A stretch of 64,000 bases of DNA from an uncultured beta proteobacterium. Its GTDB lineage: Bacteria > Pseudomonadota > Gammaproteobacteria > Burkholderiales > Burkholderiaceae. The first letter of the stretch is position 1. Each line of letters starts with the position of its first letter. Positions 1-64,000 of this stretch are shown here, piece by piece. A program made the position numbers and the translations under genes. The notes beneath the pieces are model-generated. The model saw only the letters and a program-made list of their open reading frames with translations. It was not told the origin of the DNA and did not search any database. Location of the stretch: assembly GCA_903826775.1 (NCBI GenBank), contig CAIKFU010000090.1:1-64000 (forward strand), read 5' to 3'.

Positions 1-2
1 CT

Positions 3-1817
3 TATGAGGCAATCGGTCTGCGTAAGGACGGTTCCAAATTTCCGGCTATTTTGCGGGGCAAAATGATGGAATACAAAGGTATGGCGGTTCGCGTGACCAT
101 CATGGAGGATGTGACGGAGCGTAAACGATTCGAAATGGAGGAGCGTATTGCAGCAACCGCTTTCGAGTCCCAACAGGGCATCATCATTACCGATGCGCAA
201 AGGGTGATTTTGCGAGTAAACAAAGCCTTCACCCAGATCACTGGTTACAGTGCAGAAGAGGCGATAGGGCAGTCCCCACGCATGCTCCTATCCGATCAAC
301 ACGATAGTGCGTTCTATACTTTTATCAGATCCTCTCTTGAGTTGAATGGGGTTTGGTCTGGCGAAATGATTAGTCGGCGCAAGAACGGGGAGGATTACCC
401 TGAGTGGCTTAGTATTAGTGCAGTCAGGGATGATTTTGAGGTTACAACCCATTATGTTGCCATATTCAGCGACATCAGCGAGCGTGTTCGGGCGCAGGAG
501 CAAATTGATGCACTGGCTTTTTATGACACGCTGACGCTTTTACCAAACCGTCGCTTATTTTTGGATCGACTTCAGCAGGTAGTCCACGTCAGTTCTCGCC
601 ATCAGCGTAACAATGCCCTGCTATTTATCGATCTGGACAATTTTAAAATGCTTAATGACACCTTGGGTTATCAACAAGGTGATTTGCTGCTGACTCAAGT
701 AGCTCAAAGGCTTAAAACCTGTATCAACGAAGGCGATACCCTTGCGCGCGTGGGAGGCGATGAATTTGTGGTTATGCTGGAAAACCTAAGTGAAGACAGC
801 ATCGAAGCGGCATCACAAGCAGAGGCAATTGCTACCCAGTTGCTGGATATATTTACTCCAGTTTTTATACTGGATGACGGTGCCCACCATTTCTCATCCA
901 GTATCGGCATTGCCTTGTTTGGGCGAAGTATTGTTGACAGTTTCGATCACCCTCTTCAGCGAGCTGAATTAGCCATGTTCCAAGCCAAGGAGTCTGGGCG
1001 AAATAGGCTGCGTTTTTTTGATGGACACATGCAAGAAAAAATATCGGCACGTGCAATGTTAGAGGCGGATTTGCATGAAGCGTTGCAAAAACAGCAGTTT
1101 GAACTTTTCTATCAGCCGCAAATGGTTGGCTCGGGTCGTATGGTTGGGGTGGAGGCTCTATTGCGTTGGTTTCATCCGCTGCGTGGAATCGTACTCCCGA
1201 ACGAATTTATTTCGCTGGCTGAGGAGACCGGTTTGATTTTGCCTATAGGACAATGGGTGCTGGATACCGCTTGCGCACAACTGACGAACTGGGCGAATGA
1301 CCCGATAATGAGTCAACTCACGATCGCAGTAAATGTAAGTGCACTCCAGTTTCAGCATGCTGATTTTGTCGATATGGTTTTAACAACGCTGGACCGCACA
1401 AAGGCAAAACCCAATTTACTGAAGTTGGAGTTAACCGAAAGCATGTTGCTTAACAATGTTGAAGACATTATTGTTAAGATGCAAGCCATTAAAAATAAAG
1501 GAGTTCAATTCTCTCTTGATGATTTTGGAACTGGGTATTCGTCGCTATCATACTTAAAACGATTGCCGCTTTCCCAATTGAAGATTGACCAGAGCTTCAT
1601 TCGCAATATTGTTACTGACCCCAATGATGCCGCTATTGCGAAAATGGTAGTAGCACTAGCCGAAGGAATGGGATTGGCTGTTATTGCCGAAGGGGTGGAG
1701 ATGCAGGCACAAGCCGATTTACTTGCCCATTTGGGGTGTTATGCCTATCAAGGCTACCTATTTAGTCGCCCACTCCCTTTAAATGAATTGGAAGAATTTG
1801 TAAAAAAGGGAATATAG
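3..1817 (+). CDS. PAS-domain GGDEF-EAL bifunctional c-di-GMP signalling protein (5' end outside window)
   Basis: Frame stays open upstream of the listed start to the window edge (YEAIGLRKDGSKFPAI...). PAS/PAC 'MEDVTERKRFE', intact 'RVGGDEFVVML' and EAL motif 'VEALLRWFHP', 'DDFGTGYSSLSYLKRLP'. Confidence 0.93.
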   Translation, partial: YEAIGLRKDGSKFPAILRGKMMEYKGMAVRVTIMEDVTERKRFEMEERIAATAFESQQGIIITDAQRVILRVNKAFTQITGYSAEEAIGQSPRMLLSDQHDSAFYTFIRSSLELNGVWSGEMISRRKNGEDYPEWLSISAVRDDFEVTTHYVAIFSDISERVRAQEQIDALAFYDTLTLLPNRRLFLDRLQQVVHVSSRHQRNNALLFIDLDNFKMLNDTLGYQQGDLLLTQVAQRLKTCINEGDTLARVGGDEFVVMLENLSEDSIEAASQAEAIATQLLDIFTPVFILDDGAHHFSSSIGIALFGRSIVDSFDHPLQRAELAMFQAKESGRNRLRFFDGHMQEKISARAMLEADLHEALQKQQFELFYQPQMVGSGRMVGVEALLRWFHPLRGIVLPNEFISLAEETGLILPIGQWVLDTACAQLTNWANDPIMSQLTIAVNVSALQFQHADFVDMVLTTLDRTKAKPNLLKLELTESMLLNNVEDIIVKMQAIKNKGVQFSLDDFGTGYSSLSYLKRLPLSQLKIDQSFIRNIVTDPNDAAIAKMVVALAEGMGLAVIAEGVEMQAQADLLAHLGCYAYQGYLFSRPLPLNELEEFVKKGI

Positions 1818-1961
1818 ATATCAAAAATTGGTATTTTTTGGCACCTAACTCTTGCATGCAATGTATCAGACTGAACTTTGACTTTATATGTATTATTAGA
1901 AATGGGTATATATAACCATTTTATGAAGTATTGGTTATATATATTAAGTAAATAACTGAAG

Positions 1962-2867
1962 GTGATGGACATGAGTAAAATTTTGGTTGTTGGTGGCAAC
2001 AACGACCTTTTGGAATCGTTTATTAGCGTTATATCAGCCGACATGCATCGGGTTTCCGAAGTGGCGACTGCTGAAATGGCGTTAGAAGAATTAAAAGGCG
2101 GCGTAGGCTTTAGCGTTATCTTGCTTGAACATCGCCTTCCAGGCCTCAATGGCATCAAGTTTTTACAGCAGCTTAAGATCCATCCGGAATATCAAAATAT
2201 TCCGGTCATATTCCATTCCGCATTGAATGATGATGAAATTTATTCTGAGGCAATCAGGTTCGGCGCTCACGCCTATTTAACCAAACCAATCAATTCACCC
2301 TTATTGATTGCATTGATTAATTCCGCCATTAAGCATCACGAGGAATTATTGGTCATAAATAGGGCGGCCCAGGAGAAAGGAGAGGCGCTGCACTTTCTCC
2401 AAGAGGGTAAATACCACTGCCAAACCATTGCTGAGGCTGGCAGATTGGCCAATGGTCTGGCGCATTTGTGCCCTGATGAACAATGGGTTAGGCTGGTGCT
2501 ACACGAATTGCTGATTAATGCGATTGAACACGGCAACCTGGAAATTGGCTACTCTGAAAAGAGTCGATTAATGGAGGACGATCAATTCAACCAAGAGACT
2601 GAGCGCCGGTTGGCCGATCCGATTTATTGCGATCGAAGGGCGACAGTAGAATTTTCCCGCGTAGCAGATTGCCTGACTTTTACGATCCAAGATGAGGGCT
2701 CGGGTTTTGATTGGAAAAGCTATCTTCAAGTGGATCCTGAGCGAATGATGGACTCCAACGGTCGTGGAATCGCGCTTTCCAATTTATCTGCTGCCAATGC
2801 GATTGAGTATGAAGGGAGCGGAAACACCGTGAAAGTAACGGTTAAGTTGCCGTCCGCCAATACATAG
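1962..2867 (+). CDS. Response regulator receiver domain fused to an RsbW/HATPase_c-type ATP-binding domain
   Basis: N-terminal REC-like region (ILLEHRLPGLNGIKFLQQLK..., AYLTKPI); C-terminal 'HELLINAIEHGNLEIGY', 'IQDEGSGFDW', 'GRGIALSNL' typical of the Bergerat fold. Confidence 0.8.
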   Translation: MMDMSKILVVGGNNDLLESFISVISADMHRVSEVATAEMALEELKGGVGFSVILLEHRLPGLNGIKFLQQLKIHPEYQNIPVIFHSALNDDEIYSEAIRFGAHAYLTKPINSPLLIALINSAIKHHEELLVINRAAQEKGEALHFLQEGKYHCQTIAEAGRLANGLAHLCPDEQWVRLVLHELLINAIEHGNLEIGYSEKSRLMEDDQFNQETERRLADPIYCDRRATVEFSRVADCLTFTIQDEGSGFDWKSYLQVDPERMMDSNGRGIALSNLSAANAIEYEGSGNTVKVTVKLPSANT

Positions 2868-2893
2868 TTATTGGCATAGGTTGCAACCGATTA

Positions 2894-4672
2894 TTATGAT
2901 GTGGTTGGTTTGTTGGGCCTTGATAGTTCTAACAGTTTCTCAACGCCAATCGGCTCATCTTTCAATAACGGCAATACTGCATAGCGAGTGGCGTAAGTAT
3001 TGGCGACCAAATCAATTTCATGCAATTCATTTTGAGCACGTTTTCTTAATAAAGGCGAGTGGGGGTTTGAAGCGGCCACGCTGTTATTAATTACCCAGGC
3101 CCATGGATCAATGCCTGCCCTACGTAAATCCACTTGCAAGTTAGCAGCTTCCAATACGGGGGTTGTTTCGGCTAAAGTTACTAATAAAACCTTGGTTTGT
3201 TTTGGGTCTTGCAGCTGCATCATGGGTGTTGTGAAATGCGTATTGCCTTTGCCCATCTGACGCTCAATCTCTCGATGGTATGAGCCCGTTGCATCCAAGA
3301 GTAAAAGTGTATGGCCTGTTGGAGTAGTGTCCATGACAACGAACTTCTTGCCAGCTTCCCGGATAATTCTAGAAAATGCTTGGAATACCGCAATCTCCTC
3401 CGTGCAAGGAGAGCGTAAATCTTCTTCTAAAAGTTTGCGACCGGCATCATCTAACTTTGTACCTTTTGTATCCATGACATGCTGCTTGTATCGTTCAATT
3501 TCAGCATGTGGATCAATTCGGCTAACGGTCAGATTATCCAAGGAGCCATTGAGGGTTTCATTAATATGGGCCGCTGGGTCAGAGGTGGTTAGATGCACAG
3601 GTAATCCGCGATGGGCTAACTCGACGGCAACCGCCGCGGCAATCGTAGTTTTACCAACACCACCTTTACCCATGGCCATTACCAACCCATGACCATCTTT
3701 AGCAATTTCGTCTACCAAGGTCGATAGACTTGGTGCCTGAAGAATGATGGGGTTAAATTTTGAAGTATCGGTAGCATCAACTTGATCTTTAAGTAAAAGA
3801 TGTAGTGCATCTAGTCCTACCAAGTTGAAAGGTTTCAATTCAATAATGTCTACTGGCAGGGATTTGAGTGCCTGAGGAATGGATGCCAAAACGTTTTGTT
3901 CTCTAACATAGATAGCCTGCGCAAGAGGATCTTCCGAAGCCTCGCTTTTTGGTAATACGCCATTAATTACAAGGGATTGCTTGGATAAACCAATACCGGC
4001 CAATTCTTCATGGGTACGAGCCGCCTCTCGCAAGGTAGAAGCTTGAGCTCTAGCAACGAGTACCAATCGTGTACGCTCAGGGTTGGCTAAGGCATCAACC
4101 GCTTCTTTATATTGGGCGCGTTGCTTTTCCAAACCGGCTAATGGTCCAAGGCAGGATGCGTCGCCTTTACCTTCCTCCAAAAAACCACTCCAAGCGCCTG
4201 GTAGCTGCAATAAGCGGATGGTATGGCCGGTAGGCGCAGTATCAAAAATGATGTGCTCGTATTCTCCTGTTAATTTATCGTTAGTCAGTAGGGCGGTAAA
4301 TTCATCAAAGGCGGCAATCTCGGTTGTGCATGCTCCGGATAGTTGCTCTTCGATTCCTTTGACAACTGCATCGGGTAATTTCCCGCGTACGGGCCCTACA
4401 ATGCGATCACGATACAGTTGTGCCGCAGCTTGTGGATCAATCTCTAGCGCGAATAAATTAACTACGGCAGGGATTGCGGTGATTTTGTTGCCAATCTGAA
4501 TGCCAAAGACTTGCCCCACATTGGATGCAGGATCCGTGCTAACAAGCAATACTCGCTTACCTGCCTCTGACAGTTCAATGGCTGTAGCGCAGGCAATAGA
4601 AGTTTTTCCAACCCCACCTTTGCCAGTGAAGAATAAGAAACGGGGTGGTGAGTTTAAAAATTGCATTGTCAT
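2894..4672 (-). CDS. arsA: Arsenical pump-driving ATPase ArsA (two P-loop halves)
   Basis: Two deviant Walker A motifs 'GKGGVGKTSIACA' and 'GKGGVGKTTIAAA', 'DTAPTGHTIRLLQLP' and 'DTTPTGHTLLLLDATG'; lies downstream of arsD. Confidence 0.96.
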   Translation of the reverse strand: MTMQFLNSPPRFLFFTGKGGVGKTSIACATAIELSEAGKRVLLVSTDPASNVGQVFGIQIGNKITAIPAVVNLFALEIDPQAAAQLYRDRIVGPVRGKLPDAVVKGIEEQLSGACTTEIAAFDEFTALLTNDKLTGEYEHIIFDTAPTGHTIRLLQLPGAWSGFLEEGKGDASCLGPLAGLEKQRAQYKEAVDALANPERTRLVLVARAQASTLREAARTHEELAGIGLSKQSLVINGVLPKSEASEDPLAQAIYVREQNVLASIPQALKSLPVDIIELKPFNLVGLDALHLLLKDQVDATDTSKFNPIILQAPSLSTLVDEIAKDGHGLVMAMGKGGVGKTTIAAAVAVELAHRGLPVHLTTSDPAAHINETLNGSLDNLTVSRIDPHAEIERYKQHVMDTKGTKLDDAGRKLLEEDLRSPCTEEIAVFQAFSRIIREAGKKFVVMDTTPTGHTLLLLDATGSYHREIERQMGKGNTHFTTPMMQLQDPKQTKVLLVTLAETTPVLEAANLQVDLRRAGIDPWAWVINNSVAASNPHSPLLRKRAQNELHEIDLVANTYATRYAVLPLLKDEPIGVEKLLELSRPNKPTTS

Positions 4673-4684
4673 ATTGAGCTTGAA

Positions 4685-5047
4685 TTAGCAGCACTTACTT
4701 CCGGAGCAGCAGTTTGAAGCAGTTGTAGCCTTAACGGGGGTTTGTATGTTCCCTGCCCATTTAGCCAATTCTGGGCGAGTTGGGTAGCGTCCTGCCAATG
4801 CTACTTGCCCATCAACAAGGATCAGCGGAAGGGCGTCGGCGCCGGATAGCTCTAAATAGGAACTCACCGCAGGATTATTGGCAAAAGCCATTGGATTAGA
4901 GGAAAGATTAAAGCGTTCAATCTGGACGCCTTTTTCTTTAGCCCATGCTATGTCTGCCGAAAATGTAACTAATGCTTCGTCAATATCCACCCCACACACA
5001 CCGGAACTGCAACACATAGCTGGATCGTAAATTTGAATCGTTTTCAT
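4685..5047 (-). CDS. arsD: Arsenic metallochaperone ArsD
   Basis: 'MKTIQIYDPAMCCSSGVCGVDIDEALVTFSADIAWAKEKGVQIERFNLSSNP' with vicinal Cys pairs. ATG at 5047 has an AGGAG RBS, so the ORF-track start (5065) is probably too far upstream. Confidence 0.95.
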   Translation of the reverse strand: MKTIQIYDPAMCCSSGVCGVDIDEALVTFSADIAWAKEKGVQIERFNLSSNPMAFANNPAVSSYLELSGADALPLILVDGQVALAGRYPTRPELAKWAGNIQTPVKATTASNCCSGSKCC

Positions 5048-5159
5048 GAAAATCTCCTTATTCATTAGATAACTCTATGTTCTCATTGTGACAACATTCA
5101 CTTGCCATCAGATTGATGCATGTCATAAACTTGTCATTTATTTCCATTATTATCGAATT

Positions 5160-5480
5160 ATGAAAAATTCAGAGGCTGTAGAAGCGTTCATTGCCCTTGG
5201 TCAGGAATCCCGACTAAATGTATTTCGCCTGATTGTCCAAAAAGGGGATGTCGGTTTAACACCAAGTCAGATCATCGAAAAGCTGGGTATCCCCAATGCC
5301 ACCTTAAGTTTTCATCTCAAAGAACTGTTTCAAGCCAACTTGATTACTGTTGAGCGTCAAAGCCGCAATCTGATTTATCGTCCCAACGCCAAACTGGTTG
5401 AGAGTCTGAGTGAGTTTTTATTGGACAACTGTTGCGGTGGAAAATCCTGCCTCCCTATGAAAAAGAAAGCCAAAGCATGA
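5160..5480 (+). CDS. arsR: ArsR-family arsenic-responsive transcriptional repressor
   Basis: wHTH 'LTPSQIIEKLGIPNATLSFHLKELFQANLITVERQSRNLIYRPN', Cys-rich C-terminus 'DNCCGGKSC'. Internal ATG at 5160 preferred over the 5088 start. Confidence 0.92.
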   Translation: MKNSEAVEAFIALGQESRLNVFRLIVQKGDVGLTPSQIIEKLGIPNATLSFHLKELFQANLITVERQSRNLIYRPNAKLVESLSEFLLDNCCGGKSCLPMKKKAKA

Positions 5481-5965
5481 AGCAATACAATATCCTTTTC
5501 CTTTGCACCCATAATTCATCCCGTTCAATTATTGGGGAAGCATTGGCTACAACCCATCTTAGTGGAAAATTTGTTGGTTATTCGGCTGGATCAACTCCTG
5601 GGACGGCCGTGAATCCATTTGCTGCAGACATTGCGGTCGAGTTGGGAATGGATCGCAGTCGGTTAAGGTCAAAAAGTTGGGATGAATTTGGTAAGTCAGA
5701 TGCCCCAAAAATGGATTTCATCATTACGGTCTGTGACAATGCGGCGGGAGAGCAGTGTCCATTTTGGCCAGGAAAGCCATCAACAGCCCACTGGGGATTT
5801 TCTGATCCTTCGGCTGTTCAAGGAACCGATATGGAAAAGCGCAAGGCATTCCATGATGTCATGGTTGGCCTGAAAAAGCGCATCGATATCTTGGCCGCGT
5901 TGCCGTTGGATAAATTGGATGCAATGAGCATGCAAGCGGAGTTAAGGAAGTTGGCTAAAGCATGA
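5477..5965 (+). CDS. arsC: Arsenate reductase ArsC (low-MW protein tyrosine phosphatase family)
   Basis: '[20 protein letters not shown]' and '[21 protein letters not shown]'. Start at 5477 overlaps the arsR stop (ATGA). Confidence 0.94.
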
Positions 5966-7014
5966 GTTTACTTACTAAAAAACTGTCATTCTTAGATCGC
6001 TATCTAACGGTATGGATCTTTGTTGCTATGGCGGCGGGTATTGGCTTGGGCTACTTTGTTCCGAGTGTTGAAGGGTTTGTTAATTCTTTCCAAGTCGGGA
6101 CAACCAATATTCCTATTGCAATCGGATTGATATTAATGATGTTTCCGCCGTTTGCCAAAGTGCGGTACGAAGATCTGCCTGATGTCTTTAAAGACAAGCG
6201 CATTTTTGGTATTTCAATCTTGATGAACTGGATTGTGGCACCGGCGTTGATGTTCTTTTTGGCGATCACCTTTGTGGCGGATCAACCAGAGTACATGGCC
6301 GGTTTGATCCTGATTGGGATTGCGCCTTGCATTGCCATGGTGATTGTGTGGAATGACTTGGCCAAGGGTTCCACAGAATATGCAGCCGGTTTAGTAGCAT
6401 TTAATGCGATTTTCCAAGTCCTATTTTTTAGTGTTTATGCCTATTTCTTCTTGACTATATTGCCACCGTATTTCGGTTTGGCTAGTTCCAATGTCAGCGT
6501 GAGCATGAGCCAAATTGCCCAAAGCGTCTTCTTTTATTTGGGGATTCCTTGTATTGCTGGAATTTTGACCCGAGTGGTAATGCTTAAATTCGTATCCAAA
6601 GAGTGGTATCACGAGCATTTCGTGCCGCGCATTGGAAAAATTACCTTGATTTCTTTGCTATTCACTATCGTGGTGATGTTTAGTCTAAAGGGTAATTTGA
6701 TTTTGACTTTGCCCATGGATGTGGTGACGATTGCTGTGCCATTGCTCGTCTTTTTTGTGGTCATGTTCCTATTAACCTTCTTGATTACTGGCAAGATGGG
6801 CATTGACTACAAGCGCTGTTGTACTTTGTCATTTACCGCGGCTAGCAATAACTTTGAACTGGCTATTGCAGTGGCTATTGCCGTATTTGGCATTAATTCC
6901 GGAGCGGCATTTGCAGCGGTGATTGGTCCGTTGGTAGAGGTCCCCATCATGATTGGACTGGTTTCGGTTGCATTGTGGCTTAAGCAAAAATTCTTTTCAA
7001 GGGGTGTAGCTTGA
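5962..7014 (+). CDS. acr3: ACR3-family arsenite efflux transporter
   Basis: '[28 protein letters not shown]', '[30 protein letters not shown]', '[19 protein letters not shown]' are hallmark ACR3 sequences; overlaps arsC. Confidence 0.96.
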
Positions 7015-7108
7015 AAAACCTATTGCGTTTGATCAAACTTAGGCAATAGACAGTGATGGTGAGGTGGTATAAGATTTTTCCTGATTAGATGATTGAAAAG
7101 GAAGTCGT

Positions 7109-7519
7109 ATGAATGCATATCAAAACGCAATCAATTTGATTGGTCGAATATTGGTCGCTACACTTTTTTTGCCAGCTGGTTTAACTAAGCTCACAGGATT
7201 CGATCGGACTGTTGGTTACTTTACGTCACTGGGTATGCCGGCCCCAACATTGGCGGTAGTGATGGCAATCGCAGTGGAATTGCTAGGCAGTATTGCATTA
7301 ATCGTTGGTTATAAAACCCGTTTGGTGGCAACCGTCATGGCGATTTTCACTTTGGCAGCGAGTGTTGCTGGACATGCTTTTTGGGCTGTTCCGGCAGATC
7401 AAATGATGGTAGCCCAACGCCTGTTTTTTAAAAATATTGCGGTTATCGGGGGTTTGCTAATCCTGGCTTCTCTAGGTGCTGGAGGTATCAGTATGGATGC
7501 CCGCAAAAAAGACCAGTAA
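7109..7519 (+). CDS. DoxX family membrane protein
   Basis: 'LIGRILVATLFLPAGLTKLTGFDRTVGYFTSLGMPAP' typical DoxX start; about four TM helices. Confidence 0.85.
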   Translation: MNAYQNAINLIGRILVATLFLPAGLTKLTGFDRTVGYFTSLGMPAPTLAVVMAIAVELLGSIALIVGYKTRLVATVMAIFTLAASVAGHAFWAVPADQMMVAQRLFFKNIAVIGGLLILASLGAGGISMDARKKDQ

Positions 7520-7626
7520 TTCTTTTGTTGTAACGAAAGGCTCTCAAGCCATTAGAAACCCACCCTTGCCATGGATAGGAATTTTTGGGGGTAGAATATT
7601 GGTAATTATTTGCCCGGAGAGTTGTC

Positions 7627-8190
7627 ATGAGTTTATCTAAAAAACAAAGCATTATTTTGGCTTTTGCCTTATCGGCCATGATGTGGATCACTCGTGGACA
7701 CCACACTGCTTCAATTGCCAATTTGCCAGATGCCTCTTGGGCCATCTTTTTTGCTGTGGGTTTTTACTTTTCCGGATTTGCAGTGATCGCCTTGTTTTTG
7801 GCTCAAGCATTTTTAATTGATTATTTGGTGGTAACCCAATTGGGTATAGGCGAGTCGTGTTTTACGATTGCATACGCTTTCCTGCTCCCGGCATACCTTT
7901 CGCTTTGGTTTGCCGGTAAATGGCTTTCCAAACATTACGCATTGAATATCCATTCCTTGAGGAATTTTTTGGTTGCAGCATTTTCGGGAACGGTTGTATG
8001 CGAATTGGTTTCCAGTGGCAGTTATTACGCATTCAATGTCCCACAGTCAGCATCGCTTGGCGAGTTTATGGTTAGGTTTGCTCAATACCTTCCCAATGCG
8101 CTTGCCATTACATTCAGCTATCTACTGGTAGCTCTAGTGGCACATCTGGTCGTTTCTGCTATTTCGGAAAAAGTAGCATTATCGAATTAG
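7627..8190 (+). CDS. BtuM-like cobalamin uptake membrane protein (ECF S-component-like), putative
   Basis: Multi-TM protein with 'MMWITRGHH', 'DASWAIFFAVGFY' and Cys78 in 'GESCFTIAYAFLLPAY'; lies directly upstream of a cobalamin riboswitch and btuB. Recognised from memory of family members, not from a search. Confidence 0.6.
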   Translation: MSLSKKQSIILAFALSAMMWITRGHHTASIANLPDASWAIFFAVGFYFSGFAVIALFLAQAFLIDYLVVTQLGIGESCFTIAYAFLLPAYLSLWFAGKWLSKHYALNIHSLRNFLVAAFSGTVVCELVSSGSYYAFNVPQSASLGEFMVRFAQYLPNALAITFSYLLVALVAHLVVSAISEKVALSN

Positions 8191-8396
8191 GCAAGGCGTG
8201 AAGCCTGTACGGCCGCCATTCATGATGGCAATCAATGTTGAGCCCCTTGCTTTGGGAGGTTTTATGACCCCCGGTGATGGCTTGACCCATTTCCTCTAAA
8301 ACTGCTTTTCGCATATTCGGTCAAGTTGCTGCACTAGAGCATAGCGTTGTTTGTTAAACAAATTAGTCAACCATTTACATCCTGTAAACTCGTTCC

Positions 8397-8600
8397 GTTG
8401 ACGGTGCCTTAATGCCTTAAAAAGTATTAAAGTTAAACGGGAAGCACTAACCAAACGTGCGCTGTCCCCGCAACGGTAAGAGAATGCTCAACCAGTAGTC
8501 GGTTGGGTGCAGAATTTGAAAAGCCACTGTGCAATCCAAATGCATGGGAAGGCCAAATTCCTAAGTTCTCCAGCCCGGATATCGGCCTCAACAGGTGGAA
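8397..8600 (+). promoter_or_regulatory. Cobalamin (AdoCbl) riboswitch controlling btuB
   Basis: Conserved blocks 'cgggaagca...gctgtccccgcaacggtaag', 'agccactg', 'tgggaaggc', 'agcccggatatcggcc', 140 nt upstream of a BtuB gene. Confidence 0.93.
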
Positions 8601-8739
8601 TTAGCAACGTGGGTCATTGCGTGCCGGTAGGATGCTTTCAATTCAATTGAGGGCTTTGTCATCCATACCTCATGTGCCAATTCTGTAGATTTCAGCTAAC
8701 GGGGAAGTTGGCTGGGGAATACATGTCGAGGTATACCAA

Positions 8740-10677
8740 ATGCATCAGATTTTATTCAAAACTGCTTTGTCCAAAAAGAGCAGTAGCACGTTGTTATTGG
8801 CGCTTGCAATGGCCCTAGGTTTTGGTTTAAAACCGTTAACAGTAGTTGCTCAAAGCGCATCGTCGGTTTCGGTTTCCACTGCGAAAAATTCGTTTGACCC
8901 GGTAATCGTTACGGCAACTCGAAACAAGCAGGATGCAAATGATGTGCTTGCGGATTTTGTCTACATTGGCCCGGAGGAAATTTCGGAGGCGGGGCAAACC
9001 AGCATTACCGGATTACTGCAGCGCCAACGGGGCGTTCAGGTTTCCAGTAACGGCGGGGGCGGCAGTATTTCCAGCGTCTTCCTAAGGGGAGCCAACTCTG
9101 GCCAGACTCTTGTTTTGATTGATGGGATTCGCTCCCAATCCACCTTGTCGGGAGCGCCATCTTGGCAAGCAATCCCTTTGTCGATAGTCGACCACATTGA
9201 GATTGTCTTTGGTCCCCAAAGCAGTCTTTACGGTTCGGATGCCATTGGCGGCGTAGTGCAGATTTTTACGAAAACAGGCGATGGGCCGATGCAAGTTGGC
9301 GCTTCTGCTGGGTATGGTGGTTATGGAACCAGCATTGTTGAGGCCAGCATCTACGGATCGACTGGCGATGAGCAAAAAACCCGCTACGCCTTAAGTGCTA
9401 CGCAAGAGTTGTCGACCGGGTTTAACTCGATTGCCCCCAATAACCCCTCCATCAAGTATTACAACACCACCCAAAAAATGGGATACGTGCGCGATGGCAT
9501 GACGGGTAAACTCAGCCAGGAATGGGCCCAAGGGCAGGAGCTGGGTTTTCAGATGTTTGCTTCCCGCAACAATAGCCAGTACCCGGTCTACGATCCCACC
9601 AAAATTGTTGGTAACCAGATCAATGATGTGAGCACTTATGCCTTGTACAGCAAGAATCAAATCAATAGCATTTGGAATAGCTTGTTACAAATTTCCCAAT
9701 CCTACGATTTGGGGCAGGCCATCTACAACACGGGTAATCCGTATACGTCCGGTAATCCCGTAACCAACTCGAAGCAAAATATTTATACGTGGCAAAACGA
9801 CATCAATGTTGGGCCGGATTTGTTTCAGTTTGTGGCGGAACGCAAAACCGCTACGGTCAATGCTACTAGCGGCAGCCTCAATCAGGAGCAAGATACCAAT
9901 TCGGTAGGCGCTTCGTATCAGCTAAAGCGCGGATCCAATCTGGCCAACGTCAGTTTGCGCAACGACAGCATTACGGGGTACGGACCGCAGACTACGGGCG
10001 GCATTTCCTATGGGTATTTTTTCACCAAGGAGTGGCGTGCGAACATCAACTATGGGACGGGATTTAAGGCACCGTCTTTTTACGATTTGTACTATCCGCT
10101 GTACGGAGTAGCTAATCTCAAACCCGAGAAGAGTAAGAATACGGAAGCAGGCATTCATTACGAAACCAAGTTGTACGACATTAATTTGGTTGCCTACAAC
10201 AATTCGATAACCAACTTGATTCAATATACGTCTGGCGGATGCCCGGTGGGATACCCTTTTGGTTGCGCCAGTAATGTGGCTTCGGCAAAAATCACTGGCG
10301 TATCGCTTGGCGGGGTAACCCGATTGGGGGATTACACGCTGAAGGGATCGTTTGATCAGGAAAACCCGATTGATCAATCGACCGGTTATGTCCTGGCCAG
10401 ACGCGCCCGTCAGTTCGGTAACGTTGGTGTTGAATACAAGGCTCAAGCCATGACGGTTGGCGCGGAAGGAACATTTCAGGCTAGCCGCTATGACTATAGC
10501 AATACCGGATCCATGGGCGGGTACGGGATCTTTAATACCTATGCCAATTACGCATTCACAAAAGATTGGAGCATGTTTGGACGCTGGAACAACATGTTCA
10601 ACAAAAGCTATCAACTTAGCTATGGATACATGACGCCAGGATCGAACGTGTTTGTGGGGGTGCGGTATGCGATGTAA
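8740..10677 (+). CDS. btuB: TonB-dependent vitamin B12 receptor BtuB
   Basis: TonB box-like 'FDPVIVTATR', plug 'VFLRGANSGQTLVLIDGIRSQS', 'GPQSSLYGSDAIGGVVQIFTK', C-terminal beta-strand; behind the cobalamin riboswitch. Confidence 0.93.
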   Translation: MHQILFKTALSKKSSSTLLLALAMALGFGLKPLTVVAQSASSVSVSTAKNSFDPVIVTATRNKQDANDVLADFVYIGPEEISEAGQTSITGLLQRQRGVQVSSNGGGGSISSVFLRGANSGQTLVLIDGIRSQSTLSGAPSWQAIPLSIVDHIEIVFGPQSSLYGSDAIGGVVQIFTKTGDGPMQVGASAGYGGYGTSIVEASIYGSTGDEQKTRYALSATQELSTGFNSIAPNNPSIKYYNTTQKMGYVRDGMTGKLSQEWAQGQELGFQMFASRNNSQYPVYDPTKIVGNQINDVSTYALYSKNQINSIWNSLLQISQSYDLGQAIYNTGNPYTSGNPVTNSKQNIYTWQNDINVGPDLFQFVAERKTATVNATSGSLNQEQDTNSVGASYQLKRGSNLANVSLRNDSITGYGPQTTGGISYGYFFTKEWRANINYGTGFKAPSFYDLYYPLYGVANLKPEKSKNTEAGIHYETKLYDINLVAYNNSITNLIQYTSGGCPVGYPFGCASNVASAKITGVSLGGVTRLGDYTLKGSFDQENPIDQSTGYVLARRARQFGNVGVEYKAQAMTVGAEGTFQASRYDYSNTGSMGGYGIFNTYANYAFTKDWSMFGRWNNMFNKSYQLSYGYMTPGSNVFVGVRYAM

Positions 10678-10749
10678 TGGCTGCCGTCGATGGGCAGTCG
10701 CTATGACTGGGTAATAATGGGATGATCTTAACTATCAACTAATCCATCC

Positions 10750-11520
10750 ATGAGTACATTGGCTTACTGGCTGCTGCGAAGCGAGAATCAACTGCTCACC
10801 ACAATTAACGAGTCCGATGGAGAAGTTTTTCCGTGTGGACATGCCGTGGATTTTGGAACCCCACAGAGTGCTTTGCTGGTTGGTGCGTGGCGCGGGCTTC
10901 CGTGTTATGCGGCAGAGGTGGAGAGTATCCCCGAAGGAGTTGTCGGTGAACTGATGCCGGTACGCAGTTTGTTTAACCTCGTGGATGCGGAAACGGTACT
11001 GTTGGTCGGTCGTGCTGCGCACTTGTTGGATTGGAAGCGAAATCATCGCCATTGCGGAAGATGCGGGCTGCCAACCATCATGAAGGACAGTGAGTTCGTC
11101 ATGTCCTGCGAGGTTTGCAATCTGCTGGTGTATCCGAGGATATCCCCTGCGGTCATGGTTCTGATACGACGGGACGACGAGTTGCTGCTGGCGCGTAGCC
11201 ATCGCTTTAAACCGGGCATGTTCAGTGCCTTGGCCGGGTTTGTCGAAGCCGGTGAAACTTTGGAACAATGCGCGGTGCGCGAGGTACGCGAGGAAGTGGG
11301 TATTGAAATTGCAAACCTGCGCTATTTTAAGAGCCAGCCTTGGCCTTTTCCGGACTCCCTCATGTTGGCGTTTTTTGCCGACTATAAAGGCGGTACGATC
11401 CGGATTGATCCAACCGAGATCGAGGATGCCGGATGGTTTTCACGGAGTGCCCTGCCAATCCTTCCCGATCCCGTTAGTATTGCCCGCCAGTTGATTGAGG
11501 CCGCTTTAAAAAGTACCTAA
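10750..11520 (+). CDS. nudC: NAD(+) diphosphatase NudC (zinc-ribbon Nudix hydrolase)
   Basis: Zn ribbon 'HCGRCGLPTIMKDSEFVMSCEVC', Nudix box 'GFVEAGETLEQCAVREVREEVGI', downstream 'SQPWPFPDSLMLAF' motif. Confidence 0.95.
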   Translation: MSTLAYWLLRSENQLLTTINESDGEVFPCGHAVDFGTPQSALLVGAWRGLPCYAAEVESIPEGVVGELMPVRSLFNLVDAETVLLVGRAAHLLDWKRNHRHCGRCGLPTIMKDSEFVMSCEVCNLLVYPRISPAVMVLIRRDDELLLARSHRFKPGMFSALAGFVEAGETLEQCAVREVREEVGIEIANLRYFKSQPWPFPDSLMLAFFADYKGGTIRIDPTEIEDAGWFSRSALPILPDPVSIARQLIEAALKST

Positions 11521-11658
11521 TCCAAACCGGACCCGCCGCAATCGCCCAACATGAATCGATGCGGTTCCTGCGCAAAAGAGCACAATACTTTTTGCTTTAT
11601 GACAAATTGCTTGGTGAGCAGCTTGATATTATGGGGGTATAAGTAGCGTTAAAGGGCA

Positions 11659-13611
11659 TTGATGGTAATTACAGAGAAGCCGGATTTCTTCGAGTTTTCC
11701 GGTTCAAGCTCATCCCTAAAGGCCATGCGCAAATCTTTGGTCTTGGGCTTGGTTTTTGCCAATATCGTGATCTTTTTTCTGATCGGGTATTTGCAATACC
11801 AAACCAAGCAGCAGTTTGAAGTAAAAGCGACAGTGCTCTCTCAAAGCGTAGCGCTCTCCTTGGACCAAAGCGTCTCGAAAAGCATTGAAAAAATCGATTT
11901 TGCGTTAGTGGAGCTTCAAGGGGTAATCGAGAAGGACTTGGCCACGCAAAAGCATGTAAATGAAACAACACTCAATGCCTATCTCAATGCCTTCAAAGCG
12001 AAATTGCCGGAAGTCGAGAACTTCAGGGTGGTTGATGACAATGGGTTTTTTATCGCAGGGCAGGGCGTCGGCAATGGTTCGAGACTGAGGGTATCTGACC
12101 GGGACTATTTTATTTACCATCGCGCCCATGATCAAGGGGGGTTGTATGTTGGCAAACCGGTAATGGGTCGGTTGATCCACCGGATGGTGTTGGTTTTTTC
12201 CCGTCGTTTTAACCACCCCGATGGCAGTTTTGCCGGCGTAATTAATGCAATCGTCGAGACCGAGTATCTAAACGACCTCCTGGCAAAATTCGATGCCGGC
12301 CCAAATGGCCATATTTTTATCCGCGATACCGGCAAGTACGATGTGGTTGCCTCTAACGCCGGTAGGTTGGCTGCTCAGAAAAATGAAATGGGCAATTTGG
12401 AGATTTCTCAAGAACTGCGCAACCTGTTGGATGCGGGGGTGGTTGGGGGCACGATCGTGGTTTCCCAAAGTTCCGATGGACAGAATCGGACCATCAGTTT
12501 TCGCCGTTTGGTTGGCGCGCCAATGATCATCATTGTGGGGATTGCTACCGACGATTACCTGGACGGTTGGAAACAAAACCTCTATTGGTATATCGCCATC
12601 CTACTGGGATTTGTTTTTCTGACGTCCCTGTTCGGAATCTGGTTTTTGCGCCTCATCAATCGCACCGAGCGCTCCGAATCCGAACGGGAAGAGCTCGTGA
12701 ACGAGAAGGACATCATTTTAAATAGCCGCATCCTGGGAATTGCCAAACTGAAAGATCGCCGCTTTGTTTGGGTCAACACCACCTTTGCGGAGTCATTCGG
12801 TTATACGCCGTCGGAACTGATCGGCAAGACGACGCAAACCCTCTTTCCCACCATTGAAGGGTATATCGCATTTGGAGAGCAGTTTTATCCCGTCATGCAA
12901 AGGGGGGAGACGGTGCGAACGCAGTATCAGTTCATACATCGAAACGGGACGCTGCGCTGGTACGAACTCACCGGTGCATATCTGGATTCTCGCAGGGAGG
13001 AATCCTTGTGGGTTTTTTCCGACATCAGCGAACGCAAAGCGCTCGAAGAACAGGTTCAGCACCTAGCCTTCTACGACACCTTGACGGATTTGCCAAATCG
13101 GCGCTTGTTGAGTGATCGCTTGCAGCAGACACTCGTCAGCAACCGCCGTAGCCGCCGCCATGGCGCCTTGCTGTTCATCGATTTGGATAATTTCAAGCCG
13201 CTGAACGATACCTTTGGCCACGACATGGGAGACCTTCTGCTCATCGAGGTCGGCGAGCGATTGAAAAAATGCGTGCGCGAAATGGATACGGTTGCGCGCA
13301 TTGGCGGGGATGAATTCGTGGTGTTGGTTTCCGAACTCGAGATGAATCTGCATCTGGCAATCGGGCATGCCAAAGCGATTGCCGACAAGATCCGCAGGGT
13401 CTTGCATGCGCCCTACCTGATCGCCAACCACACGGCGAAAGAAAATCCCTTTATCGAGTACAACTGTTCCGCTAGCATCGGGATTGATTTATTTTCCTAC
13501 AATGAAACGAGCCAGGAGGATATCTTCCACCGTGCCGACGAGGCGATGTATGCCGCGAAGGCGGCCGGTAGGAATACGGTGCGGATATACGGCGAAAAAC
13601 CGGAGGATTGA
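11659..13611 (+). CDS. Membrane sensor diguanylate cyclase (Cache-like periplasmic domain, PAS, GGDEF)
   Basis: Two TM segments flanking a periplasmic sensor ('VSDRDYFIYHRAHDQGGLYVGKPVMGR'), PAS/PAC 'FSDISERKALEEQ', 'RIGGDEFVVLV'. Confidence 0.93.
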   Translation: MMVITEKPDFFEFSGSSSSLKAMRKSLVLGLVFANIVIFFLIGYLQYQTKQQFEVKATVLSQSVALSLDQSVSKSIEKIDFALVELQGVIEKDLATQKHVNETTLNAYLNAFKAKLPEVENFRVVDDNGFFIAGQGVGNGSRLRVSDRDYFIYHRAHDQGGLYVGKPVMGRLIHRMVLVFSRRFNHPDGSFAGVINAIVETEYLNDLLAKFDAGPNGHIFIRDTGKYDVVASNAGRLAAQKNEMGNLEISQELRNLLDAGVVGGTIVVSQSSDGQNRTISFRRLVGAPMIIIVGIATDDYLDGWKQNLYWYIAILLGFVFLTSLFGIWFLRLINRTERSESEREELVNEKDIILNSRILGIAKLKDRRFVWVNTTFAESFGYTPSELIGKTTQTLFPTIEGYIAFGEQFYPVMQRGETVRTQYQFIHRNGTLRWYELTGAYLDSRREESLWVFSDISERKALEEQVQHLAFYDTLTDLPNRRLLSDRLQQTLVSNRRSRRHGALLFIDLDNFKPLNDTFGHDMGDLLLIEVGERLKKCVREMDTVARIGGDEFVVLVSELEMNLHLAIGHAKAIADKIRRVLHAPYLIANHTAKENPFIEYNCSASIGIDLFSYNETSQEDIFHRADEAMYAAKAAGRNTVRIYGEKPED

Positions 13612-13655
13612 TCGCTGTACCAGGCTTGCTAACGCCCCGTAGCGATCGTTGCACC

Positions 13656-14411
13656 CTAGAACTCGTATTCCAATTGCATGCGCACCGTGTTCTTGGGGGA
13701 TGCCGCGGTCGTTCCCCACAGGTACGCCAGGTTGTAGGCAATCGCCTGCCTTGGACCCACTTTGGTTTTGCCAAAGAGCGCCGGTCCCGCGCTCGTTTGC
13801 TGTTGCCCATTGGGGTCCCAGTGGCGAATCTGCCCGAGCCACGAATACAGTTGCGCACCCAGTTCAAGCTGCGGGTGCAGGCGGTATTTCACCTGCCCCT
13901 GGTAGCCCAAGAACGTCCCCTGATTTTCCGTGCCTTGGTAGTGGCCTTGCACCAGGACGTTGAGGTTCGCCTGCCACTTGCGCCAGTCGCTTTGCAACAG
14001 CAAGCCGTACTTCAGCTCATACCCTTCGTTGCGATTTTGCGGGCGCTCGAGCTCAATGAGTAGGCCAACATCAACGGGGTATTTCCCGGTGTCGGTCAGT
14101 TGGAACTTGTTTTCCCATTCGATCGCGTCGAATGTGGCGACGTTGCCGTCCCACGCCGCCTTGCCGTAGAGTTCGGTGAACCACCAGGAGTTCACGCCGT
14201 AGCCAAAACCCACCGATGCCCCCGATTGTTTGGAGTCGTCGCTAGCTTTCGGCGTTTGGGTTCCAAATTTAGTGTCGATCTCCCGTTCGCCTTCCTCGAC
14301 GATCGGGCTGAAGACGTAATCGGCGGGACCGCTCAGGTATTCGGCGGCGTGCGAGAAGGTTGCGCAGAGCAGTGCGCAGGAGACGAGCATGCGTTTGAGT
14401 TGGGTTGGCAT
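13656..14411 (-). CDS. Exported outer-membrane-protein-like hypothetical
   Basis: Signal peptide 'MPTQLKRMLVSCALLCATFSHA', alternating beta-strand pattern, C-terminal 'NTVRMQLEYEF' ending in Phe. Confidence 0.75.
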   Translation of the reverse strand: MPTQLKRMLVSCALLCATFSHAAEYLSGPADYVFSPIVEEGEREIDTKFGTQTPKASDDSKQSGASVGFGYGVNSWWFTELYGKAAWDGNVATFDAIEWENKFQLTDTGKYPVDVGLLIELERPQNRNEGYELKYGLLLQSDWRKWQANLNVLVQGHYQGTENQGTFLGYQGQVKYRLHPQLELGAQLYSWLGQIRHWDPNGQQQTSAGPALFGKTKVGPRQAIAYNLAYLWGTTAASPKNTVRMQLEYEF

Positions 14412-14419
14412 GGTAATCC

Positions 14420-14770
14420 TTACTTAACGATGACCACGCCTTGGGCGGTATTCGGACTAAATTCCCCTTCGAACCGATAGCGGCCTGCTGGCAGAGGGCC
14501 GATATAGACGACGGCGCTGCTGTTGGCGTGGACCAGCACTTCGCGATGCAGGTCAAAGCTGTCGAATTCCTCGGGGGTATCGTCCTGGTTTTCGATCAGC
14601 AGTTTGACTTTGGTGTCGGCCGGGATTTCCAATTGGTCGGGAGTAAACCGGCCGCGGATGATGGCAATCGTGATCACCGGATTTTCCGCATGGGTCATCG
14701 TAGGTAGACCGATCAGCATGGCCAAGAGGAAATGGTGAAGGGTTAATCGCAAAATCGTCTGCATGAACAT
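14420..14770 (-). CDS. Periplasmic cupredoxin-like protein (EfeO/FtrB-type cupredoxin domain)
   Basis: Signal peptide, then 'ITIAIIRGRFTPDQLEIPADTKVKLLIENQDDTPEEFDSFDLHREVLVHANSSAVVYIGPLPAGRYRFEGEF', a cupredoxin_1-like pattern; behind Fur boxes. Confidence 0.78.
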   Translation of the reverse strand: MFMQTILRLTLHHFLLAMLIGLPTMTHAENPVITIAIIRGRFTPDQLEIPADTKVKLLIENQDDTPEEFDSFDLHREVLVHANSSAVVYIGPLPAGRYRFEGEFSPNTAQGVVIVK

Positions 14771-14780
14771 GCCTTTTATA

Positions 14781-14829
14781 AATAAGAATGATTCTCATTA
14801 TATAGTTATTGAGAATCATTCTCAATAAT
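14781..14829 (-). promoter_or_regulatory. Tandem Fur boxes upstream of the cupredoxin/OMP pair
   Basis: 'ATAAGAATGATTCTCATTAT' and 'ATTGAGAATCATTCTCAATAA', two adjacent palindromes closely matching the Fur consensus (GATAATGATAATCATTATC). Confidence 0.88.
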
Positions 14830-15055
14830 AAAAACTCGGCAATGGTAAGGGGTATTTTTCGTATAAATCACTATTTTTTTTAGTTTTAATTAATAAAAAA
14901 TGATAATTTATGAAAAAGTGCAAAATAAATTGAATAGTGATCATCTAGTGTTGCAAAGCGTCAGGTGCGATTGCTGCTGGTGAATTACGCAAGTTGGAGC
15001 GGTCAGGCACTGCAATTGGTCAGTGGATTTGAATACTGGGGGGTTTGAATACAGC

Positions 15056-15628
15056 ATGGCAATCAAACGCGTCTGGAGCCGGTTGGTTTTTCTGTTGCTG
15101 GTCATGTTCGCAATGGCCATGAGCGGGACTGCTCGCGCACAAAACTCATACGAAATCACGGCCACCGGAATCCATTTTACGAATGGACCGGCTGGCGTTG
15201 AAAGCCAGAACAACGCTTTTATTTCCATCGTCTACACCACCAACGCATTGGGAATCATCGATAGCGTTCAAAGCATTCTGTACAACGGTATTGCGGCGAC
15301 GAACCTCAGCGTGGCTTTTTCCGGATTGTCCGGAAATACACCCAATTTTTCATTTTCACCCAGCCAGGGCGGTTTGCAAAAATACGGAACCTATGAAGTG
15401 TTCGGGCAATTTAATACCAACAACAATTACCTCGGTGTGGGTACCAATTTTTTCAATTACCATTCGGTCAACCAATCCACCGGTTTTACTTCTACCATGT
15501 CGGTAGTGGCCGCTCCCGAAATCGATGGCGGCTTACTGCCCATCGGCGTATTTTTGGGGTTGGCAATCGTGCCGGTATTTATGGGCCATGCACGAAGAAT
15601 CCCACAGCGCGAGCGGACCCGGGCATGA
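15056..15628 (+). CDS. Secreted protein with PEID-type C-terminal sorting signal
   Basis: N-terminal signal 'LVFLLLVMFAMAMSGTARAQ'; C-terminus 'APEIDGGLLPIGVFLGLAIVPVFMGHARRIPQRERTRA' = motif + TM + basic tail. Internal ATG at 15056 preferred. Confidence 0.75.
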   Translation: MAIKRVWSRLVFLLLVMFAMAMSGTARAQNSYEITATGIHFTNGPAGVESQNNAFISIVYTTNALGIIDSVQSILYNGIAATNLSVAFSGLSGNTPNFSFSPSQGGLQKYGTYEVFGQFNTNNNYLGVGTNFFNYHSVNQSTGFTSTMSVVAAPEIDGGLLPIGVFLGLAIVPVFMGHARRIPQRERTRA

Positions 15629-15747
15629 ACCGCATCGCTATACATGCGCATGCAGGCAACTTGGGATATTGCTTGGCTGGAAAACTGCCTACTTCCATCA
15701 CGGGATCGGCGATCAAAGTTTGCCGATCAAAATGGATTAAACCTCAA

Positions 15748-15921
15748 CTACTTGAGGTCTTTGTTCCAATTGCGACCCTGAAAGATTGATTTGGGCATAT
15801 CCGCTTCCAATCCCTCCACCACCACCAATTTTTCTTTACTGGCGGATTTGGTCTTACCGGAATTCTTTTTGGCGGGTTCGATCCGCACTTCCAATACTGC
15901 GTTGTCTTGTGTCGTCTTCAT
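15748..15921 (-). CDS. Small Lys-rich hypothetical protein (57 aa), below the ORF-track cutoff
   Basis: Reverse-strand ORF MKTTQDNAVLEVRIEPAKKNSGKTKSASKEKLVVVEGLEADMPKSIFQGRNWNKDLK; coding-like composition in an otherwise empty gap. Confidence 0.5.
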   Translation of the reverse strand: MKTTQDNAVLEVRIEPAKKNSGKTKSASKEKLVVVEGLEADMPKSIFQGRNWNKDLK

Positions 15922-16186
15922 GTTTCCATTTTAACAATTTTGATGAAAATTTGCTACCCCTCCCATTCTGTGTCGGCAAACGTTGCTGGGGATAGGCTGG
16001 GGTTTGTATTCATTTTGTTTAGGGTGCATGCCAGTGCGTTATTTCGAGAGCGATCGACCTCTTTACAAAGGTTTTTACAGGATAAAAAATGCGATACCTC
16101 AGGAAAATACCTGGGTTTGCGGGCTTATAATTTAAACAGGAAGAACCCATTCTTCACGGGTGTTTCCGATCCAAGGGGGTGTGTAA

Positions 16187-16831
16187 ATGTATGAAACCAA
16201 AGACAACAACTATTTTTCATTTGTGCGCAAGGATATTGCTCCACTCTTGCCTTCCCAAAGTGCCGAGGTGCTGGAATTAGGTTGTGGCGCAGGTGGGACG
16301 TTGGGTTGGCTCAAGGCGGAAGGGTATGCCGGGCATACGACGGGAATGGAGTTGTGCGCTGAGCCGGCGGCAATTGCCAGAACGCGGGTAGACAAGGTGT
16401 TCGAAGGCGATGTCAATGCCACGATGGGGCAGTTGCCTTTGGAGGGTTTTGATTTGGTGCTGTGCTTGGATGTGCTCGAACACTTGGTGGATCCATGGGA
16501 GACCGTCAAGCGCCTCTACGGGTTGATGCGAACCGGTGGTACCTTAATTGTCAGTTTGCCAAATATTCAACATTACAAAGTCGTGCTGCCGCTATTGCTC
16601 AAGGGTACCTGGCAATACAAGGAGGATGGGATTATGGATCGCACCCATCTGCGGTTTTTTTCTAGACAAAGCGCTAGCGAGATGCTGACGAATGCCGGGT
16701 TTAAGATTAGCGATTGCATTGATTCGGGCTACAACTCCAGACGCATATTCAAGTTTTGGAAATTTTTGCTATCCCATACATCGATGCGCGATTTGACGGC
16801 GAGCCAATTCGTGTTCCGCGCTGAAAAATAA
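16187..16831 (+). CDS. Class I SAM-dependent methyltransferase
   Basis: 'VLELGCGAGGTLGWLKAEGY', 'DLVLCLDVLEHLVDPWETVKRLYGLMRTGGTLIVSLPNIQH'. Confidence 0.92.
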   Translation: MYETKDNNYFSFVRKDIAPLLPSQSAEVLELGCGAGGTLGWLKAEGYAGHTTGMELCAEPAAIARTRVDKVFEGDVNATMGQLPLEGFDLVLCLDVLEHLVDPWETVKRLYGLMRTGGTLIVSLPNIQHYKVVLPLLLKGTWQYKEDGIMDRTHLRFFSRQSASEMLTNAGFKISDCIDSGYNSRRIFKFWKFLLSHTSMRDLTASQFVFRAEK

Positions 16832-16931
16832 TCCGCCCAATTGGGTCATTTTTTTGAAGATGCATTAAAACCAATCCGATTGCTTGGCAAGAACGATCGA
16901 TTGGTTTTGAGTTCTAAAAAGGAACCTCGTC

Positions 16932-17264
16932 ATGACGCTTGGACAAGCAATTAGCACCTGTTTTTCAAAGTATGCCGACTTTAACGGCAGGGCCGGAAGA
17001 AGCGAGTATTGGTGGTTTGCACTTTTTGTCGCCCTTTTTACGACCGCTGCCGCCTTGATTAACGATACGGCCTATGGATTAAGCCTTCTCGCCATTCTCC
17101 TTCCTCACAATGCTGTTGCCGTAAGGCGTTTGCACGATATTGATAAAAGTGGATGGTGGCTGTTGTTAATGGTCGTGCCGCTTGTCAATCTCATACTGAT
17201 TTACTGGTATTGCCAAACCGGGAGTGACGTTGGCAATCGATTTGGAGATCCGGTAATCCACTAA
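16932..17264 (+). CDS. DUF805 family membrane protein
   Basis: 'FNGRAGRSEYWWFALFV', 'AVAVRRLHDIDKSGWWLLLMVVPLVNLI'. Confidence 0.92.
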   Translation: MTLGQAISTCFSKYADFNGRAGRSEYWWFALFVALFTTAAALINDTAYGLSLLAILLPHNAVAVRRLHDIDKSGWWLLLMVVPLVNLILIYWYCQTGSDVGNRFGDPVIH

Positions 17265-17418
17265 TTGGCGAGACGGGTTTTGAGTCTAGCAAAGTAAGTT
17301 GCCCTCTAGAAAAGATCACTGTAGGGGTGCACAAACAGCGAACTCAATAAGGCAATGCGTATTGCCTGCGGTATGATCATTCCAAGATCCCTAACCACAA
17401 TATTCATGCGGCATTCAA

Positions 17419-20223
17419 TTGAACAATATTAAATCCACCAGAGCTAATGAACTTCCCTTGACCGAGGATATCCGTTTACTGGGTAGAATTTTGGGGGACA
17501 TTGTCCGAGAGCAAGAAGGCGACGAGATATATCGGTTAGTAGAAGAGGTCAGAACCCTTTCTGTTTCATTTCACCGCGAAGCCAACCAAGTTGCCAATCA
17601 AAAGCTAACCAAGTTACTCAAGGGGTTAAGCAGCGATAGCGCGATGAAAGTGCTTAGGGCGTTTACGTACTTTAGCCATCTCGCCAATTTGGCAGAGGAT
17701 CGGCATCATGTGCGGCGCAGGGCAATTCATGAGCGGATGGGAAGTTATCAAGACGGCAGCATTGAAATGGCAATGAAGAAGCTTCGTGCTGGAAACGTAA
17801 CAAGCCAGCAAATTTCGAAGACCCTTGAAGGGTGTTTGATCTCACCCGTTTTAACGGCTCACCCTACTGAAGTTCAAAGAACCAGCATATTGGATGCCGA
17901 GCGCGATATTGCAAATCTCTTGTCGGAAAGAGACCAGATCCAGGCTTTGTCCCAGTCACACGATATCAAAGGGGGATCCCTTACGGCAAAAGAGTTTGCC
18001 TTAAATGAAGCGAAAATTCGTGCTCGCGTATTGCAACTTTGGCATACGCGTCTACTCCGGTTTACCAAGTTAACGGTAGCAGATGAAGTCGAAAATGCCT
18101 TAAGTTATTACGAGACCACTTTTTTAAAAGAAATCCCCAAAATCTACGCTCAGTTAGAGGATTCGCTAGATGGCAATCCTGTAGCCAGTTTTCTAAAAAT
18201 GGGCCAGTGGATAGGTGGGGATCGTGACGGAAATCCGAATGTCACATCGCAAACGCTCGAGTATGCCTTGCGCCGCCAGTCAGAAATGGTGCTACGCCAC
18301 TATCTGACAGAAGTCCATTTTCTTGGCAAGGAGTTGTCCGTTTCCGTCTTGCTACTCAAATTTCCAAAAAAGATGCGCGATCTTGCAAACGCCTCCCCGG
18401 ATCTGAATGAGCATCGTCAGGATGAACCCTATCGGAGGGCTTTGACCGGCATTTATTCCCGTTTGGCTGCAACATTAAAGTTATTGACCGGCGCTGACGC
18501 AGCGCGACATGCCGTAGCCCCACAAAATCCCTATCAAAATGCCGAGCAATTTATCGGCGATTTAAAAACGATTGAGCATGCACTGCAGTCTCAGCATGCA
18601 CAAGCGCTTTCAGATCGTAGGTTGCGAGCCTTAATCAGGGCGGTGGAAGTATTCGGATTCCATCTTGCTACAGTGGATTTGCGTCAAAGTTCTGATAACC
18701 ATGAAGCGGTTCTAGAGGAATTATTAAGGGTTGCAGGATTGGAGAAAAATTATTCAACATTATCCGAAGAACATAAAAGAACTCTGTTGATGATGTTGTT
18801 GAAAGACGCCAGATCATTAAAGGTTTCTGGATGGAAATACTCTGATTTTTCCGTATCTGAAATTGCGATATTCGAGATGGCAAAAAAAATGCGCAGTCTA
18901 TTTGGTAAGAATGCCATACGCCACTACATCATTAGCCATACTGAAACTGTGAGCGATTTACTGGAAGTGCTTTTGCTTCAAAAGGAAGCAGGGTTGATGT
19001 TGGGAGCCATCAACAGCAAAGTGAGCGCAGACCTCATTATTTCCCCCTTATTTGAAACGATTGAGGATTTGCGTAATGCTGCCCCCATCATGCGGGAATT
19101 TTATGCGTTGCCCGGTATTGCTCAATTAATAAAACGCTCAAGCGGAGAACAGGACATCATGCTCGGCTACTCCGATAGCAATAAGGATGGCGGAATCTTT
19201 ACGAGCAATTGGGAGCTTTATTGTGCCGAAATTGCTTTGGTGGAACTATTTGATTCACTTAAAAATCAATACGGGATTAAGTTGCGCCTATTTCATGGAA
19301 GGGGTGGGACAGTTGGCCGTGGTGGAGGGCCAAGCTATGAAGCGATATTGGCACAACCCCCAGGAACCGTCAGAGGGCAAATTCGCTTAACTGAACAAGG
19401 TGAAGTGATCGGATCAAAATACGCCAACCCTGAAATTGGAAGGCGAAATTTAGAGACCTTAGTTGCAGCTACACTAGAAGCGACCTTGCTAAGGTCGGCT
19501 AAGCCTGCAAGCAAATCATTTCTTGAGGCCGCAGCTAAATTGTCTTTGGACAGCATGAAGGCTTATCGATTCTTGGTGTACGAGTCTCCAGGTTTTGCAG
19601 AGTATTTCTTTGGTGCCACCCCTATAGGTGAAATTGCTAAATTAAATATTGGGTCTAGGCCTGCAAGTCGAAAGCCTGGTCAAAGAATAGAAGATTTACG
19701 AGCTATACCCTGGGGATTTAGTTGGGGGCAATGTCGTTTAAATTTACCGGGTTGGTATGGGTTTGGAACCGCGGTTGAGTCTTTTTTGAGTCAAGCAAAA
19801 CCACAGGATAGAAAAACTGCTCTGGTATTGCTGCAAGAAATGTATAGGGAGTGGCCTTTTTTTAGAACGCTGTTGTCCAATATGGATATGGCATTGGCAA
19901 AAAGTGATTTAGCTTTAGCCTCTAGATACAGCGAACTGGTTGTAGATGCCAAATTGCGTAAACGGATATTTAGTCAAATCGAGTCCGAATGGAAAAAAAC
20001 CAACAATGCATTAAATTCCATCACAGGAGATAAGCAGCGTCTTGCAAGAAATCCTTCCTTGGCGAGGTCCATTCGCAATCGCTTTCCTTATATTGATCCT
20101 TTGCATCATCTTCAGGTGGAACTGGTTCGTCGATATCGCGATGGCAAGCATGATGAAAGAGTGCAACGAGGAATTCATATTGCGATCAATGGAATTTCAG
20201 CTGGATTGCGAAATACAGGTTAA
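17419..20223 (+). CDS. ppc: Phosphoenolpyruvate carboxylase
   Basis: '[16 protein letters not shown]', '[10 protein letters not shown]', '[43 protein letters not shown]', C-terminal '[10 protein letters not shown]'. Confidence 0.98.
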
Positions 20224-20324
20224 AACAATAGATAGAAATTGATCGATAAGAGAATGGGAGTTTGTCATCCAGGCAATATAAATTGTAAGAGTTATAGTCT
20301 TGATATTCCATTGGAGGTATTGCT

Positions 20325-21104
20325 TTGCCAAAGTTCGCAGCCAATTTGACGATGATGTTCAATGAACATCAATTTCCAGCTAGATTTCCAGCTGCTGCCA
20401 AAGCCGGTTTCACCGCTGTTGAATTTTTATTTCCCTATGAATATTCGCCTGCTGAAGTGGGGGGGTGGTTGAAGGAAAACAATCTAAAAAATGTTTTATT
20501 TAATTTGCCTCCTGGGGATTGGTCAGTTGGCGAACGCGGTATCGCTGCGTTGCCAGGACGGGAAGGGGAGTTTAAAAAAGGGGTCGCATTGGCAATTGAA
20601 TATGCTCTAGAGTTGAATACTCCACAGTTGCATATGATGGCCGGCGTCATTCCAAGCAAAACAAATTTAGTCGAACATAGGCAATCTTATCTAGAGAATA
20701 TGCGATATGCAGCCCGAGAACTTGCCAAACATGGCATCAGTTTATTGATCGAGCCAATTAATACCAGAGATATGCCCGGATATTTTTTAAATACCCAATC
20801 CCAAGCCCATGAATTGCGAATTGAGTCAGGCGCAGGGAATGTGAAAGTGCTGATGGATTTTTATCATGCGCAAATTGTCGAAGGCAATTTATCGGAGAAT
20901 TTTGAGAGGTATTTTGATGGGATCGGGCACGTTCAAATTGCGAGTGTGCCAACGCGAAACGAACCTGATGTGGGGGAGGTGAACTATTCACACATCTTTA
21001 ACCTGCTTGATGAAAAGGGTTATCAGGGTTGGGTAGGTTGTGAATATCGTCCCAAGGGGAATACCGAAGAAGGGCTTAGTTGGTTTAAACATTTCCGTAT
21101 TTAA
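20325..21104 (+). CDS. Hydroxypyruvate isomerase family (xylose-isomerase-like TIM barrel)
   Basis: 'MPKFAANLTMMFNEHQFPARFPAAAKAGFTAVEFLFPYEY', 'LLIEPINTRDMPGYFLNTQSQA', 'GHVQIASVPTRNEPDVGEVNYSHIF'. Confidence 0.92.
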   Translation: MPKFAANLTMMFNEHQFPARFPAAAKAGFTAVEFLFPYEYSPAEVGGWLKENNLKNVLFNLPPGDWSVGERGIAALPGREGEFKKGVALAIEYALELNTPQLHMMAGVIPSKTNLVEHRQSYLENMRYAARELAKHGISLLIEPINTRDMPGYFLNTQSQAHELRIESGAGNVKVLMDFYHAQIVEGNLSENFERYFDGIGHVQIASVPTRNEPDVGEVNYSHIFNLLDEKGYQGWVGCEYRPKGNTEEGLSWFKHFRI

Positions 21105-21134
21105 GAATTACTAATAATCGAGGTCTATCAGTCC

Positions 21135-22178
21135 ATGAAAAGAAGAGCTTTTTTTAAGACCGGTATTGCGGCTGCGGCATTAACGGCAGGATCAAAGCCA
21201 ATCCTAGCATTTAGCAAAGAAAATACCCTCGGAGTAAATACATGGGATGACGGATTGGCTCATCCGATTTCCTACCCGCAAGGAAAAGGGAAAGAGCGCG
21301 GTATTGCTTTGGGTGGCGGCGGAGTCGTGCTACTGAGTTTTTATGCTGGGTATTTTCACGCTCTCAGAAAAAACGGAGTTGACTTGTCCAATTCCGACAT
21401 TATTGTTGGCACTTCTGCTGGGTCCTTGTTTGGGTCCATGCTAACGGGTGGAAATTTGTATAGGCTCTATGGCGAGCTGAATTTTTTTGCAGACTTCCCT
21501 AAAATTTTTGCCAGGCTAGTCCCCGAAACAAAACAAAACCCCAGTCAAGCGCGTGCAAGCCAAATTGCAATGAGCGCCAAGGATGCGTCTTTGCAAACCA
21601 TTCTAGCAATTGGTCGCGCAGCAATGGCAGCAAAAAATCCTGATGGCGTAGATGCCTACTATAAAACCGTAAGAAAAGTGATAGGAATGACCGATTGGAG
21701 GTCTAAAGCGCTTCATATCAGTGCGATTGATTGTTATACAGGTGAGCGCTTAATTATCTCGAAAGATAGCGGCATTCCGGTTGATGTTGCATGTGCAGCA
21801 AGCAGTTCAATAGCTGGTGGAGCTGGTCCGATCTGGCTTAAGAATCGTCTTTGCATGGATGGGGGAACTTGCGAGACATCCACTCATAGCGATGTGATTC
21901 GGGGGGTGAAGAAAGCGATTGTGTTTTCCTTGGGGGATGGAACGTCCAATGAGATTACCCAAGGACTTAGGGTCTCTTCAATGCCCGATACATTACTCAA
22001 TGAGATTGATATTCTCAAAAAAGAAGGGACGAATACAATCCATATTTCTGCTGGTCTTGCCCCTGGGATTGATCATGTCAGTTCCATTATGGATCCTAGA
22101 TACATCTCTACTTATCTTAAATTTGGTTTAGATCGCGGACATGGCGATGCAAAAAATTTAAAGGCGTTTTGGGGATAA
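21135..22178 (+). CDS. Patatin-like phospholipase family protein with Tat-like leader
   Basis: 'MKRRAFFKTGIAAAALTAG', 'GIALGGGGVVLLSFYAGYFHAL', GxSxG 'VGTSAGSLFG', 'DGG' of the catalytic dyad. Confidence 0.85.
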   Translation: MKRRAFFKTGIAAAALTAGSKPILAFSKENTLGVNTWDDGLAHPISYPQGKGKERGIALGGGGVVLLSFYAGYFHALRKNGVDLSNSDIIVGTSAGSLFGSMLTGGNLYRLYGELNFFADFPKIFARLVPETKQNPSQARASQIAMSAKDASLQTILAIGRAAMAAKNPDGVDAYYKTVRKVIGMTDWRSKALHISAIDCYTGERLIISKDSGIPVDVACAASSSIAGGAGPIWLKNRLCMDGGTCETSTHSDVIRGVKKAIVFSLGDGTSNEITQGLRVSSMPDTLLNEIDILKKEGTNTIHISAGLAPGIDHVSSIMDPRYISTYLKFGLDRGHGDAKNLKAFWG

Positions 22179-22341
22179 GACCATTCACTCTTAATTCTAA
22201 ATAGCAATTTCATTTGAAGTTTGTTAGAGGGATTAAGTCATATGGATTGGCAATGCAGTATTTGACGATTGTTAAACTTGAACATCGGTTAGTATTTATA
22301 AGACTAAATGTTGATTTAGATTTTTTCAAAAATATAAATAT

Positions 22342-23313
22342 ATGAGACATAAAATTAGGCTGTTATTAAGCTGTTTTGCATTGGTATTCTCAAATGCGCT
22401 TTTGGCTGCAGATTCTTGGCCTTCTAGACCCATTCATTTTGTTGTCGGGTTTACAACCGGAGGCCCTAGCGATGTAATTGCCAGGGGGTTAGCTCAAAAA
22501 ATGGCATTGTTATTGGGCCAAGCCATTGTTGTTGACAATAAACCTGGCGCAGGAGGCAATCTTGCCGCAGAATATGTTGCCCATAGCGCGCCGGATGGGT
22601 ATACATGGCTTTTGGGGAATAACAGTATTTTGGCGACCAATGAGTTTCTCTATAAGAATTTACGATATAGCCCGCAACAAGATTTCGCCCCCATTGGCTT
22701 AGTGGCGGTACAGCCTAATATCTTGGTAGTGAACAATGCTTTGCCGGTAAAAAATTTGAAAGACCTAATTGCACTAGCTAAGGAGCGTCCGGGGCGACTC
22801 AATTTTGCGAGTTCTGGCGCTGGTGCGGCTGCTCATTTGGCGGGGGAATTATTTAAGACTAGTGCCAATATCAACATTACCCATGTTCCATATAAAGGCG
22901 CTCAGCCTGCATTGACAGATGTGATGGCTGGTCACGTGGATATGATGTTTGCAACCTCGGGTTCTGTAATGCAATTTATTCGGGATAAGAAGGTCCATGC
23001 TTTAGCCGTCACCTCACGTACGCGAATGAAGGAGATCCCGGAGGTTCCCACTATGTCTGAGTCGGGACTGATCAATTTTGAAGCGATTACTTGGCATGGC
23101 ATTGTGGTGCCGACTGGAGTTCCTGAGGATATTATTTTGCGGATATCCAAGTCGTTAAATACGGTATTGACTGATAAGGAACTACTGGAATCCTATTCAA
23201 CCATGGGGCTTGAGCCCAAGAGTACCACCCCAAAAGAGTTTACCGATTACATCCGCTTAGAAATCCCACGATGGTCAAAGGTGGTTAGGGATTCAGGCGC
23301 AATCGTCAATTAA
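22342..23313 (+). CDS. Bug/TctC family tripartite tricarboxylate transporter substrate-binding protein
   Basis: Signal peptide; 'WPSRPIHFVVGFTTGGPSDVIARGLAQKMALLLGQAIVVDNKPGAGGNLAAEYVAHSAPDGYTWL'. Confidence 0.95.
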   Translation: MRHKIRLLLSCFALVFSNALLAADSWPSRPIHFVVGFTTGGPSDVIARGLAQKMALLLGQAIVVDNKPGAGGNLAAEYVAHSAPDGYTWLLGNNSILATNEFLYKNLRYSPQQDFAPIGLVAVQPNILVVNNALPVKNLKDLIALAKERPGRLNFASSGAGAAAHLAGELFKTSANINITHVPYKGAQPALTDVMAGHVDMMFATSGSVMQFIRDKKVHALAVTSRTRMKEIPEVPTMSESGLINFEAITWHGIVVPTGVPEDIILRISKSLNTVLTDKELLESYSTMGLEPKSTTPKEFTDYIRLEIPRWSKVVRDSGAIVN

Positions 23314-23333
23314 TTTTTTAAGGTTTCAAGAAG

Positions 23334-24641
23334 ATGCAATCATCACAGGCAATATCCAGCAATTTTAAATCCATTTCCCGTTTAGAAATTCCAGGGGGTG
23401 GTCAAGTTTCCGTATCGGGCAATTACGCTTACATCGGTCACATACCCAATAAGAATCAATTGGGAACATCTATTTTGGATATTTCTAATCCCAAAGCGCC
23501 AAAAATTGTCTCTCAAATATTTCTGGATGATCCTGAGTCCCATTCGCATAAAGCTCGCGTAATTGGCGATTTGTTGTATGTAAACAGCGAAAGGAATATG
23601 ACGCCCATAGGCCGTAGGGCGGATGAATTGCCAGGAGTAAAAGCGCGTCTCTCGAAGGAGTTTGGCAGAGAGCCAAATCATGCCGAGTTGGCTCTAGCGT
23701 TGAACGTTCGAGAGCAGGATATTCCGATGGTAGAGGCAGCGCAGAAGCAGCCGTATAAAAACGGCGGATTTAAGGTTTACGATATTTCTGATAAAGGTAA
23801 TCCCAAGCTCATTACACATCAATGTACTGGTGGAATTGGAGTGCATCGTTTTGATGTGGATGGCAACTATGCCTATATCTCTACTGAAATGAATGGATTT
23901 TTGGGAAATATTTTGGTGATCTACGACGTTTCCAATCCGGTGAAGCCAGTGGAAACCGCTCGCTGGTGGATGCCGGGACAGCATCAAGCCGCTGGTGAAA
24001 AGTCAAATTGGTCTGGCAGAAGAAATAGGCTACATCACGCGTTGCGGTTTGGGGATGAATTGTGGGCGGGGCTTTGGCATGGAGGGGTGGGGGTTATTGA
24101 CGTGAAAGACATTTCAAATCCCAAGACGCTCGGCATTTACAACTACCATCCCCCATTTCCCGAACCATCGCATACGTTTATGCCCCTCGAAAAGACCATC
24201 AATGGCAGACGGATCGCTGTGGCTATCGATGAAGAAGATCATGCCCATGATGCTGAGGAGTTGGATCGCAGAAAAGGTCGACCGCACGGCTGCTTGTGGG
24301 TCTTCGATGTTACAGACCTGAAGGCAATAAAACCGCTCTCGATCTATGAAGTGAGTGAACTGGATTCACCATGGAGTAGGGCAACTCCTGGTCGATTTGG
24401 GGCTCATCAATTTCAAGAACAGCGCAAAGGCACAATGGTATTTTGCACATGGTTTGCAGGTGGCTTAAGGGCTGTAGATGTTGGAAACCCTCTATCTCCC
24501 CGTGAGGCGGGTTTTTACATTCCTGCGCCTGCTGAAAATCGCGCCGCACCTCAAACAAACGATGTTTTCGTTGATGACAATAACCTCATCTACACAATTG
24601 ATCGATATGCGGGGTTGGATATTTTGGAATTTACTGCATGA
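23334..24641 (+). CDS. LVIVD repeat beta-propeller protein, no signal peptide
   Basis: Repeats of 'VSGNYAYIGH...SILDISNPKAPKIVSQ', 'DGNYAYISTEMNGFLGNILVIYDVSNPVKPVETARW', 'GVGVIDVKDISNPKTLG'. Confidence 0.85.
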   Translation: MQSSQAISSNFKSISRLEIPGGGQVSVSGNYAYIGHIPNKNQLGTSILDISNPKAPKIVSQIFLDDPESHSHKARVIGDLLYVNSERNMTPIGRRADELPGVKARLSKEFGREPNHAELALALNVREQDIPMVEAAQKQPYKNGGFKVYDISDKGNPKLITHQCTGGIGVHRFDVDGNYAYISTEMNGFLGNILVIYDVSNPVKPVETARWWMPGQHQAAGEKSNWSGRRNRLHHALRFGDELWAGLWHGGVGVIDVKDISNPKTLGIYNYHPPFPEPSHTFMPLEKTINGRRIAVAIDEEDHAHDAEELDRRKGRPHGCLWVFDVTDLKAIKPLSIYEVSELDSPWSRATPGRFGAHQFQEQRKGTMVFCTWFAGGLRAVDVGNPLSPREAGFYIPAPAENRAAPQTNDVFVDDNNLIYTIDRYAGLDILEFTA

Positions 24642-25522
24642 TCGGGGCGCCTTACTGTCAGATGCCCGATTTGCTTCTGAAGAAACCGAAGATTGATATG
24701 CCTTTAGGGGCAATTGATTGCCATGCCCATATTTGTGGGCCTGAAATTCGATTTCCCTATTCCGAAAAAAGAATCTATACGCCTCACGATGCATTGTTGC
24801 CTGAATATTTGAAGATGCTGGGCTTTTTGGGTGTTGACCGAGCAGTTTTGGTTCAGCCTAGCATCTACGATGTCGACAATAGGGCACTTTTGGATGCGCT
24901 TAAAACCGATTCAACTAATTTACGTGGAGTGGCAGTTGTTAAGGAGGGTATTACCGAACGTGAGATTGAAGAGTTGCATTATGCCGGCGTGCGCGGAATT
25001 CGATGCAATATCGTCGATTTAGCTGAAGCAAAGGGAATATTGCCATTACCCAGTTTAAAAAAAATGGCCCACAAAATTGCTCCTTTCGGATGGCATATCG
25101 AATTGCTAATGCATGCCAATGAGTTTCCGGATATTAGTCAATCCTTCAAAGACTTTCCAGTTGAAATTGTTCTAAGCCATTTTGGGTATCAACCTTGTTG
25201 TATGGGTATCAACACGGCTGGGTTTCAAGGTTTATTGTCCTTAATGAGGGAGGGTCGAGCATGGGTGAAATTTACCGGCCCTTACCGAATTTCAAGTAGC
25301 GCCAATTTTCCGTACAGCGATGTGAATGAGTTTGCGCATGCCATCGTAATGAATAGCCCTCGGCAAATTGTTTGGGGGACAGATTGGCCCCATGTCATGG
25401 TTAAAAATGCCATGCCCAACGATGCCGATTTATGCGATTTATTGCAGGACTGGGTTGAAGATTCGGCTCTATTGAAGGCGGTACTGGTTAAAAATCCAGA
25501 GAGGTTATACGACTTTCATTAG
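24638..25522 (+). CDS. Amidohydrolase family protein (2-pyrone-4,6-dicarboxylate hydrolase/LigI-like)
   Basis: 'GAIDCHAHICGPEIRFPYSEKRIYTPHDALLPEYLKMLGFLGVDRAVLVQPSIYDVDNRALLDAL', 'IVWGTDWPHVMVK'. Overlaps the upstream stop (ATGA). Confidence 0.9.
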   Translation: MIGAPYCQMPDLLLKKPKIDMPLGAIDCHAHICGPEIRFPYSEKRIYTPHDALLPEYLKMLGFLGVDRAVLVQPSIYDVDNRALLDALKTDSTNLRGVAVVKEGITEREIEELHYAGVRGIRCNIVDLAEAKGILPLPSLKKMAHKIAPFGWHIELLMHANEFPDISQSFKDFPVEIVLSHFGYQPCCMGINTAGFQGLLSLMREGRAWVKFTGPYRISSSANFPYSDVNEFAHAIVMNSPRQIVWGTDWPHVMVKNAMPNDADLCDLLQDWVEDSALLKAVLVKNPERLYDFH

Positions 25523-25593
25523 ACGTAACTTTTCAAAATACGGATACACTTAACTAAAATGGCAGGACATAAAAATTACAATATGGAGGCAGT

Positions 25594-26535
25594 GTGGATT
25601 TACAAAAATCACCGGATCCGGGGAGTGGTTGGCAACCCAATATGCCGATTCAAATTATTGCAGGAACTCCGGCTGGCGGCGGTCAAGATAGGCCAGCTAG
25701 AGCATTGGCAAGGGTTTTGGAAACCTCAGGTTTAATTAAAGTCCCTATTTCAGTGAATAATATTCCCGGAATTGGGGGAGGTAATGCGTGGAAATTTCTT
25801 GCAGGCAAGCCATCCGATCCGCATATTGTTGCCATTAATTCCCCAACGATCATTACCAACCCATTATTGGGTATAGCTTCATTGATCTATACGGAGTTGT
25901 GCCCTTTAGCGAATCTATACACGGAATACATTGCCTTTGTAGTAAAGGCAGATTCCAAAATAAGCACTCCGCAAGATGTATTGGATCGGCTCCAAAGCAA
26001 TGTAGGAAATTTTAAGATTGCATTAGCAACGGCTCGTGGAAATGTGAACCATATTGCATTGGCAAAATTAACGCAATATGTTGGCGCAAATGTGGGCGAT
26101 CTGAATTTAAACGTCTTTGATTCTGCGCGTTATGCCATTGCTAATGTGCTAGAAGGCGTAGCTGAGCTTGGTGCGATTACGGCCGTAAGTGCTGTGCCAG
26201 AAATCAAACGTGGTGAGTTAAGGGTGATTGCCGTATCGGCACCACAGCGTCTTTCGGGGTTATTCGAGAATGTGCCGACCTGGATTGATGTTGGGATTCA
26301 CTGTATTGCTGGAACGTGGAGAGGTGTTATTGGAGGGGCAGGCTTAACCAGTCCCCAAATTGCTTTTTGGAACCAGGTTTTGGTGAACGTTAGCAACACT
26401 CCGGAATGGAAAGCGGAGTTGATGGAGCATTATTGGGCAAATACGTATTTAAACAATTCCGAAACAATGGATTTTTTAAATCAAGAGTCAATTGAAATGA
26501 AATCAGATTTGAAATTGGTTGGCTTGATTAATTAA
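25594..26535 (+). CDS. Bug/TctC-like binding-protein homologue lacking a signal peptide
   Basis: GTG start with GGAGG RBS; begins 'MDLQKSPDPGSGWQPNMPIQIIAGTPAGGGQDRPARALARVLETSGLIKVPISVNNIPGIGGGNAWKFL' with no hydrophobic leader. Confidence 0.82.
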   Translation: MDLQKSPDPGSGWQPNMPIQIIAGTPAGGGQDRPARALARVLETSGLIKVPISVNNIPGIGGGNAWKFLAGKPSDPHIVAINSPTIITNPLLGIASLIYTELCPLANLYTEYIAFVVKADSKISTPQDVLDRLQSNVGNFKIALATARGNVNHIALAKLTQYVGANVGDLNLNVFDSARYAIANVLEGVAELGAITAVSAVPEIKRGELRVIAVSAPQRLSGLFENVPTWIDVGIHCIAGTWRGVIGGAGLTSPQIAFWNQVLVNVSNTPEWKAELMEHYWANTYLNNSETMDFLNQESIEMKSDLKLVGLIN

Positions 26536-26549
26536 ATAATTCTCTTGAT

Positions 26550-27530
26550 ATGGGGCAGTTGATGAGACTCTTAAATAAGGTTGTTTGCGGTTTGGTATTG
26601 CTGACTGGTTTGACTTTTGTCTATGCCGAAGATGTTTACCCAACAAAACCAATCAAAATAGTCGTGCCATTTCCTCCAGGGGGCACTTCCGATATTCTTG
26701 CCAGAACAATTGGTCAGAAGCTTTCTCAGGAGTGGGGTCAGCAGGTAATTGTCGATAATCGTCCTGGAGCAGGCGCAAATATTGGGGCGGAGATCGTGGC
26801 GAAATCTGCGCCAGATGGCTACACCCTATTAATTTTATCCACCATTCACTTGATCAATCCCAGCCTCTATAAAAATTTACCATACGATCCCATTACGGAT
26901 TTTGCGCCTATAGGCATGATTGCTGAAACGTCACAAGTGGTTTTGGTTCACCCCTCTCTACCAGTCAAATCGATTCAGGAATTAATAGTGTATGCAAAGG
27001 CCCATCCAGGTGAAATCAATTACAGTTCTGCCGGTAATGGTAGCCAGCCCCACTTGTCTGCAGAATTATTTAAGTCGATGACGGGGATAAACATTGCCCA
27101 CATTCCATACAAGGGTGCTCCTCAGGCAATAACGGATCTTATTGCTGGGCAAGTTTCATTAACTTTTGCGACGGGACCATCGGCTGTGCCGGTTGTTCGA
27201 AGTGGACAAGCGCGCGCCATTGCCGTAACAACAACTAAGCGAATGGCAGCCTTGCCGGACGTACCTACAGTTGCTGAATCGGGTGTAGTGGGTTATGAAT
27301 CAGCTGGTTGGAATGGGTTGGTTGGGCCGACAGGTATGTCACCAGCAGTTATTGAGAAACTGAGCACGGCATTAACTCGGATATTGAAAAACCCAGAAAT
27401 ACGTAAGCAGATGATCGACCAGGGCGCTGAACCGGTGATCCTCACCCCTAGCCAGTTTGCTGTCTATATTCGTAGTGAGCGCATCAAATGGGCGGCTGTT
27501 GTGAAAGCGTCTGGCGCGCAGATTGATTAA
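26550..27530 (+). CDS. Bug/TctC family substrate-binding protein
   Basis: Signal peptide; 'YPTKPIKIVVPFPPGGTSDILARTIGQKLSQEWGQQVIVDNRPGAGANIGAEIVAKSAPDGYTLL'. Confidence 0.95.
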   Translation: MGQLMRLLNKVVCGLVLLTGLTFVYAEDVYPTKPIKIVVPFPPGGTSDILARTIGQKLSQEWGQQVIVDNRPGAGANIGAEIVAKSAPDGYTLLILSTIHLINPSLYKNLPYDPITDFAPIGMIAETSQVVLVHPSLPVKSIQELIVYAKAHPGEINYSSAGNGSQPHLSAELFKSMTGINIAHIPYKGAPQAITDLIAGQVSLTFATGPSAVPVVRSGQARAIAVTTTKRMAALPDVPTVAESGVVGYESAGWNGLVGPTGMSPAVIEKLSTALTRILKNPEIRKQMIDQGAEPVILTPSQFAVYIRSERIKWAAVVKASGAQID

Positions 27531-27542
27531 AGGCTTAAATAT

Positions 27543-28478
27543 ATGTGCGCATGGCAACCTGAACGACCAATCCAGTTAATCGCCGGGACTCCTGCCGGGG
27601 GAGGATTGGATCGCACTGCGAGGGCATTGGCCAGTGCTTTAGAGCAAGGCAATCTGTTATCGGTACCGATTGAAGTTATTAATGTCCCTGGTGACGGTGC
27701 GCGTAAAGCCTGGAAATATATGGATCAGTTTTCGGATGACGGCCATGTGCTGTCGATTAGTTCAACCAATCTGATTACCGACTTCCTCACGGGTTTGGCT
27801 TCTTTCAATGAATGGGCCTATCCGCCCCTGGCAATTTTGGCGACAGAATACCTGGCCTTCATTACGTCAATCGACTCAGCCATCAAAACCCCCGAGGGAT
27901 TGCTGTATCGCCTTAGAAAGGCGGCTCAACCTATCAATATTGCCTTATCGACAGCCCGAGGGAATCCCAATCACATTGCGCTAGCAGCTTTAATTCAGCA
28001 TGCTGGCGGAGATTTCAATAACCCAATAGTTCGTGTGTTTGATACGGCATTGGATGTGGTGGAGGACGTTATTCAAGGGCACGCAGAGGTTGGCATTATT
28101 ACTGCGGCCAGCGCGGTCAGGGCTTTAGAATCCAGATTGATTTTATCCGTCGCCGTTTCCTCTCCTCAACGTTTGTCGGGGGTATATGCGGATACGCCAA
28201 CTTGGATAGAGCAATCTGTTGATTGCCAGATTGGCGCGTGGCGAGGGGTGTCTGGCACTCCAAATTTATCGTTAGACAAGCAGATTTTTTGGCAAGAGGT
28301 TTTGAAAAAAACGATTTCAACGCCGGTTTGGCAAAACTCCTTAAATGAAACCTTGTCCATTGACACTTTTAAATGCGGTTCAATCTTAAAATCGCATTTG
28401 GAGATGGAGCACAAAGAGATGAAGTCGATCCTAGAAAGACTTGGATTCAATAATGACCAATATGGCAAAACGGTATGA
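27543..28478 (+). CDS. Bug/TctC-like binding-protein homologue lacking a signal peptide
   Basis: 'MCAWQPERPIQLIAGTPAGGGLDRTARALASALEQGNLLSVPIEVINVPGDGARKAWKYM'; starts 12 nt after the previous stop, leaving no room for a leader; paralogous to 25594..26535. Confidence 0.82.
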   Translation: MCAWQPERPIQLIAGTPAGGGLDRTARALASALEQGNLLSVPIEVINVPGDGARKAWKYMDQFSDDGHVLSISSTNLITDFLTGLASFNEWAYPPLAILATEYLAFITSIDSAIKTPEGLLYRLRKAAQPINIALSTARGNPNHIALAALIQHAGGDFNNPIVRVFDTALDVVEDVIQGHAEVGIITAASAVRALESRLILSVAVSSPQRLSGVYADTPTWIEQSVDCQIGAWRGVSGTPNLSLDKQIFWQEVLKKTISTPVWQNSLNETLSIDTFKCGSILKSHLEMEHKEMKSILERLGFNNDQYGKTV

Positions 28479-28969
28479 ATATTAAATTTATCTTAAACGG
28501 AAAGCCGGTTGAGACTGGGGTAGCGCCCAACACCCCGTTAATTAATGTATTAAGGGACGATTTTGGCTTATTTGGCACACGTTTTGGGTGCGGCCAGGAA
28601 TCGTGTGGTGCCTGCAAGGTTTTAGTGGATGGTAAACCATCTTTTTCCTGTGCCTTAGTAATCAGCGAAGTTGCATCGCATGTTGTTCAGACAGTAGAGG
28701 GTTTAGGCTCTCCAGAAAATCCCCACCCACTGCAAAAGGCATTTTTAGCCGAGCAAGCAGGTCAATGTGGCTACTGCCTTTCCGGCATGTTAATCGAGAG
28801 CGCTGCTTTGTTGGCAGAAAATTGCAATCCGAGTGAGGAAGATATTCGTACCGCTTTACAGGGTAATTTATGTCGTTGTGGTGTTCATAACCGAATTATT
28901 CGGGGGGTATTGTCTGCAGCTGACGAGATGCGTTTGAATGCAAATTCTAAATTGGATGAACAGCAATGA
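28475..28969 (+). CDS. (2Fe-2S)-binding subunit of a molybdenum hydroxylase (IorA/NicA-like)
   Basis: 'CGQESCGACKVLVDGKPSFSC', 'GQCGYCLSGMLIESAALL', 'ALQGNLCRCGVHNRII'. Confidence 0.96.
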   Translation: MNIKFILNGKPVETGVAPNTPLINVLRDDFGLFGTRFGCGQESCGACKVLVDGKPSFSCALVISEVASHVVQTVEGLGSPENPHPLQKAFLAEQAGQCGYCLSGMLIESAALLAENCNPSEEDIRTALQGNLCRCGVHNRIIRGVLSAADEMRLNANSKLDEQQ

Positions 28970-31038
28970 AATTACCCGGAAGTTTAGATTCAAATCGACG
29001 CTTATCTTCTTGGGTTGAGGTAATGCCAACTGGGTTAATCCATCTTCACACTGGGAAGGTTGAAATTGGTCAAGGAATTTTGACTGCGCTTAGGCAAATG
29101 GCCGCTGACGAATTGTGTATATCACTGGAGCAGATTGAGATCATCAGCGCGACCACAGCCGAAGGCTTGGACGAAGCAGTCACCTCAGGAAGTCGCTCGA
29201 TTCAGGAGAGTGGTCTTGCGATCAGGCATGCGTGCGCTTGTGTGCGATCGCTTTATTTGGATCAGGCTGCTTCATTGTCCAATAGTCTTAAGAAAACTAT
29301 TTCCGTTGATAGTGGTGAGTTTGTTGGTCCTCAAGGAATTATTGGGAGCTATTGGAGTTTATGCAAACCGAACTTGCTTGATCGCGAAGCTTGGCCTGAT
29401 GTGGAACTAAAAACAGCTTCTTTGCGAACGTTATCCGGCGAGTCGGCAAACCGAATCGATTTGCCGGATAAAGTATTTGGGAAGCCGCGTTTCATACATG
29501 ATTTGCGATTGCCTGGAATGCGTTTTGCTAGCGTTGTTCGACCCCCATCCCCTGGGGCAGCTTTAGTTAAGGCGCCGATTCCTCGAATCGGGGAAGAAAT
29601 GATCGTTGACGGCAGTTTTTTAGCTGCGGTAGCAGATACCGAATTTAAGGCCAATCAAGTGGCGGCCTCTTTTTCAGAATCCGCCCGTTGGACAGCGCAA
29701 GAAACCTTGCCAAAAAATACCAAGCAATTCCTCAGAACTACCACCAGTGTTCGAAGTTTGATCCATGAGCATGGAGAGGTAGGCAATTCTCATTGGAATG
29801 TTGAGGCTGAATTCTTTAGGCCTTATGTTGCCCATGCCTCGATTGGACTGTGTTGCGCGGTTGCTCGATATGAAAACAATCAACTGGAGGCGTGGTCGCA
29901 TTCTCAAAGCATCTTTCGTCTTCGGGCGGATCTCGCTGTTGTTCTAGGTACTTCGGTAGACAACATCACGATTCATCATATGGAAGGAGCCGGTTGCTAT
30001 GGTCAGAACGGGGCGGATGATGTTGTTCTGGATGCTGCTTTAATTGCGAGAGCGTATCCTGGTAAACCGGTACGCGTTCAATGGAGCCGAGGGGATGAGC
30101 TGACTTGGGGACCTTTGTCTTCGGCTATGCTGGTCAATATTAAAGCTAGCCTGGATGACAACGGTAGAATCAACTTCTGGTCTCAAGAGATTATTAGTAA
30201 CGGTCATGAAAACAGACCAAATGGGGATAAAAATCCAGGTTTGCTTGCCGCATCCCATATTTCCAATCCTTTCGACATTCCAATCTCGCGTAATCCGCCA
30301 GTTGCAGCAGGTGGTGGAGCCGATAGGAACTCGGTTCCCTTATACGAGATTCCAAATATAGATGTTCACCTAAATCGGTTGATGGATATGCCCTTACGCG
30401 TATCCTCATTAAGGGGTTTGGGCGCTATGGCCAATGTTTTTGCGATTGAAAGTGTCATGGATGAGCTGGCTGAAATTGCGAAGCAAGACCCCATTGAGTT
30501 TCGATTGATTCATTTATCCGACTCCCGGGCAAAAGCAGTGATTCAAAAAGCGGTTGAGATAAGCAACTATCGCACTCGTAAAATGCAAGATGGGTGTGGG
30601 TGGGGTTTTGGTTTTGCGAGGTACAAGGGATTGGGCGCATATTGCGCCGTCATAGCCAGGATTGAAGTTGGAATAAATGTTGTTGCAAAAAAATTATGGA
30701 TTGCAACCGATTGTGGAGAAATTATTAATCCAGATGGTGCAGTCAACCAAATAGAGGGTGGTGCTATTCAGGCTTGCAGTTTTGCGCTGAAGGAATCGGT
30801 TCAATTTAATACGCAAAAAGTTTTTTCAGATAACTGGGACTCTTATCCTATCCTTAGATTTGAAGAAGTTCCTAATGTCGAGGTTGCAATGATAAAAAAT
30901 CAGGACTTGCCTGCATTAGGGGTTGGCGAGTGCTCCCTCGGGCCTACTGTTGCCGCATTAGCTAATGCCATTCATAATGCTTTGGGTGTGCGTATTAGGG
31001 ATATGCCTTTTAGTGCAGAAAATATTGCGAAAGCCTAA
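28966..31038 (+). CDS. Molybdopterin-binding subunit of a xanthine dehydrogenase-family hydroxylase (IorB/NicB-like)
   Basis: 'GLIHLHTGKVEIGQGILTALRQMAADEL', 'MEGAGCYGQNGADDVVLDAALIARAYPGKPVRVQWSRGDE', 'LRGLGAMANVFAIESVMDELA', C-terminal 'GVGE' catalytic Glu. Confidence 0.94.
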   Translation: MKLPGSLDSNRRLSSWVEVMPTGLIHLHTGKVEIGQGILTALRQMAADELCISLEQIEIISATTAEGLDEAVTSGSRSIQESGLAIRHACACVRSLYLDQAASLSNSLKKTISVDSGEFVGPQGIIGSYWSLCKPNLLDREAWPDVELKTASLRTLSGESANRIDLPDKVFGKPRFIHDLRLPGMRFASVVRPPSPGAALVKAPIPRIGEEMIVDGSFLAAVADTEFKANQVAASFSESARWTAQETLPKNTKQFLRTTTSVRSLIHEHGEVGNSHWNVEAEFFRPYVAHASIGLCCAVARYENNQLEAWSHSQSIFRLRADLAVVLGTSVDNITIHHMEGAGCYGQNGADDVVLDAALIARAYPGKPVRVQWSRGDELTWGPLSSAMLVNIKASLDDNGRINFWSQEIISNGHENRPNGDKNPGLLAASHISNPFDIPISRNPPVAAGGGADRNSVPLYEIPNIDVHLNRLMDMPLRVSSLRGLGAMANVFAIESVMDELAEIAKQDPIEFRLIHLSDSRAKAVIQKAVEISNYRTRKMQDGCGWGFGFARYKGLGAYCAVIARIEVGINVVAKKLWIATDCGEIINPDGAVNQIEGGAIQACSFALKESVQFNTQKVFSDNWDSYPILRFEEVPNVEVAMIKNQDLPALGVGECSLGPTVAALANAIHNALGVRIRDMPFSAENIAKA

Positions 31039-31350
31039 TAGGGTTTTAAGATGTAATACCCCCCGGAGAGAGTTTTAAAGTGATTTCTTTTTTTAGGACG
31101 AGTTTTTTAGCACTAAAGATTTATTGGTCATAAACTGGTATTCCGATTCAGTTGCGTTTAGAACATTGATGACAGATCTTTTATGCGCCCCAGAAAACTC
31201 AGGGTGCAAGCAATGCTGGGTTGTTGGGGCAGGTTGTGCTTGATCAAGTTGATTATGGTGGCATGAGAGAAGGCGTTAATATGCAATATTATTTGTGCAA
31301 ATGTGTTTTGGCACTATTTGTCGTGGTTTGGTAATAATTTCCTGGGGAAA

Positions 31351-31797
31351 ATGATGAAGTTTTTAACAAATTTACTTTTCTTAATAGCCGGTGGTTTGTT
31401 CGTGACTCAATATGTGCTGTCTGCGCCATTAATTAGTGCAAAAGAAGCCGATCTTCCCGTTGCTTCCCAAGCGCTGCCTACCCGTGGAATTTCCAGAGGG
31501 CCTTCGGTCAAATTGAATTCACCTGAGGCTGACACGCCTGTAGCATCCCCGTTTGACTTAAAAGTTACGTTTGAAGCTAGGGGGGATGCCAAAATTGATC
31601 CCGATTCGATTAAGGTTATTTATATGAAATCACCTATTGTTGATTTAACCCCAAGATTAAGAAAATCCATCACTGTTAGCGGAATTGATTTTCTAAAAGC
31701 AGAAGTTCCTCCTGGTTCACATGCGATTAAGGTAACAGTAAAAGACACTGATGGTCGAGAGACGAATTCGGTGCTGAACATAATTGTGAGTAAGTAA
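31351..31797 (+). CDS. Exported hypothetical with an Ig-like/fibronectin-like domain
   Basis: Start at internal ATG 31351; signal 'MMKFLTNLLFLIAGGLFVTQYVLSA'; 'PVASPFDLKVTFEARGDAKIDPDSIKVIYMK...PPGSHAIKVTVKDTDGRETNSVLNIIV'. Confidence 0.65.
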   Translation: MMKFLTNLLFLIAGGLFVTQYVLSAPLISAKEADLPVASQALPTRGISRGPSVKLNSPEADTPVASPFDLKVTFEARGDAKIDPDSIKVIYMKSPIVDLTPRLRKSITVSGIDFLKAEVPPGSHAIKVTVKDTDGRETNSVLNIIVSK

Positions 31798-32579
31798 TGA
31801 ATTGTCCTTATTGCCTTTCTGAAGTGGATGATGCGGCGGTGGTGTGCAAAGTATGCACGAGGGATGTTTATCTATTTAAACCTATGATGGCACGCGTTGC
31901 GGAGTTGGAAAAGCAATTGGCGGAGATCGGTAATCAAACAGATTATGAAGAGCAGATATTGGGCCTAGAGGCCCGTCTTGAGGGATATGAGCAGAAAAAA
32001 TACCTTGACCGTGGATTCAAAGAAACATGCCTAGATGTATTAATCTACTTGGTTTTACCATTACTAATATTGTTGGCAGCTCATGATGTGATTACTGTTG
32101 TTTACGATACCAAAATGGTTTATTTGAGAGTAATTTCAATGGTATTGCCTTTGCCGTTTGGTTATGTTTTATTCAAGCAAATGCGCCGCCCATTATTCCC
32201 TTGGTTTATTGGTGTGATCTTTCTAGGTATTGCTTCTGTAATTGGTATGAGCTGGATTACCAGTTTGGTTGACAATTCCCCCATTCTTCCGCAAAGCACT
32301 TTTGAATGGCGAGAAGTATTGGAATATGCTGCCAGTATTGCTTTTAGTTTTCTTACTGGAATGTTGTTGGGTAGCGTGAATTACGCCAGCCATCACCAAG
32401 CCAAATCGGTAAAGGTAAATCCATTTTTAAAATTAGTTCTAAGTGCTCTTGGTGAGGAAAAATTGTCACCAGAAGCCCTGCATAAGCTCATGAAAAAAAT
32501 CAACGAATATGGGGGCACTATAGTCGCGTTAGGAACTACCGCTTTGTCAATATACACTGGGCTAAAGCACGTTCTTTAG
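31797..32579 (+). CDS. Multi-pass membrane protein with N-terminal zinc ribbon and coiled coil
   Basis: 'MNCPYCLSEVDDAAVVCKVCTRDVYLF' (CxxC...CxxC), 'RVAELEKQLAEIGNQTDYEEQILGLEARLEGYEQ', then TM helices. TAATG coupled to the upstream gene. Confidence 0.75.
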   Translation: MNCPYCLSEVDDAAVVCKVCTRDVYLFKPMMARVAELEKQLAEIGNQTDYEEQILGLEARLEGYEQKKYLDRGFKETCLDVLIYLVLPLLILLAAHDVITVVYDTKMVYLRVISMVLPLPFGYVLFKQMRRPLFPWFIGVIFLGIASVIGMSWITSLVDNSPILPQSTFEWREVLEYAASIAFSFLTGMLLGSVNYASHHQAKSVKVNPFLKLVLSALGEEKLSPEALHKLMKKINEYGGTIVALGTTALSIYTGLKHVL

Positions 32580-32695
32580 GTAATACTAAAGCAATGCAGT
32601 ACTATAAAAAGGCAATACCGATGCAGGACGAAAATATTTCTCATGCTGCCTAACCGTAAAACTTGTTCAATGCCAAATTCTGCTAAAGTTTATCT

Positions 32696-33526
32696 ATGAG
32701 CAATGGAATAAACCGTAGGACAGTTCTCAAAACTGCTGGCGCATTGGTTTGCACTTCCGCTATCCCTTCTCAATTCTTTGCTGCTAGCGATAAAGGGCTT
32801 GTAGGCCCTCGCATTGCATTGGTGATTGGGAATAGTAAATATATTGACAGTCCTTTAACCAATCCTGGTAATGATGCGATTGCGATGGTTAAGGAGCTCA
32901 AAATCTTGGGCTTTGATGCTCAATCCCTTATTGATGCGAGTCTGAAGGATTTGACCTCATCGATTCAAAGCTATAGCAATCGGTTAGCAAAGGCAAAAGC
33001 AGTCGGACTCTTTTACTATGCTGGGCATGGAGTGCAGTTGGCCTGGAGAAACTATCTGGTTCCTGTTGATGCCAATATTGACAAGGTCGACGATATTCCA
33101 AAGCAAACCTTTGAGTTAAATACCATGCTCACCGCCCTAACCAAGGCAGAGAACCCCATGAATATTATTATTTTGGATGCTTGCAGAGACAATCCGTTCG
33201 GTAAAAAATTGCCAACCGAGCAAAAAGGTTTAAGTCAATTTGACGCCCCCCCAGGATCGATCCTTTCATATGCAACTGCGCCAGGCAATGTGGCCAGTGA
33301 CGGAGCTGGCGGCAATGGATTGTTCACTGAAAATCTCTTAAGAGAGATGCGCAACCCAGAGGCAAAGATCGAGGATGTATTTAAGCGGGTTCGACTCAAG
33401 GTCAGGCTGGCCTCCAAAGGCCAGCAAATACCATGGGAAAGCACTTCCCTTGAGGAGGATTTTTACTTTAATGCCGCAGGAATTGACCCTAATAGTATTG
33501 AATCGGCGATGGGGGGAAGTAAATAA
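32696..33526 (+). CDS. Caspase-family (peptidase C14 p20-like) protein with Tat-like leader
   Basis: 'NRRTVLKTAGALVCTSAIPSQFFAA' leader; His in 'GLFYYAGHGVQ', Cys in 'IIILDACRDNPF', 'PWESTSLEEDFYF'. Confidence 0.92.
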   Translation: MSNGINRRTVLKTAGALVCTSAIPSQFFAASDKGLVGPRIALVIGNSKYIDSPLTNPGNDAIAMVKELKILGFDAQSLIDASLKDLTSSIQSYSNRLAKAKAVGLFYYAGHGVQLAWRNYLVPVDANIDKVDDIPKQTFELNTMLTALTKAENPMNIIILDACRDNPFGKKLPTEQKGLSQFDAPPGSILSYATAPGNVASDGAGGNGLFTENLLREMRNPEAKIEDVFKRVRLKVRLASKGQQIPWESTSLEEDFYFNAAGIDPNSIESAMGGSK

Positions 33527-34296
33527 TGGCTGATCTTGACGACCAACATTTCAAGGAGCAATTGTCTCTTTGGGAAAAGGCGAGTAGCAGTGGCGATCCT
33601 AAATTCACCATTGCTTATTTGGATGCTTTTCCCACCGGTTTTTACTCGCAGCTAGCAGAGGTGCGCTTAGATCAATTATTGGCTGCACAAGGTGAAAAGA
33701 AATTGGTGATACCTAGTTCCGCGAATAACCCCTTTACCAAAGGAATGGTGTCGGGAGTGATGGAGTATTCAGTGGGAGATGCCTATTCGTATAGCCGTAA
33801 AGATTCGTTAACCGGAATTGAGGAAAATGCATTTACTCAAAAGGTCACCAAGGTTACCGATAGCGAGATAACGTTTAATAATGGGCGGCAAGTTATTGAC
33901 ATTATGGGAAACGATTTAATTTCGCCGAATGAGCGCTTTCTAAGTCCCGCACAGTTTTATCCGGCTGAGTATGTGTTGGGTAATAAATGGATTACACGTT
34001 ATGCATGGAAAAAGGGGGATGGCGTAGATTCAAGCGTGGAGATGGAATTTAAAATAATCGGGCGCGAAAAAATGGAAACTCCTGCAGGTAGGTTTAATGC
34101 TTTTGTTATCGATGGTATGGGTTATGTTCTTGGGGGTAGTAAATTTGAAATGCGCTACTGGATTGATCCAGAAACCTGCAATCGACCCATTTGGTTCGAT
34201 CGGGTTTCAAAAAACCGCAAGCAAGGTAAGGTACGCATGTCGACTCGGGATGAATTGGTTAGTTTTCACCAGAAAAAATCCGCAAAGAAAAGTTAA
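33526..34296 (+). CDS. Caspase-partner hypothetical; N-terminus resembles the tail normally fused to bacterial caspases
   Basis: TAATG overlap with the caspase stop; 'QLSLWEKASSSGDPKFTIAYLDAFPTGFYSQLAEVRLDQLLA' resembles the usual post-caspase segment; no signal peptide. Confidence 0.72.
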   Translation: MADLDDQHFKEQLSLWEKASSSGDPKFTIAYLDAFPTGFYSQLAEVRLDQLLAAQGEKKLVIPSSANNPFTKGMVSGVMEYSVGDAYSYSRKDSLTGIEENAFTQKVTKVTDSEITFNNGRQVIDIMGNDLISPNERFLSPAQFYPAEYVLGNKWITRYAWKKGDGVDSSVEMEFKIIGREKMETPAGRFNAFVIDGMGYVLGGSKFEMRYWIDPETCNRPIWFDRVSKNRKQGKVRMSTRDELVSFHQKKSAKKS

Positions 34297-34426
34297 ACAT
34301 AAAAAATGGAAGTATTTTTTCACTCCAAAATATTGAACTATTCTTGATCCGTATTACTGCTTAATTTTTGAATGGTTTAAAAATTTGGTTAATGAGGATA
34401 ATTAAATTATCTGATTTAGTGTTAAA

Positions 34427-34654
34427 TCATCGATAAGGTCTGATCAACTCCTCCAAGCCATAGGCATCACCTGACTTTCTGAGTGCATCGATCCGGTTGC
34501 GCAGCAACTTCAGTTCTTGGGATTTCAGCTTTCGCAATTTTTGAAAGCTTATTCCATAGGTTTCTATTAAATAACGACGCCTGGAAGCACGGATTTGGAA
34601 GTGAATAATCCAATAGAGGACAAGGAGTGCTAGAAAGAGCAGCATTAGAACCAT
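34427..34654 (-). CDS. Small single-TM hypothetical protein
   Basis: 'MVLMLLFLALLVLYWIIHFQIRASRRRYLIETYGISFQKLRKLKSQELKLLRNRIDALRKSGDAYGLEELIRPYR'; TM + basic helix composition. Confidence 0.55.
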   Translation of the reverse strand: MVLMLLFLALLVLYWIIHFQIRASRRRYLIETYGISFQKLRKLKSQELKLLRNRIDALRKSGDAYGLEELIRPYR

Positions 34655-34816
34655 ATATCTAAATTTTTTAGGAAAACCAGTTGACCATTATGGCATTGAA
34701 AGAATTGATTGAAAATTATCTAAATAGAATTGACAATAAATCCCTTTACTTAGCTTTATAACCTGTAAATAATGAGAAACTGCTTTTTTTGAGTTTAAGT
34801 TAATAAGGATTCTAAA

Positions 34817-35497
34817 ATGGTGCAGATAGACCAAAAAATCATTAGCCAGTATTTGAACGTATCAGTTCCGAATGTTTCGGATGCCCTGGATCGAATTGGT
34901 ATAGAGGGTTCAACACAAGGTGTATTGCCGATTTATCCCTGCGCAAAAATTGCTGGACCCGCAGCAACGTTGAAATACATACCTTATAGTGCTGCCGAGG
35001 AATCAACGGTACTTGGGACTTTAAAAGCCATTGTTCATGGTGGTACGGGGTCAGTGCTGGTTGTTGACGCTTCCGACAATCTTTTGGTCAATTCCCTTGG
35101 CGGTGTTGCCGGCGCAACTGCCAAGCATTATGGGTTGGCTGGATGTGTAACCGATGGCGTTGTACGCGATGTTGATGAGTACAAGGCGTATGGATTACCA
35201 GTTTATGCAAGAGGTATCGCTCAACAATCCGTTCGCGGCAGATCCTCATGCGCAGGATATGGTATGCCCGTGAAATTAAGTGGAGTCACGGTTCGTCCCG
35301 GGGATTTTATTTTGGCCGATGAAAACGGAACTATCGTAATACCGATGGAATACGTGACTGAGGTATTGGCTTTCGCGCAAAAAGTCAAAGCTACCGAAGA
35401 GCGGGTTATTGCACAAATTCGGGCGGGTGCTGACCCAGTAGAGGCACATGTTCATGTGAATTACGACAATATGCTAAAAAAGCAAACTACTGAATGA
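34817..35497 (+). CDS. RraA-like / 4-hydroxy-4-methyl-2-oxoglutarate aldolase family
   Basis: 'VPNVSDALDRIGIEG', 'GGVAGATAKHYGLAGCVTDGVVRDVDEYKAYGLPVYARG', 'GVTVRPGDFILADENGTIVIP'. Confidence 0.93.
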   Translation: MVQIDQKIISQYLNVSVPNVSDALDRIGIEGSTQGVLPIYPCAKIAGPAATLKYIPYSAAEESTVLGTLKAIVHGGTGSVLVVDASDNLLVNSLGGVAGATAKHYGLAGCVTDGVVRDVDEYKAYGLPVYARGIAQQSVRGRSSCAGYGMPVKLSGVTVRPGDFILADENGTIVIPMEYVTEVLAFAQKVKATEERVIAQIRAGADPVEAHVHVNYDNMLKKQTTE

Positions 35498-36336
35498 TTG
35501 CTAATCAAAAAATAAGATACCGTACTTCATTATTTTGGGGAGGATTGCGCCTTCATGAATTAAATTCGGAAGTCGAGGCAGGAGCCGATATTATCTGCAT
35601 AGATATTGAGGACGCTGTTCCCTTAGCGGATAAAGAGAAAGCGCGAAATGCCGTACTGGATTTTTTGAAAAAGTATTCCCCGTCAAACGCAAGCCAGTAT
35701 ATTGTCAGGATTAACCCAATTGATACCAAAGATGGTCGCGATGATTTGGAAGCGCTAGTTCATTCGCCTGGGTTTTTATCGTATTTGATGCTGCCAAAGA
35801 TAGAATCGGTTGACGCTATCAAAACTGTTGGTCAATACCTGGAAGACCAAAACTCCTCTTTGAACATATTCGGCATTATCGAGACGGCAAAAGGACTTGA
35901 GTTAGCCTCGCAAATTGCGGTTGCCCATTCAAGACTAAAAGGGTTTTATTTTGGAGGGTTTGATCTATCTTCAGCAATCGGTTGCGAAATGGACTGGGAG
36001 CCATTGTTGTACAGCAGATCAAAAGTGGTGCATGCTGCGGCATTGGGCGAAATATTGGCGATTGATTGTCCGCCAGCCTTGGTGGACGAATCGACTAATC
36101 AGGAAAAATTGATCGCCTATTGCAATCGTTCAAGAGCGCTCGGCATGATGGGGATGGTTACTAAGCTCAGCAGTCAAGTAAGGGCAATGAATAAAGCCTT
36201 TACCCCAAGTGACGAGGAGGTTAGTAGAGCTAGAGCCATTGTTGAAATGTACGAATTAGATCCTACAAAGCCGATTGTTTATCAAGGAAAGTTAATTGAA
36301 CTTCCAATGATTAAAAAATTGAAGCAGATTTTATAA
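35494..36336 (+). CDS. HpcH/HpaI / CitE-like aldolase-lyase
   Basis: 'RTSLFWGGLRLHELNSEVEAGADIICIDIEDAVPLADKEKAR', 'MLPKIESVDAIKTV', 'FGIIETAKGLELASQIA', 'GFYFGGFDLSSAIGCE'. Confidence 0.88.
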   Translation: MIANQKIRYRTSLFWGGLRLHELNSEVEAGADIICIDIEDAVPLADKEKARNAVLDFLKKYSPSNASQYIVRINPIDTKDGRDDLEALVHSPGFLSYLMLPKIESVDAIKTVGQYLEDQNSSLNIFGIIETAKGLELASQIAVAHSRLKGFYFGGFDLSSAIGCEMDWEPLLYSRSKVVHAAALGEILAIDCPPALVDESTNQEKLIAYCNRSRALGMMGMVTKLSSQVRAMNKAFTPSDEEVSRARAIVEMYELDPTKPIVYQGKLIELPMIKKLKQIL

Positions 36337-36338
36337 GC

Positions 36339-37466
36339 ATGGCGACAATTCAATATTTAACCCGAATTGAGTTTGATTTTGGAGTATCTCGCTCCATCTC
36401 AGCATTCGTCAGTTCTATTGGTATCAAAAAACCCCTGATCGTAACCGATCCCTTTTTATCAAAATCCGTCATGGTTGACGAGATGCTGGAAATGTTGAAG
36501 GGTTTTAATCCTTGTATTTTTGCAGGTACACCACAAAATCCTACGCAAGAAGCCGTTGAATCCGCAGTTAAGATTTATTTAGAAGAAGGATGCGATGGGG
36601 TAATTGCAGTTGGGGGAGGTTCATCCATCGATCTGGCAAAAGGCGTTGCCTTGTTGGCCACCCACCCTGCGCCACTAGAGCAATATGCAGCCATTTTGGG
36701 TGGGTTGGATTTAATTACCCCCAAGGTCGCCCCTGTGATAGCGATTCCAACAACAGCTGGAACAGGCAGTGAAGTAGGGCGTGCTGCTTTGATAAGCCTA
36801 GCTGACGGACGCAAATTGGGTTTTATTAGCCCATATTTGATCCCTAAAATAGCGGTTTGCGATCCAGAGCTAACGCTTGGGTTGCCTGCAAATTTAACCG
36901 CCGCAACTGGAATGGATGCTTTAACGCATTGCATTGAAACCTATATCTCTCCACGGATCAATCCACCAGCAGATGCCATTGCATTGGATGGAGCGCAAAG
37001 AGCTGCTAAGTGGATTGAGGCAGCGTTTCAAAACGGAGAAGATCGAGAGGCTAGATGGAATATGATGATGGCCTCATTGCAGGGAGGTCTGACTTTCCAA
37101 AAGGGGCTAGGGGCCGTCCACTCGATGTCGCACCCTTTGGGCGGACTAAAATCCCCGGTATTGCATCATGGAACGCTGAATGCCTTGATCTTGCCAGCAG
37201 TTCTACGGTTTAATCGACCCCATTGTTTACTCAAATTACAGAATTTAGAGAAAGCCATTGGATTGGCTCCTTCAATCTCATTAGATCAATTTATCGAACG
37301 CTTGAATATTAAATTAAAGTTACCAAAATCCCTCAGTGAGTTGGGTGTAACAAGAGAGATGCTTCCTGCTATGGTTGAGGGTGCCGTGAAGGATCATTCA
37401 AGCGCATCCAATCCTCGGCCTTTGCAAAAAAGCGATTTTGAATTCTTGTTTAATGAGGTGCATTAA
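36339..37466 (+). CDS. Iron-containing alcohol dehydrogenase
   Basis: 'GVIAVGGGSSIDLAKGVALLATHP', 'IPTTAGTGSEVGRAA', 'GMDALTHCIETYISP', 'GAVHSMSHPLGG'. Confidence 0.95.
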   Translation: MATIQYLTRIEFDFGVSRSISAFVSSIGIKKPLIVTDPFLSKSVMVDEMLEMLKGFNPCIFAGTPQNPTQEAVESAVKIYLEEGCDGVIAVGGGSSIDLAKGVALLATHPAPLEQYAAILGGLDLITPKVAPVIAIPTTAGTGSEVGRAALISLADGRKLGFISPYLIPKIAVCDPELTLGLPANLTAATGMDALTHCIETYISPRINPPADAIALDGAQRAAKWIEAAFQNGEDREARWNMMMASLQGGLTFQKGLGAVHSMSHPLGGLKSPVLHHGTLNALILPAVLRFNRPHCLLKLQNLEKAIGLAPSISLDQFIERLNIKLKLPKSLSELGVTREMLPAMVEGAVKDHSSASNPRPLQKSDFEFLFNEVH

Positions 37467-37485
37467 TTACCACTGGAGCAAAAGC

Positions 37486-38454
37486 ATGAAAATATTTTTT
37501 TCAAAACTTTTGGCAATTTTTTTTGTTTGTAGTCTAAGTGCGTTAGCACAAAATCCGAATTATCCAGATCGTCAAATTAAAATTATTTCTCCGTTTGCGG
37601 TTGGGGGTATAGCGGATTCATTTGCGCGTTTGATTGGGCAATCCTTAAGCGATTCCTGGGGTCAGCCGGTCGTGATAGAAAATAAAACCGGTGGCGGGGG
37701 GAATATTGGAGCCGATTTTGTTGCGAAATCTCCTCCAGACGGCTATACCTTGGTGATGGGAAATATTGGGAGTCATGCCGTAAACCCATATTTAATGAAA
37801 AACATGCCCTACGATCCGTTAAAGGATTTTGAACCGATTGCTTTTGTTTTGGATGCAGAAGGGTTGCTGGTAGTCAATCCTTCTTTGCCGGTGAAAAATG
37901 TTCGTGAACTGATTGCCTATATCAAAGCCAATCCGGGAAAAATATCCTATGGTTCCGGTGGTGTGGGAACGACTAGCCATTTAGCTGGGGAATTATTTAA
38001 AACCCTGGCCAAGGTCGATATGGTGCATATTCCCTATAAGGGAAATGCACTTGCCATTACTGATTTAATTGGGGGTCAAACGCAAATCATGTTTGCGACC
38101 ATGCCGACTGTGTTGCCGTATGTTAAATCGGGAAAATTGAAAGCATTGGCTGTAATAGGGGCTTCAAGGACCTCTTCATTGCCTGATGTGCCAACTGTTT
38201 CAGAAACACTCCCCGGTTTTGATGTGAGTAATTGGATTGGTTTATTTTCCCCGGCTGGGACCCCTAAATCGATCGTGAATAAATTAAACAGCGAAATTAT
38301 TAAAATAATGCAACAACCAAATCTTCAAACACGGTTGGAATCAGAAGGGGCTAAGTTTAAGGCGATGACTCCTGAAGCATTTGCTGTCTTTCAAAAAAAT
38401 GAAGCTTTGAAGTGGGCGAAAACCATTAAGGATTCCGGAATTACGCCTGAATAA
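37486..38454 (+). CDS. Bug/TctC family substrate-binding protein
   Basis: Start at ATG 37486; signal 'MKIFFSKLLAIFFVCSLSALA'; 'YPDRQIKIISPFAVGGIADSFARLIGQSLSDSWGQPVVIENKTGGGGNIGADFVAKSPPDGYTLV'. Confidence 0.94.
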   Translation: MKIFFSKLLAIFFVCSLSALAQNPNYPDRQIKIISPFAVGGIADSFARLIGQSLSDSWGQPVVIENKTGGGGNIGADFVAKSPPDGYTLVMGNIGSHAVNPYLMKNMPYDPLKDFEPIAFVLDAEGLLVVNPSLPVKNVRELIAYIKANPGKISYGSGGVGTTSHLAGELFKTLAKVDMVHIPYKGNALAITDLIGGQTQIMFATMPTVLPYVKSGKLKALAVIGASRTSSLPDVPTVSETLPGFDVSNWIGLFSPAGTPKSIVNKLNSEIIKIMQQPNLQTRLESEGAKFKAMTPEAFAVFQKNEALKWAKTIKDSGITPE

Positions 38455-38536
38455 TATAAATAACTAATTTAGAATCTAGCCATTTATCGGTGATGCAATA
38501 TAAAAGATGAGGGTTAATAAGACTGCACCATCTTTA

Positions 38537-38752
38537 CTAATGTGGTTGAATATTTTTCAAGCATTCTGCCTGTGCCTTGGCAGCAGGCGCCCCATGATAT
38601 CCAAAACCCTTTGTTGGATCAGGTCCGGTGCCTAAGTAGAGATGTCGACAGTCATCCGCACTATTGGATTTAGTATTTTGAATAGGTTGTTCTGGGGTTG
38701 CGCAACCGGGAATGCCTGTAAGGCAAAGCACTATAGCAATTGATCGAAGCAT
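38537..38752 (-). CDS. Small putative lipoprotein
   Basis: 'MLRSIAIVLCLTGIPGCATPEQPIQ' lipobox-like GIPGC, then 'DDCRHLYLGTGPDPTKGFGYHGAPAAKAQAECL'. Confidence 0.6.
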   Translation of the reverse strand: MLRSIAIVLCLTGIPGCATPEQPIQNTKSNSADDCRHLYLGTGPDPTKGFGYHGAPAAKAQAECLKNIQPH

Positions 38753-38837
38753 TCTTTCTCCCGTCACGTTTGGTGGGGGCATATATCAAAAATTAAATCG
38801 TTTGGATACTCTCAGTAAATCATAGCGTAGATTTATT

Positions 38838-39743
38838 CTAAGTCGTTAATAATCGCTTTTTGAGGAGCTTACTTGCCGGAGATAAGTCTACCCCGGATTT
38901 ATTTGCCAGCAGAAGATTACGGATAGCCCAAGAGTCCGATAATTTAACCGCTTTAAGATTCATGGCATTCATCTGGGAAAGGCAAGCTTGAATGGGAAGA
39001 ACACCTATTCCAAGATTTACTGCGATCATCTCGCACATGGCGTTATAACTTCTAACTTGAATGCGCAATCTCATTTGTTTACCAAGTTTTTCCGCGCTTC
39101 GTGAAGTAAGCTCAAGTAATGAGCTGCCGCGGTTAAGGCCAACAAAATCGTATTGAAGGCATTCCTCAAAGCCAACCACTTTTCTCTTGGAAAGGGGGTG
39201 CAACTTACTGCAGGCAATAATCAATTCATCTTGCCCAATAATTTCGGTTTCCAATCCTGTTGTGATAATTCCCTCGGCAAATATACCGATATCGGCAATC
39301 CCATCCAGAAGGGATCTCACGATATCCCCGCTAAGTTGCTCTTCAACATCAATTTGTATTTCGGGATGCTCCATTAAAAATCTTGCCAAAGCGGAAGGAA
39401 GGAACTCTGTAAGGGCGGACATATTTGCCCATAAACGTACGTGGCCTTTTATGCCCTTCGAATATTCGATAAGCTCGTTACTAAATTGTTCAAACCCCTG
39501 ATATAAACGTAAGGCATGTTGAATCACAATGTGTCCGGTTTGGGTGAGCGTAACCCCTTTGGCGGATCTGTCCAAAAGTGCTGTACCAACCGTTTCTTCA
39601 AACTCCGAAACTCTTCTGCTTGCTGCAGACAGTGCAAGATTGCATTCGTTTGCACCCTTTGTAATGCTGCCCGATTTAGCAATTGCGCAAAACAGCCTGA
39701 GGGTAACAAAGTCAACCCTGGCGGGGTTAATTTCCTTTTTCAT
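38838..39743 (-). CDS. LysR-family transcriptional regulator
   Basis: wHTH 'LRLFCAIAKSGSITKGANECNLALSAASRRVSEFEETVGTALLDRSAKGVTLTQTGHIVIQHA'; divergent from the CoA-transferase gene. Confidence 0.95.
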   Translation of the reverse strand: MKKEINPARVDFVTLRLFCAIAKSGSITKGANECNLALSAASRRVSEFEETVGTALLDRSAKGVTLTQTGHIVIQHALRLYQGFEQFSNELIEYSKGIKGHVRLWANMSALTEFLPSALARFLMEHPEIQIDVEEQLSGDIVRSLLDGIADIGIFAEGIITTGLETEIIGQDELIIACSKLHPLSKRKVVGFEECLQYDFVGLNRGSSLLELTSRSAEKLGKQMRLRIQVRSYNAMCEMIAVNLGIGVLPIQACLSQMNAMNLKAVKLSDSWAIRNLLLANKSGVDLSPASKLLKKRLLTT

Positions 39744-39856
39744 TTGGCTATTTTATCTGAGCCTTCGCATAATGAGAAGGCTTTATCCATTTATAGCAAT
39801 TTACAAGATTACTCGGATGGCGTAATTTACGAGCAGGTAATTAATGGGGGATTAGG

Positions 39857-41059
39857 ATGGAGCCGTTAGCAGATATAAAAGTAATAGAGATGGGTCAATT
39901 GATCGCGGGTCCATTTGCTGCGAAAACCTTGGCGGATTTTGGGGCTGATGTAATCAAAATCGAGCCCCCTAAAGTTGGTGATGCCTTGCGTAAGTGGCGT
40001 CTATTGAAGGATGGCACTTCGGTGTGGTGGCAAGTCCAGTCACGCAATAAACGATCCCTTTCCTTGGATCTTAAGCAATCCGAAGCACAAGAAATTGTTA
40101 GAACCTTGGTTAAAGAAGCCGATGTTCTGATTGAAAATTTTCGTCCCGGCACATTGGAGTCCTGGGGGCTGGACCCAGAGCAATTGCTCGAGATGAATCC
40201 TCGATTGGTGGTGCTTAGGATTAGCGGGTATGGTCAAACCGGCCCCTATCGCGATAAGCCTGGTTTTGGTGTGGTTGCTGAAGCCATGGGCGGTTTGAGG
40301 CATTTGACTGCCGAACCTGGAAGGGTGCCAGTACGGGTCGGCATAAGTATTGGGGATACGCTGGCTTCTTTGCATGGTGTGATTGGAATATTGCTTGCCT
40401 TGCAAGAACGTCATCGAAGCGGACGCGGGCAAGTAATAGATATCGCCTTATACGAGGCGGTCTTCAATTGCATGGAGAGTTTACTTCCGGAATATAGCGC
40501 TTTCGGCGAAGTTCGTCAGGCTGCAGGAAGCGCGATGCCGGGGATTGCTCCTACCAACGCCTATTGTTGCAGTGATGGCGGATATGTATTGATTGCCGGT
40601 AATGGTGATAGTATTTTTAAACGACTGATGGATCTAATTGGTCGAAATGATTTAGGTAGCGATCCAAGTCTCCTGAATAATGAAGGCAGGGTAAAGCGGG
40701 TTGCCGAGTTGGATCAAGCAATTGGTGAATGGGCCAAAGCCATGTCGACAGAAACCGTATTGCAGGCGCTTGATTCGGCTTCAGTGCCAGCTGGTCGTAT
40801 TTATACGATTGCAGACATTGCCAATGATCCGCACTATAGGTCGCGCGGAAATATTCAAACGATAACGATGCATGATGGGACCAAGTTGGATGTTCCGGGG
40901 GTTATGCCAAAACTTTCTCGAACACCTGGATCTATAAAAACCCTCGCTCCCGATATTGGCCAAAATACCGATGAAATATTGCGTAATATTGGATTAAGCG
41001 AGCAGCAGGTTGTGGCATTAAAGAAACGTGGCATTGCTTTTACGAACAAGCAGGATTAG
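39857..41059 (+). CDS. CaiB/BaiF class III CoA-transferase
   Basis: 'MEPLADIKVIEMGQLIAGPFAAKTLADFGADVIKIEPPKVGDALRKW', 'RNKRSLSLDLK', 'ENFRPGTLESWGL', 'RISGYGQTGPYRDKPGFG'. Confidence 0.96.
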   Translation: MEPLADIKVIEMGQLIAGPFAAKTLADFGADVIKIEPPKVGDALRKWRLLKDGTSVWWQVQSRNKRSLSLDLKQSEAQEIVRTLVKEADVLIENFRPGTLESWGLDPEQLLEMNPRLVVLRISGYGQTGPYRDKPGFGVVAEAMGGLRHLTAEPGRVPVRVGISIGDTLASLHGVIGILLALQERHRSGRGQVIDIALYEAVFNCMESLLPEYSAFGEVRQAAGSAMPGIAPTNAYCCSDGGYVLIAGNGDSIFKRLMDLIGRNDLGSDPSLLNNEGRVKRVAELDQAIGEWAKAMSTETVLQALDSASVPAGRIYTIADIANDPHYRSRGNIQTITMHDGTKLDVPGVMPKLSRTPGSIKTLAPDIGQNTDEILRNIGLSEQQVVALKKRGIAFTNKQD

Positions 41060-41065
41060 CAAATC

Positions 41066-41992
41066 ATGACGAGAATTTATTTTAATGAAGTGGTAACGCG
41101 TGACGGGTTTCAGATTGAGCCAAACTTTATTCCAACCGACGACAAGGTTAAGTTGATTAATGAATTGAGTGCATGTGGGTATGCAAAAATAGAAGTGACT
41201 TCGTTTACATCTCCCAAGGCCATTCCAATGCTGCGCGATGCAGAAGAGGTTATGGGGAGAATTGTTCGGGTTCCAGGCGTTGAGTACACAGTACTGGTCC
41301 CCAATCTTCGTGGTGCTGAGCGGGCATTGGAGTCTGAGGCGGATGAGTTCAACCTAGTAATGTCCACATCGGAAACTCACAATTTGGCAAATCTTCGCAT
41401 GACAAGGGAAAAGAGTTTCACTGGATTGGCAGAAGTGATTGGGTATGTGAATGGGAAAACCCCAATCAATGTTTCACTGTCTACCAGTTTTGGTTGTCCG
41501 ATGGAAGGGGCTATTTCCCAAAAAGTGGTTGAAGAATTTGTGCAGCGTTTTGCAGATCTTGGGGTGAGAGGTGTGACGATTTGCGATACCACTGGCATGG
41601 CAAATCCGATCCAAGTTGCTAGGATGGTTGATTCCATTCAGAAGAAATTTGAGTACCTGCAGTTAACTCTGCATTTTCACAATACCAGGGGAATGGGGTT
41701 GGCAAATCTATTAGCAGCGGTGCAAGGCGGAATAACTCGATTTGACGGATCTCTCGGAGGTTTAGGTGGCTGCCCGTACGCCCCAGGTGCTAGCGGGAAT
41801 ATTTGCAGCGAGGATGCGATACACATGTTGGATTCAATGGGTTATATAACGGGGATTAATATTACCCGCTTGGTGAATTTAGCACGTGAGCTTCCAATAA
41901 TTGTTGGGCATCCTGTTCCTGGCCAGATTGCAAAAGCAGGATGTGTTAGTGACCTACATCCAACCCCATCCTACGTTTATGATTTGTGCTAA
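41066..41992 (+). CDS. Hydroxymethylglutaryl-CoA lyase family (DRE-TIM) protein
   Basis: 'NEVVTRDGFQIEPNFIPTDDKVKLINELSACGYAKIEVTSFTSPKAIPML', 'TICDTTGMANPIQV', 'HFHNTRGMGLANLLAAVQGGITRFDGSLGGLGGCPYAPGASGNICSEDAIHML'. Confidence 0.93.
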   Translation: MTRIYFNEVVTRDGFQIEPNFIPTDDKVKLINELSACGYAKIEVTSFTSPKAIPMLRDAEEVMGRIVRVPGVEYTVLVPNLRGAERALESEADEFNLVMSTSETHNLANLRMTREKSFTGLAEVIGYVNGKTPINVSLSTSFGCPMEGAISQKVVEEFVQRFADLGVRGVTICDTTGMANPIQVARMVDSIQKKFEYLQLTLHFHNTRGMGLANLLAAVQGGITRFDGSLGGLGGCPYAPGASGNICSEDAIHMLDSMGYITGINITRLVNLARELPIIVGHPVPGQIAKAGCVSDLHPTPSYVYDLC

Positions 41993-42058
41993 TACAATTT
42001 GAATGATTTAGGATGATGATGCGCAAGTACATGTCCGTCCCATTTCTCCGAGGTTGCC

Positions 42059-42457
42059 ATGATTGACCATTTAGATCACCTTGTTCTGACAACTTCTCAT
42101 GAAGCCTTGTGCGTTGATTTTTATACGCGAGTCTTGGGAATGAAGCTTGAAAGATTTGTTAGCGGCAATCCCCCTGTAGAACGCAAAGCATTTATATTTG
42201 GAAATCAAAAAATTAACTTGCATATTAGCGGGAGGGAATTTGAACCTAAAGCGAATATTCCAACCCCAGGCTCCTTGGATCTTTGTTTTATTGCCGATCA
42301 ACCGTTGGCGATGGTGATAATAAAGCTTGCTGAATACCAATGGCCAGTTATTGAAGGGCCTGTGTTGCGAACCGGTGCCGCTTCTAAGATTCGTTCAGTG
42401 TATGTTCGGGATCCAGATCAAAATCTTATTGAAATTAGCGAGGTTTGGCAAGAATAA
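42059..42457 (+). CDS. VOC family (glyoxalase/bleomycin-resistance fold) protein
   Basis: 'IDHLDHLVLTTSHEALCVDFYTRVLGMKLERF', 'IRSVYVRDPDQNLIEIS'. Confidence 0.94.
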   Translation: MIDHLDHLVLTTSHEALCVDFYTRVLGMKLERFVSGNPPVERKAFIFGNQKINLHISGREFEPKANIPTPGSLDLCFIADQPLAMVIIKLAEYQWPVIEGPVLRTGAASKIRSVYVRDPDQNLIEISEVWQE

Positions 42458-42691
42458 GGTTTTTTCTAAATGCTTATTTGTGGTATTGAATTGCTTAAGT
42501 TATTCATGGGTGTAATTACTAGTAAGCAATATATCCCTATTTAAATCAGGTGTATTTTATTAAGTAGTTTGATTCGAGTCAAAAGCATGTGTAGACTTCA
42601 TCAATCGAATGTTGACCGACTTTGTTAGTGATTTAAGTGGCCGCAATTCTCGTCGACATACATTTAATCCAATTTCAATAAAAGGCATGCG

Positions 42692-43450
42692 ATGAGCAAT
42701 ATACAGAAGATCGGCAATCCAGCAAGACAATCCAACAATCTACTGTTTAAACGCAGATCGATATTGAAAACATTGAGTTTGGCAGCGCTACTTCCTGTTG
42801 GATTAGGAGCTTATCCATCCGGTATTGTGATTGCAGCGGATGGCGTGCCGTTACCTGAAAACGTGATGACACCTGATGCTGCTCTGAAAAGACTGCTCGA
42901 TGGAAACAAACGGTATGTTTCAGGAAAAATCAGCGTGCGTGACTTTAATGTGAACCGGGCTATTTTGGCGAAAGGTCAAAATCCGTATGCTTGCATTTTG
43001 TCATGCGCCGATTCTAGGGTGGCTCCCGAATTGTGTTTTGATGAAAGTCGTGGCGATTTATTTGTGACGCGTTTAGCTGGTAATTACGCTTCTTTGGATA
43101 TTTTGGCTAGTTTGGAATACGGTACAGCCGTTTTGAAAGCGCCATTGATTATGGTTCTTGGCCATACCGATTGTGGAGCCATTAAAGCAGGTATGAAGGC
43201 CGATAAAGAGAACGTGGATTTTCCAGGGCATATACAAACCATTACCAGCGAATTAAAGAGTGCCGTTAAAGAGGGTGTGAAATTGCCTGGTAATGCAACT
43301 GATAACGTGGCCAAAGAGAATGTAAGGCTGAACGTTGCAAAGCTCAAAGAATCCACCCCAATCTTAAGGCAATTGGTTGCCGATAAAAAGTTGATGGTAG
43401 TAGGGGGCTTGTACCACCTTGATACCGGTAAAGTTGAGTTGCTCACATAA
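42692..43450 (+). CDS. Beta-carbonic anhydrase with Tat-type leader
   Basis: 'LFKRRSILKTLSLAALLPVGLGAYPSGIVIAA' leader; 'ACILSCADSRVAPELCFDESRGDLFVTRLAGN', 'VLGHTDCGAIKAG'. Confidence 0.93.
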   Translation: MSNIQKIGNPARQSNNLLFKRRSILKTLSLAALLPVGLGAYPSGIVIAADGVPLPENVMTPDAALKRLLDGNKRYVSGKISVRDFNVNRAILAKGQNPYACILSCADSRVAPELCFDESRGDLFVTRLAGNYASLDILASLEYGTAVLKAPLIMVLGHTDCGAIKAGMKADKENVDFPGHIQTITSELKSAVKEGVKLPGNATDNVAKENVRLNVAKLKESTPILRQLVADKKLMVVGGLYHLDTGKVELLT

Positions 43451-43502
43451 AAGTTGTGTGTTGATTTGGTTTGAACTGGCGTGAGTGCATTAAGATGGGT
43501 CA

Positions 43503-43826
43503 ATGAAGAAACTATTTTTAAAGTTCGCCGGGTTGGGTGCGGTGAGCTTTTCTTTGGCGCTAATCGGTTTTAAGGTCCAAGCACAAAACCAAACCTTTTC
43601 TCCATTAAGCCCTGTCCAGCTTAACGCAATCAACAATCAGCCTATTTCTCCGATAGAAGGGGCATTAGGCCCGGTTTCTCCAAGCGGTCAGGAGTTGGTA
43701 TTGCCCCAGAAGTCTTCATTTGATTCTCAGTTTTTTAATCAACCGAAGGCGGAGGATGAGGCTCAGGCTTTAGGGGCTGAATCGGCAGAGCCTTTTCAAC
43801 CGGTATCGGCTACATTTTCCTTTTAA
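43503..43826 (+). CDS. Exported hypothetical protein
   Basis: Signal-like 'MKKLFLKFAGLGAVSFSLALIGFKVQAQ', then a Pro/Ser-rich sequence. Confidence 0.55.
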   Translation: MKKLFLKFAGLGAVSFSLALIGFKVQAQNQTFSPLSPVQLNAINNQPISPIEGALGPVSPSGQELVLPQKSSFDSQFFNQPKAEDEAQALGAESAEPFQPVSATFSF

Positions 43827-43913
43827 TTCAAGTTCCATAATATTTGGAACTTAGGCCCTATCCTACTTTTTATGCATTACCACTGGCTTCTAAGGATTAT
43901 TTGCCTTGCATTG

Positions 43914-44225
43914 TTATTTTGAAGGAATTGAGCCAATTCGATTGCCATTATTATCGTAGTAGTCAGTTGCCCCCGATGCATCCTTAATTTGATAACCGGT
44001 TCTATTTCCTTGATTATCAAAACTGACATTTTTCGAGTCTTGGTTTGCCAAGAACCCATTTTTGTTGGGAATGGCGTATTTTAGGTTATTAATACTATTA
44101 TCGATTGTATTGTTGACCCTGTTATCGATCATGCCTGACGATGTATTTGCGACTGTTGGTTGTGAATAGGCGTTTGCAATATGGATCAATATGCAGAGCG
44201 TCAGAATTGGTATTCTTTTTTTCAT
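43914..44225 (-). CDS. Exported hypothetical protein
   Basis: Signal 'MKKRIPILTLCILIHIANAYS'; Asn-rich mature part 'DSKNVSFDNQGNRTGYQIKDASGATDYYDNNGNRIGSIPSK' with two GNR repeats. Confidence 0.6.
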   Translation of the reverse strand: MKKRIPILTLCILIHIANAYSQPTVANTSSGMIDNRVNNTIDNSINNLKYAIPNKNGFLANQDSKNVSFDNQGNRTGYQIKDASGATDYYDNNGNRIGSIPSK

Positions 44226-44392
44226 GAAATATTTACAAAATTTAGCGTTAATGATTTCTATGTAAAGGGAATATACCTATTAATAGTAGTGTTTTTATTG
44301 GATTATGCGATGCATGCTTCATTATGTGACATGCTTGGCAAAATGATATGGTAAGTACGTTCAAAGATCAAAACGATTAAAAGGGCTTCCTG

Positions 44393-44950
44393 ATGAAATG
44401 CATTTGTTCCAACACCCATGTGGTAGTTAAATTGGCTGCAGTGGTTTTCGTGTCGATGGGATTTTTAACCCTTACAGGTTGTCAGTCCTTAGATCGTGGC
44501 ACGGGACAAAGAGCTTTTGCAGTATTGGATTCGAAATCCGGCTCAAATGCAAAAGGCGAAGTGGCGTTTATATGGCAAGGTCATGATGTGGTCATTAATG
44601 GAAAATTTTCTGGATTAAAGCCAAATGCCGAACAAGGCATTCATGTGCATGAGAAGGGTGATTGCTCTGCGCCTGATGCGTTAAGCGCAGGCGGTCACTT
44701 TAATCCCGATACCAAGATGCACGGAACTCCCGATAGTGGCATGAACCACGCTGGGGATTTGCCCAATATCAAGTCAGACGCAAACGGGAATGCAGTCTAT
44801 ACCGCAAAGCTTAGCGGCTTCTCGGTTGATGGTGGGCCTTCAGGGGTATTGGGTAGGGCTGTGGTAGTGCATCGCGATCCAGATGATTACAAGACTCAAC
44901 CTGCAGGAAATTCAGGTCCGCGCATCGCGTGTGGATTGATCAAATCATAA
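44393..44950 (+). CDS. sodC: Cu/Zn superoxide dismutase, lipoprotein-type leader
   Basis: 'HVHEKGDCSAPDALSAGGHFNPDTKMHG', 'HAGDLPNI', 'GRAVVVHRDPDDYKTQPAGNSGPRIACGLI'; N-terminal 'LTLTGCQS'. Confidence 0.96.
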   Translation: MKCICSNTHVVVKLAAVVFVSMGFLTLTGCQSLDRGTGQRAFAVLDSKSGSNAKGEVAFIWQGHDVVINGKFSGLKPNAEQGIHVHEKGDCSAPDALSAGGHFNPDTKMHGTPDSGMNHAGDLPNIKSDANGNAVYTAKLSGFSVDGGPSGVLGRAVVVHRDPDDYKTQPAGNSGPRIACGLIKS

Positions 44951-44981
44951 GAATTGCGTTGAATCTAAATGGAGCAGGGAA

Positions 44982-45239
44982 ATGAATAAAAAACTGATAA
45001 TGTGGTGTTTGGCCGGCGTGTATGGAGCGTTATTGAGTAATTCTGTTTGCGCCCAATCCTACCGAGATAAAGAAATTGACGAAAAGTTTGCGGCTGCCGA
45101 CGTGAATCACGATGGTAAATTAACGTTAAAAGAAGCGCAGGCTGGCATGCCAAGGGTAGCGGAGCACTTCAACCAAATTGATGCTGACCACAAAGGGTAT
45201 GTGACGCTAGCGCAAATAAAAACCTTGGCAGACAAGTAA
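44982..45239 (+). CDS. Exported EF-hand domain protein
   Basis: Signal peptide; 'FAAADVNHDGKLTLKEAQAGMPRVAEHFNQIDADHKGYVTLAQIKTLA' (two EF-hands). Confidence 0.9.
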   Translation: MNKKLIMWCLAGVYGALLSNSVCAQSYRDKEIDEKFAAADVNHDGKLTLKEAQAGMPRVAEHFNQIDADHKGYVTLAQIKTLADK

Positions 45240-45439
45240 TCTAGGGATGATCCATTGAAGTAGTCAAATGGAGTATTACCCCTTTAAAGCCATATCAATA
45301 AACGGTAGGCGCTTATTTTTGAATTTAAAGACTAATAAAATTCCTAATACTCTTACCATGCAGGTAAGGATAAAGGTATTATTTGCTTCACTAGGCTAGG
45401 ATGTTCATGGCTTTCAGATAATGGTGTTGGAGGTTCTAA

Positions 45440-46132
45440 ATGAAATATAAACATATCCTTGCTCTTGCCGGTATATTTGCAGCATTAAGCGCGCTTGTTG
45501 CTTGTAGCGGTGGGCCAGCAATGATGAAACAAGTAATGCCTCAATCGGGATTTTTACCAAATTACAGTTTATTGGAGCCCGTAACGGATACGCCTTCAGG
45601 CACGCGTGTTTGGCGATATCGTAAGGCTGGAGTTAATCCAGGTGTTTATACCGGAGTCATTATTGATTCTGTGTATCTAAATCAATTTAACTTCACCAAG
45701 GAAATCACACCAGAGGTGATTGCGCAAACAAAATACGTATTGCAAGAATCAATTCGCCAGGCGGTAGACAATAAAGGTGGAATTGCCATTGTTAGCCAGC
45801 CTGGTCCTGGGGTTGCCAGGATTTCTGTTGGGATTACCGGGGCAGAAGTTTCTGCCGATGGTTTGAAGCCTTGGAATTTTACGCCGATTGGATTGGCGGC
45901 GAGTGCTGCCACTTATGCTGCTGGGGTGAATTCCAAAACACCAGCATTAATTGTTGAAAATAAAATTACCGATAGTCGTACGAATGAATTTCTTGGGGGA
46001 GGTTTAATTGTGATCGAGGGTGAGACGTTCAGAACTGGAGCTGGTTCTATTGAATCCTTCCAGGATATGGCTAAACGTGCAGTGGTTGCTGCTGTCCGAC
46101 TTTCTGCCAATCCAATCAATTCTTCTAGATAA
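45440..46132 (+). CDS. DUF3313-like lipoprotein
   Basis: Lipobox 'LSALVACSGG'; 'QSGFLPNYSLLEPV...GTRVWRYRKAGVNPGVYTGVIIDSVYL'. Confidence 0.75.
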   Translation: MKYKHILALAGIFAALSALVACSGGPAMMKQVMPQSGFLPNYSLLEPVTDTPSGTRVWRYRKAGVNPGVYTGVIIDSVYLNQFNFTKEITPEVIAQTKYVLQESIRQAVDNKGGIAIVSQPGPGVARISVGITGAEVSADGLKPWNFTPIGLAASAATYAAGVNSKTPALIVENKITDSRTNEFLGGGLIVIEGETFRTGAGSIESFQDMAKRAVVAAVRLSANPINSSR

Positions 46133-46217
46133 AGAATTCGTACATTAGAAATTGAGAATTGGTGTTAAAGGCATTAGTGGGTTATTGGACTTTCACCACC
46201 TTAAAGGGCGACCTTAG

Positions 46218-47018
46218 ATGAACTTAAATTTTCAAGCATGGGCTCTGGAGGCGGGCATCATGCCCATATTATTTTTGCTGGGAATTTTTCTTTTTGTGCT
46301 TATTGGCCAAGCCATAGGCCGATATAAATTAAAAAAAAGTGGTAATCAGAAAGTTGGCGTTCATGATCAGTTTATTGCGGCAATATATGGGTTAACTGCA
46401 TTGTTGATTGCCTTTAGTTTTTCAAGTGCCATAGACCATTTCGATGATCGTCGGAAGTTAACCTTAAACGAGGTGAATTCTATCGCCGCTGTTTACGACT
46501 CGTCTTTGTCGTTAATGCCACCCGATAGGGAAAAACTGCAAGAGGGGATTAAGAATTACGTAGATAACAGGGTTGCCATTTCTCAAACTCGGAATAACTT
46601 AACTGAAATTCAGAAAGAGGTCATAGAGCAGGATAAATTGGGAAAAAGATTGAGCGATCTGGTATTAAAAATTTCCACGTCAAAAGCATCTGCTACCAAT
46701 GCATTGCTAGGACAAGCGCTTACTAACCAGATGGCCAATCTGACCGATATTTTCAGGCAGCAGAAAATTGCTTTTAGAAACCACCCTCCATTATTAATAT
46801 TTCGGGCTTTATTGATTATGGTATGCGTTGTTTCGCTGCTTAGCGGTTATTCAATGGCTATTAAAAAAGAAAGTGATTTATTTTTGGCCGCTATTTTTGG
46901 TTTTTTAATGGCAGGAGCTATCTTCGTTATTTTGACTTTGGAATTTCCATATTTTGGACCGATTCAACCCGATGATTTTCATGATGAATTTATTTTGCTT
47001 CGCCATTTAATGGGATAA
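46218..47018 (+). CDS. DUF4239-like (bestrophin-like) membrane protein
   Basis: 'IYGLTALLIAFSFSSAIDHFDDRRKLTLNEVNSIAAVYDSSLSLMPPDREKLQEGIKNYVDNRVA' plus four TM segments. Confidence 0.7.
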   Translation: MNLNFQAWALEAGIMPILFLLGIFLFVLIGQAIGRYKLKKSGNQKVGVHDQFIAAIYGLTALLIAFSFSSAIDHFDDRRKLTLNEVNSIAAVYDSSLSLMPPDREKLQEGIKNYVDNRVAISQTRNNLTEIQKEVIEQDKLGKRLSDLVLKISTSKASATNALLGQALTNQMANLTDIFRQQKIAFRNHPPLLIFRALLIMVCVVSLLSGYSMAIKKESDLFLAAIFGFLMAGAIFVILTLEFPYFGPIQPDDFHDEFILLRHLMG

Positions 47019-47028
47019 GTCCGACTTG

Positions 47029-47595
47029 TTATTTGGCCACTTTTGAATACCTGTGACAGGATACCAAATGGTCATTTACCATTCCCGAGGCTTGCATAAA
47101 TGCATAGCAGATTGTTGATCCAACAAACTTAAAACCCGCCTTAATAAGGGCCTTGCTCATGGCATCGGATTCAGGGGTTGTTGATGGAATCTCACTAATG
47201 GATTGGCGATGATTTTTAATGGGCTTTCCTTGAACAAACTGCCATAGGAAATTACTAAAGGATTGACCTTCTTTTTCCAGGACAAGGTAAGCATTAGCGT
47301 TATTTATTGTTGCGTTAATTTTGAGTCGATTTCGGATAATCCCAGGATTGCTTAATAGCTGAGCTATTTTTTTATCGTTATAGACTGCGATTTTTTCGGG
47401 ATTAAAATAATCAAAAGCTTGACGATAGTTTTCTCGTTTTTTTAGAACGGTTGACCAAGAAAGACCAGCTTGAGCCCCTTCTAAAATGAGCAGTTCAAAT
47501 AATGCTGAACCATCATGAAGCGGAATACCCCATTCAGTATCATGGTATTCACGGTAGAGGTCAAAACCTTCACACCAAGGGCAGCGTTTCATCAA
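47029..47595 (-). CDS. tag: DNA-3-methyladenine glycosylase I
   Basis: 'RCPWCEGFDLYREYHDTEWGIPLHDGSALFELLILEGAQAGLSWSTVLKKRENYRQAF', 'GFKFVGSTICYAFMQASGMVNDH'. Confidence 0.96.
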   Translation of the reverse strand: MMKRCPWCEGFDLYREYHDTEWGIPLHDGSALFELLILEGAQAGLSWSTVLKKRENYRQAFDYFNPEKIAVYNDKKIAQLLSNPGIIRNRLKINATINNANAYLVLEKEGQSFSNFLWQFVQGKPIKNHRQSISEIPSTTPESDAMSKALIKAGFKFVGSTICYAFMQASGMVNDHLVSCHRYSKVAK

Positions 47596-47886
47596 AATTC
47601 CTTATTTAATGTTAATTCTCAGTTGGATTAAATAAAAGAGGGTGTTGTTGTAATGCGAAGAGAAATAGAGCTTTTTTGGTTTCATTTTGAATTAATGTGT
47701 ATCAAAATAGCTAACTGCAAAAATTCCATTGCGTCTTCGGCCCATCATTATATGTATGAAGCGTTTCGTCATCGCCAATGCCTATCTGAACAAATCAATA
47801 AATTGGTTTAATATTTCGTTGCCTTAAATTGCCTTGAAAGGCAAAATTAAGTATTCCATAAAACCAACCCAATCGAAAGCATTTTA

Positions 47887-49158
47887 ATGACGCTGGATTA
47901 TGAAACCATTCATAAGACATTTAAGTTTATTAATATGTTTTGTTTCGGTTATCCATTTGTGATGGCATGGTATTGGATTACTGGATCCTTTTTGTATTTC
48001 CTCATTCGCGAACGGCATGAGCCGCCTGCGGGGATTCCCCCGGCGCTGCCTGCTTACCCATTTGTCTCCGTATTGCTCCCATGTTTTAACGAGTCGGAAC
48101 AACTTGAAGAGACAATGTCGGTTTTGATGCAATTGGATTACCCAAATTTCGAAGTAATTGCTATCAATGATGGCTCAAGCGATGATACTGCAACGATCCT
48201 AAATTCACTTTTAATGCGTTATCCCAAGTTGCGGGTTGCGCATTTGGTTGAGAATCAAGGAAAATCAACGGCGCTAAATACGGGTCTTTTTTTGTCAAAA
48301 GGCGAAATCCTTGTTTGTATTGATGGTGATGCATTATTGGATCCTCATGCTGCGACCTGGTTTGTACGGTATTTTCAAACCAATAAAAACATAGGCGCAT
48401 TGACCGGAAACCCGCGGATTCGCAATCGCAGCACTTTATTGGGGCGATTGCAAATTGGCGAATTTTCATCCATTGTTGGGATGATCAAGCGCACACAGAC
48501 CGTATATGGTTCTTTATTTACGGTATCCGGCGTCATTTGTGCATTTCGAAAGGCCGCGGTAATGGAGGCCGGTTTTTGGTCGCCAGGGGCTATGACAGAC
48601 GATGTCGATCTAACCTTACGCATTCAATCTGCTGGTTGGGATGTGGCATTTGAACCCAAGGCGTTGTGCTGGATCCTGATGCCTGAAAAGTTAAAAGGGT
48701 TGTGGCGCCAAAGATTGCGTTGGTCGGAGGGGGGATCGCAAGCGGTACTGAAGGTTACCAAAGAAATTGTTTCTAAGCGCGCATGGGGTTTGGTTCCGAT
48801 CCTCCTGAATTTTTATGTCAGCACGATTTGGGCATTTTGCATACTTGGATCCATAGCGTTTTGGTGCGCGATGAAGTCGCTTGGATTGGATGTTGATGAT
48901 AGCCTCAGTCCAATTCCTGATTGGTGGGGAACAATCCTATCCTGTACTTATTTATTTCAATCGATCATCGGCTTGATGTTGGATTCTCGATATGAAAAAG
49001 GAATTCTAAAATCATTTGCCTGGATCATTTGGTATCCATTACTGTATTGGTTAATGCAATCGACTACCGCTGCTTTGGGATTTCTGAGGGCCTTAAAACG
49101 CCCTGCTCAAGCGAAAGGTACCTGGATCAGTCCTGATCGGGGGATCAAAGATGACTAA
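47887..49158 (+). CDS. pgaC: Poly-beta-1,6-N-acetyl-D-glucosamine synthase PgaC (GT2)
   Basis: 'VSVLLPCFNESEQLEETMSVLMQLDYPNFEVIAINDGSSDDTA', 'MTDDVDLTLRIQSAGW', 'LWRQRLRWSEGG' (QxxRW). Confidence 0.93.
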   Translation: MTLDYETIHKTFKFINMFCFGYPFVMAWYWITGSFLYFLIRERHEPPAGIPPALPAYPFVSVLLPCFNESEQLEETMSVLMQLDYPNFEVIAINDGSSDDTATILNSLLMRYPKLRVAHLVENQGKSTALNTGLFLSKGEILVCIDGDALLDPHAATWFVRYFQTNKNIGALTGNPRIRNRSTLLGRLQIGEFSSIVGMIKRTQTVYGSLFTVSGVICAFRKAAVMEAGFWSPGAMTDDVDLTLRIQSAGWDVAFEPKALCWILMPEKLKGLWRQRLRWSEGGSQAVLKVTKEIVSKRAWGLVPILLNFYVSTIWAFCILGSIAFWCAMKSLGLDVDDSLSPIPDWWGTILSCTYLFQSIIGLMLDSRYEKGILKSFAWIIWYPLLYWLMQSTTAALGFLRALKRPAQAKGTWISPDRGIKDD

Positions 49159-49639
49159 GCAAGTGGTTAAGCCAATGAAGTGGCCCCCAATCATTTATAG
49201 GACATCCATTTCACCATGGGTGAAATTAAGGGATGCGGTAATGACGTTTTTGGCTTGGACTGTATTAATTTTGTTATTGCAAGGACTTTGGATTTTGATT
49301 CGAGATTTCTTTAGCGAGCCTATTTTTCATTTACTCCCGAATCAAGAACCCGATTGGTTGGGTATATGGATGCGCTTGCGCATTTTTGCCATACTCACCG
49401 GGATTGTTGTCACGTGGATCCTCGTTTTTAGCCTTTTTAGATACAGCTCAATTAAACGAATCAAGTCCGTTTATCACCACCCTACGTATACGGATTTGAA
49501 TCGGTTGACGGCTGAATTTGGACTGTCACCGATAGAGATACTGGAGTGGCAGGACTTAAGATGCGTAGACGTCTTCATTGATCCCAATGGCAGAATTGAG
49601 GAAGTCAAACCGATTAACGAGACAATTACCAACCAATAA
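49151..49639 (+). CDS. pgaD: PgaD-like c-di-GMP-responsive subunit of PNAG synthase
   Basis: Two-TM small protein between pgaC and pgaA, 'RDAVMTFLAWTVLILLLQGLW', 'IAGxW-like WILVFSLFRYSSIKR'; called mainly by position and size. Confidence 0.8.
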   Translation: MTKQVVKPMKWPPIIYRTSISPWVKLRDAVMTFLAWTVLILLLQGLWILIRDFFSEPIFHLLPNQEPDWLGIWMRLRIFAILTGIVVTWILVFSLFRYSSIKRIKSVYHHPTYTDLNRLTAEFGLSPIEILEWQDLRCVDVFIDPNGRIEEVKPINETITNQ

Positions 49640-52085
49640 ACGACTGAAGCCATTGTCCAAGTTACCCATTCTTCTCGGATCGTTTTTTTTCATATTTACC
49701 AATCCTGTGATTGTGAGCCTAGCAATTGCCGAATCCGTTCTGACAAACCCAAGTCAGATTTCGGAGGAGGAGTTTTATCAAAAAGCCTTGTTGCTGAATA
49801 AAGAAGGCAAAGGCAAGGAATCGATGCAAATACTACAAGGGCTTATGAAAGACCACCCCAAAATCGAGCGCTACAAATTCGATTATCTGGCGGTTGCAAG
49901 TGCTAGTGGATTTGATCAAGAAGTTTCAACTTATGTCGATGGCGAATTTGAAAAAAATGCCCCAAGCTATGTTCAAGACGCCTTGTTTAAATCCGCATTG
50001 GCTGTGAATGATGTAAATAGAATGGAATTGGTTGGGAATGCCATTATTTCCAGCAGGGGTTTGCAATTGAATGTTGGTAATAAATTGGTGTTTGCGGCAC
50101 TTCAGAGGGGTGATTCGGTTAAGGCTTTGGATTTGAGTCGAAAATTGATTGATAAGTTTCCAAATGAGCTTGCATCTTGGGACACGAGAGCTTATGTTTT
50201 GCGTGAATTGGGCCGACCAACAGAAGCCCTGTTGGTGTACGAGGGAATGGCCGATCGTTTTCCAGAAGATATAAATGCACGTAAAGCGATTGTCATAATT
50301 TTGTTGGGATTGGGAGCGGCCCATCAGGCCGATCGATTAGCTGCTCAATATCATGTCACCATTTCCGATAGCGAAAGAATTCGCATTATGAATGGCGAAG
50401 GGGTTTCGGATTTGCGTTGGGCAACCTTTGATCCAGATACTCCTTCCGAGCGCTATCTTCACGCAAACCGTTCTATAGGTGAGCTGGATAAAGCTTTGTC
50501 ATTTGCGTTATCCAATCGAGGGGCTGATGATGAGTTGAACCGGATCAGGGCGGACTTGATTGTCGCCTACCAAGAGAGAAGGCTATGGAGTCAATCAATT
50601 GAACAATACGAGTTCATGTTGAGTAGCGGCGCCACTGTTCCTAGTTATGCCAAGTTATCCGCGGCATTTAGTTATGGGGCGATGCGCAAATATGTCGTGG
50701 CGGAAAATATTTTGCATGAACTGGCTATGGAAAATCCGGACTCCTTTGAGATTTCTATGGGTTGGTTTTATTCCTTGGTGGATATGGATCACTTTGGCAA
50801 GGCGCAAGGGGTGATTGATGATTTGATTGCTCGGTACAGTAAAGCGGATAGGCAGATGGGGTCAAAGGCTGCTGCCTATACCGATGCGCTGATTGCGCGT
50901 GCCATGCTCGAAGCCTATCAGGACAGGTTGGATCTTGCCGCGGCTAGATTGAATGACATTTTGGTCCTTGCTCCGGCATCCGATTCGGCGCTGGCTTCGT
51001 TGGCAGCCGTTGAATTATGGCGTGGATTGCCGCGTAGCTCCCAGGAGTATTCCCAGATCGTGTTAGGTGAGTATCCGGGTAATGTGAATTCCAAAATCGC
51101 TTATGCCAATGCCCGTATGGATCAAGGGGATATTGCGTCATTTAAATCAACGTTGCATTCCTTGGATAAGGATTACTCCGATATTAAGTCTGTGATTGAT
51201 GCAAAAAAACGGGAAACCTTGTTTGATAAGCCGTATGTTGTTGGTAATATTGTTCTGGGTAATGGATACGACAATACAGCCAATAATAATGATTGGACTG
51301 CTGATATTCGTGGGTATAGCGCTCCTTTTGCAGATGACCAATTAAGGGGGTTCGCGAGGTATCGAGGACTGGGGAGTGCCCCCACAATAAACACCAATCA
51401 GAATGGGGTCGGCGCAGGATTGCAGGCCACCGGAATTAATAAGAGCGGTGAAATTGAAGTGGGTGATAAGGCGTATGCACGAGCTGAAGGAAAGTACGAA
51501 TTTTCCGATTACTTTTCCGCCAAAGCTTCGTTCGAAAAAAATGTTTTTTATTTACCTCCAAAAGCCGTAATTGCCGGAGTTACCGGCAATATGTCTAATG
51601 TCGTTTTCAACTGGCATCAGGATGAGGGCCTCAATGCCTTTGCTGGATACAGGTATTTTAATTTAACAGGGAATGAGAAGTCTGAAGCCTATGCTATGGT
51701 GACTAAAAGGCTCCTGACTTCGTATGACAAACGACTTAGCGTATCAGGGTGGGTGCAAAATCAAAAAAATACTAATCCGAATGTAGCCTACTTTGCACCA
51801 GCAAATCAACTTGAAGGCTCTGCAACATTAACGTATGAATTTTTGCACGGCAGGGATTTAGAGACTAAAAAGTATTCCCTTTGGCATAAAGTTTGGGTAA
51901 CCTATGGCGTTGTTTCGCAATACAGCTATTCGACTCTCCCCATGTTTGCTTACGGGTATGGCCAGGAAATTTCCCTAGGTGATCCTTATTCGTTCAGATG
52001 GGGAGTTGGCAGAACCACGTTTCCTTTTGATGGCGTGCTTTCATCCTATTACACCGGCTATATCGGATTTACGGGGCATTTTTAA
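49578..52085 (+). CDS. pgaA: PgaA-like PNAG export porin (TPR + beta-barrel); true start may be somewhat downstream
   Basis: TPR-rich N-terminal half, C-terminal beta-barrel ending 'YYTGYIGFTGHF'; between pgaD and pgaB. Confidence 0.87.
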   Translation: MIPMAELRKSNRLTRQLPTNKRLKPLSKLPILLGSFFFIFTNPVIVSLAIAESVLTNPSQISEEEFYQKALLLNKEGKGKESMQILQGLMKDHPKIERYKFDYLAVASASGFDQEVSTYVDGEFEKNAPSYVQDALFKSALAVNDVNRMELVGNAIISSRGLQLNVGNKLVFAALQRGDSVKALDLSRKLIDKFPNELASWDTRAYVLRELGRPTEALLVYEGMADRFPEDINARKAIVIILLGLGAAHQADRLAAQYHVTISDSERIRIMNGEGVSDLRWATFDPDTPSERYLHANRSIGELDKALSFALSNRGADDELNRIRADLIVAYQERRLWSQSIEQYEFMLSSGATVPSYAKLSAAFSYGAMRKYVVAENILHELAMENPDSFEISMGWFYSLVDMDHFGKAQGVIDDLIARYSKADRQMGSKAAAYTDALIARAMLEAYQDRLDLAAARLNDILVLAPASDSALASLAAVELWRGLPRSSQEYSQIVLGEYPGNVNSKIAYANARMDQGDIASFKSTLHSLDKDYSDIKSVIDAKKRETLFDKPYVVGNIVLGNGYDNTANNNDWTADIRGYSAPFADDQLRGFARYRGLGSAPTINTNQNGVGAGLQATGINKSGEIEVGDKAYARAEGKYEFSDYFSAKASFEKNVFYLPPKAVIAGVTGNMSNVVFNWHQDEGLNAFAGYRYFNLTGNEKSEAYAMVTKRLLTSYDKRLSVSGWVQNQKNTNPNVAYFAPANQLEGSATLTYEFLHGRDLETKKYSLWHKVWVTYGVVSQYSYSTLPMFAYGYGQEISLGDPYSFRWGVGRTTFPFDGVLSSYYTGYIGFTGHF

Positions 52086-52088
52086 TTT

Positions 52089-54008
52089 ATGAAAAGATAC
52101 TTGTTCCTGTTCTTGATTTTGGCGATTATCAGCTTGAAAGCGAATGCCGATAGCACATTACATGTGTTGTGCTATCACGATATTGTGGAAAACATTAATG
52201 GAGAATCCTATCCTGATGATCGGACTGTCAGGCAACTGGTCTCGGACTTTGGTTGGTTAAAAGAAAGTGGCTATACAGTCATCTCGGCACAAGATTTACT
52301 GGATGCGCACGCGGGGAAAAAAGTTCTACCTGAAAAATCGGCAATGCTTACTTTTGATGACGGCTATAGGAGTTTTTATACGCATGTATTCCCACTTCTA
52401 AAGGCATTTAACTATCCTGCAACCTTGGGGGTAGTTGGTTCCTGGTTAGAAACTGCTGATTCCGGAATGGTTTTCTACGGCGGTAAACAAGTGCCACGTT
52501 CGCATTTTGTATCCCTTAAGCAGTTAAAGGAAATGCACGATAGTGGATTGGTTGAAATCGCTTCACATAGTTATGACTTGCATCACGGTGTATTGGGGAA
52601 TCCACAGGGCAATGAAATGCCAGCCGCGACGACAAGATCATATGACCGCATTAATAATGAATACGAAGATGATGTGACATACGAAGCCAGAATATCTAAC
52701 GATTTGAAGCGCAATAGTAAATTCATTGAACTTGCGGTTGGCCAGAGGCCTCGTGTAATGGTTTGGCCATATGGTCGTTACAACGGGCTGGCACAAGAAA
52801 TTGCGAAAAAAGCCGGCATGGAAATCAATTTGTCTTTGAGTGACGAGAGCAATAGCCTGGATGCCAAGTCGTTGACCTTATCACGAGATTACATGGTAAG
52901 TAAACCCTATCTTTCAAATGTCGCATCCGATTTTCAGGAGCCAAAACCCAGAGTGATACGCGTGATGCATGTGGATTTGGATTACATTTATAGTGCAGAT
53001 CCGACAGAGCAGGAAAAGAATTTAAGTTTATTGCTTGAGCGCATCAAGGAAGCGGGCGTTAATACAGTGTTTCTACAGGCATTTGCGGATGATGATGCTT
53101 CGGGAGTAGCTAAAAGCCTATATTTTCCTAATAGTGAATTGCCTATGAAGGCAGATTTATTTGGTCGGGTTAGTTGGCAAATTTCAACCCGAACTGGCGC
53201 TAGAGTTTTTGCATGGCTCCCTTTAACCGCTTTTATTCCCCAAGATGATCGGTATAAGGGATTGAATTTTGTGCAGTCATACAACGGAATTTCCGGAGTG
53301 GGATATCAGCGCTTAAGTTCGTTTTCATTCGAGTCAAGAAAATATATTCAGAAAATCTACGAAGACTTGGGGAAATACACCTATTTCTCCGGACTTATCA
53401 TTCACGATGATGCGACACTTTCGGATTTTGAGGATTCCGGGCCAGATGCCATGCAGTATTATTCCTCGCACTTGGGTTTACCAAAAGATGTTGGGTCAAT
53501 TCGATCGGATCCTCAGTTGATGCACCGTTGGACAAAATTTAAAACAGAGCATCTTTCTCTTTTTGCGCGGGAGTTAAGGGAGGCGACCCAAAATTACCGC
53601 AAACCAATTGATTTGGCGCGTAATTATTATGCCGAGCCGATTCTCAATCCCGTCGCAGAGGAATGGTTTTCACAATCATTAGAAGATGGCTTAAAGCATT
53701 TTGATTGGGTTGCTGTCATGGCGATGCCTTATATGGAAAAAGCCAAAAATCCGAAGAAGTGGCTGGAGCTATTGGTTCAAAAAGTTCAATCTATTCCTGG
53801 GGCTGATAAAAAAGTAATCTTTGAACTGCAGGCAAAGGATTGGAATAAGGGCACTTATATTTCCAATCATGAAATGAATTCCTGGATGAAAATGCTGCGG
53901 GTGAAGGGGGCTTTGAACTTTGGTTACTACCCCGATGACCCGTTCTCCAATCATCCAGATATTCAGGTTATTAAGAAAGAACTCTCTAGAAAGGATTACG
54001 TTGAGTGA
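52089..54008 (+). CDS. pgaB: PNAG N-deacetylase PgaB (NodB-like + C-terminal glycosyl-hydrolase-like domain)
   Basis: 'LHVLCYHDIVENINGESYPDDRTVRQLVSDFGWLKESGYTVISAQDLLDAHAGKKVLPEKSAMLTFDDGYRSFYTHVFPLLKAF', 'VMHVDLDYIYSADPTEQEKNLSLLLERIKEAGVNTVFLQAFADDD'. Confidence 0.95.
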   Translation: MKRYLFLFLILAIISLKANADSTLHVLCYHDIVENINGESYPDDRTVRQLVSDFGWLKESGYTVISAQDLLDAHAGKKVLPEKSAMLTFDDGYRSFYTHVFPLLKAFNYPATLGVVGSWLETADSGMVFYGGKQVPRSHFVSLKQLKEMHDSGLVEIASHSYDLHHGVLGNPQGNEMPAATTRSYDRINNEYEDDVTYEARISNDLKRNSKFIELAVGQRPRVMVWPYGRYNGLAQEIAKKAGMEINLSLSDESNSLDAKSLTLSRDYMVSKPYLSNVASDFQEPKPRVIRVMHVDLDYIYSADPTEQEKNLSLLLERIKEAGVNTVFLQAFADDDASGVAKSLYFPNSELPMKADLFGRVSWQISTRTGARVFAWLPLTAFIPQDDRYKGLNFVQSYNGISGVGYQRLSSFSFESRKYIQKIYEDLGKYTYFSGLIIHDDATLSDFEDSGPDAMQYYSSHLGLPKDVGSIRSDPQLMHRWTKFKTEHLSLFARELREATQNYRKPIDLARNYYAEPILNPVAEEWFSQSLEDGLKHFDWVAVMAMPYMEKAKNPKKWLELLVQKVQSIPGADKKVIFELQAKDWNKGTYISNHEMNSWMKMLRVKGALNFGYYPDDPFSNHPDIQVIKKELSRKDYVE

Positions 54009-54111
54009 GTAAAAATACTCTGCCGTTAAATATTTTGCAACCATTCCTCAAGAAGATCTGCATATTCTCAATGTGGATTTAAGTCAATAGAAGATATTTA
54101 TATATCCCGCA

Positions 54112-54393
54112 TCAATGGCGATTTCTCTCATGATTTTCAGGGTGAGCGCCTCCCCAATTTCCCCCGCTATGATTCCAGCCGCCTCCATTCCAATGTTCGC
54201 CCCCACTACTGTAGTGGGCCGTTTGATAAGGTCTCGCTGGGGCGTAGCTATTGTAGGCCCCATAACTACTGTATTGATAAGCGTAGGGTGTAGGCGTGTA
54301 CAGCCCACCCATCGGATAATCCCCGACAACGGCACACCCAGTGAGGATTGCACCAGCCAAAGCGCCTGCCAATATTGTTGAAAGAGCATTCAT
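54112..54393 (-). CDS. Small Tyr/Gly/His-rich lipoprotein
   Basis: 'MNALSTILAGALAGAILTGCAVVGDYPMGG...HYSSGGEHWNGGGWNHSGGNWGGAHPENHERNRH'. Confidence 0.65.
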   Translation of the reverse strand: MNALSTILAGALAGAILTGCAVVGDYPMGGLYTPTPYAYQYSSYGAYNSYAPARPYQTAHYSSGGEHWNGGGWNHSGGNWGGAHPENHERNRH

Positions 54394-54537
54394 ATATCCC
54401 TCCTAAAACTGCGTCAAATCGAATTTAAATTTAATCCATCACACTTACTTCCTTAACGCGCCCCTATTAGACAAAGATGACGGAGAGTAGACGATGAGTG
54501 TGTATTTGTCGCTAATTACAATGAAGGGGGTATGTTT

Positions 54538-54799
54538 ATGTCAAATGAGAAAGTAGATCGCCTTAAAACGATCGTGGAAAGTACCTGGACTCGAACGATT
54601 GACGACAGGTTGAGTATCTCCGTCAAAGTGCAACACAGGATTCGGGCGGAAGATAAGCAGTCTATATGAAAAGGGTCAACATATCGACGTGGATCAGCCC
54701 GAATTATTTTTAAGCTCAGGGGTAAATTTGAAAGATACTGAAAAGTATTTAAGCTCAGATCAAATAGACGAGGCAAATATAGAGGAATATCTAATTTAA
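54538..54799 (+). pseudogene. Frame-split small ORF (about 87 aa if joined by +1 shift near 54664-54668)
   Basis: ATG 54538 with 'aagggggt' RBS; MSNEKVDRLKTIVESTWTRTIDDRLSISVKVQHRIRAEDKQSI then TGA (54667-54669). The +1 frame continues EKGQHIDVDQPELFLSSGVNLKDTEKYLSSDQIDEANIEEYLI to TAA at 54797-54799. Confidence 0.55.
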
Positions 54800-54819
54800 G
54801 TTTCGACTGAATTGGGTTT

Positions 54820-55203
54820 CTATTTTTTATGTAGGTACGGTGATTTTCCGAACCGGTTATCCTCTTGATTCCCTTTAAAAAACATCAATATAAAAATAAT
54901 AATATGCCCGATGGCTGGAATCAAGTTTAATAATAACCACCACCAGCCAGAATACCCAATGTCATGAAACCTGCGAATGGTTAGTGAGAAAAATGGCACT
55001 GCAAAAAATGCTGCGTATAGAAAGTAAGGGGCATAGGGTGCAAAAGGTGATTTGCCTAGATGAAAATCATAGAATGTATAGATCAACGCAGCGGTGGCCA
55101 AGATAGTAAACAGAACAAAATGCCAATACTCGGTCCGAGATGCCCTACCACCAACATCACCCCATTGGCCATAGCACCTTTCAAGCGATTCTAAAAACGA
55201 CAT
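54820..55203 (-). CDS. DUF805 family membrane protein
   Basis: 'GGRASRTEYWHFVLFTIL', 'LTIRRFHDIGYSGWWWLLLNLIPAIGHIIIF'. Confidence 0.92.
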   Translation of the reverse strand: MSFLESLERCYGQWGDVGGRASRTEYWHFVLFTILATAALIYTFYDFHLGKSPFAPYAPYFLYAAFFAVPFFSLTIRRFHDIGYSGWWWLLLNLIPAIGHIIIFILMFFKGNQEDNRFGKSPYLHKK

Positions 55204-55309
55204 AAGTTATTTAAATTTCTTAATGGTTCGGTTTAAGTCAAATTCTTTAGGTGATAACTTTACCAAATTAAAATTGCTCTAAGTGGCCTATTTTTTTGTG
55301 GTATAGCAA

Positions 55310-55813
55310 TTAAGAATTTATTTTAGCGGGCCTGCATTTGAGCATGAGCACCCCTTTAATTGATACAACCGAAACACCCTTTTGATTTTCGCCTGTCCAC
55401 AAAAACACAATGGAGCCTCGATTGGGCTTGCTTACCGAAAGTCGAGATTCTAAGATTGTTACAGCGCCTTGGATTGTGTCTTTTGGGTATACCGGAGCAA
55501 GCCACTTAATTTCGCTTAATCCGGGGGACCCTAAGGCGGCCGTGTTAAGTAAATAATTATCGCAATTTAAACGCATGATGACCGAGCATGTATGCCAACC
55601 GCTGGCAATGATTCCGTTGTATGGGGAGAGCAGAGCCTGCTCTTCATTTACATGGAATGATTGTGGATCATATTGTGTTGCAAATTCGAGAATTTCATTT
55701 TTAGTGAAGGTGTGGGTGCCAATAATCCAATTTTTACCAACCGGGAAGTCTTCAAAAAAGTAAATGGGGTTTGGTGGATCTGGTTTATGGGATGAGTTCA
55801 TAGTAAAAACCAT
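55310..55813 (-). CDS. MaoC-like hot-dog dehydratase
   Basis: 'FEDFPVGKNWIIGTHTFTKNEILEFATQYDPQSFHVNEEQALLSPYNGIIASGWHTCSVIMRL'. Confidence 0.92.
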   Translation of the reverse strand: MVFTMNSSHKPDPPNPIYFFEDFPVGKNWIIGTHTFTKNEILEFATQYDPQSFHVNEEQALLSPYNGIIASGWHTCSVIMRLNCDNYLLNTAALGSPGLSEIKWLAPVYPKDTIQGAVTILESRLSVSKPNRGSIVFLWTGENQKGVSVVSIKGVLMLKCRPAKINS

Positions 55814-55898
55814 GGTGTGTAAGTCGATTGTAAATAAACTTGGTTAACGCTAGTTTAGTGAGAATTGATGGTAATCCACATATAAAGAAGACGAATGA

Positions 55899-57365
55899 TT
55901 ATTTTGCGCAGGGGAGCTTACCCTGTTTGATGGCTTTGGTAAAAGTTTCAAAATCGATTGCATTTTGTTGGGCATAGGCAAAAGAAAAATCCACTAGAGC
56001 GTCATCAATTTGATTGGATTTCCCCAGATACCCAGACAGTATTGATGGGTTTCCGGAACGGGCATGACCTAAGGCTAAGGCCCAGCCAAAAAGGTAGGCA
56101 AAAGCAGGCAACTCTTTTTTCCCGCAATCGTCTGAGCCAATGGAAATACCACCTTTCATATCCCGCAGTTGGCGAATGTAATAGTCGATATTTTTTGCTT
56201 GTCCGTATCCAAGGAGAATATCGGGAGCGCCTTGAAGCATCCGCTGTCCTGCAACCACCCGACGGCCTTGGTGGTTAAATGCAGGATCACCGAAATAGGG
56301 AGCAAGAACGGATTTTTGAGCCTCTTTGTACTGTAGAAAAAGGGGGTCTTGATTATTTAATCCTTGCATATAAAGAACCCAGCAACTAGTCCCAACACTT
56401 CCAACGCCGACAATTTTCCTAGCAAAATCCTGTATTACGTAGCGCTTGAGTAGTTGTCGACGATCTGATAGTAGCGAATCAGCATAAGTGAGAATCGCTT
56501 CATCTAGTAATGGTTCAATCGGGATTCCAAGGTGGTCGACATTCGAGTGGGTGATGAGGGGGGGTTCATCGATGATGCGCCTTCTGCCGTTTGTATTTTT
56601 TGTGAATTTATGTAGAAAGCTTTGATTTGTGCTGTTTTGAGCTAGATCTATTTGTTTCTGCAAAAAATTCTGGGCTGATTTTCCGTAGCGTTGTGCGCTC
56701 ATACGCAATTGCGCATCGTCCAAGTATTGATTGGCTAGAACGATATACGGCAGTTTTGCATAGTTGGCCATATTTTCGCGGTACGAGAACACAATGGTTC
56801 TAACAATGTCCTCGCTGTATGTTTTGTTTGTTCCTAATGATTCGCATGCAATGACTGCGCTAGCAACCAGTCGTTTTAAATCCCACTCCCAACTGCCCGG
56901 CAAGGTTTCGTCAAAATCATTTATGCCAAAAGCCAAATGGTGTTCGGTAGTGGCAAAAAAACCAAAATTGGCCACATGCATATCGCCACACAACTGGACA
57001 TGCAGGTTGGTATATGGCGTCTTCGCTAGGTCTGCCGCCATGATGGCAGCGCCTCCTCGAAAAAAAGCAAATGGCGAGGCGCTCATGCGTTGATGACGCA
57101 ATGGGATGAGTGTTGGTATACGAGTTTTTGCCTGTTCGGCAAGGATCCGAATCGGATCTTGACGAGGTCGAGTAACTTTCCAAAAAGATTGATCCGTCAG
57201 ACTAACTGATTGACGCAGCAATTTCCCCCTTTCCTTATTCTCCTTTTCAGTCATATTGATGTTCAGGTAGGAGCGTTGATGCGGTGTTGGGGTGTGCTCG
57301 ATTGGAATGGTAATTTTTTTTATAGGAGTCATAATGTGGCGTTTTTCAGATCGAAATATAGGCAT
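55899..57365 (-). CDS. DUF2252 family protein
   Basis: 'IPTLIPLRHQRMSASPFAFFRGGAAIMAADLAKTPYTNLHVQLCGDMHVANFGFFATTEHHLAFGINDFDETLPGSWEWDLKRLVAS'. Confidence 0.93.
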   Translation of the reverse strand: MPIFRSEKRHIMTPIKKITIPIEHTPTPHQRSYLNINMTEKENKERGKLLRQSVSLTDQSFWKVTRPRQDPIRILAEQAKTRIPTLIPLRHQRMSASPFAFFRGGAAIMAADLAKTPYTNLHVQLCGDMHVANFGFFATTEHHLAFGINDFDETLPGSWEWDLKRLVASAVIACESLGTNKTYSEDIVRTIVFSYRENMANYAKLPYIVLANQYLDDAQLRMSAQRYGKSAQNFLQKQIDLAQNSTNQSFLHKFTKNTNGRRRIIDEPPLITHSNVDHLGIPIEPLLDEAILTYADSLLSDRRQLLKRYVIQDFARKIVGVGSVGTSCWVLYMQGLNNQDPLFLQYKEAQKSVLAPYFGDPAFNHQGRRVVAGQRMLQGAPDILLGYGQAKNIDYYIRQLRDMKGGISIGSDDCGKKELPAFAYLFGWALALGHARSGNPSILSGYLGKSNQIDDALVDFSFAYAQQNAIDFETFTKAIKQGKLPCAK

Positions 57366-57497
57366 CCGATTTGACTATTGGAGAATCAGGAGGAGTTGTT
57401 TTTTCGGATGCCACTACGTTAGCGCAGGATCCGAGAAAAATCAGTTTAAGAACGGTCCTTAATAACCGTTAGGGAGATCTTCTAAAGGAAATCTAGT

Positions 57498-58121
57498 TTA
57501 AATTCCGGAATATAAGGCCTCGCAAAATTTGGCGAATTCCTCTTTAAGTTCTTCTTCGCCATAATGGCGGTAGCCACGAAATCCCTCCAGTGCGATCTTG
57601 TTCTTGATCGCCTCCTTAGACATGTTGCTTGTTAGGGCTTGTGAAAGAACGTCGATCATTTGCTCGCGATTAACCTCGCTGACAAGTTCAATGAGGCTGA
57701 CATAGGCTCTTAATTGGCCATTTGGAAGGGATACTTCCCCTTCGGCTAATCTTGCAGCATGATTCCAGTCAAGAGCTATGCAATCCCAAGTGTATTGCTG
57801 ATCTTGTGCTGATAAAGTCACCTTGAAGTTTTTTAGTAGGGGCCTTGTCTTTTTTGCATACAAGGGTTTAACCTTCTCGGATTTTTTGGCAGGCTGCTTG
57901 TCTGGACCAAAAGCGGCTTTTAAAGGGATGGGTTTGGCAGGCTCGACAACCGAGGTTTTAGTTGACTCCTGTTCCGATTCTCCATCCTGTTCTTGTTCCG
58001 ACTCAACTTCCTGTTCCGGTTCGGGTTCTGGAATGGCAATCTGCTTAGGCTTGGGTTGGCGTTTAAACAAACCTGGTGGCAAGTCATTGCGTTCTTCAAA
58101 AGGAGGGTCTTCTTGGCTCAT
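57498..58121 (-). CDS. Hypothetical protein with acidic/Pro-rich low-complexity N-terminus
   Basis: 'PEPEPEQEVESEQEQDGESEQESTK' followed by a globular C-terminal region. Confidence 0.7.
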   Translation of the reverse strand: MSQEDPPFEERNDLPPGLFKRQPKPKQIAIPEPEPEQEVESEQEQDGESEQESTKTSVVEPAKPIPLKAAFGPDKQPAKKSEKVKPLYAKKTRPLLKNFKVTLSAQDQQYTWDCIALDWNHAARLAEGEVSLPNGQLRAYVSLIELVSEVNREQMIDVLSQALTSNMSKEAIKNKIALEGFRGYRHYGEEELKEEFAKFCEALYSGI

Positions 58122-58430
58122 ATTGATAGGTCAATAGGTTAAAAATGAATTGGTTTTAGGCGTTTTGTTGCTTTGAAAATGACTTAAGCCGTTTGGATGC
58201 ATTTTAATGCAACCTTGAAAAAGTGGTATTTAAACAGCCCAATGTAATCAAATTCTAAATAGAGGATATAAGCAAAACGGCCCAAATGTCAAAATTATCC
58301 TTTTGACCGATATCTTTGGAAATTAAGGGATATTGTTGGGTTAAAGTTCAGCGAGCTTTAAAATCAGGTTTAGGCATAGCGACTTAGCTTTAAGAAAGGT
58401 AAGTGCATTGGGCTTTATTGAAAACAAATA

Positions 58431-58967
58431 TTGATGAATACTATTCAAACATACGATTCCAAAACGATTTTTTATCATTGGACTAGCGCCGTCCTGATCC
58501 TGGGACTTTGGATTCTTGGTCAATCGATCGATATTTTCCCCAAGGGGCCGATTCGCATCAACGCAAGAAGCGTTCATATAATATGCGGCCTAATCTTGGC
58601 CATATTGTTGGTTGTTCGGTTAGGTTGGCGTATGCAAGGCGGAATCAAGCTTCCTCCATCCGTACCCGGATTAGTGGGAAAATCGGGAGTTGGAGTGCAT
58701 TATGTTCTATACCTTCTTGTAATTTTTACAATCCTTTTGGGTATTCTTGCCGTATGGGTTCGAGGGGATATTCTTTTTAATGTTTTTCAAGTTTCAGCAT
58801 TGGATCCAACCAATAAACCGTTGCGTAAAACAGTCGTCGAATTCCATGAATTGTGTGCAAGCTCCCTTCTTTTTTTGTCGCTAGGCCACGGACTTATTGC
58901 TGTCTGGCATCACAAAATTATCAAGGACGAAGTTTTAATTCGGATGTGGCCAGGGATACGAAAATAA
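58431..58967 (+). CDS. Cytochrome b561-type membrane protein
   Basis: 'YDSKTIFYHWTSAVLILGLWILGQSID', 'ARSVHIICGLILAILLVVRLGWRM', 'FHELCASSLLFLSLGHGLIAVWHHKIIKDEVLIRMWPG'. Confidence 0.88.
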   Translation: MMNTIQTYDSKTIFYHWTSAVLILGLWILGQSIDIFPKGPIRINARSVHIICGLILAILLVVRLGWRMQGGIKLPPSVPGLVGKSGVGVHYVLYLLVIFTILLGILAVWVRGDILFNVFQVSALDPTNKPLRKTVVEFHELCASSLLFLSLGHGLIAVWHHKIIKDEVLIRMWPGIRK

Positions 58968-59013
58968 AGAATTTCAGTTGAATGTTTTTGTGGATACGGC
59001 CAGTTTGAATAGG

Positions 59014-59418
59014 CTATCTTGCAAGCGTACCCAGTTCCTGATATCCACCAGTATATGTTGGATGAATACCGTCTGCCTCCATGCTTTTTGGTGGATTAAG
59101 CACAAGATCACCATGGCTTTGAGCAATTTTTTCGACAATGGCCCTTTGCTGAGGGCGCAATGTAGCGCTTGGCAAAATCCAAAAAATGCGACCATTGAGC
59201 TTGCTTCGAACTCGTTCAAGATCCGGCTCTAAGGTTTCAAAGTTCCAATCATTTGTGCCGAGGGAAATAATAGTAGTCTTCGCAGGTTGAATTAGACTGC
59301 TTTTGGTTAGCAGCCAATTATTCGTGGTGATTTTTGGCACCGAAATTGAAGTGCAATCTGGCCTTACTTGACCAAAACCGAAGGCTATAGAATCACCTAG
59401 AACTAAACAATCAAGCAT
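59014..59418 (-). CDS. Short SGNH/GDSL-like hydrolase
   Basis: 'CLVLGDSIAFGFG', 'ISLGTNDWN', 'ADGIHPTYTGG'. Confidence 0.75.
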   Translation of the reverse strand: MLDCLVLGDSIAFGFGQVRPDCTSISVPKITTNNWLLTKSSLIQPAKTTIISLGTNDWNFETLEPDLERVRSKLNGRIFWILPSATLRPQQRAIVEKIAQSHGDLVLNPPKSMEADGIHPTYTGGYQELGTLAR

Positions 59419-59668
59419 GCCTAATTTCCCTTTGGAATTTTATTAATTCTCCATTATATTTTATATATAAAAAATATGAATGAATCATTTTTAGGGGCAA
59501 GTAGCCAATTCAAAGCTAGATATATGGGATTTACTGCGGCTTGGAAACTGTTCGAGTTGGATATGTAGCGTTTAGTTGCAACAAATCTTTTTTATTTCTG
59601 ACGGTATCCAATTGCAATATTTGGAACTTCCCAATTTTAGGAAGAATTGACGGGTGCTTGGGGGTGTT

Positions 59669-59706
59669 TAAACCCTCAATTCAGGCTCTTCCAAATTGAG
59701 GGTTTA
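59669..59706. repeat. Perfect 13-bp inverted repeat (hairpin) without a T tract
   Basis: TAAACCCTCAATT - 12 nt - AATTGAGGGTTTA. Confidence 0.85.
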
Positions 59707-59761
59707 ATGCAATGCAAGCCTTAGCCTATTAAATGCTGATGTTCTTCGATTTTTAAGTGGT

Positions 59762-60361
59762 TTATTTCTTTGGCGCAGCGGTCACTTCAATCGCAATTGC
59801 TTCTGTGAAGGTAGCATCTACTTGGTTGCCAACCTTGATATCCTTAAGCATAGCTGGATCCTTCACTTTTAACTCAACCGTACGATTAGGTCCTTTTAGA
59901 GTTACTACTTGAGTTTTTTGGTCGACTGCAATAACGTTGGCAGTGACATTAACGGTACGCTCAACTGCACCAGCTGGCTTATCTCCAGGTTTGGCGCGGA
60001 CCGATTGTTCGGTTGTAATGGGTTGTCCAAGCTTGCCCCCATTGACGGATTTATGCAATTCTAGAGCTAATGCCTGAACATAAGTGAGGGTTACTAGATC
60101 GCCCACCTTAATTTGGTCGAAATTTCTTGCTTCTGGTCCTAGGTTTAGAGCGACTTCCTTGCCTTGTTGGCCAACTACGACCACCGTGCGATTTTGCTTG
60201 TCAATCGACTTCACTTTGCCTTGCAGTTGAACGGCTTCTGCTACGGCTGCTTCGCCAGGACCTTTTGCAGCCATGACAGCACCTTGTGGTGCGTTTTGGG
60301 CAATAGCTACAAATGAGGTTGATAGGATAGCAGCAGCGATGGGAATAATAATTTTGTTCAT
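59762..60361 (-). CDS. Exported hypothetical with two tandem OB-like repeats
   Basis: Signal 'MNKIIIPIAAAILSTSFVAIAQ'; repeat 1 'VQLQGKVKSIDKQNRTVVVVGQQGKEVALNLG..FDQIKVGDLVTLTYVQALALEL'; repeat 2 'VNVTANVIAVDQKTQVVTLKGPNRTVELKVKDPAMLKDIKVGNQVDATFTEAIAIEV'. Confidence 0.75.
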   Translation of the reverse strand: MNKIIIPIAAAILSTSFVAIAQNAPQGAVMAAKGPGEAAVAEAVQLQGKVKSIDKQNRTVVVVGQQGKEVALNLGPEARNFDQIKVGDLVTLTYVQALALELHKSVNGGKLGQPITTEQSVRAKPGDKPAGAVERTVNVTANVIAVDQKTQVVTLKGPNRTVELKVKDPAMLKDIKVGNQVDATFTEAIAIEVTAAPKK

Positions 60362-60772
60362 AAATTTCTCATTTTCAGGTTGTACAAAGCGGTTTAAAGA
60401 GCCCGCAAATTCTCTTTACTGCAAATATCTTGAGCAGAATAAATTTAAATGGATTATGGCAATTTCCTTACCATTCTCAGTTTCATACTTTATTCGAAAG
60501 ATCGCAACTTACATATAAAAAAGTGGGATAGTTACAACTTCCTAAAGCAATTTATTTGGCTTTTTAATGGAGTTTAAGTAAGAAGACCATTTGAGAATTC
60601 CCATTAAATCAGATGGGTATTTATATTTTAGTGGGGACGCATGTATGGCCAGTATTTATCCTTTGATTTTGGAAATAAATAGACTCAAAACCGATGGATT
60701 TACAATTATTGGTTGTAAAGTGTAACTATATTGATGCCTAAGTAAGGCTGTAAACAAAAGGAAAGTGATCTT

Positions 60773-61579
60773 ATGTTAAAGAATTTAATGGTCCACTTGG
60801 ATCAAGGCGCTCGCACTAAAATTCGATTGGATATTGCAATAGATATTGCAAAGCAACATGGAGCTAGGCTAGTTGGGGTTTTTGGCCAACGGGCTCTAGC
60901 TAAGAAAGTTGGAGCTATCAGTAGCTGGCCTCCTGAAGAGTACGTTGAAGCCGCAAATGAAAGTAGGCTCAATTTTGAGATGGCGACCGCCGGTTTAAAT
61001 GCAGAATGGATTGACATCAACAGGGGAAGCGATTCCGCATTGTTGGCCTTTATTCCAGAAAAGGCTCGGTATTTTGATTTGATCATCATGGGTCAGCATG
61101 ACGATTCTGTGAAGGCTTTCACCCCACCTGAATTGCCTGAAGAGGTTGTTATTCATTCTGGACGCCCAGTATTGATTATTCCCTATGCAGGAAATTTTCA
61201 TGCGAAATTCAAACATCCTTTGATTGCCTGGAACAATTCACGCGAATCTGCTCATGCCTTAAACGATGCTTTACCGTTGATTCAAAATTGTGATGAAGCC
61301 GTAGTGCTGTCTTTTGATACCCAGATCGATCAAGCAGAAAAAACTTGCCATGAAGTTGCTCGCCATTTAAATTGCCATAGTATTAAGTCCAGGACAGAAG
61401 CCATGGTAATTGATGACATTGGCATTATGGATATGCTGCTGAATAACGCAAGCGATCAGGGCGCTGATATTCTGGTGATGGGTGCTCACAGCCAGCATAA
61501 CCTCCCATTTGTCAGTCGAGGGGCTGGAACGCGCTATATCTTGCGAGTTATGGTGCTGCCCATCTTGATGTCTAGCTAA
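60773..61579 (+). CDS. Universal stress protein family
   Basis: 'MLKNLMVHLDQGARTKIRLDIAIDIAKQHGARLVGVFG', 'DILVMGAHSQHNLPFVSRGAGTRYILRVMVLPILMS'. Confidence 0.9.
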   Translation: MLKNLMVHLDQGARTKIRLDIAIDIAKQHGARLVGVFGQRALAKKVGAISSWPPEEYVEAANESRLNFEMATAGLNAEWIDINRGSDSALLAFIPEKARYFDLIIMGQHDDSVKAFTPPELPEEVVIHSGRPVLIIPYAGNFHAKFKHPLIAWNNSRESAHALNDALPLIQNCDEAVVLSFDTQIDQAEKTCHEVARHLNCHSIKSRTEAMVIDDIGIMDMLLNNASDQGADILVMGAHSQHNLPFVSRGAGTRYILRVMVLPILMSS

Positions 61580-61710
61580 CCGCCGTACGAATTTTTTTCC
61601 ATTACGCGTCGACCCGGTCAACTAATAATGGGGATTAGCTCGATTTTTAGGCATTTAAGGTCTGCTGAATGACCATTTTTTATAGTCTATGCTTAACATT
61701 GATGCATATC

Positions 61711-61740
61711 AAAAAAACCCCAATTTTTAGGGGTTTTTTA
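61711..61740. terminator. Rho-independent (possibly bidirectional) terminator
   Basis: aaaaaaacccc-aattttta-ggggtttttta. Confidence 0.88.
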
Positions 61741-61828
61741 ATTGATATTTAATTTAATTAAGAGCAAATTAATAACTGGGGTATTGGCTTTTACTTAAAC
61801 TGTAAAAAAAATAGTTAGGGAGGCGGAT

Positions 61829-61951
61829 ATGGCAAAAATTCATAATTCGGCTCAAGTGATCAGACAGACTGTATTACCCACTTTTTATCTAAATCACAAA
61901 AAACGAAAGCCAGTTTCTCTGGATTTCCCTGGTTCGGTGAACTGCATTTAA
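61829..61951 (+). CDS. Putative 40-aa small ORF
   Basis: 'gggaggcggat ATG' RBS spacing; MAKIHNSAQVIRQTVLPTFYLNHKKRKPVSLDFPGSVNCI. Confidence 0.3.
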   Translation: MAKIHNSAQVIRQTVLPTFYLNHKKRKPVSLDFPGSVNCI

Positions 61952-62037
61952 ATCAGTGCTCACCGGTTCGAGTATGTGTGTCTCTAATTGTTCTAAATGG
62001 CCTCGGTAGCAATTTTTATGGGGGCAAGGAGAAAAAC

Positions 62038-62265
62038 ATGTTAATGAAAGATAAATGCGATTGCCCATTGGGTGATTCATGGCATCATCAATTTTGTTCG
62101 TTGCATTCAAAACATGAAAGAAATGGCACTTTTGATCTTTGTTTAAATCATGTGGCGTGCAAGAACTTTAAAGAAGCGCTTGAATTAAATCAAAAGGAAG
62201 AATTTTCTTTGGTTAATTTTATAAAAAGGCCGTCTCGGTATGTAATTAATCGGTATGGTCAGTAG
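62038..62265 (+). CDS. Small Cys/His-rich hypothetical protein (75 aa)
   Basis: Internal ATG with 'aaggag' RBS; 'MLMKDKCDCPLGDSWHHQFCSLHSKHERNGTFDLCLNHVACKNFKEALEL...'. Confidence 0.5.
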   Translation: MLMKDKCDCPLGDSWHHQFCSLHSKHERNGTFDLCLNHVACKNFKEALELNQKEEFSLVNFIKRPSRYVINRYGQ

Positions 62266-62477
62266 TTGTTTCGGTTTTCAAATAGAGGTATTGAGTATTT
62301 TGGGTTAGATATAACGAGCCAGCTAAAAACGGGATTTTTTGATTTTTCTGCTTGAAGACTCAAGTTGCCCAATACTCAATATCTTTAATATCAAAATATC
62401 GATTCCATTGGAGGCGAGGTGGATCCCAGACCATTTTATAAACAGCGTATTGCGCAGATTGGTTTAATAAGGCATTC

Positions 62478-64000
62478 ATGAAACATGGTCATTTAAATAC
62501 TGCTTTAACCGCATTTCATTTGGCACATGCTGGAAAGATTGTGAGCGCGCGCGAAGCGGTTAGCTTGATCCGTGATGGGGATGTAGTAGCCACAGGGGGG
62601 TTTATTGGAATTGGGTTTGCAGAGGAGATCGCGCTTGCAATAGAAGATTTATTTTTGGCGAGTGAGTCAGAGTATCCAAAATCTATGGGTCACCCAGCAA
62701 ACTTAACCTTAATGTACGCCGCTGGTCAAGGTGATGGAAAAACGCGTGGTTTAAATCATTTAGCCCATGATGGATTGGTAAGGCGGGTTGTTGGTGGACA
62801 CTGGGGTTTGGTTCCTAAACTCCAGAAGATGGCAATTAATAATCAAATTGAGGCATACAACTTGCCTCAAGGAGTAATCAGCCACCTTTTTAGGGATATT
62901 GCTGCTGGGAAGCCAGGTCAGATTACGAAAGTTGGCTTGGAAACGTTCGTTGATCCACGGTTTGGAGGGGGCAAACTAAACCAGCGTACGACCGAAAATC
63001 TGGTGGAGTTGATAACCATTCAAGAAGAGGAATATTTATTCTATAAAGCTTTTCCGGTTGATATTGGAATCATTCGGGGAACAACCGCTGATGCCGATGG
63101 CAACATTACGATGGAGCGCGAAGCGCTCACCTTAGAGGTTCTTTCGATTGCGATGGCCGTTAGAAATTCAGGTGGAATTGTGATTGCTCAAGTGGAACGT
63201 ATTGCAGAGCGTAATACGCTTAATCCAAGGCAGGTAAAAATCCCTGGAATTTTAGTGGACTGCATTGTCGTATCCAAACCTGAAAATCATTGGCAAACAT
63301 TTTCAACACAATATAACCCAGCTTTTTCAGCAGAAGTGCGCGTACCAATGGGTATCATTCCGCCGCTGGAAATGGGCGCTCGAAAAATCATCGCTCGCAG
63401 AGCCTCATTGGAGTTGATGGCTAATAGCGTTGTCAATCTGGGGATTGGAATGCCAGAGGGGGTATCTGAAGTGGCCAATGAGGAGAAGGTGATTGATTTA
63501 ATCACGTTAACTGCCGAACCTGGGGTCATTGGCGGCATGCCTTCAGGAGGTCTTAATTTCGGGGCAGCTGTGAATGCCCAGGCGGTAATTGATCAGCCGT
63601 ACCAGTTCGATTTTTATGATGGAGGGGGTCTGGATATTGCCTTTTTGGGTATGGCTCAGGTGGATAAGGAAGGCAATTTGAATGTTAGCAAATTCGGATC
63701 AAGATTGGCTGGTGCCGGCGGATTTATTAACATCAGTCAAAATGCAAAACGGGTGGTATTCCTTGGCACTTTTACGGCGGGAAATTTAATTATTGATGTA
63801 GGGGATGGACGAATAAAAATCGTAGAAGAGGGGGTTTCACAAAAATTCGTTGATGAAGTGGAGCATCGGACTTTTAGTGGTGCTTACGCAACTAAGCGAG
63901 AGCAAAGCGTGTTGTATATAACGGAGCGTTGCGTTTTTAAATTGTGCGATCGAGGTTTGTTACTGGTTGAAGTGGCTCCGGGTGTTGATATTGAGAGGGA
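62478..64000 (+). CDS. Acyl-CoA:acetate/3-ketoacid CoA-transferase (YdiF/propionate CoA-transferase-like), truncated by window end
   Basis: Missing from the ORF track because no stop occurs in the window: [56 protein letters not shown]..., '[19 protein letters not shown]...[53 protein letters not shown]'. Confidence 0.93.

Follow-up and report, generated by a model that had tools for sequence, protein, structure and literature searches.

Why does a caspase with an export-type leader stand among genes of catabolism and transport, and which of its neighbors does it work with? The question is raised by four plus-strand open reading frames (Table 1) in the window, the 64,000-nucleotide stretch analyzed here, which lies on contig C90 of the 2.56-Mb genome of a freshwater bacterium of the Polynucleobacter type. 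The original prediction regarded them as a four-gene cassette of two translationally coupled pairs that interrupts catabolic genes. Both TAATG overlaps, the first at 31797 and the second at 33526, are present in the sequence, and the flanks encode xanthine-dehydrogenase-type proteins, TctC receptors, RraA, HpcH, Fe-ADH and a CoA-transferase, so that the neighbors of the block are indeed catabolic or transport genes. No tRNA was found in the window, and terminator and promoter scans gave matches not above those of shuffled sequence. Elsewhere, the window carries pga-like polysaccharide genes (47887-54008; glycosyltransferase, PgaA barrel, deacetylase/GHL13) and a cobalamin riboswitch (8384-8604) upstream of a TonB-dependent receptor gene (8740-10677). 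The host genome has one C14 gene, which adjoins its only pair of genes 1 and 2 (G1-G2), and a family-model search across the genome found no CHAT match; the grouping is therefore beyond chance. We give an even chance to the reading developed below, that these genes belong to an exported, Arg-specific caspase-fold protease module acting on or through G1 and G2.

Table 1. Features of the locus, in window coordinates
Feature	Position	Strand	Basis
TPR-CHAT gene remnant (final ~75 codons, spread over two frames), its end directly ahead of gene 1	31112..31334	+	tblastn
G1, Ig/PKD-like protein, predicted exported, 148 aa	31351..31797	+	ORF, alignments
TRGISRGP motif of G1 (residues 44-51), candidate cleavage site	31480..31503	+	column entropies, similarity to MALT1 consensus
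G2, predicted inner-membrane protein with N-terminal zinc ribbon, coiled coil and ~4-5 membrane segments	31797..32579	+	ORF, alignment, hydropathy
Zinc-ribbon cysteines C3, C6, C17 and C20 of G2	31803..31856	+	invariant in 32 homologues
C14 caspase (gene 3), twin-arginine leader, His111/Cys163	32696..33526	+	Pfam; closest solved structures are MALT1 paracaspase
Twin-arginine motif NRRTVLK	32711..32731	+	sequence; RR kept in relatives
Catalytic His111 (33026-33028) to Cys163 (33182-33184)	33026..33184	+	alignments
Partner (gene 4), C-terminal half split from the caspase protein; helical YL..YP motif and DUF3108/YmcC-like beta domain; lacks its own export signal	33526..34296	+	fused in relatives

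Comparison with their relatives indicates that genes 3 and 4 encode the two halves of a single protein. Most close homologues of gene 4 are found at the C terminus of longer caspase proteins (526 aa in L007, 704 aa in L020). Of 20 caspase-partner proteins compared, three, those of the window, L019 and L158, are split, and they are interspersed with fused relatives from Polynucleobacter. In each of the three, the two genes share 1 or 4 nt; a fourth split call, in L008, may be a frame break. As parts of one chain, both halves of the fused forms are predicted to be exported together. After the split, the partner would either leave the cytoplasm as a Tat hitchhiker or remain inside. Family models find gene 4 weakly DUF3108-like, and a Foldseek match to YmcC-like proteins (E = 3e-6) gives a weak hint in the same direction from a mediocre model (pLDDT 61).

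The cassette of four genes as a conserved unit did not survive the comparison of neighborhoods: genes 3 and 4 are halves of one protein, genes 1 and 2 usually stand with a TPR-CHAT, and many Polynucleobacter C14 caspases stand away from G1-G2. We replaced it with a trio of G1, G2 and a protease, which is the conserved unit. The overlapping G1-G2 pair almost always has one clan-CD protease next to it, which is a C14 caspase or a TPR-CHAT whose leader is of the Sec type. G2 is present in 56 of the 186 Polynucleobacter species, and the third gene usually encodes a TPR-CHAT protein of ~1,050 aa, with a signal-like N terminus, TPRs and a CHAT domain (PF12770, E = 1.7e-48), in which the His/Cys dyad is conserved (38 sequences). 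Within three genes of G2, 43 of the 56 loci have a CHAT gene, 8 have a C14 gene and 5 have neither, and the proteases are all on the same strand. Contig ends truncate three of these five loci (L140, L145 and L166), which leaves 53 evaluable loci, and at L155 the C terminus of a CHAT protein lies at the contig edge; only L141, with G1-G2 and no protease nearby, is a real exception. A caspase-fold protease thus accompanies G1-G2 in 52 of 53 evaluable loci. In 48 of 52 loci, G1 and G2 still overlap (-1 or -4 nt). By genome, G2 occurs in 19 of the 30 that have a C14a caspase (Fisher p = 4.5e-5, among related genomes that are not independent).

The same association is found outside the genus. Of 340 Burkholderiales genomes, 14 gave a match to a G2 profile, the window's own among them and two of the matches weak. 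All ten readable neighborhoods from five other Burkholderiales families hold the protease association (L218, cut by a contig end, was left out). The order is CHAT-G1-G2 in families f18 and f21; in f50 the three genes are adjacent, with G2 on the strand opposite to G1; in f13, a second caspase and an OmpA protein come after G1-G2-caspase; and in f49, G2 adjoins a caspase. Variovorax paradoxus VAI-C has a CHAT gene, G1 and a zinc-ribbon protein, and the conjugative plasmid pS11L-1 of the alphaproteobacterium Bradyrhizobium japonicum (L226) has a TPR-CHAT gene and G1 with no recognized G2. Class-wide profile searches gave one marginal match each beyond the own genome. These neighborhoods bear out the proposal that genes 1 and 2 form one module with the caspase. 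The block does interrupt catabolic genes, as chance neighbors within a catabolic island would; nevertheless, chance is hardly credible for an association that spans 19 genomic contexts as well as other families and plasmids and in which the protease has been exchanged repeatedly.

The exchange has been between CHAT and C14 proteases. On a tree of G2, the C14 label needs 8 changes, at least 7 of which are forced by well-supported branches. The G2 of the window is sister to that of a CHAT locus (support 98/95), and that of L160, a caspase locus, is sister to that of L120, a CHAT locus (100/99); long branches make the deep parts of this tree uncertain, and both pairs are shallow. The window itself preserves part of the lost gene. 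The sequence ahead of G1 matches the C-terminal part of the CHAT protein of L173 (tblastn; residues 980 to 1003 at 67% and 1002 to 1053 at 52% identity, E = 2e-13), so the apparent intergenic gap is a gene fossil, and the frameshifted CHAT remnant upstream of G1 implies that a protease swap occurred at this locus. With the CHAT stump still beside the caspase that was recruited, the locus records a protease exchange directly. CHAT genes are also fragmented beside G1-G2 in L122, L131 and L154, and in L154 alone G2 itself is broken and no G1 was found; hence, the module decays in some lineages.

What purpose could a module with such a distribution serve? One answer is an anti-phage (abortive) system, in which an envelope disturbance linked to infection would activate the protease, and a membrane-damaging G2 would then be opened or released, leading to cell death or arrest. 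Patchy presence, many locations, broken copies and one conjugative plasmid are consistent with this idea, and both caspase effectors and protease swapping are known from defense systems such as Canu. However, PADLOC gave nothing beyond a generic caspase model, no toxin or pore family was recognized, and the commonest site, shared by 32 loci, is fixed beside the housekeeping genes rfaD/ComEA. We regard an abortive system as unlikely. The same stable site would suit a protease for envelope housekeeping or stress, which processes or surveys exported proteins and lipoproteins, with a DUF3108/YmcC-like partner that binds lipid or lipoprotein and a G2 that reports to the cytoplasm, with no part in immunity. 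OmpA and lipoprotein partners at some loci, and the similarity of the partner fold to YmcC/LolA-type proteins, point the same way, whereas the absence of the module from two thirds of the genus and the low confidence of the partner model speak against it; overall, such a role seems to us somewhat doubtful. We also noted two recurrent arrangements around caspases. In a second type of caspase neighborhood (L189, L190 and L192-L195), zinc-ribbon/OmpA and DUF4407-type membrane proteins surround the caspase, and a lipoprotein, a caspase-DUF4384 protein and an OmpA-like protein recur together (L146, L164, L180, L184 and, in f13, L215-L219), often by G1-G2 or a C14a caspase.

The reading that we prefer, an exported protease cutting after arginine, starts from the caspase itself. 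It matches Pfam Peptidase_C14 (PF00656) with an E value of 1.5e-38 (133.3 bits versus a cut-off of 21.4), and its catalytic dyad is intact, as predicted, with His111 in YYAGHG and Cys163 in DACRD both invariant in the caspase alignment. Export of the module proteins is predicted from their leader sequences; the caspase leader scores below the cut-offs of the curated Pfam and TIGR Tat models despite its NRRTVLK motif. The acidic residues of the S1 pocket of MALT1 are D365, D462 and E500 (PMC4357240), and D60, D161 and D202 of the window caspase align with them. The P1 residue is listed as arginine for both separases and paracaspases, and as Arg/Lys for metacaspases (PMC4357240, table). We infer from the S1 acidic residues that the window caspase is Arg-specific.

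A candidate substrate for such an enzyme is G1, which had been described as an exported Ig-like protein. Its sequence carries a signal peptide, and the Ig-like fold is plausible and not proven, with weak PKD/CopC-type matches only and no family match over the cut-offs of Pfam and NCBIfam. G1 consists of the signal peptide, a conserved peptide of the LISAKEAxLP type, a TRGISRGP linker and a beta domain. The linker, placed between the conserved N-terminal peptide and the beta domain, is near-invariant in 67 G1 sequences (column entropies 0.1 to 0.5; 0.95 for S48), with variable residues on either side. It resembles the cleavage consensus of the paracaspase MALT1, Phi-X-P/S-R'-G/A (PMC6125328). 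Related motifs recur in the proteases: LATRG, near-invariant among CHAT domains, directly follows a variable stretch and precedes the catalytic His; the second caspase type has TRG in the linker downstream of its catalytic Cys, and the OmpA partner of that type has TRG too. The Arg-Gly motif is absent from control neighbor families. On its own, the LATRG match of G1 with CHAT reaches p = 0.02, uncorrected for 18 families. Neither the window caspase nor most C14a proteins contain TRG, and the CHAT proteins of f50 and Variovorax lack it as well. Because the motif was picked post hoc, after the data had been seen, because several relatives are without it, and because the motif is reduced to R-[GA]-x-x-R-G-P, or a form close to it, in the most distant G1 proteins, we treat the cleavage site as a hypothesis and not as a result.

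The motif could also be a docking or structural element, with G1-G2 neither substrate nor effector but a pair that anchors the protease to the membrane. The strong association would fit a pair of this kind, and conservation of the motif as a whole (R-G-x-x-R-G-P) is as expected of a binding site. Its Arg-Gly bonds, however, fit paracaspase specificity, and it recurs in protease linkers; we consider pure anchoring quite improbable.

The zinc ribbon claimed for G2 stands as far as its four cysteines are concerned, which are invariant among the homologues; neither Pfam nor NCBIfam gave a family match over the cut-off for the protein, and a single-sequence structure prediction (pLDDT 50) was too poor to use. 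A scan of viral contigs found relatives of neither G1 nor G2, and phage records held none of G2.

Returning to the exported Arg-specific protease module, we propose the following course of events. The caspase would be exported folded via Tat, carrying the split-off partner along as a hitchhiker, and, once activated outside the inner membrane, would cut after arginine. G1 would be the prime substrate, cut at TR-GISR-GP, which would part its conserved N-terminal peptide from the beta domain. This cut might then alter G2, so that either a signal passes through the membrane to the cytoplasmic zinc ribbon or the membrane is disturbed; the trigger, we would guess, is envelope stress or infection. 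G1 as substrate and G2 as membrane relay or effector are candidate roles, suggested by their sequences. The module may thus act in signaling or, possibly, in defense. More tentatively, and with some skepticism of our own, we suggest an envelope-side pathway of bacterial caspases, in which C14 and TPR-CHAT proteases would be exchanged as initiators that cut a shared exported substrate at Arg-Gly, and a zinc-ribbon membrane protein would relay the event across the inner membrane.

How does the module compare with known systems? We found no published description of a G1-G2-protease module in the open-access literature. PADLOC recognized no complete defense system in the four genes, only its generic caspase model (E = 8e-11), and the scanned part of the window gave no sign of a defense island. 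A 2012 survey of prokaryotic metacaspases reports possible signal peptides and, in 14 operons, OmpA; in the part of it covered here, neither G1-G2 nor CHAT is described (PMC3501461). MALT1 is the closest solved relative of the caspase by sequence and shares with it the S1 acidic residues and an Arg-Gly consensus; however, MALT1 is a eukaryotic cytosolic signaling protein, whereas the window caspase is bacterial, of the Tat type, and has neither death domain nor Ig domains in its chain. The alternative protease is, like Csx29 of Craspase (type III-E CRISPR), a TPR-CHAT with an intact His/Cys dyad, and it differs from Csx29 in its export-type leader and in having G1-G2 alongside. The conserved neighbors of the CHAT loci, part of which were scanned with family models, are G1, G2, rfaD, ComEA and similar genes, and no gRAMP or Cas gene was seen there. 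As in bacterial gasdermin systems, a caspase-fold protease adjoins a membrane protein; G2, with its several membrane segments and zinc ribbon, has no recognized similarity to gasdermin, and genes 1, 2 and 4 gave no gasdermin match in Pfam, NCBIfam or PADLOC.

The nearest described logic is that of Canu. There, a MALT1-like bacterial caspase is likewise encoded with Ig-like folds, and partners are shared between protease families, its nuclease partner being common to others (PMC12799240). Canu differs in its pro-nuclease, CanC, and in an Ig fold that is part of the caspase itself, and the part of its description covered here gives no hint of export (PMC12799240), whereas the proteins of our module carry export or membrane signals; no pro-nuclease of the MBL fold was found beside the caspase, either in the four genes or in those genes of the flanks that were scanned. 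To judge from the parts of their descriptions covered here, the bacterial caspase-like systems compared are linked to defense and are not described as exported. No described system that we found appears to match the module, Canu, Craspase and gasdermin each differing from it, and it looks like an undescribed bacterial protease system. If our reading is right, an exported module with an exchangeable protease, a candidate substrate and a candidate site would allow a simple test of the roles of secreted bacterial caspases and CHAT proteins.
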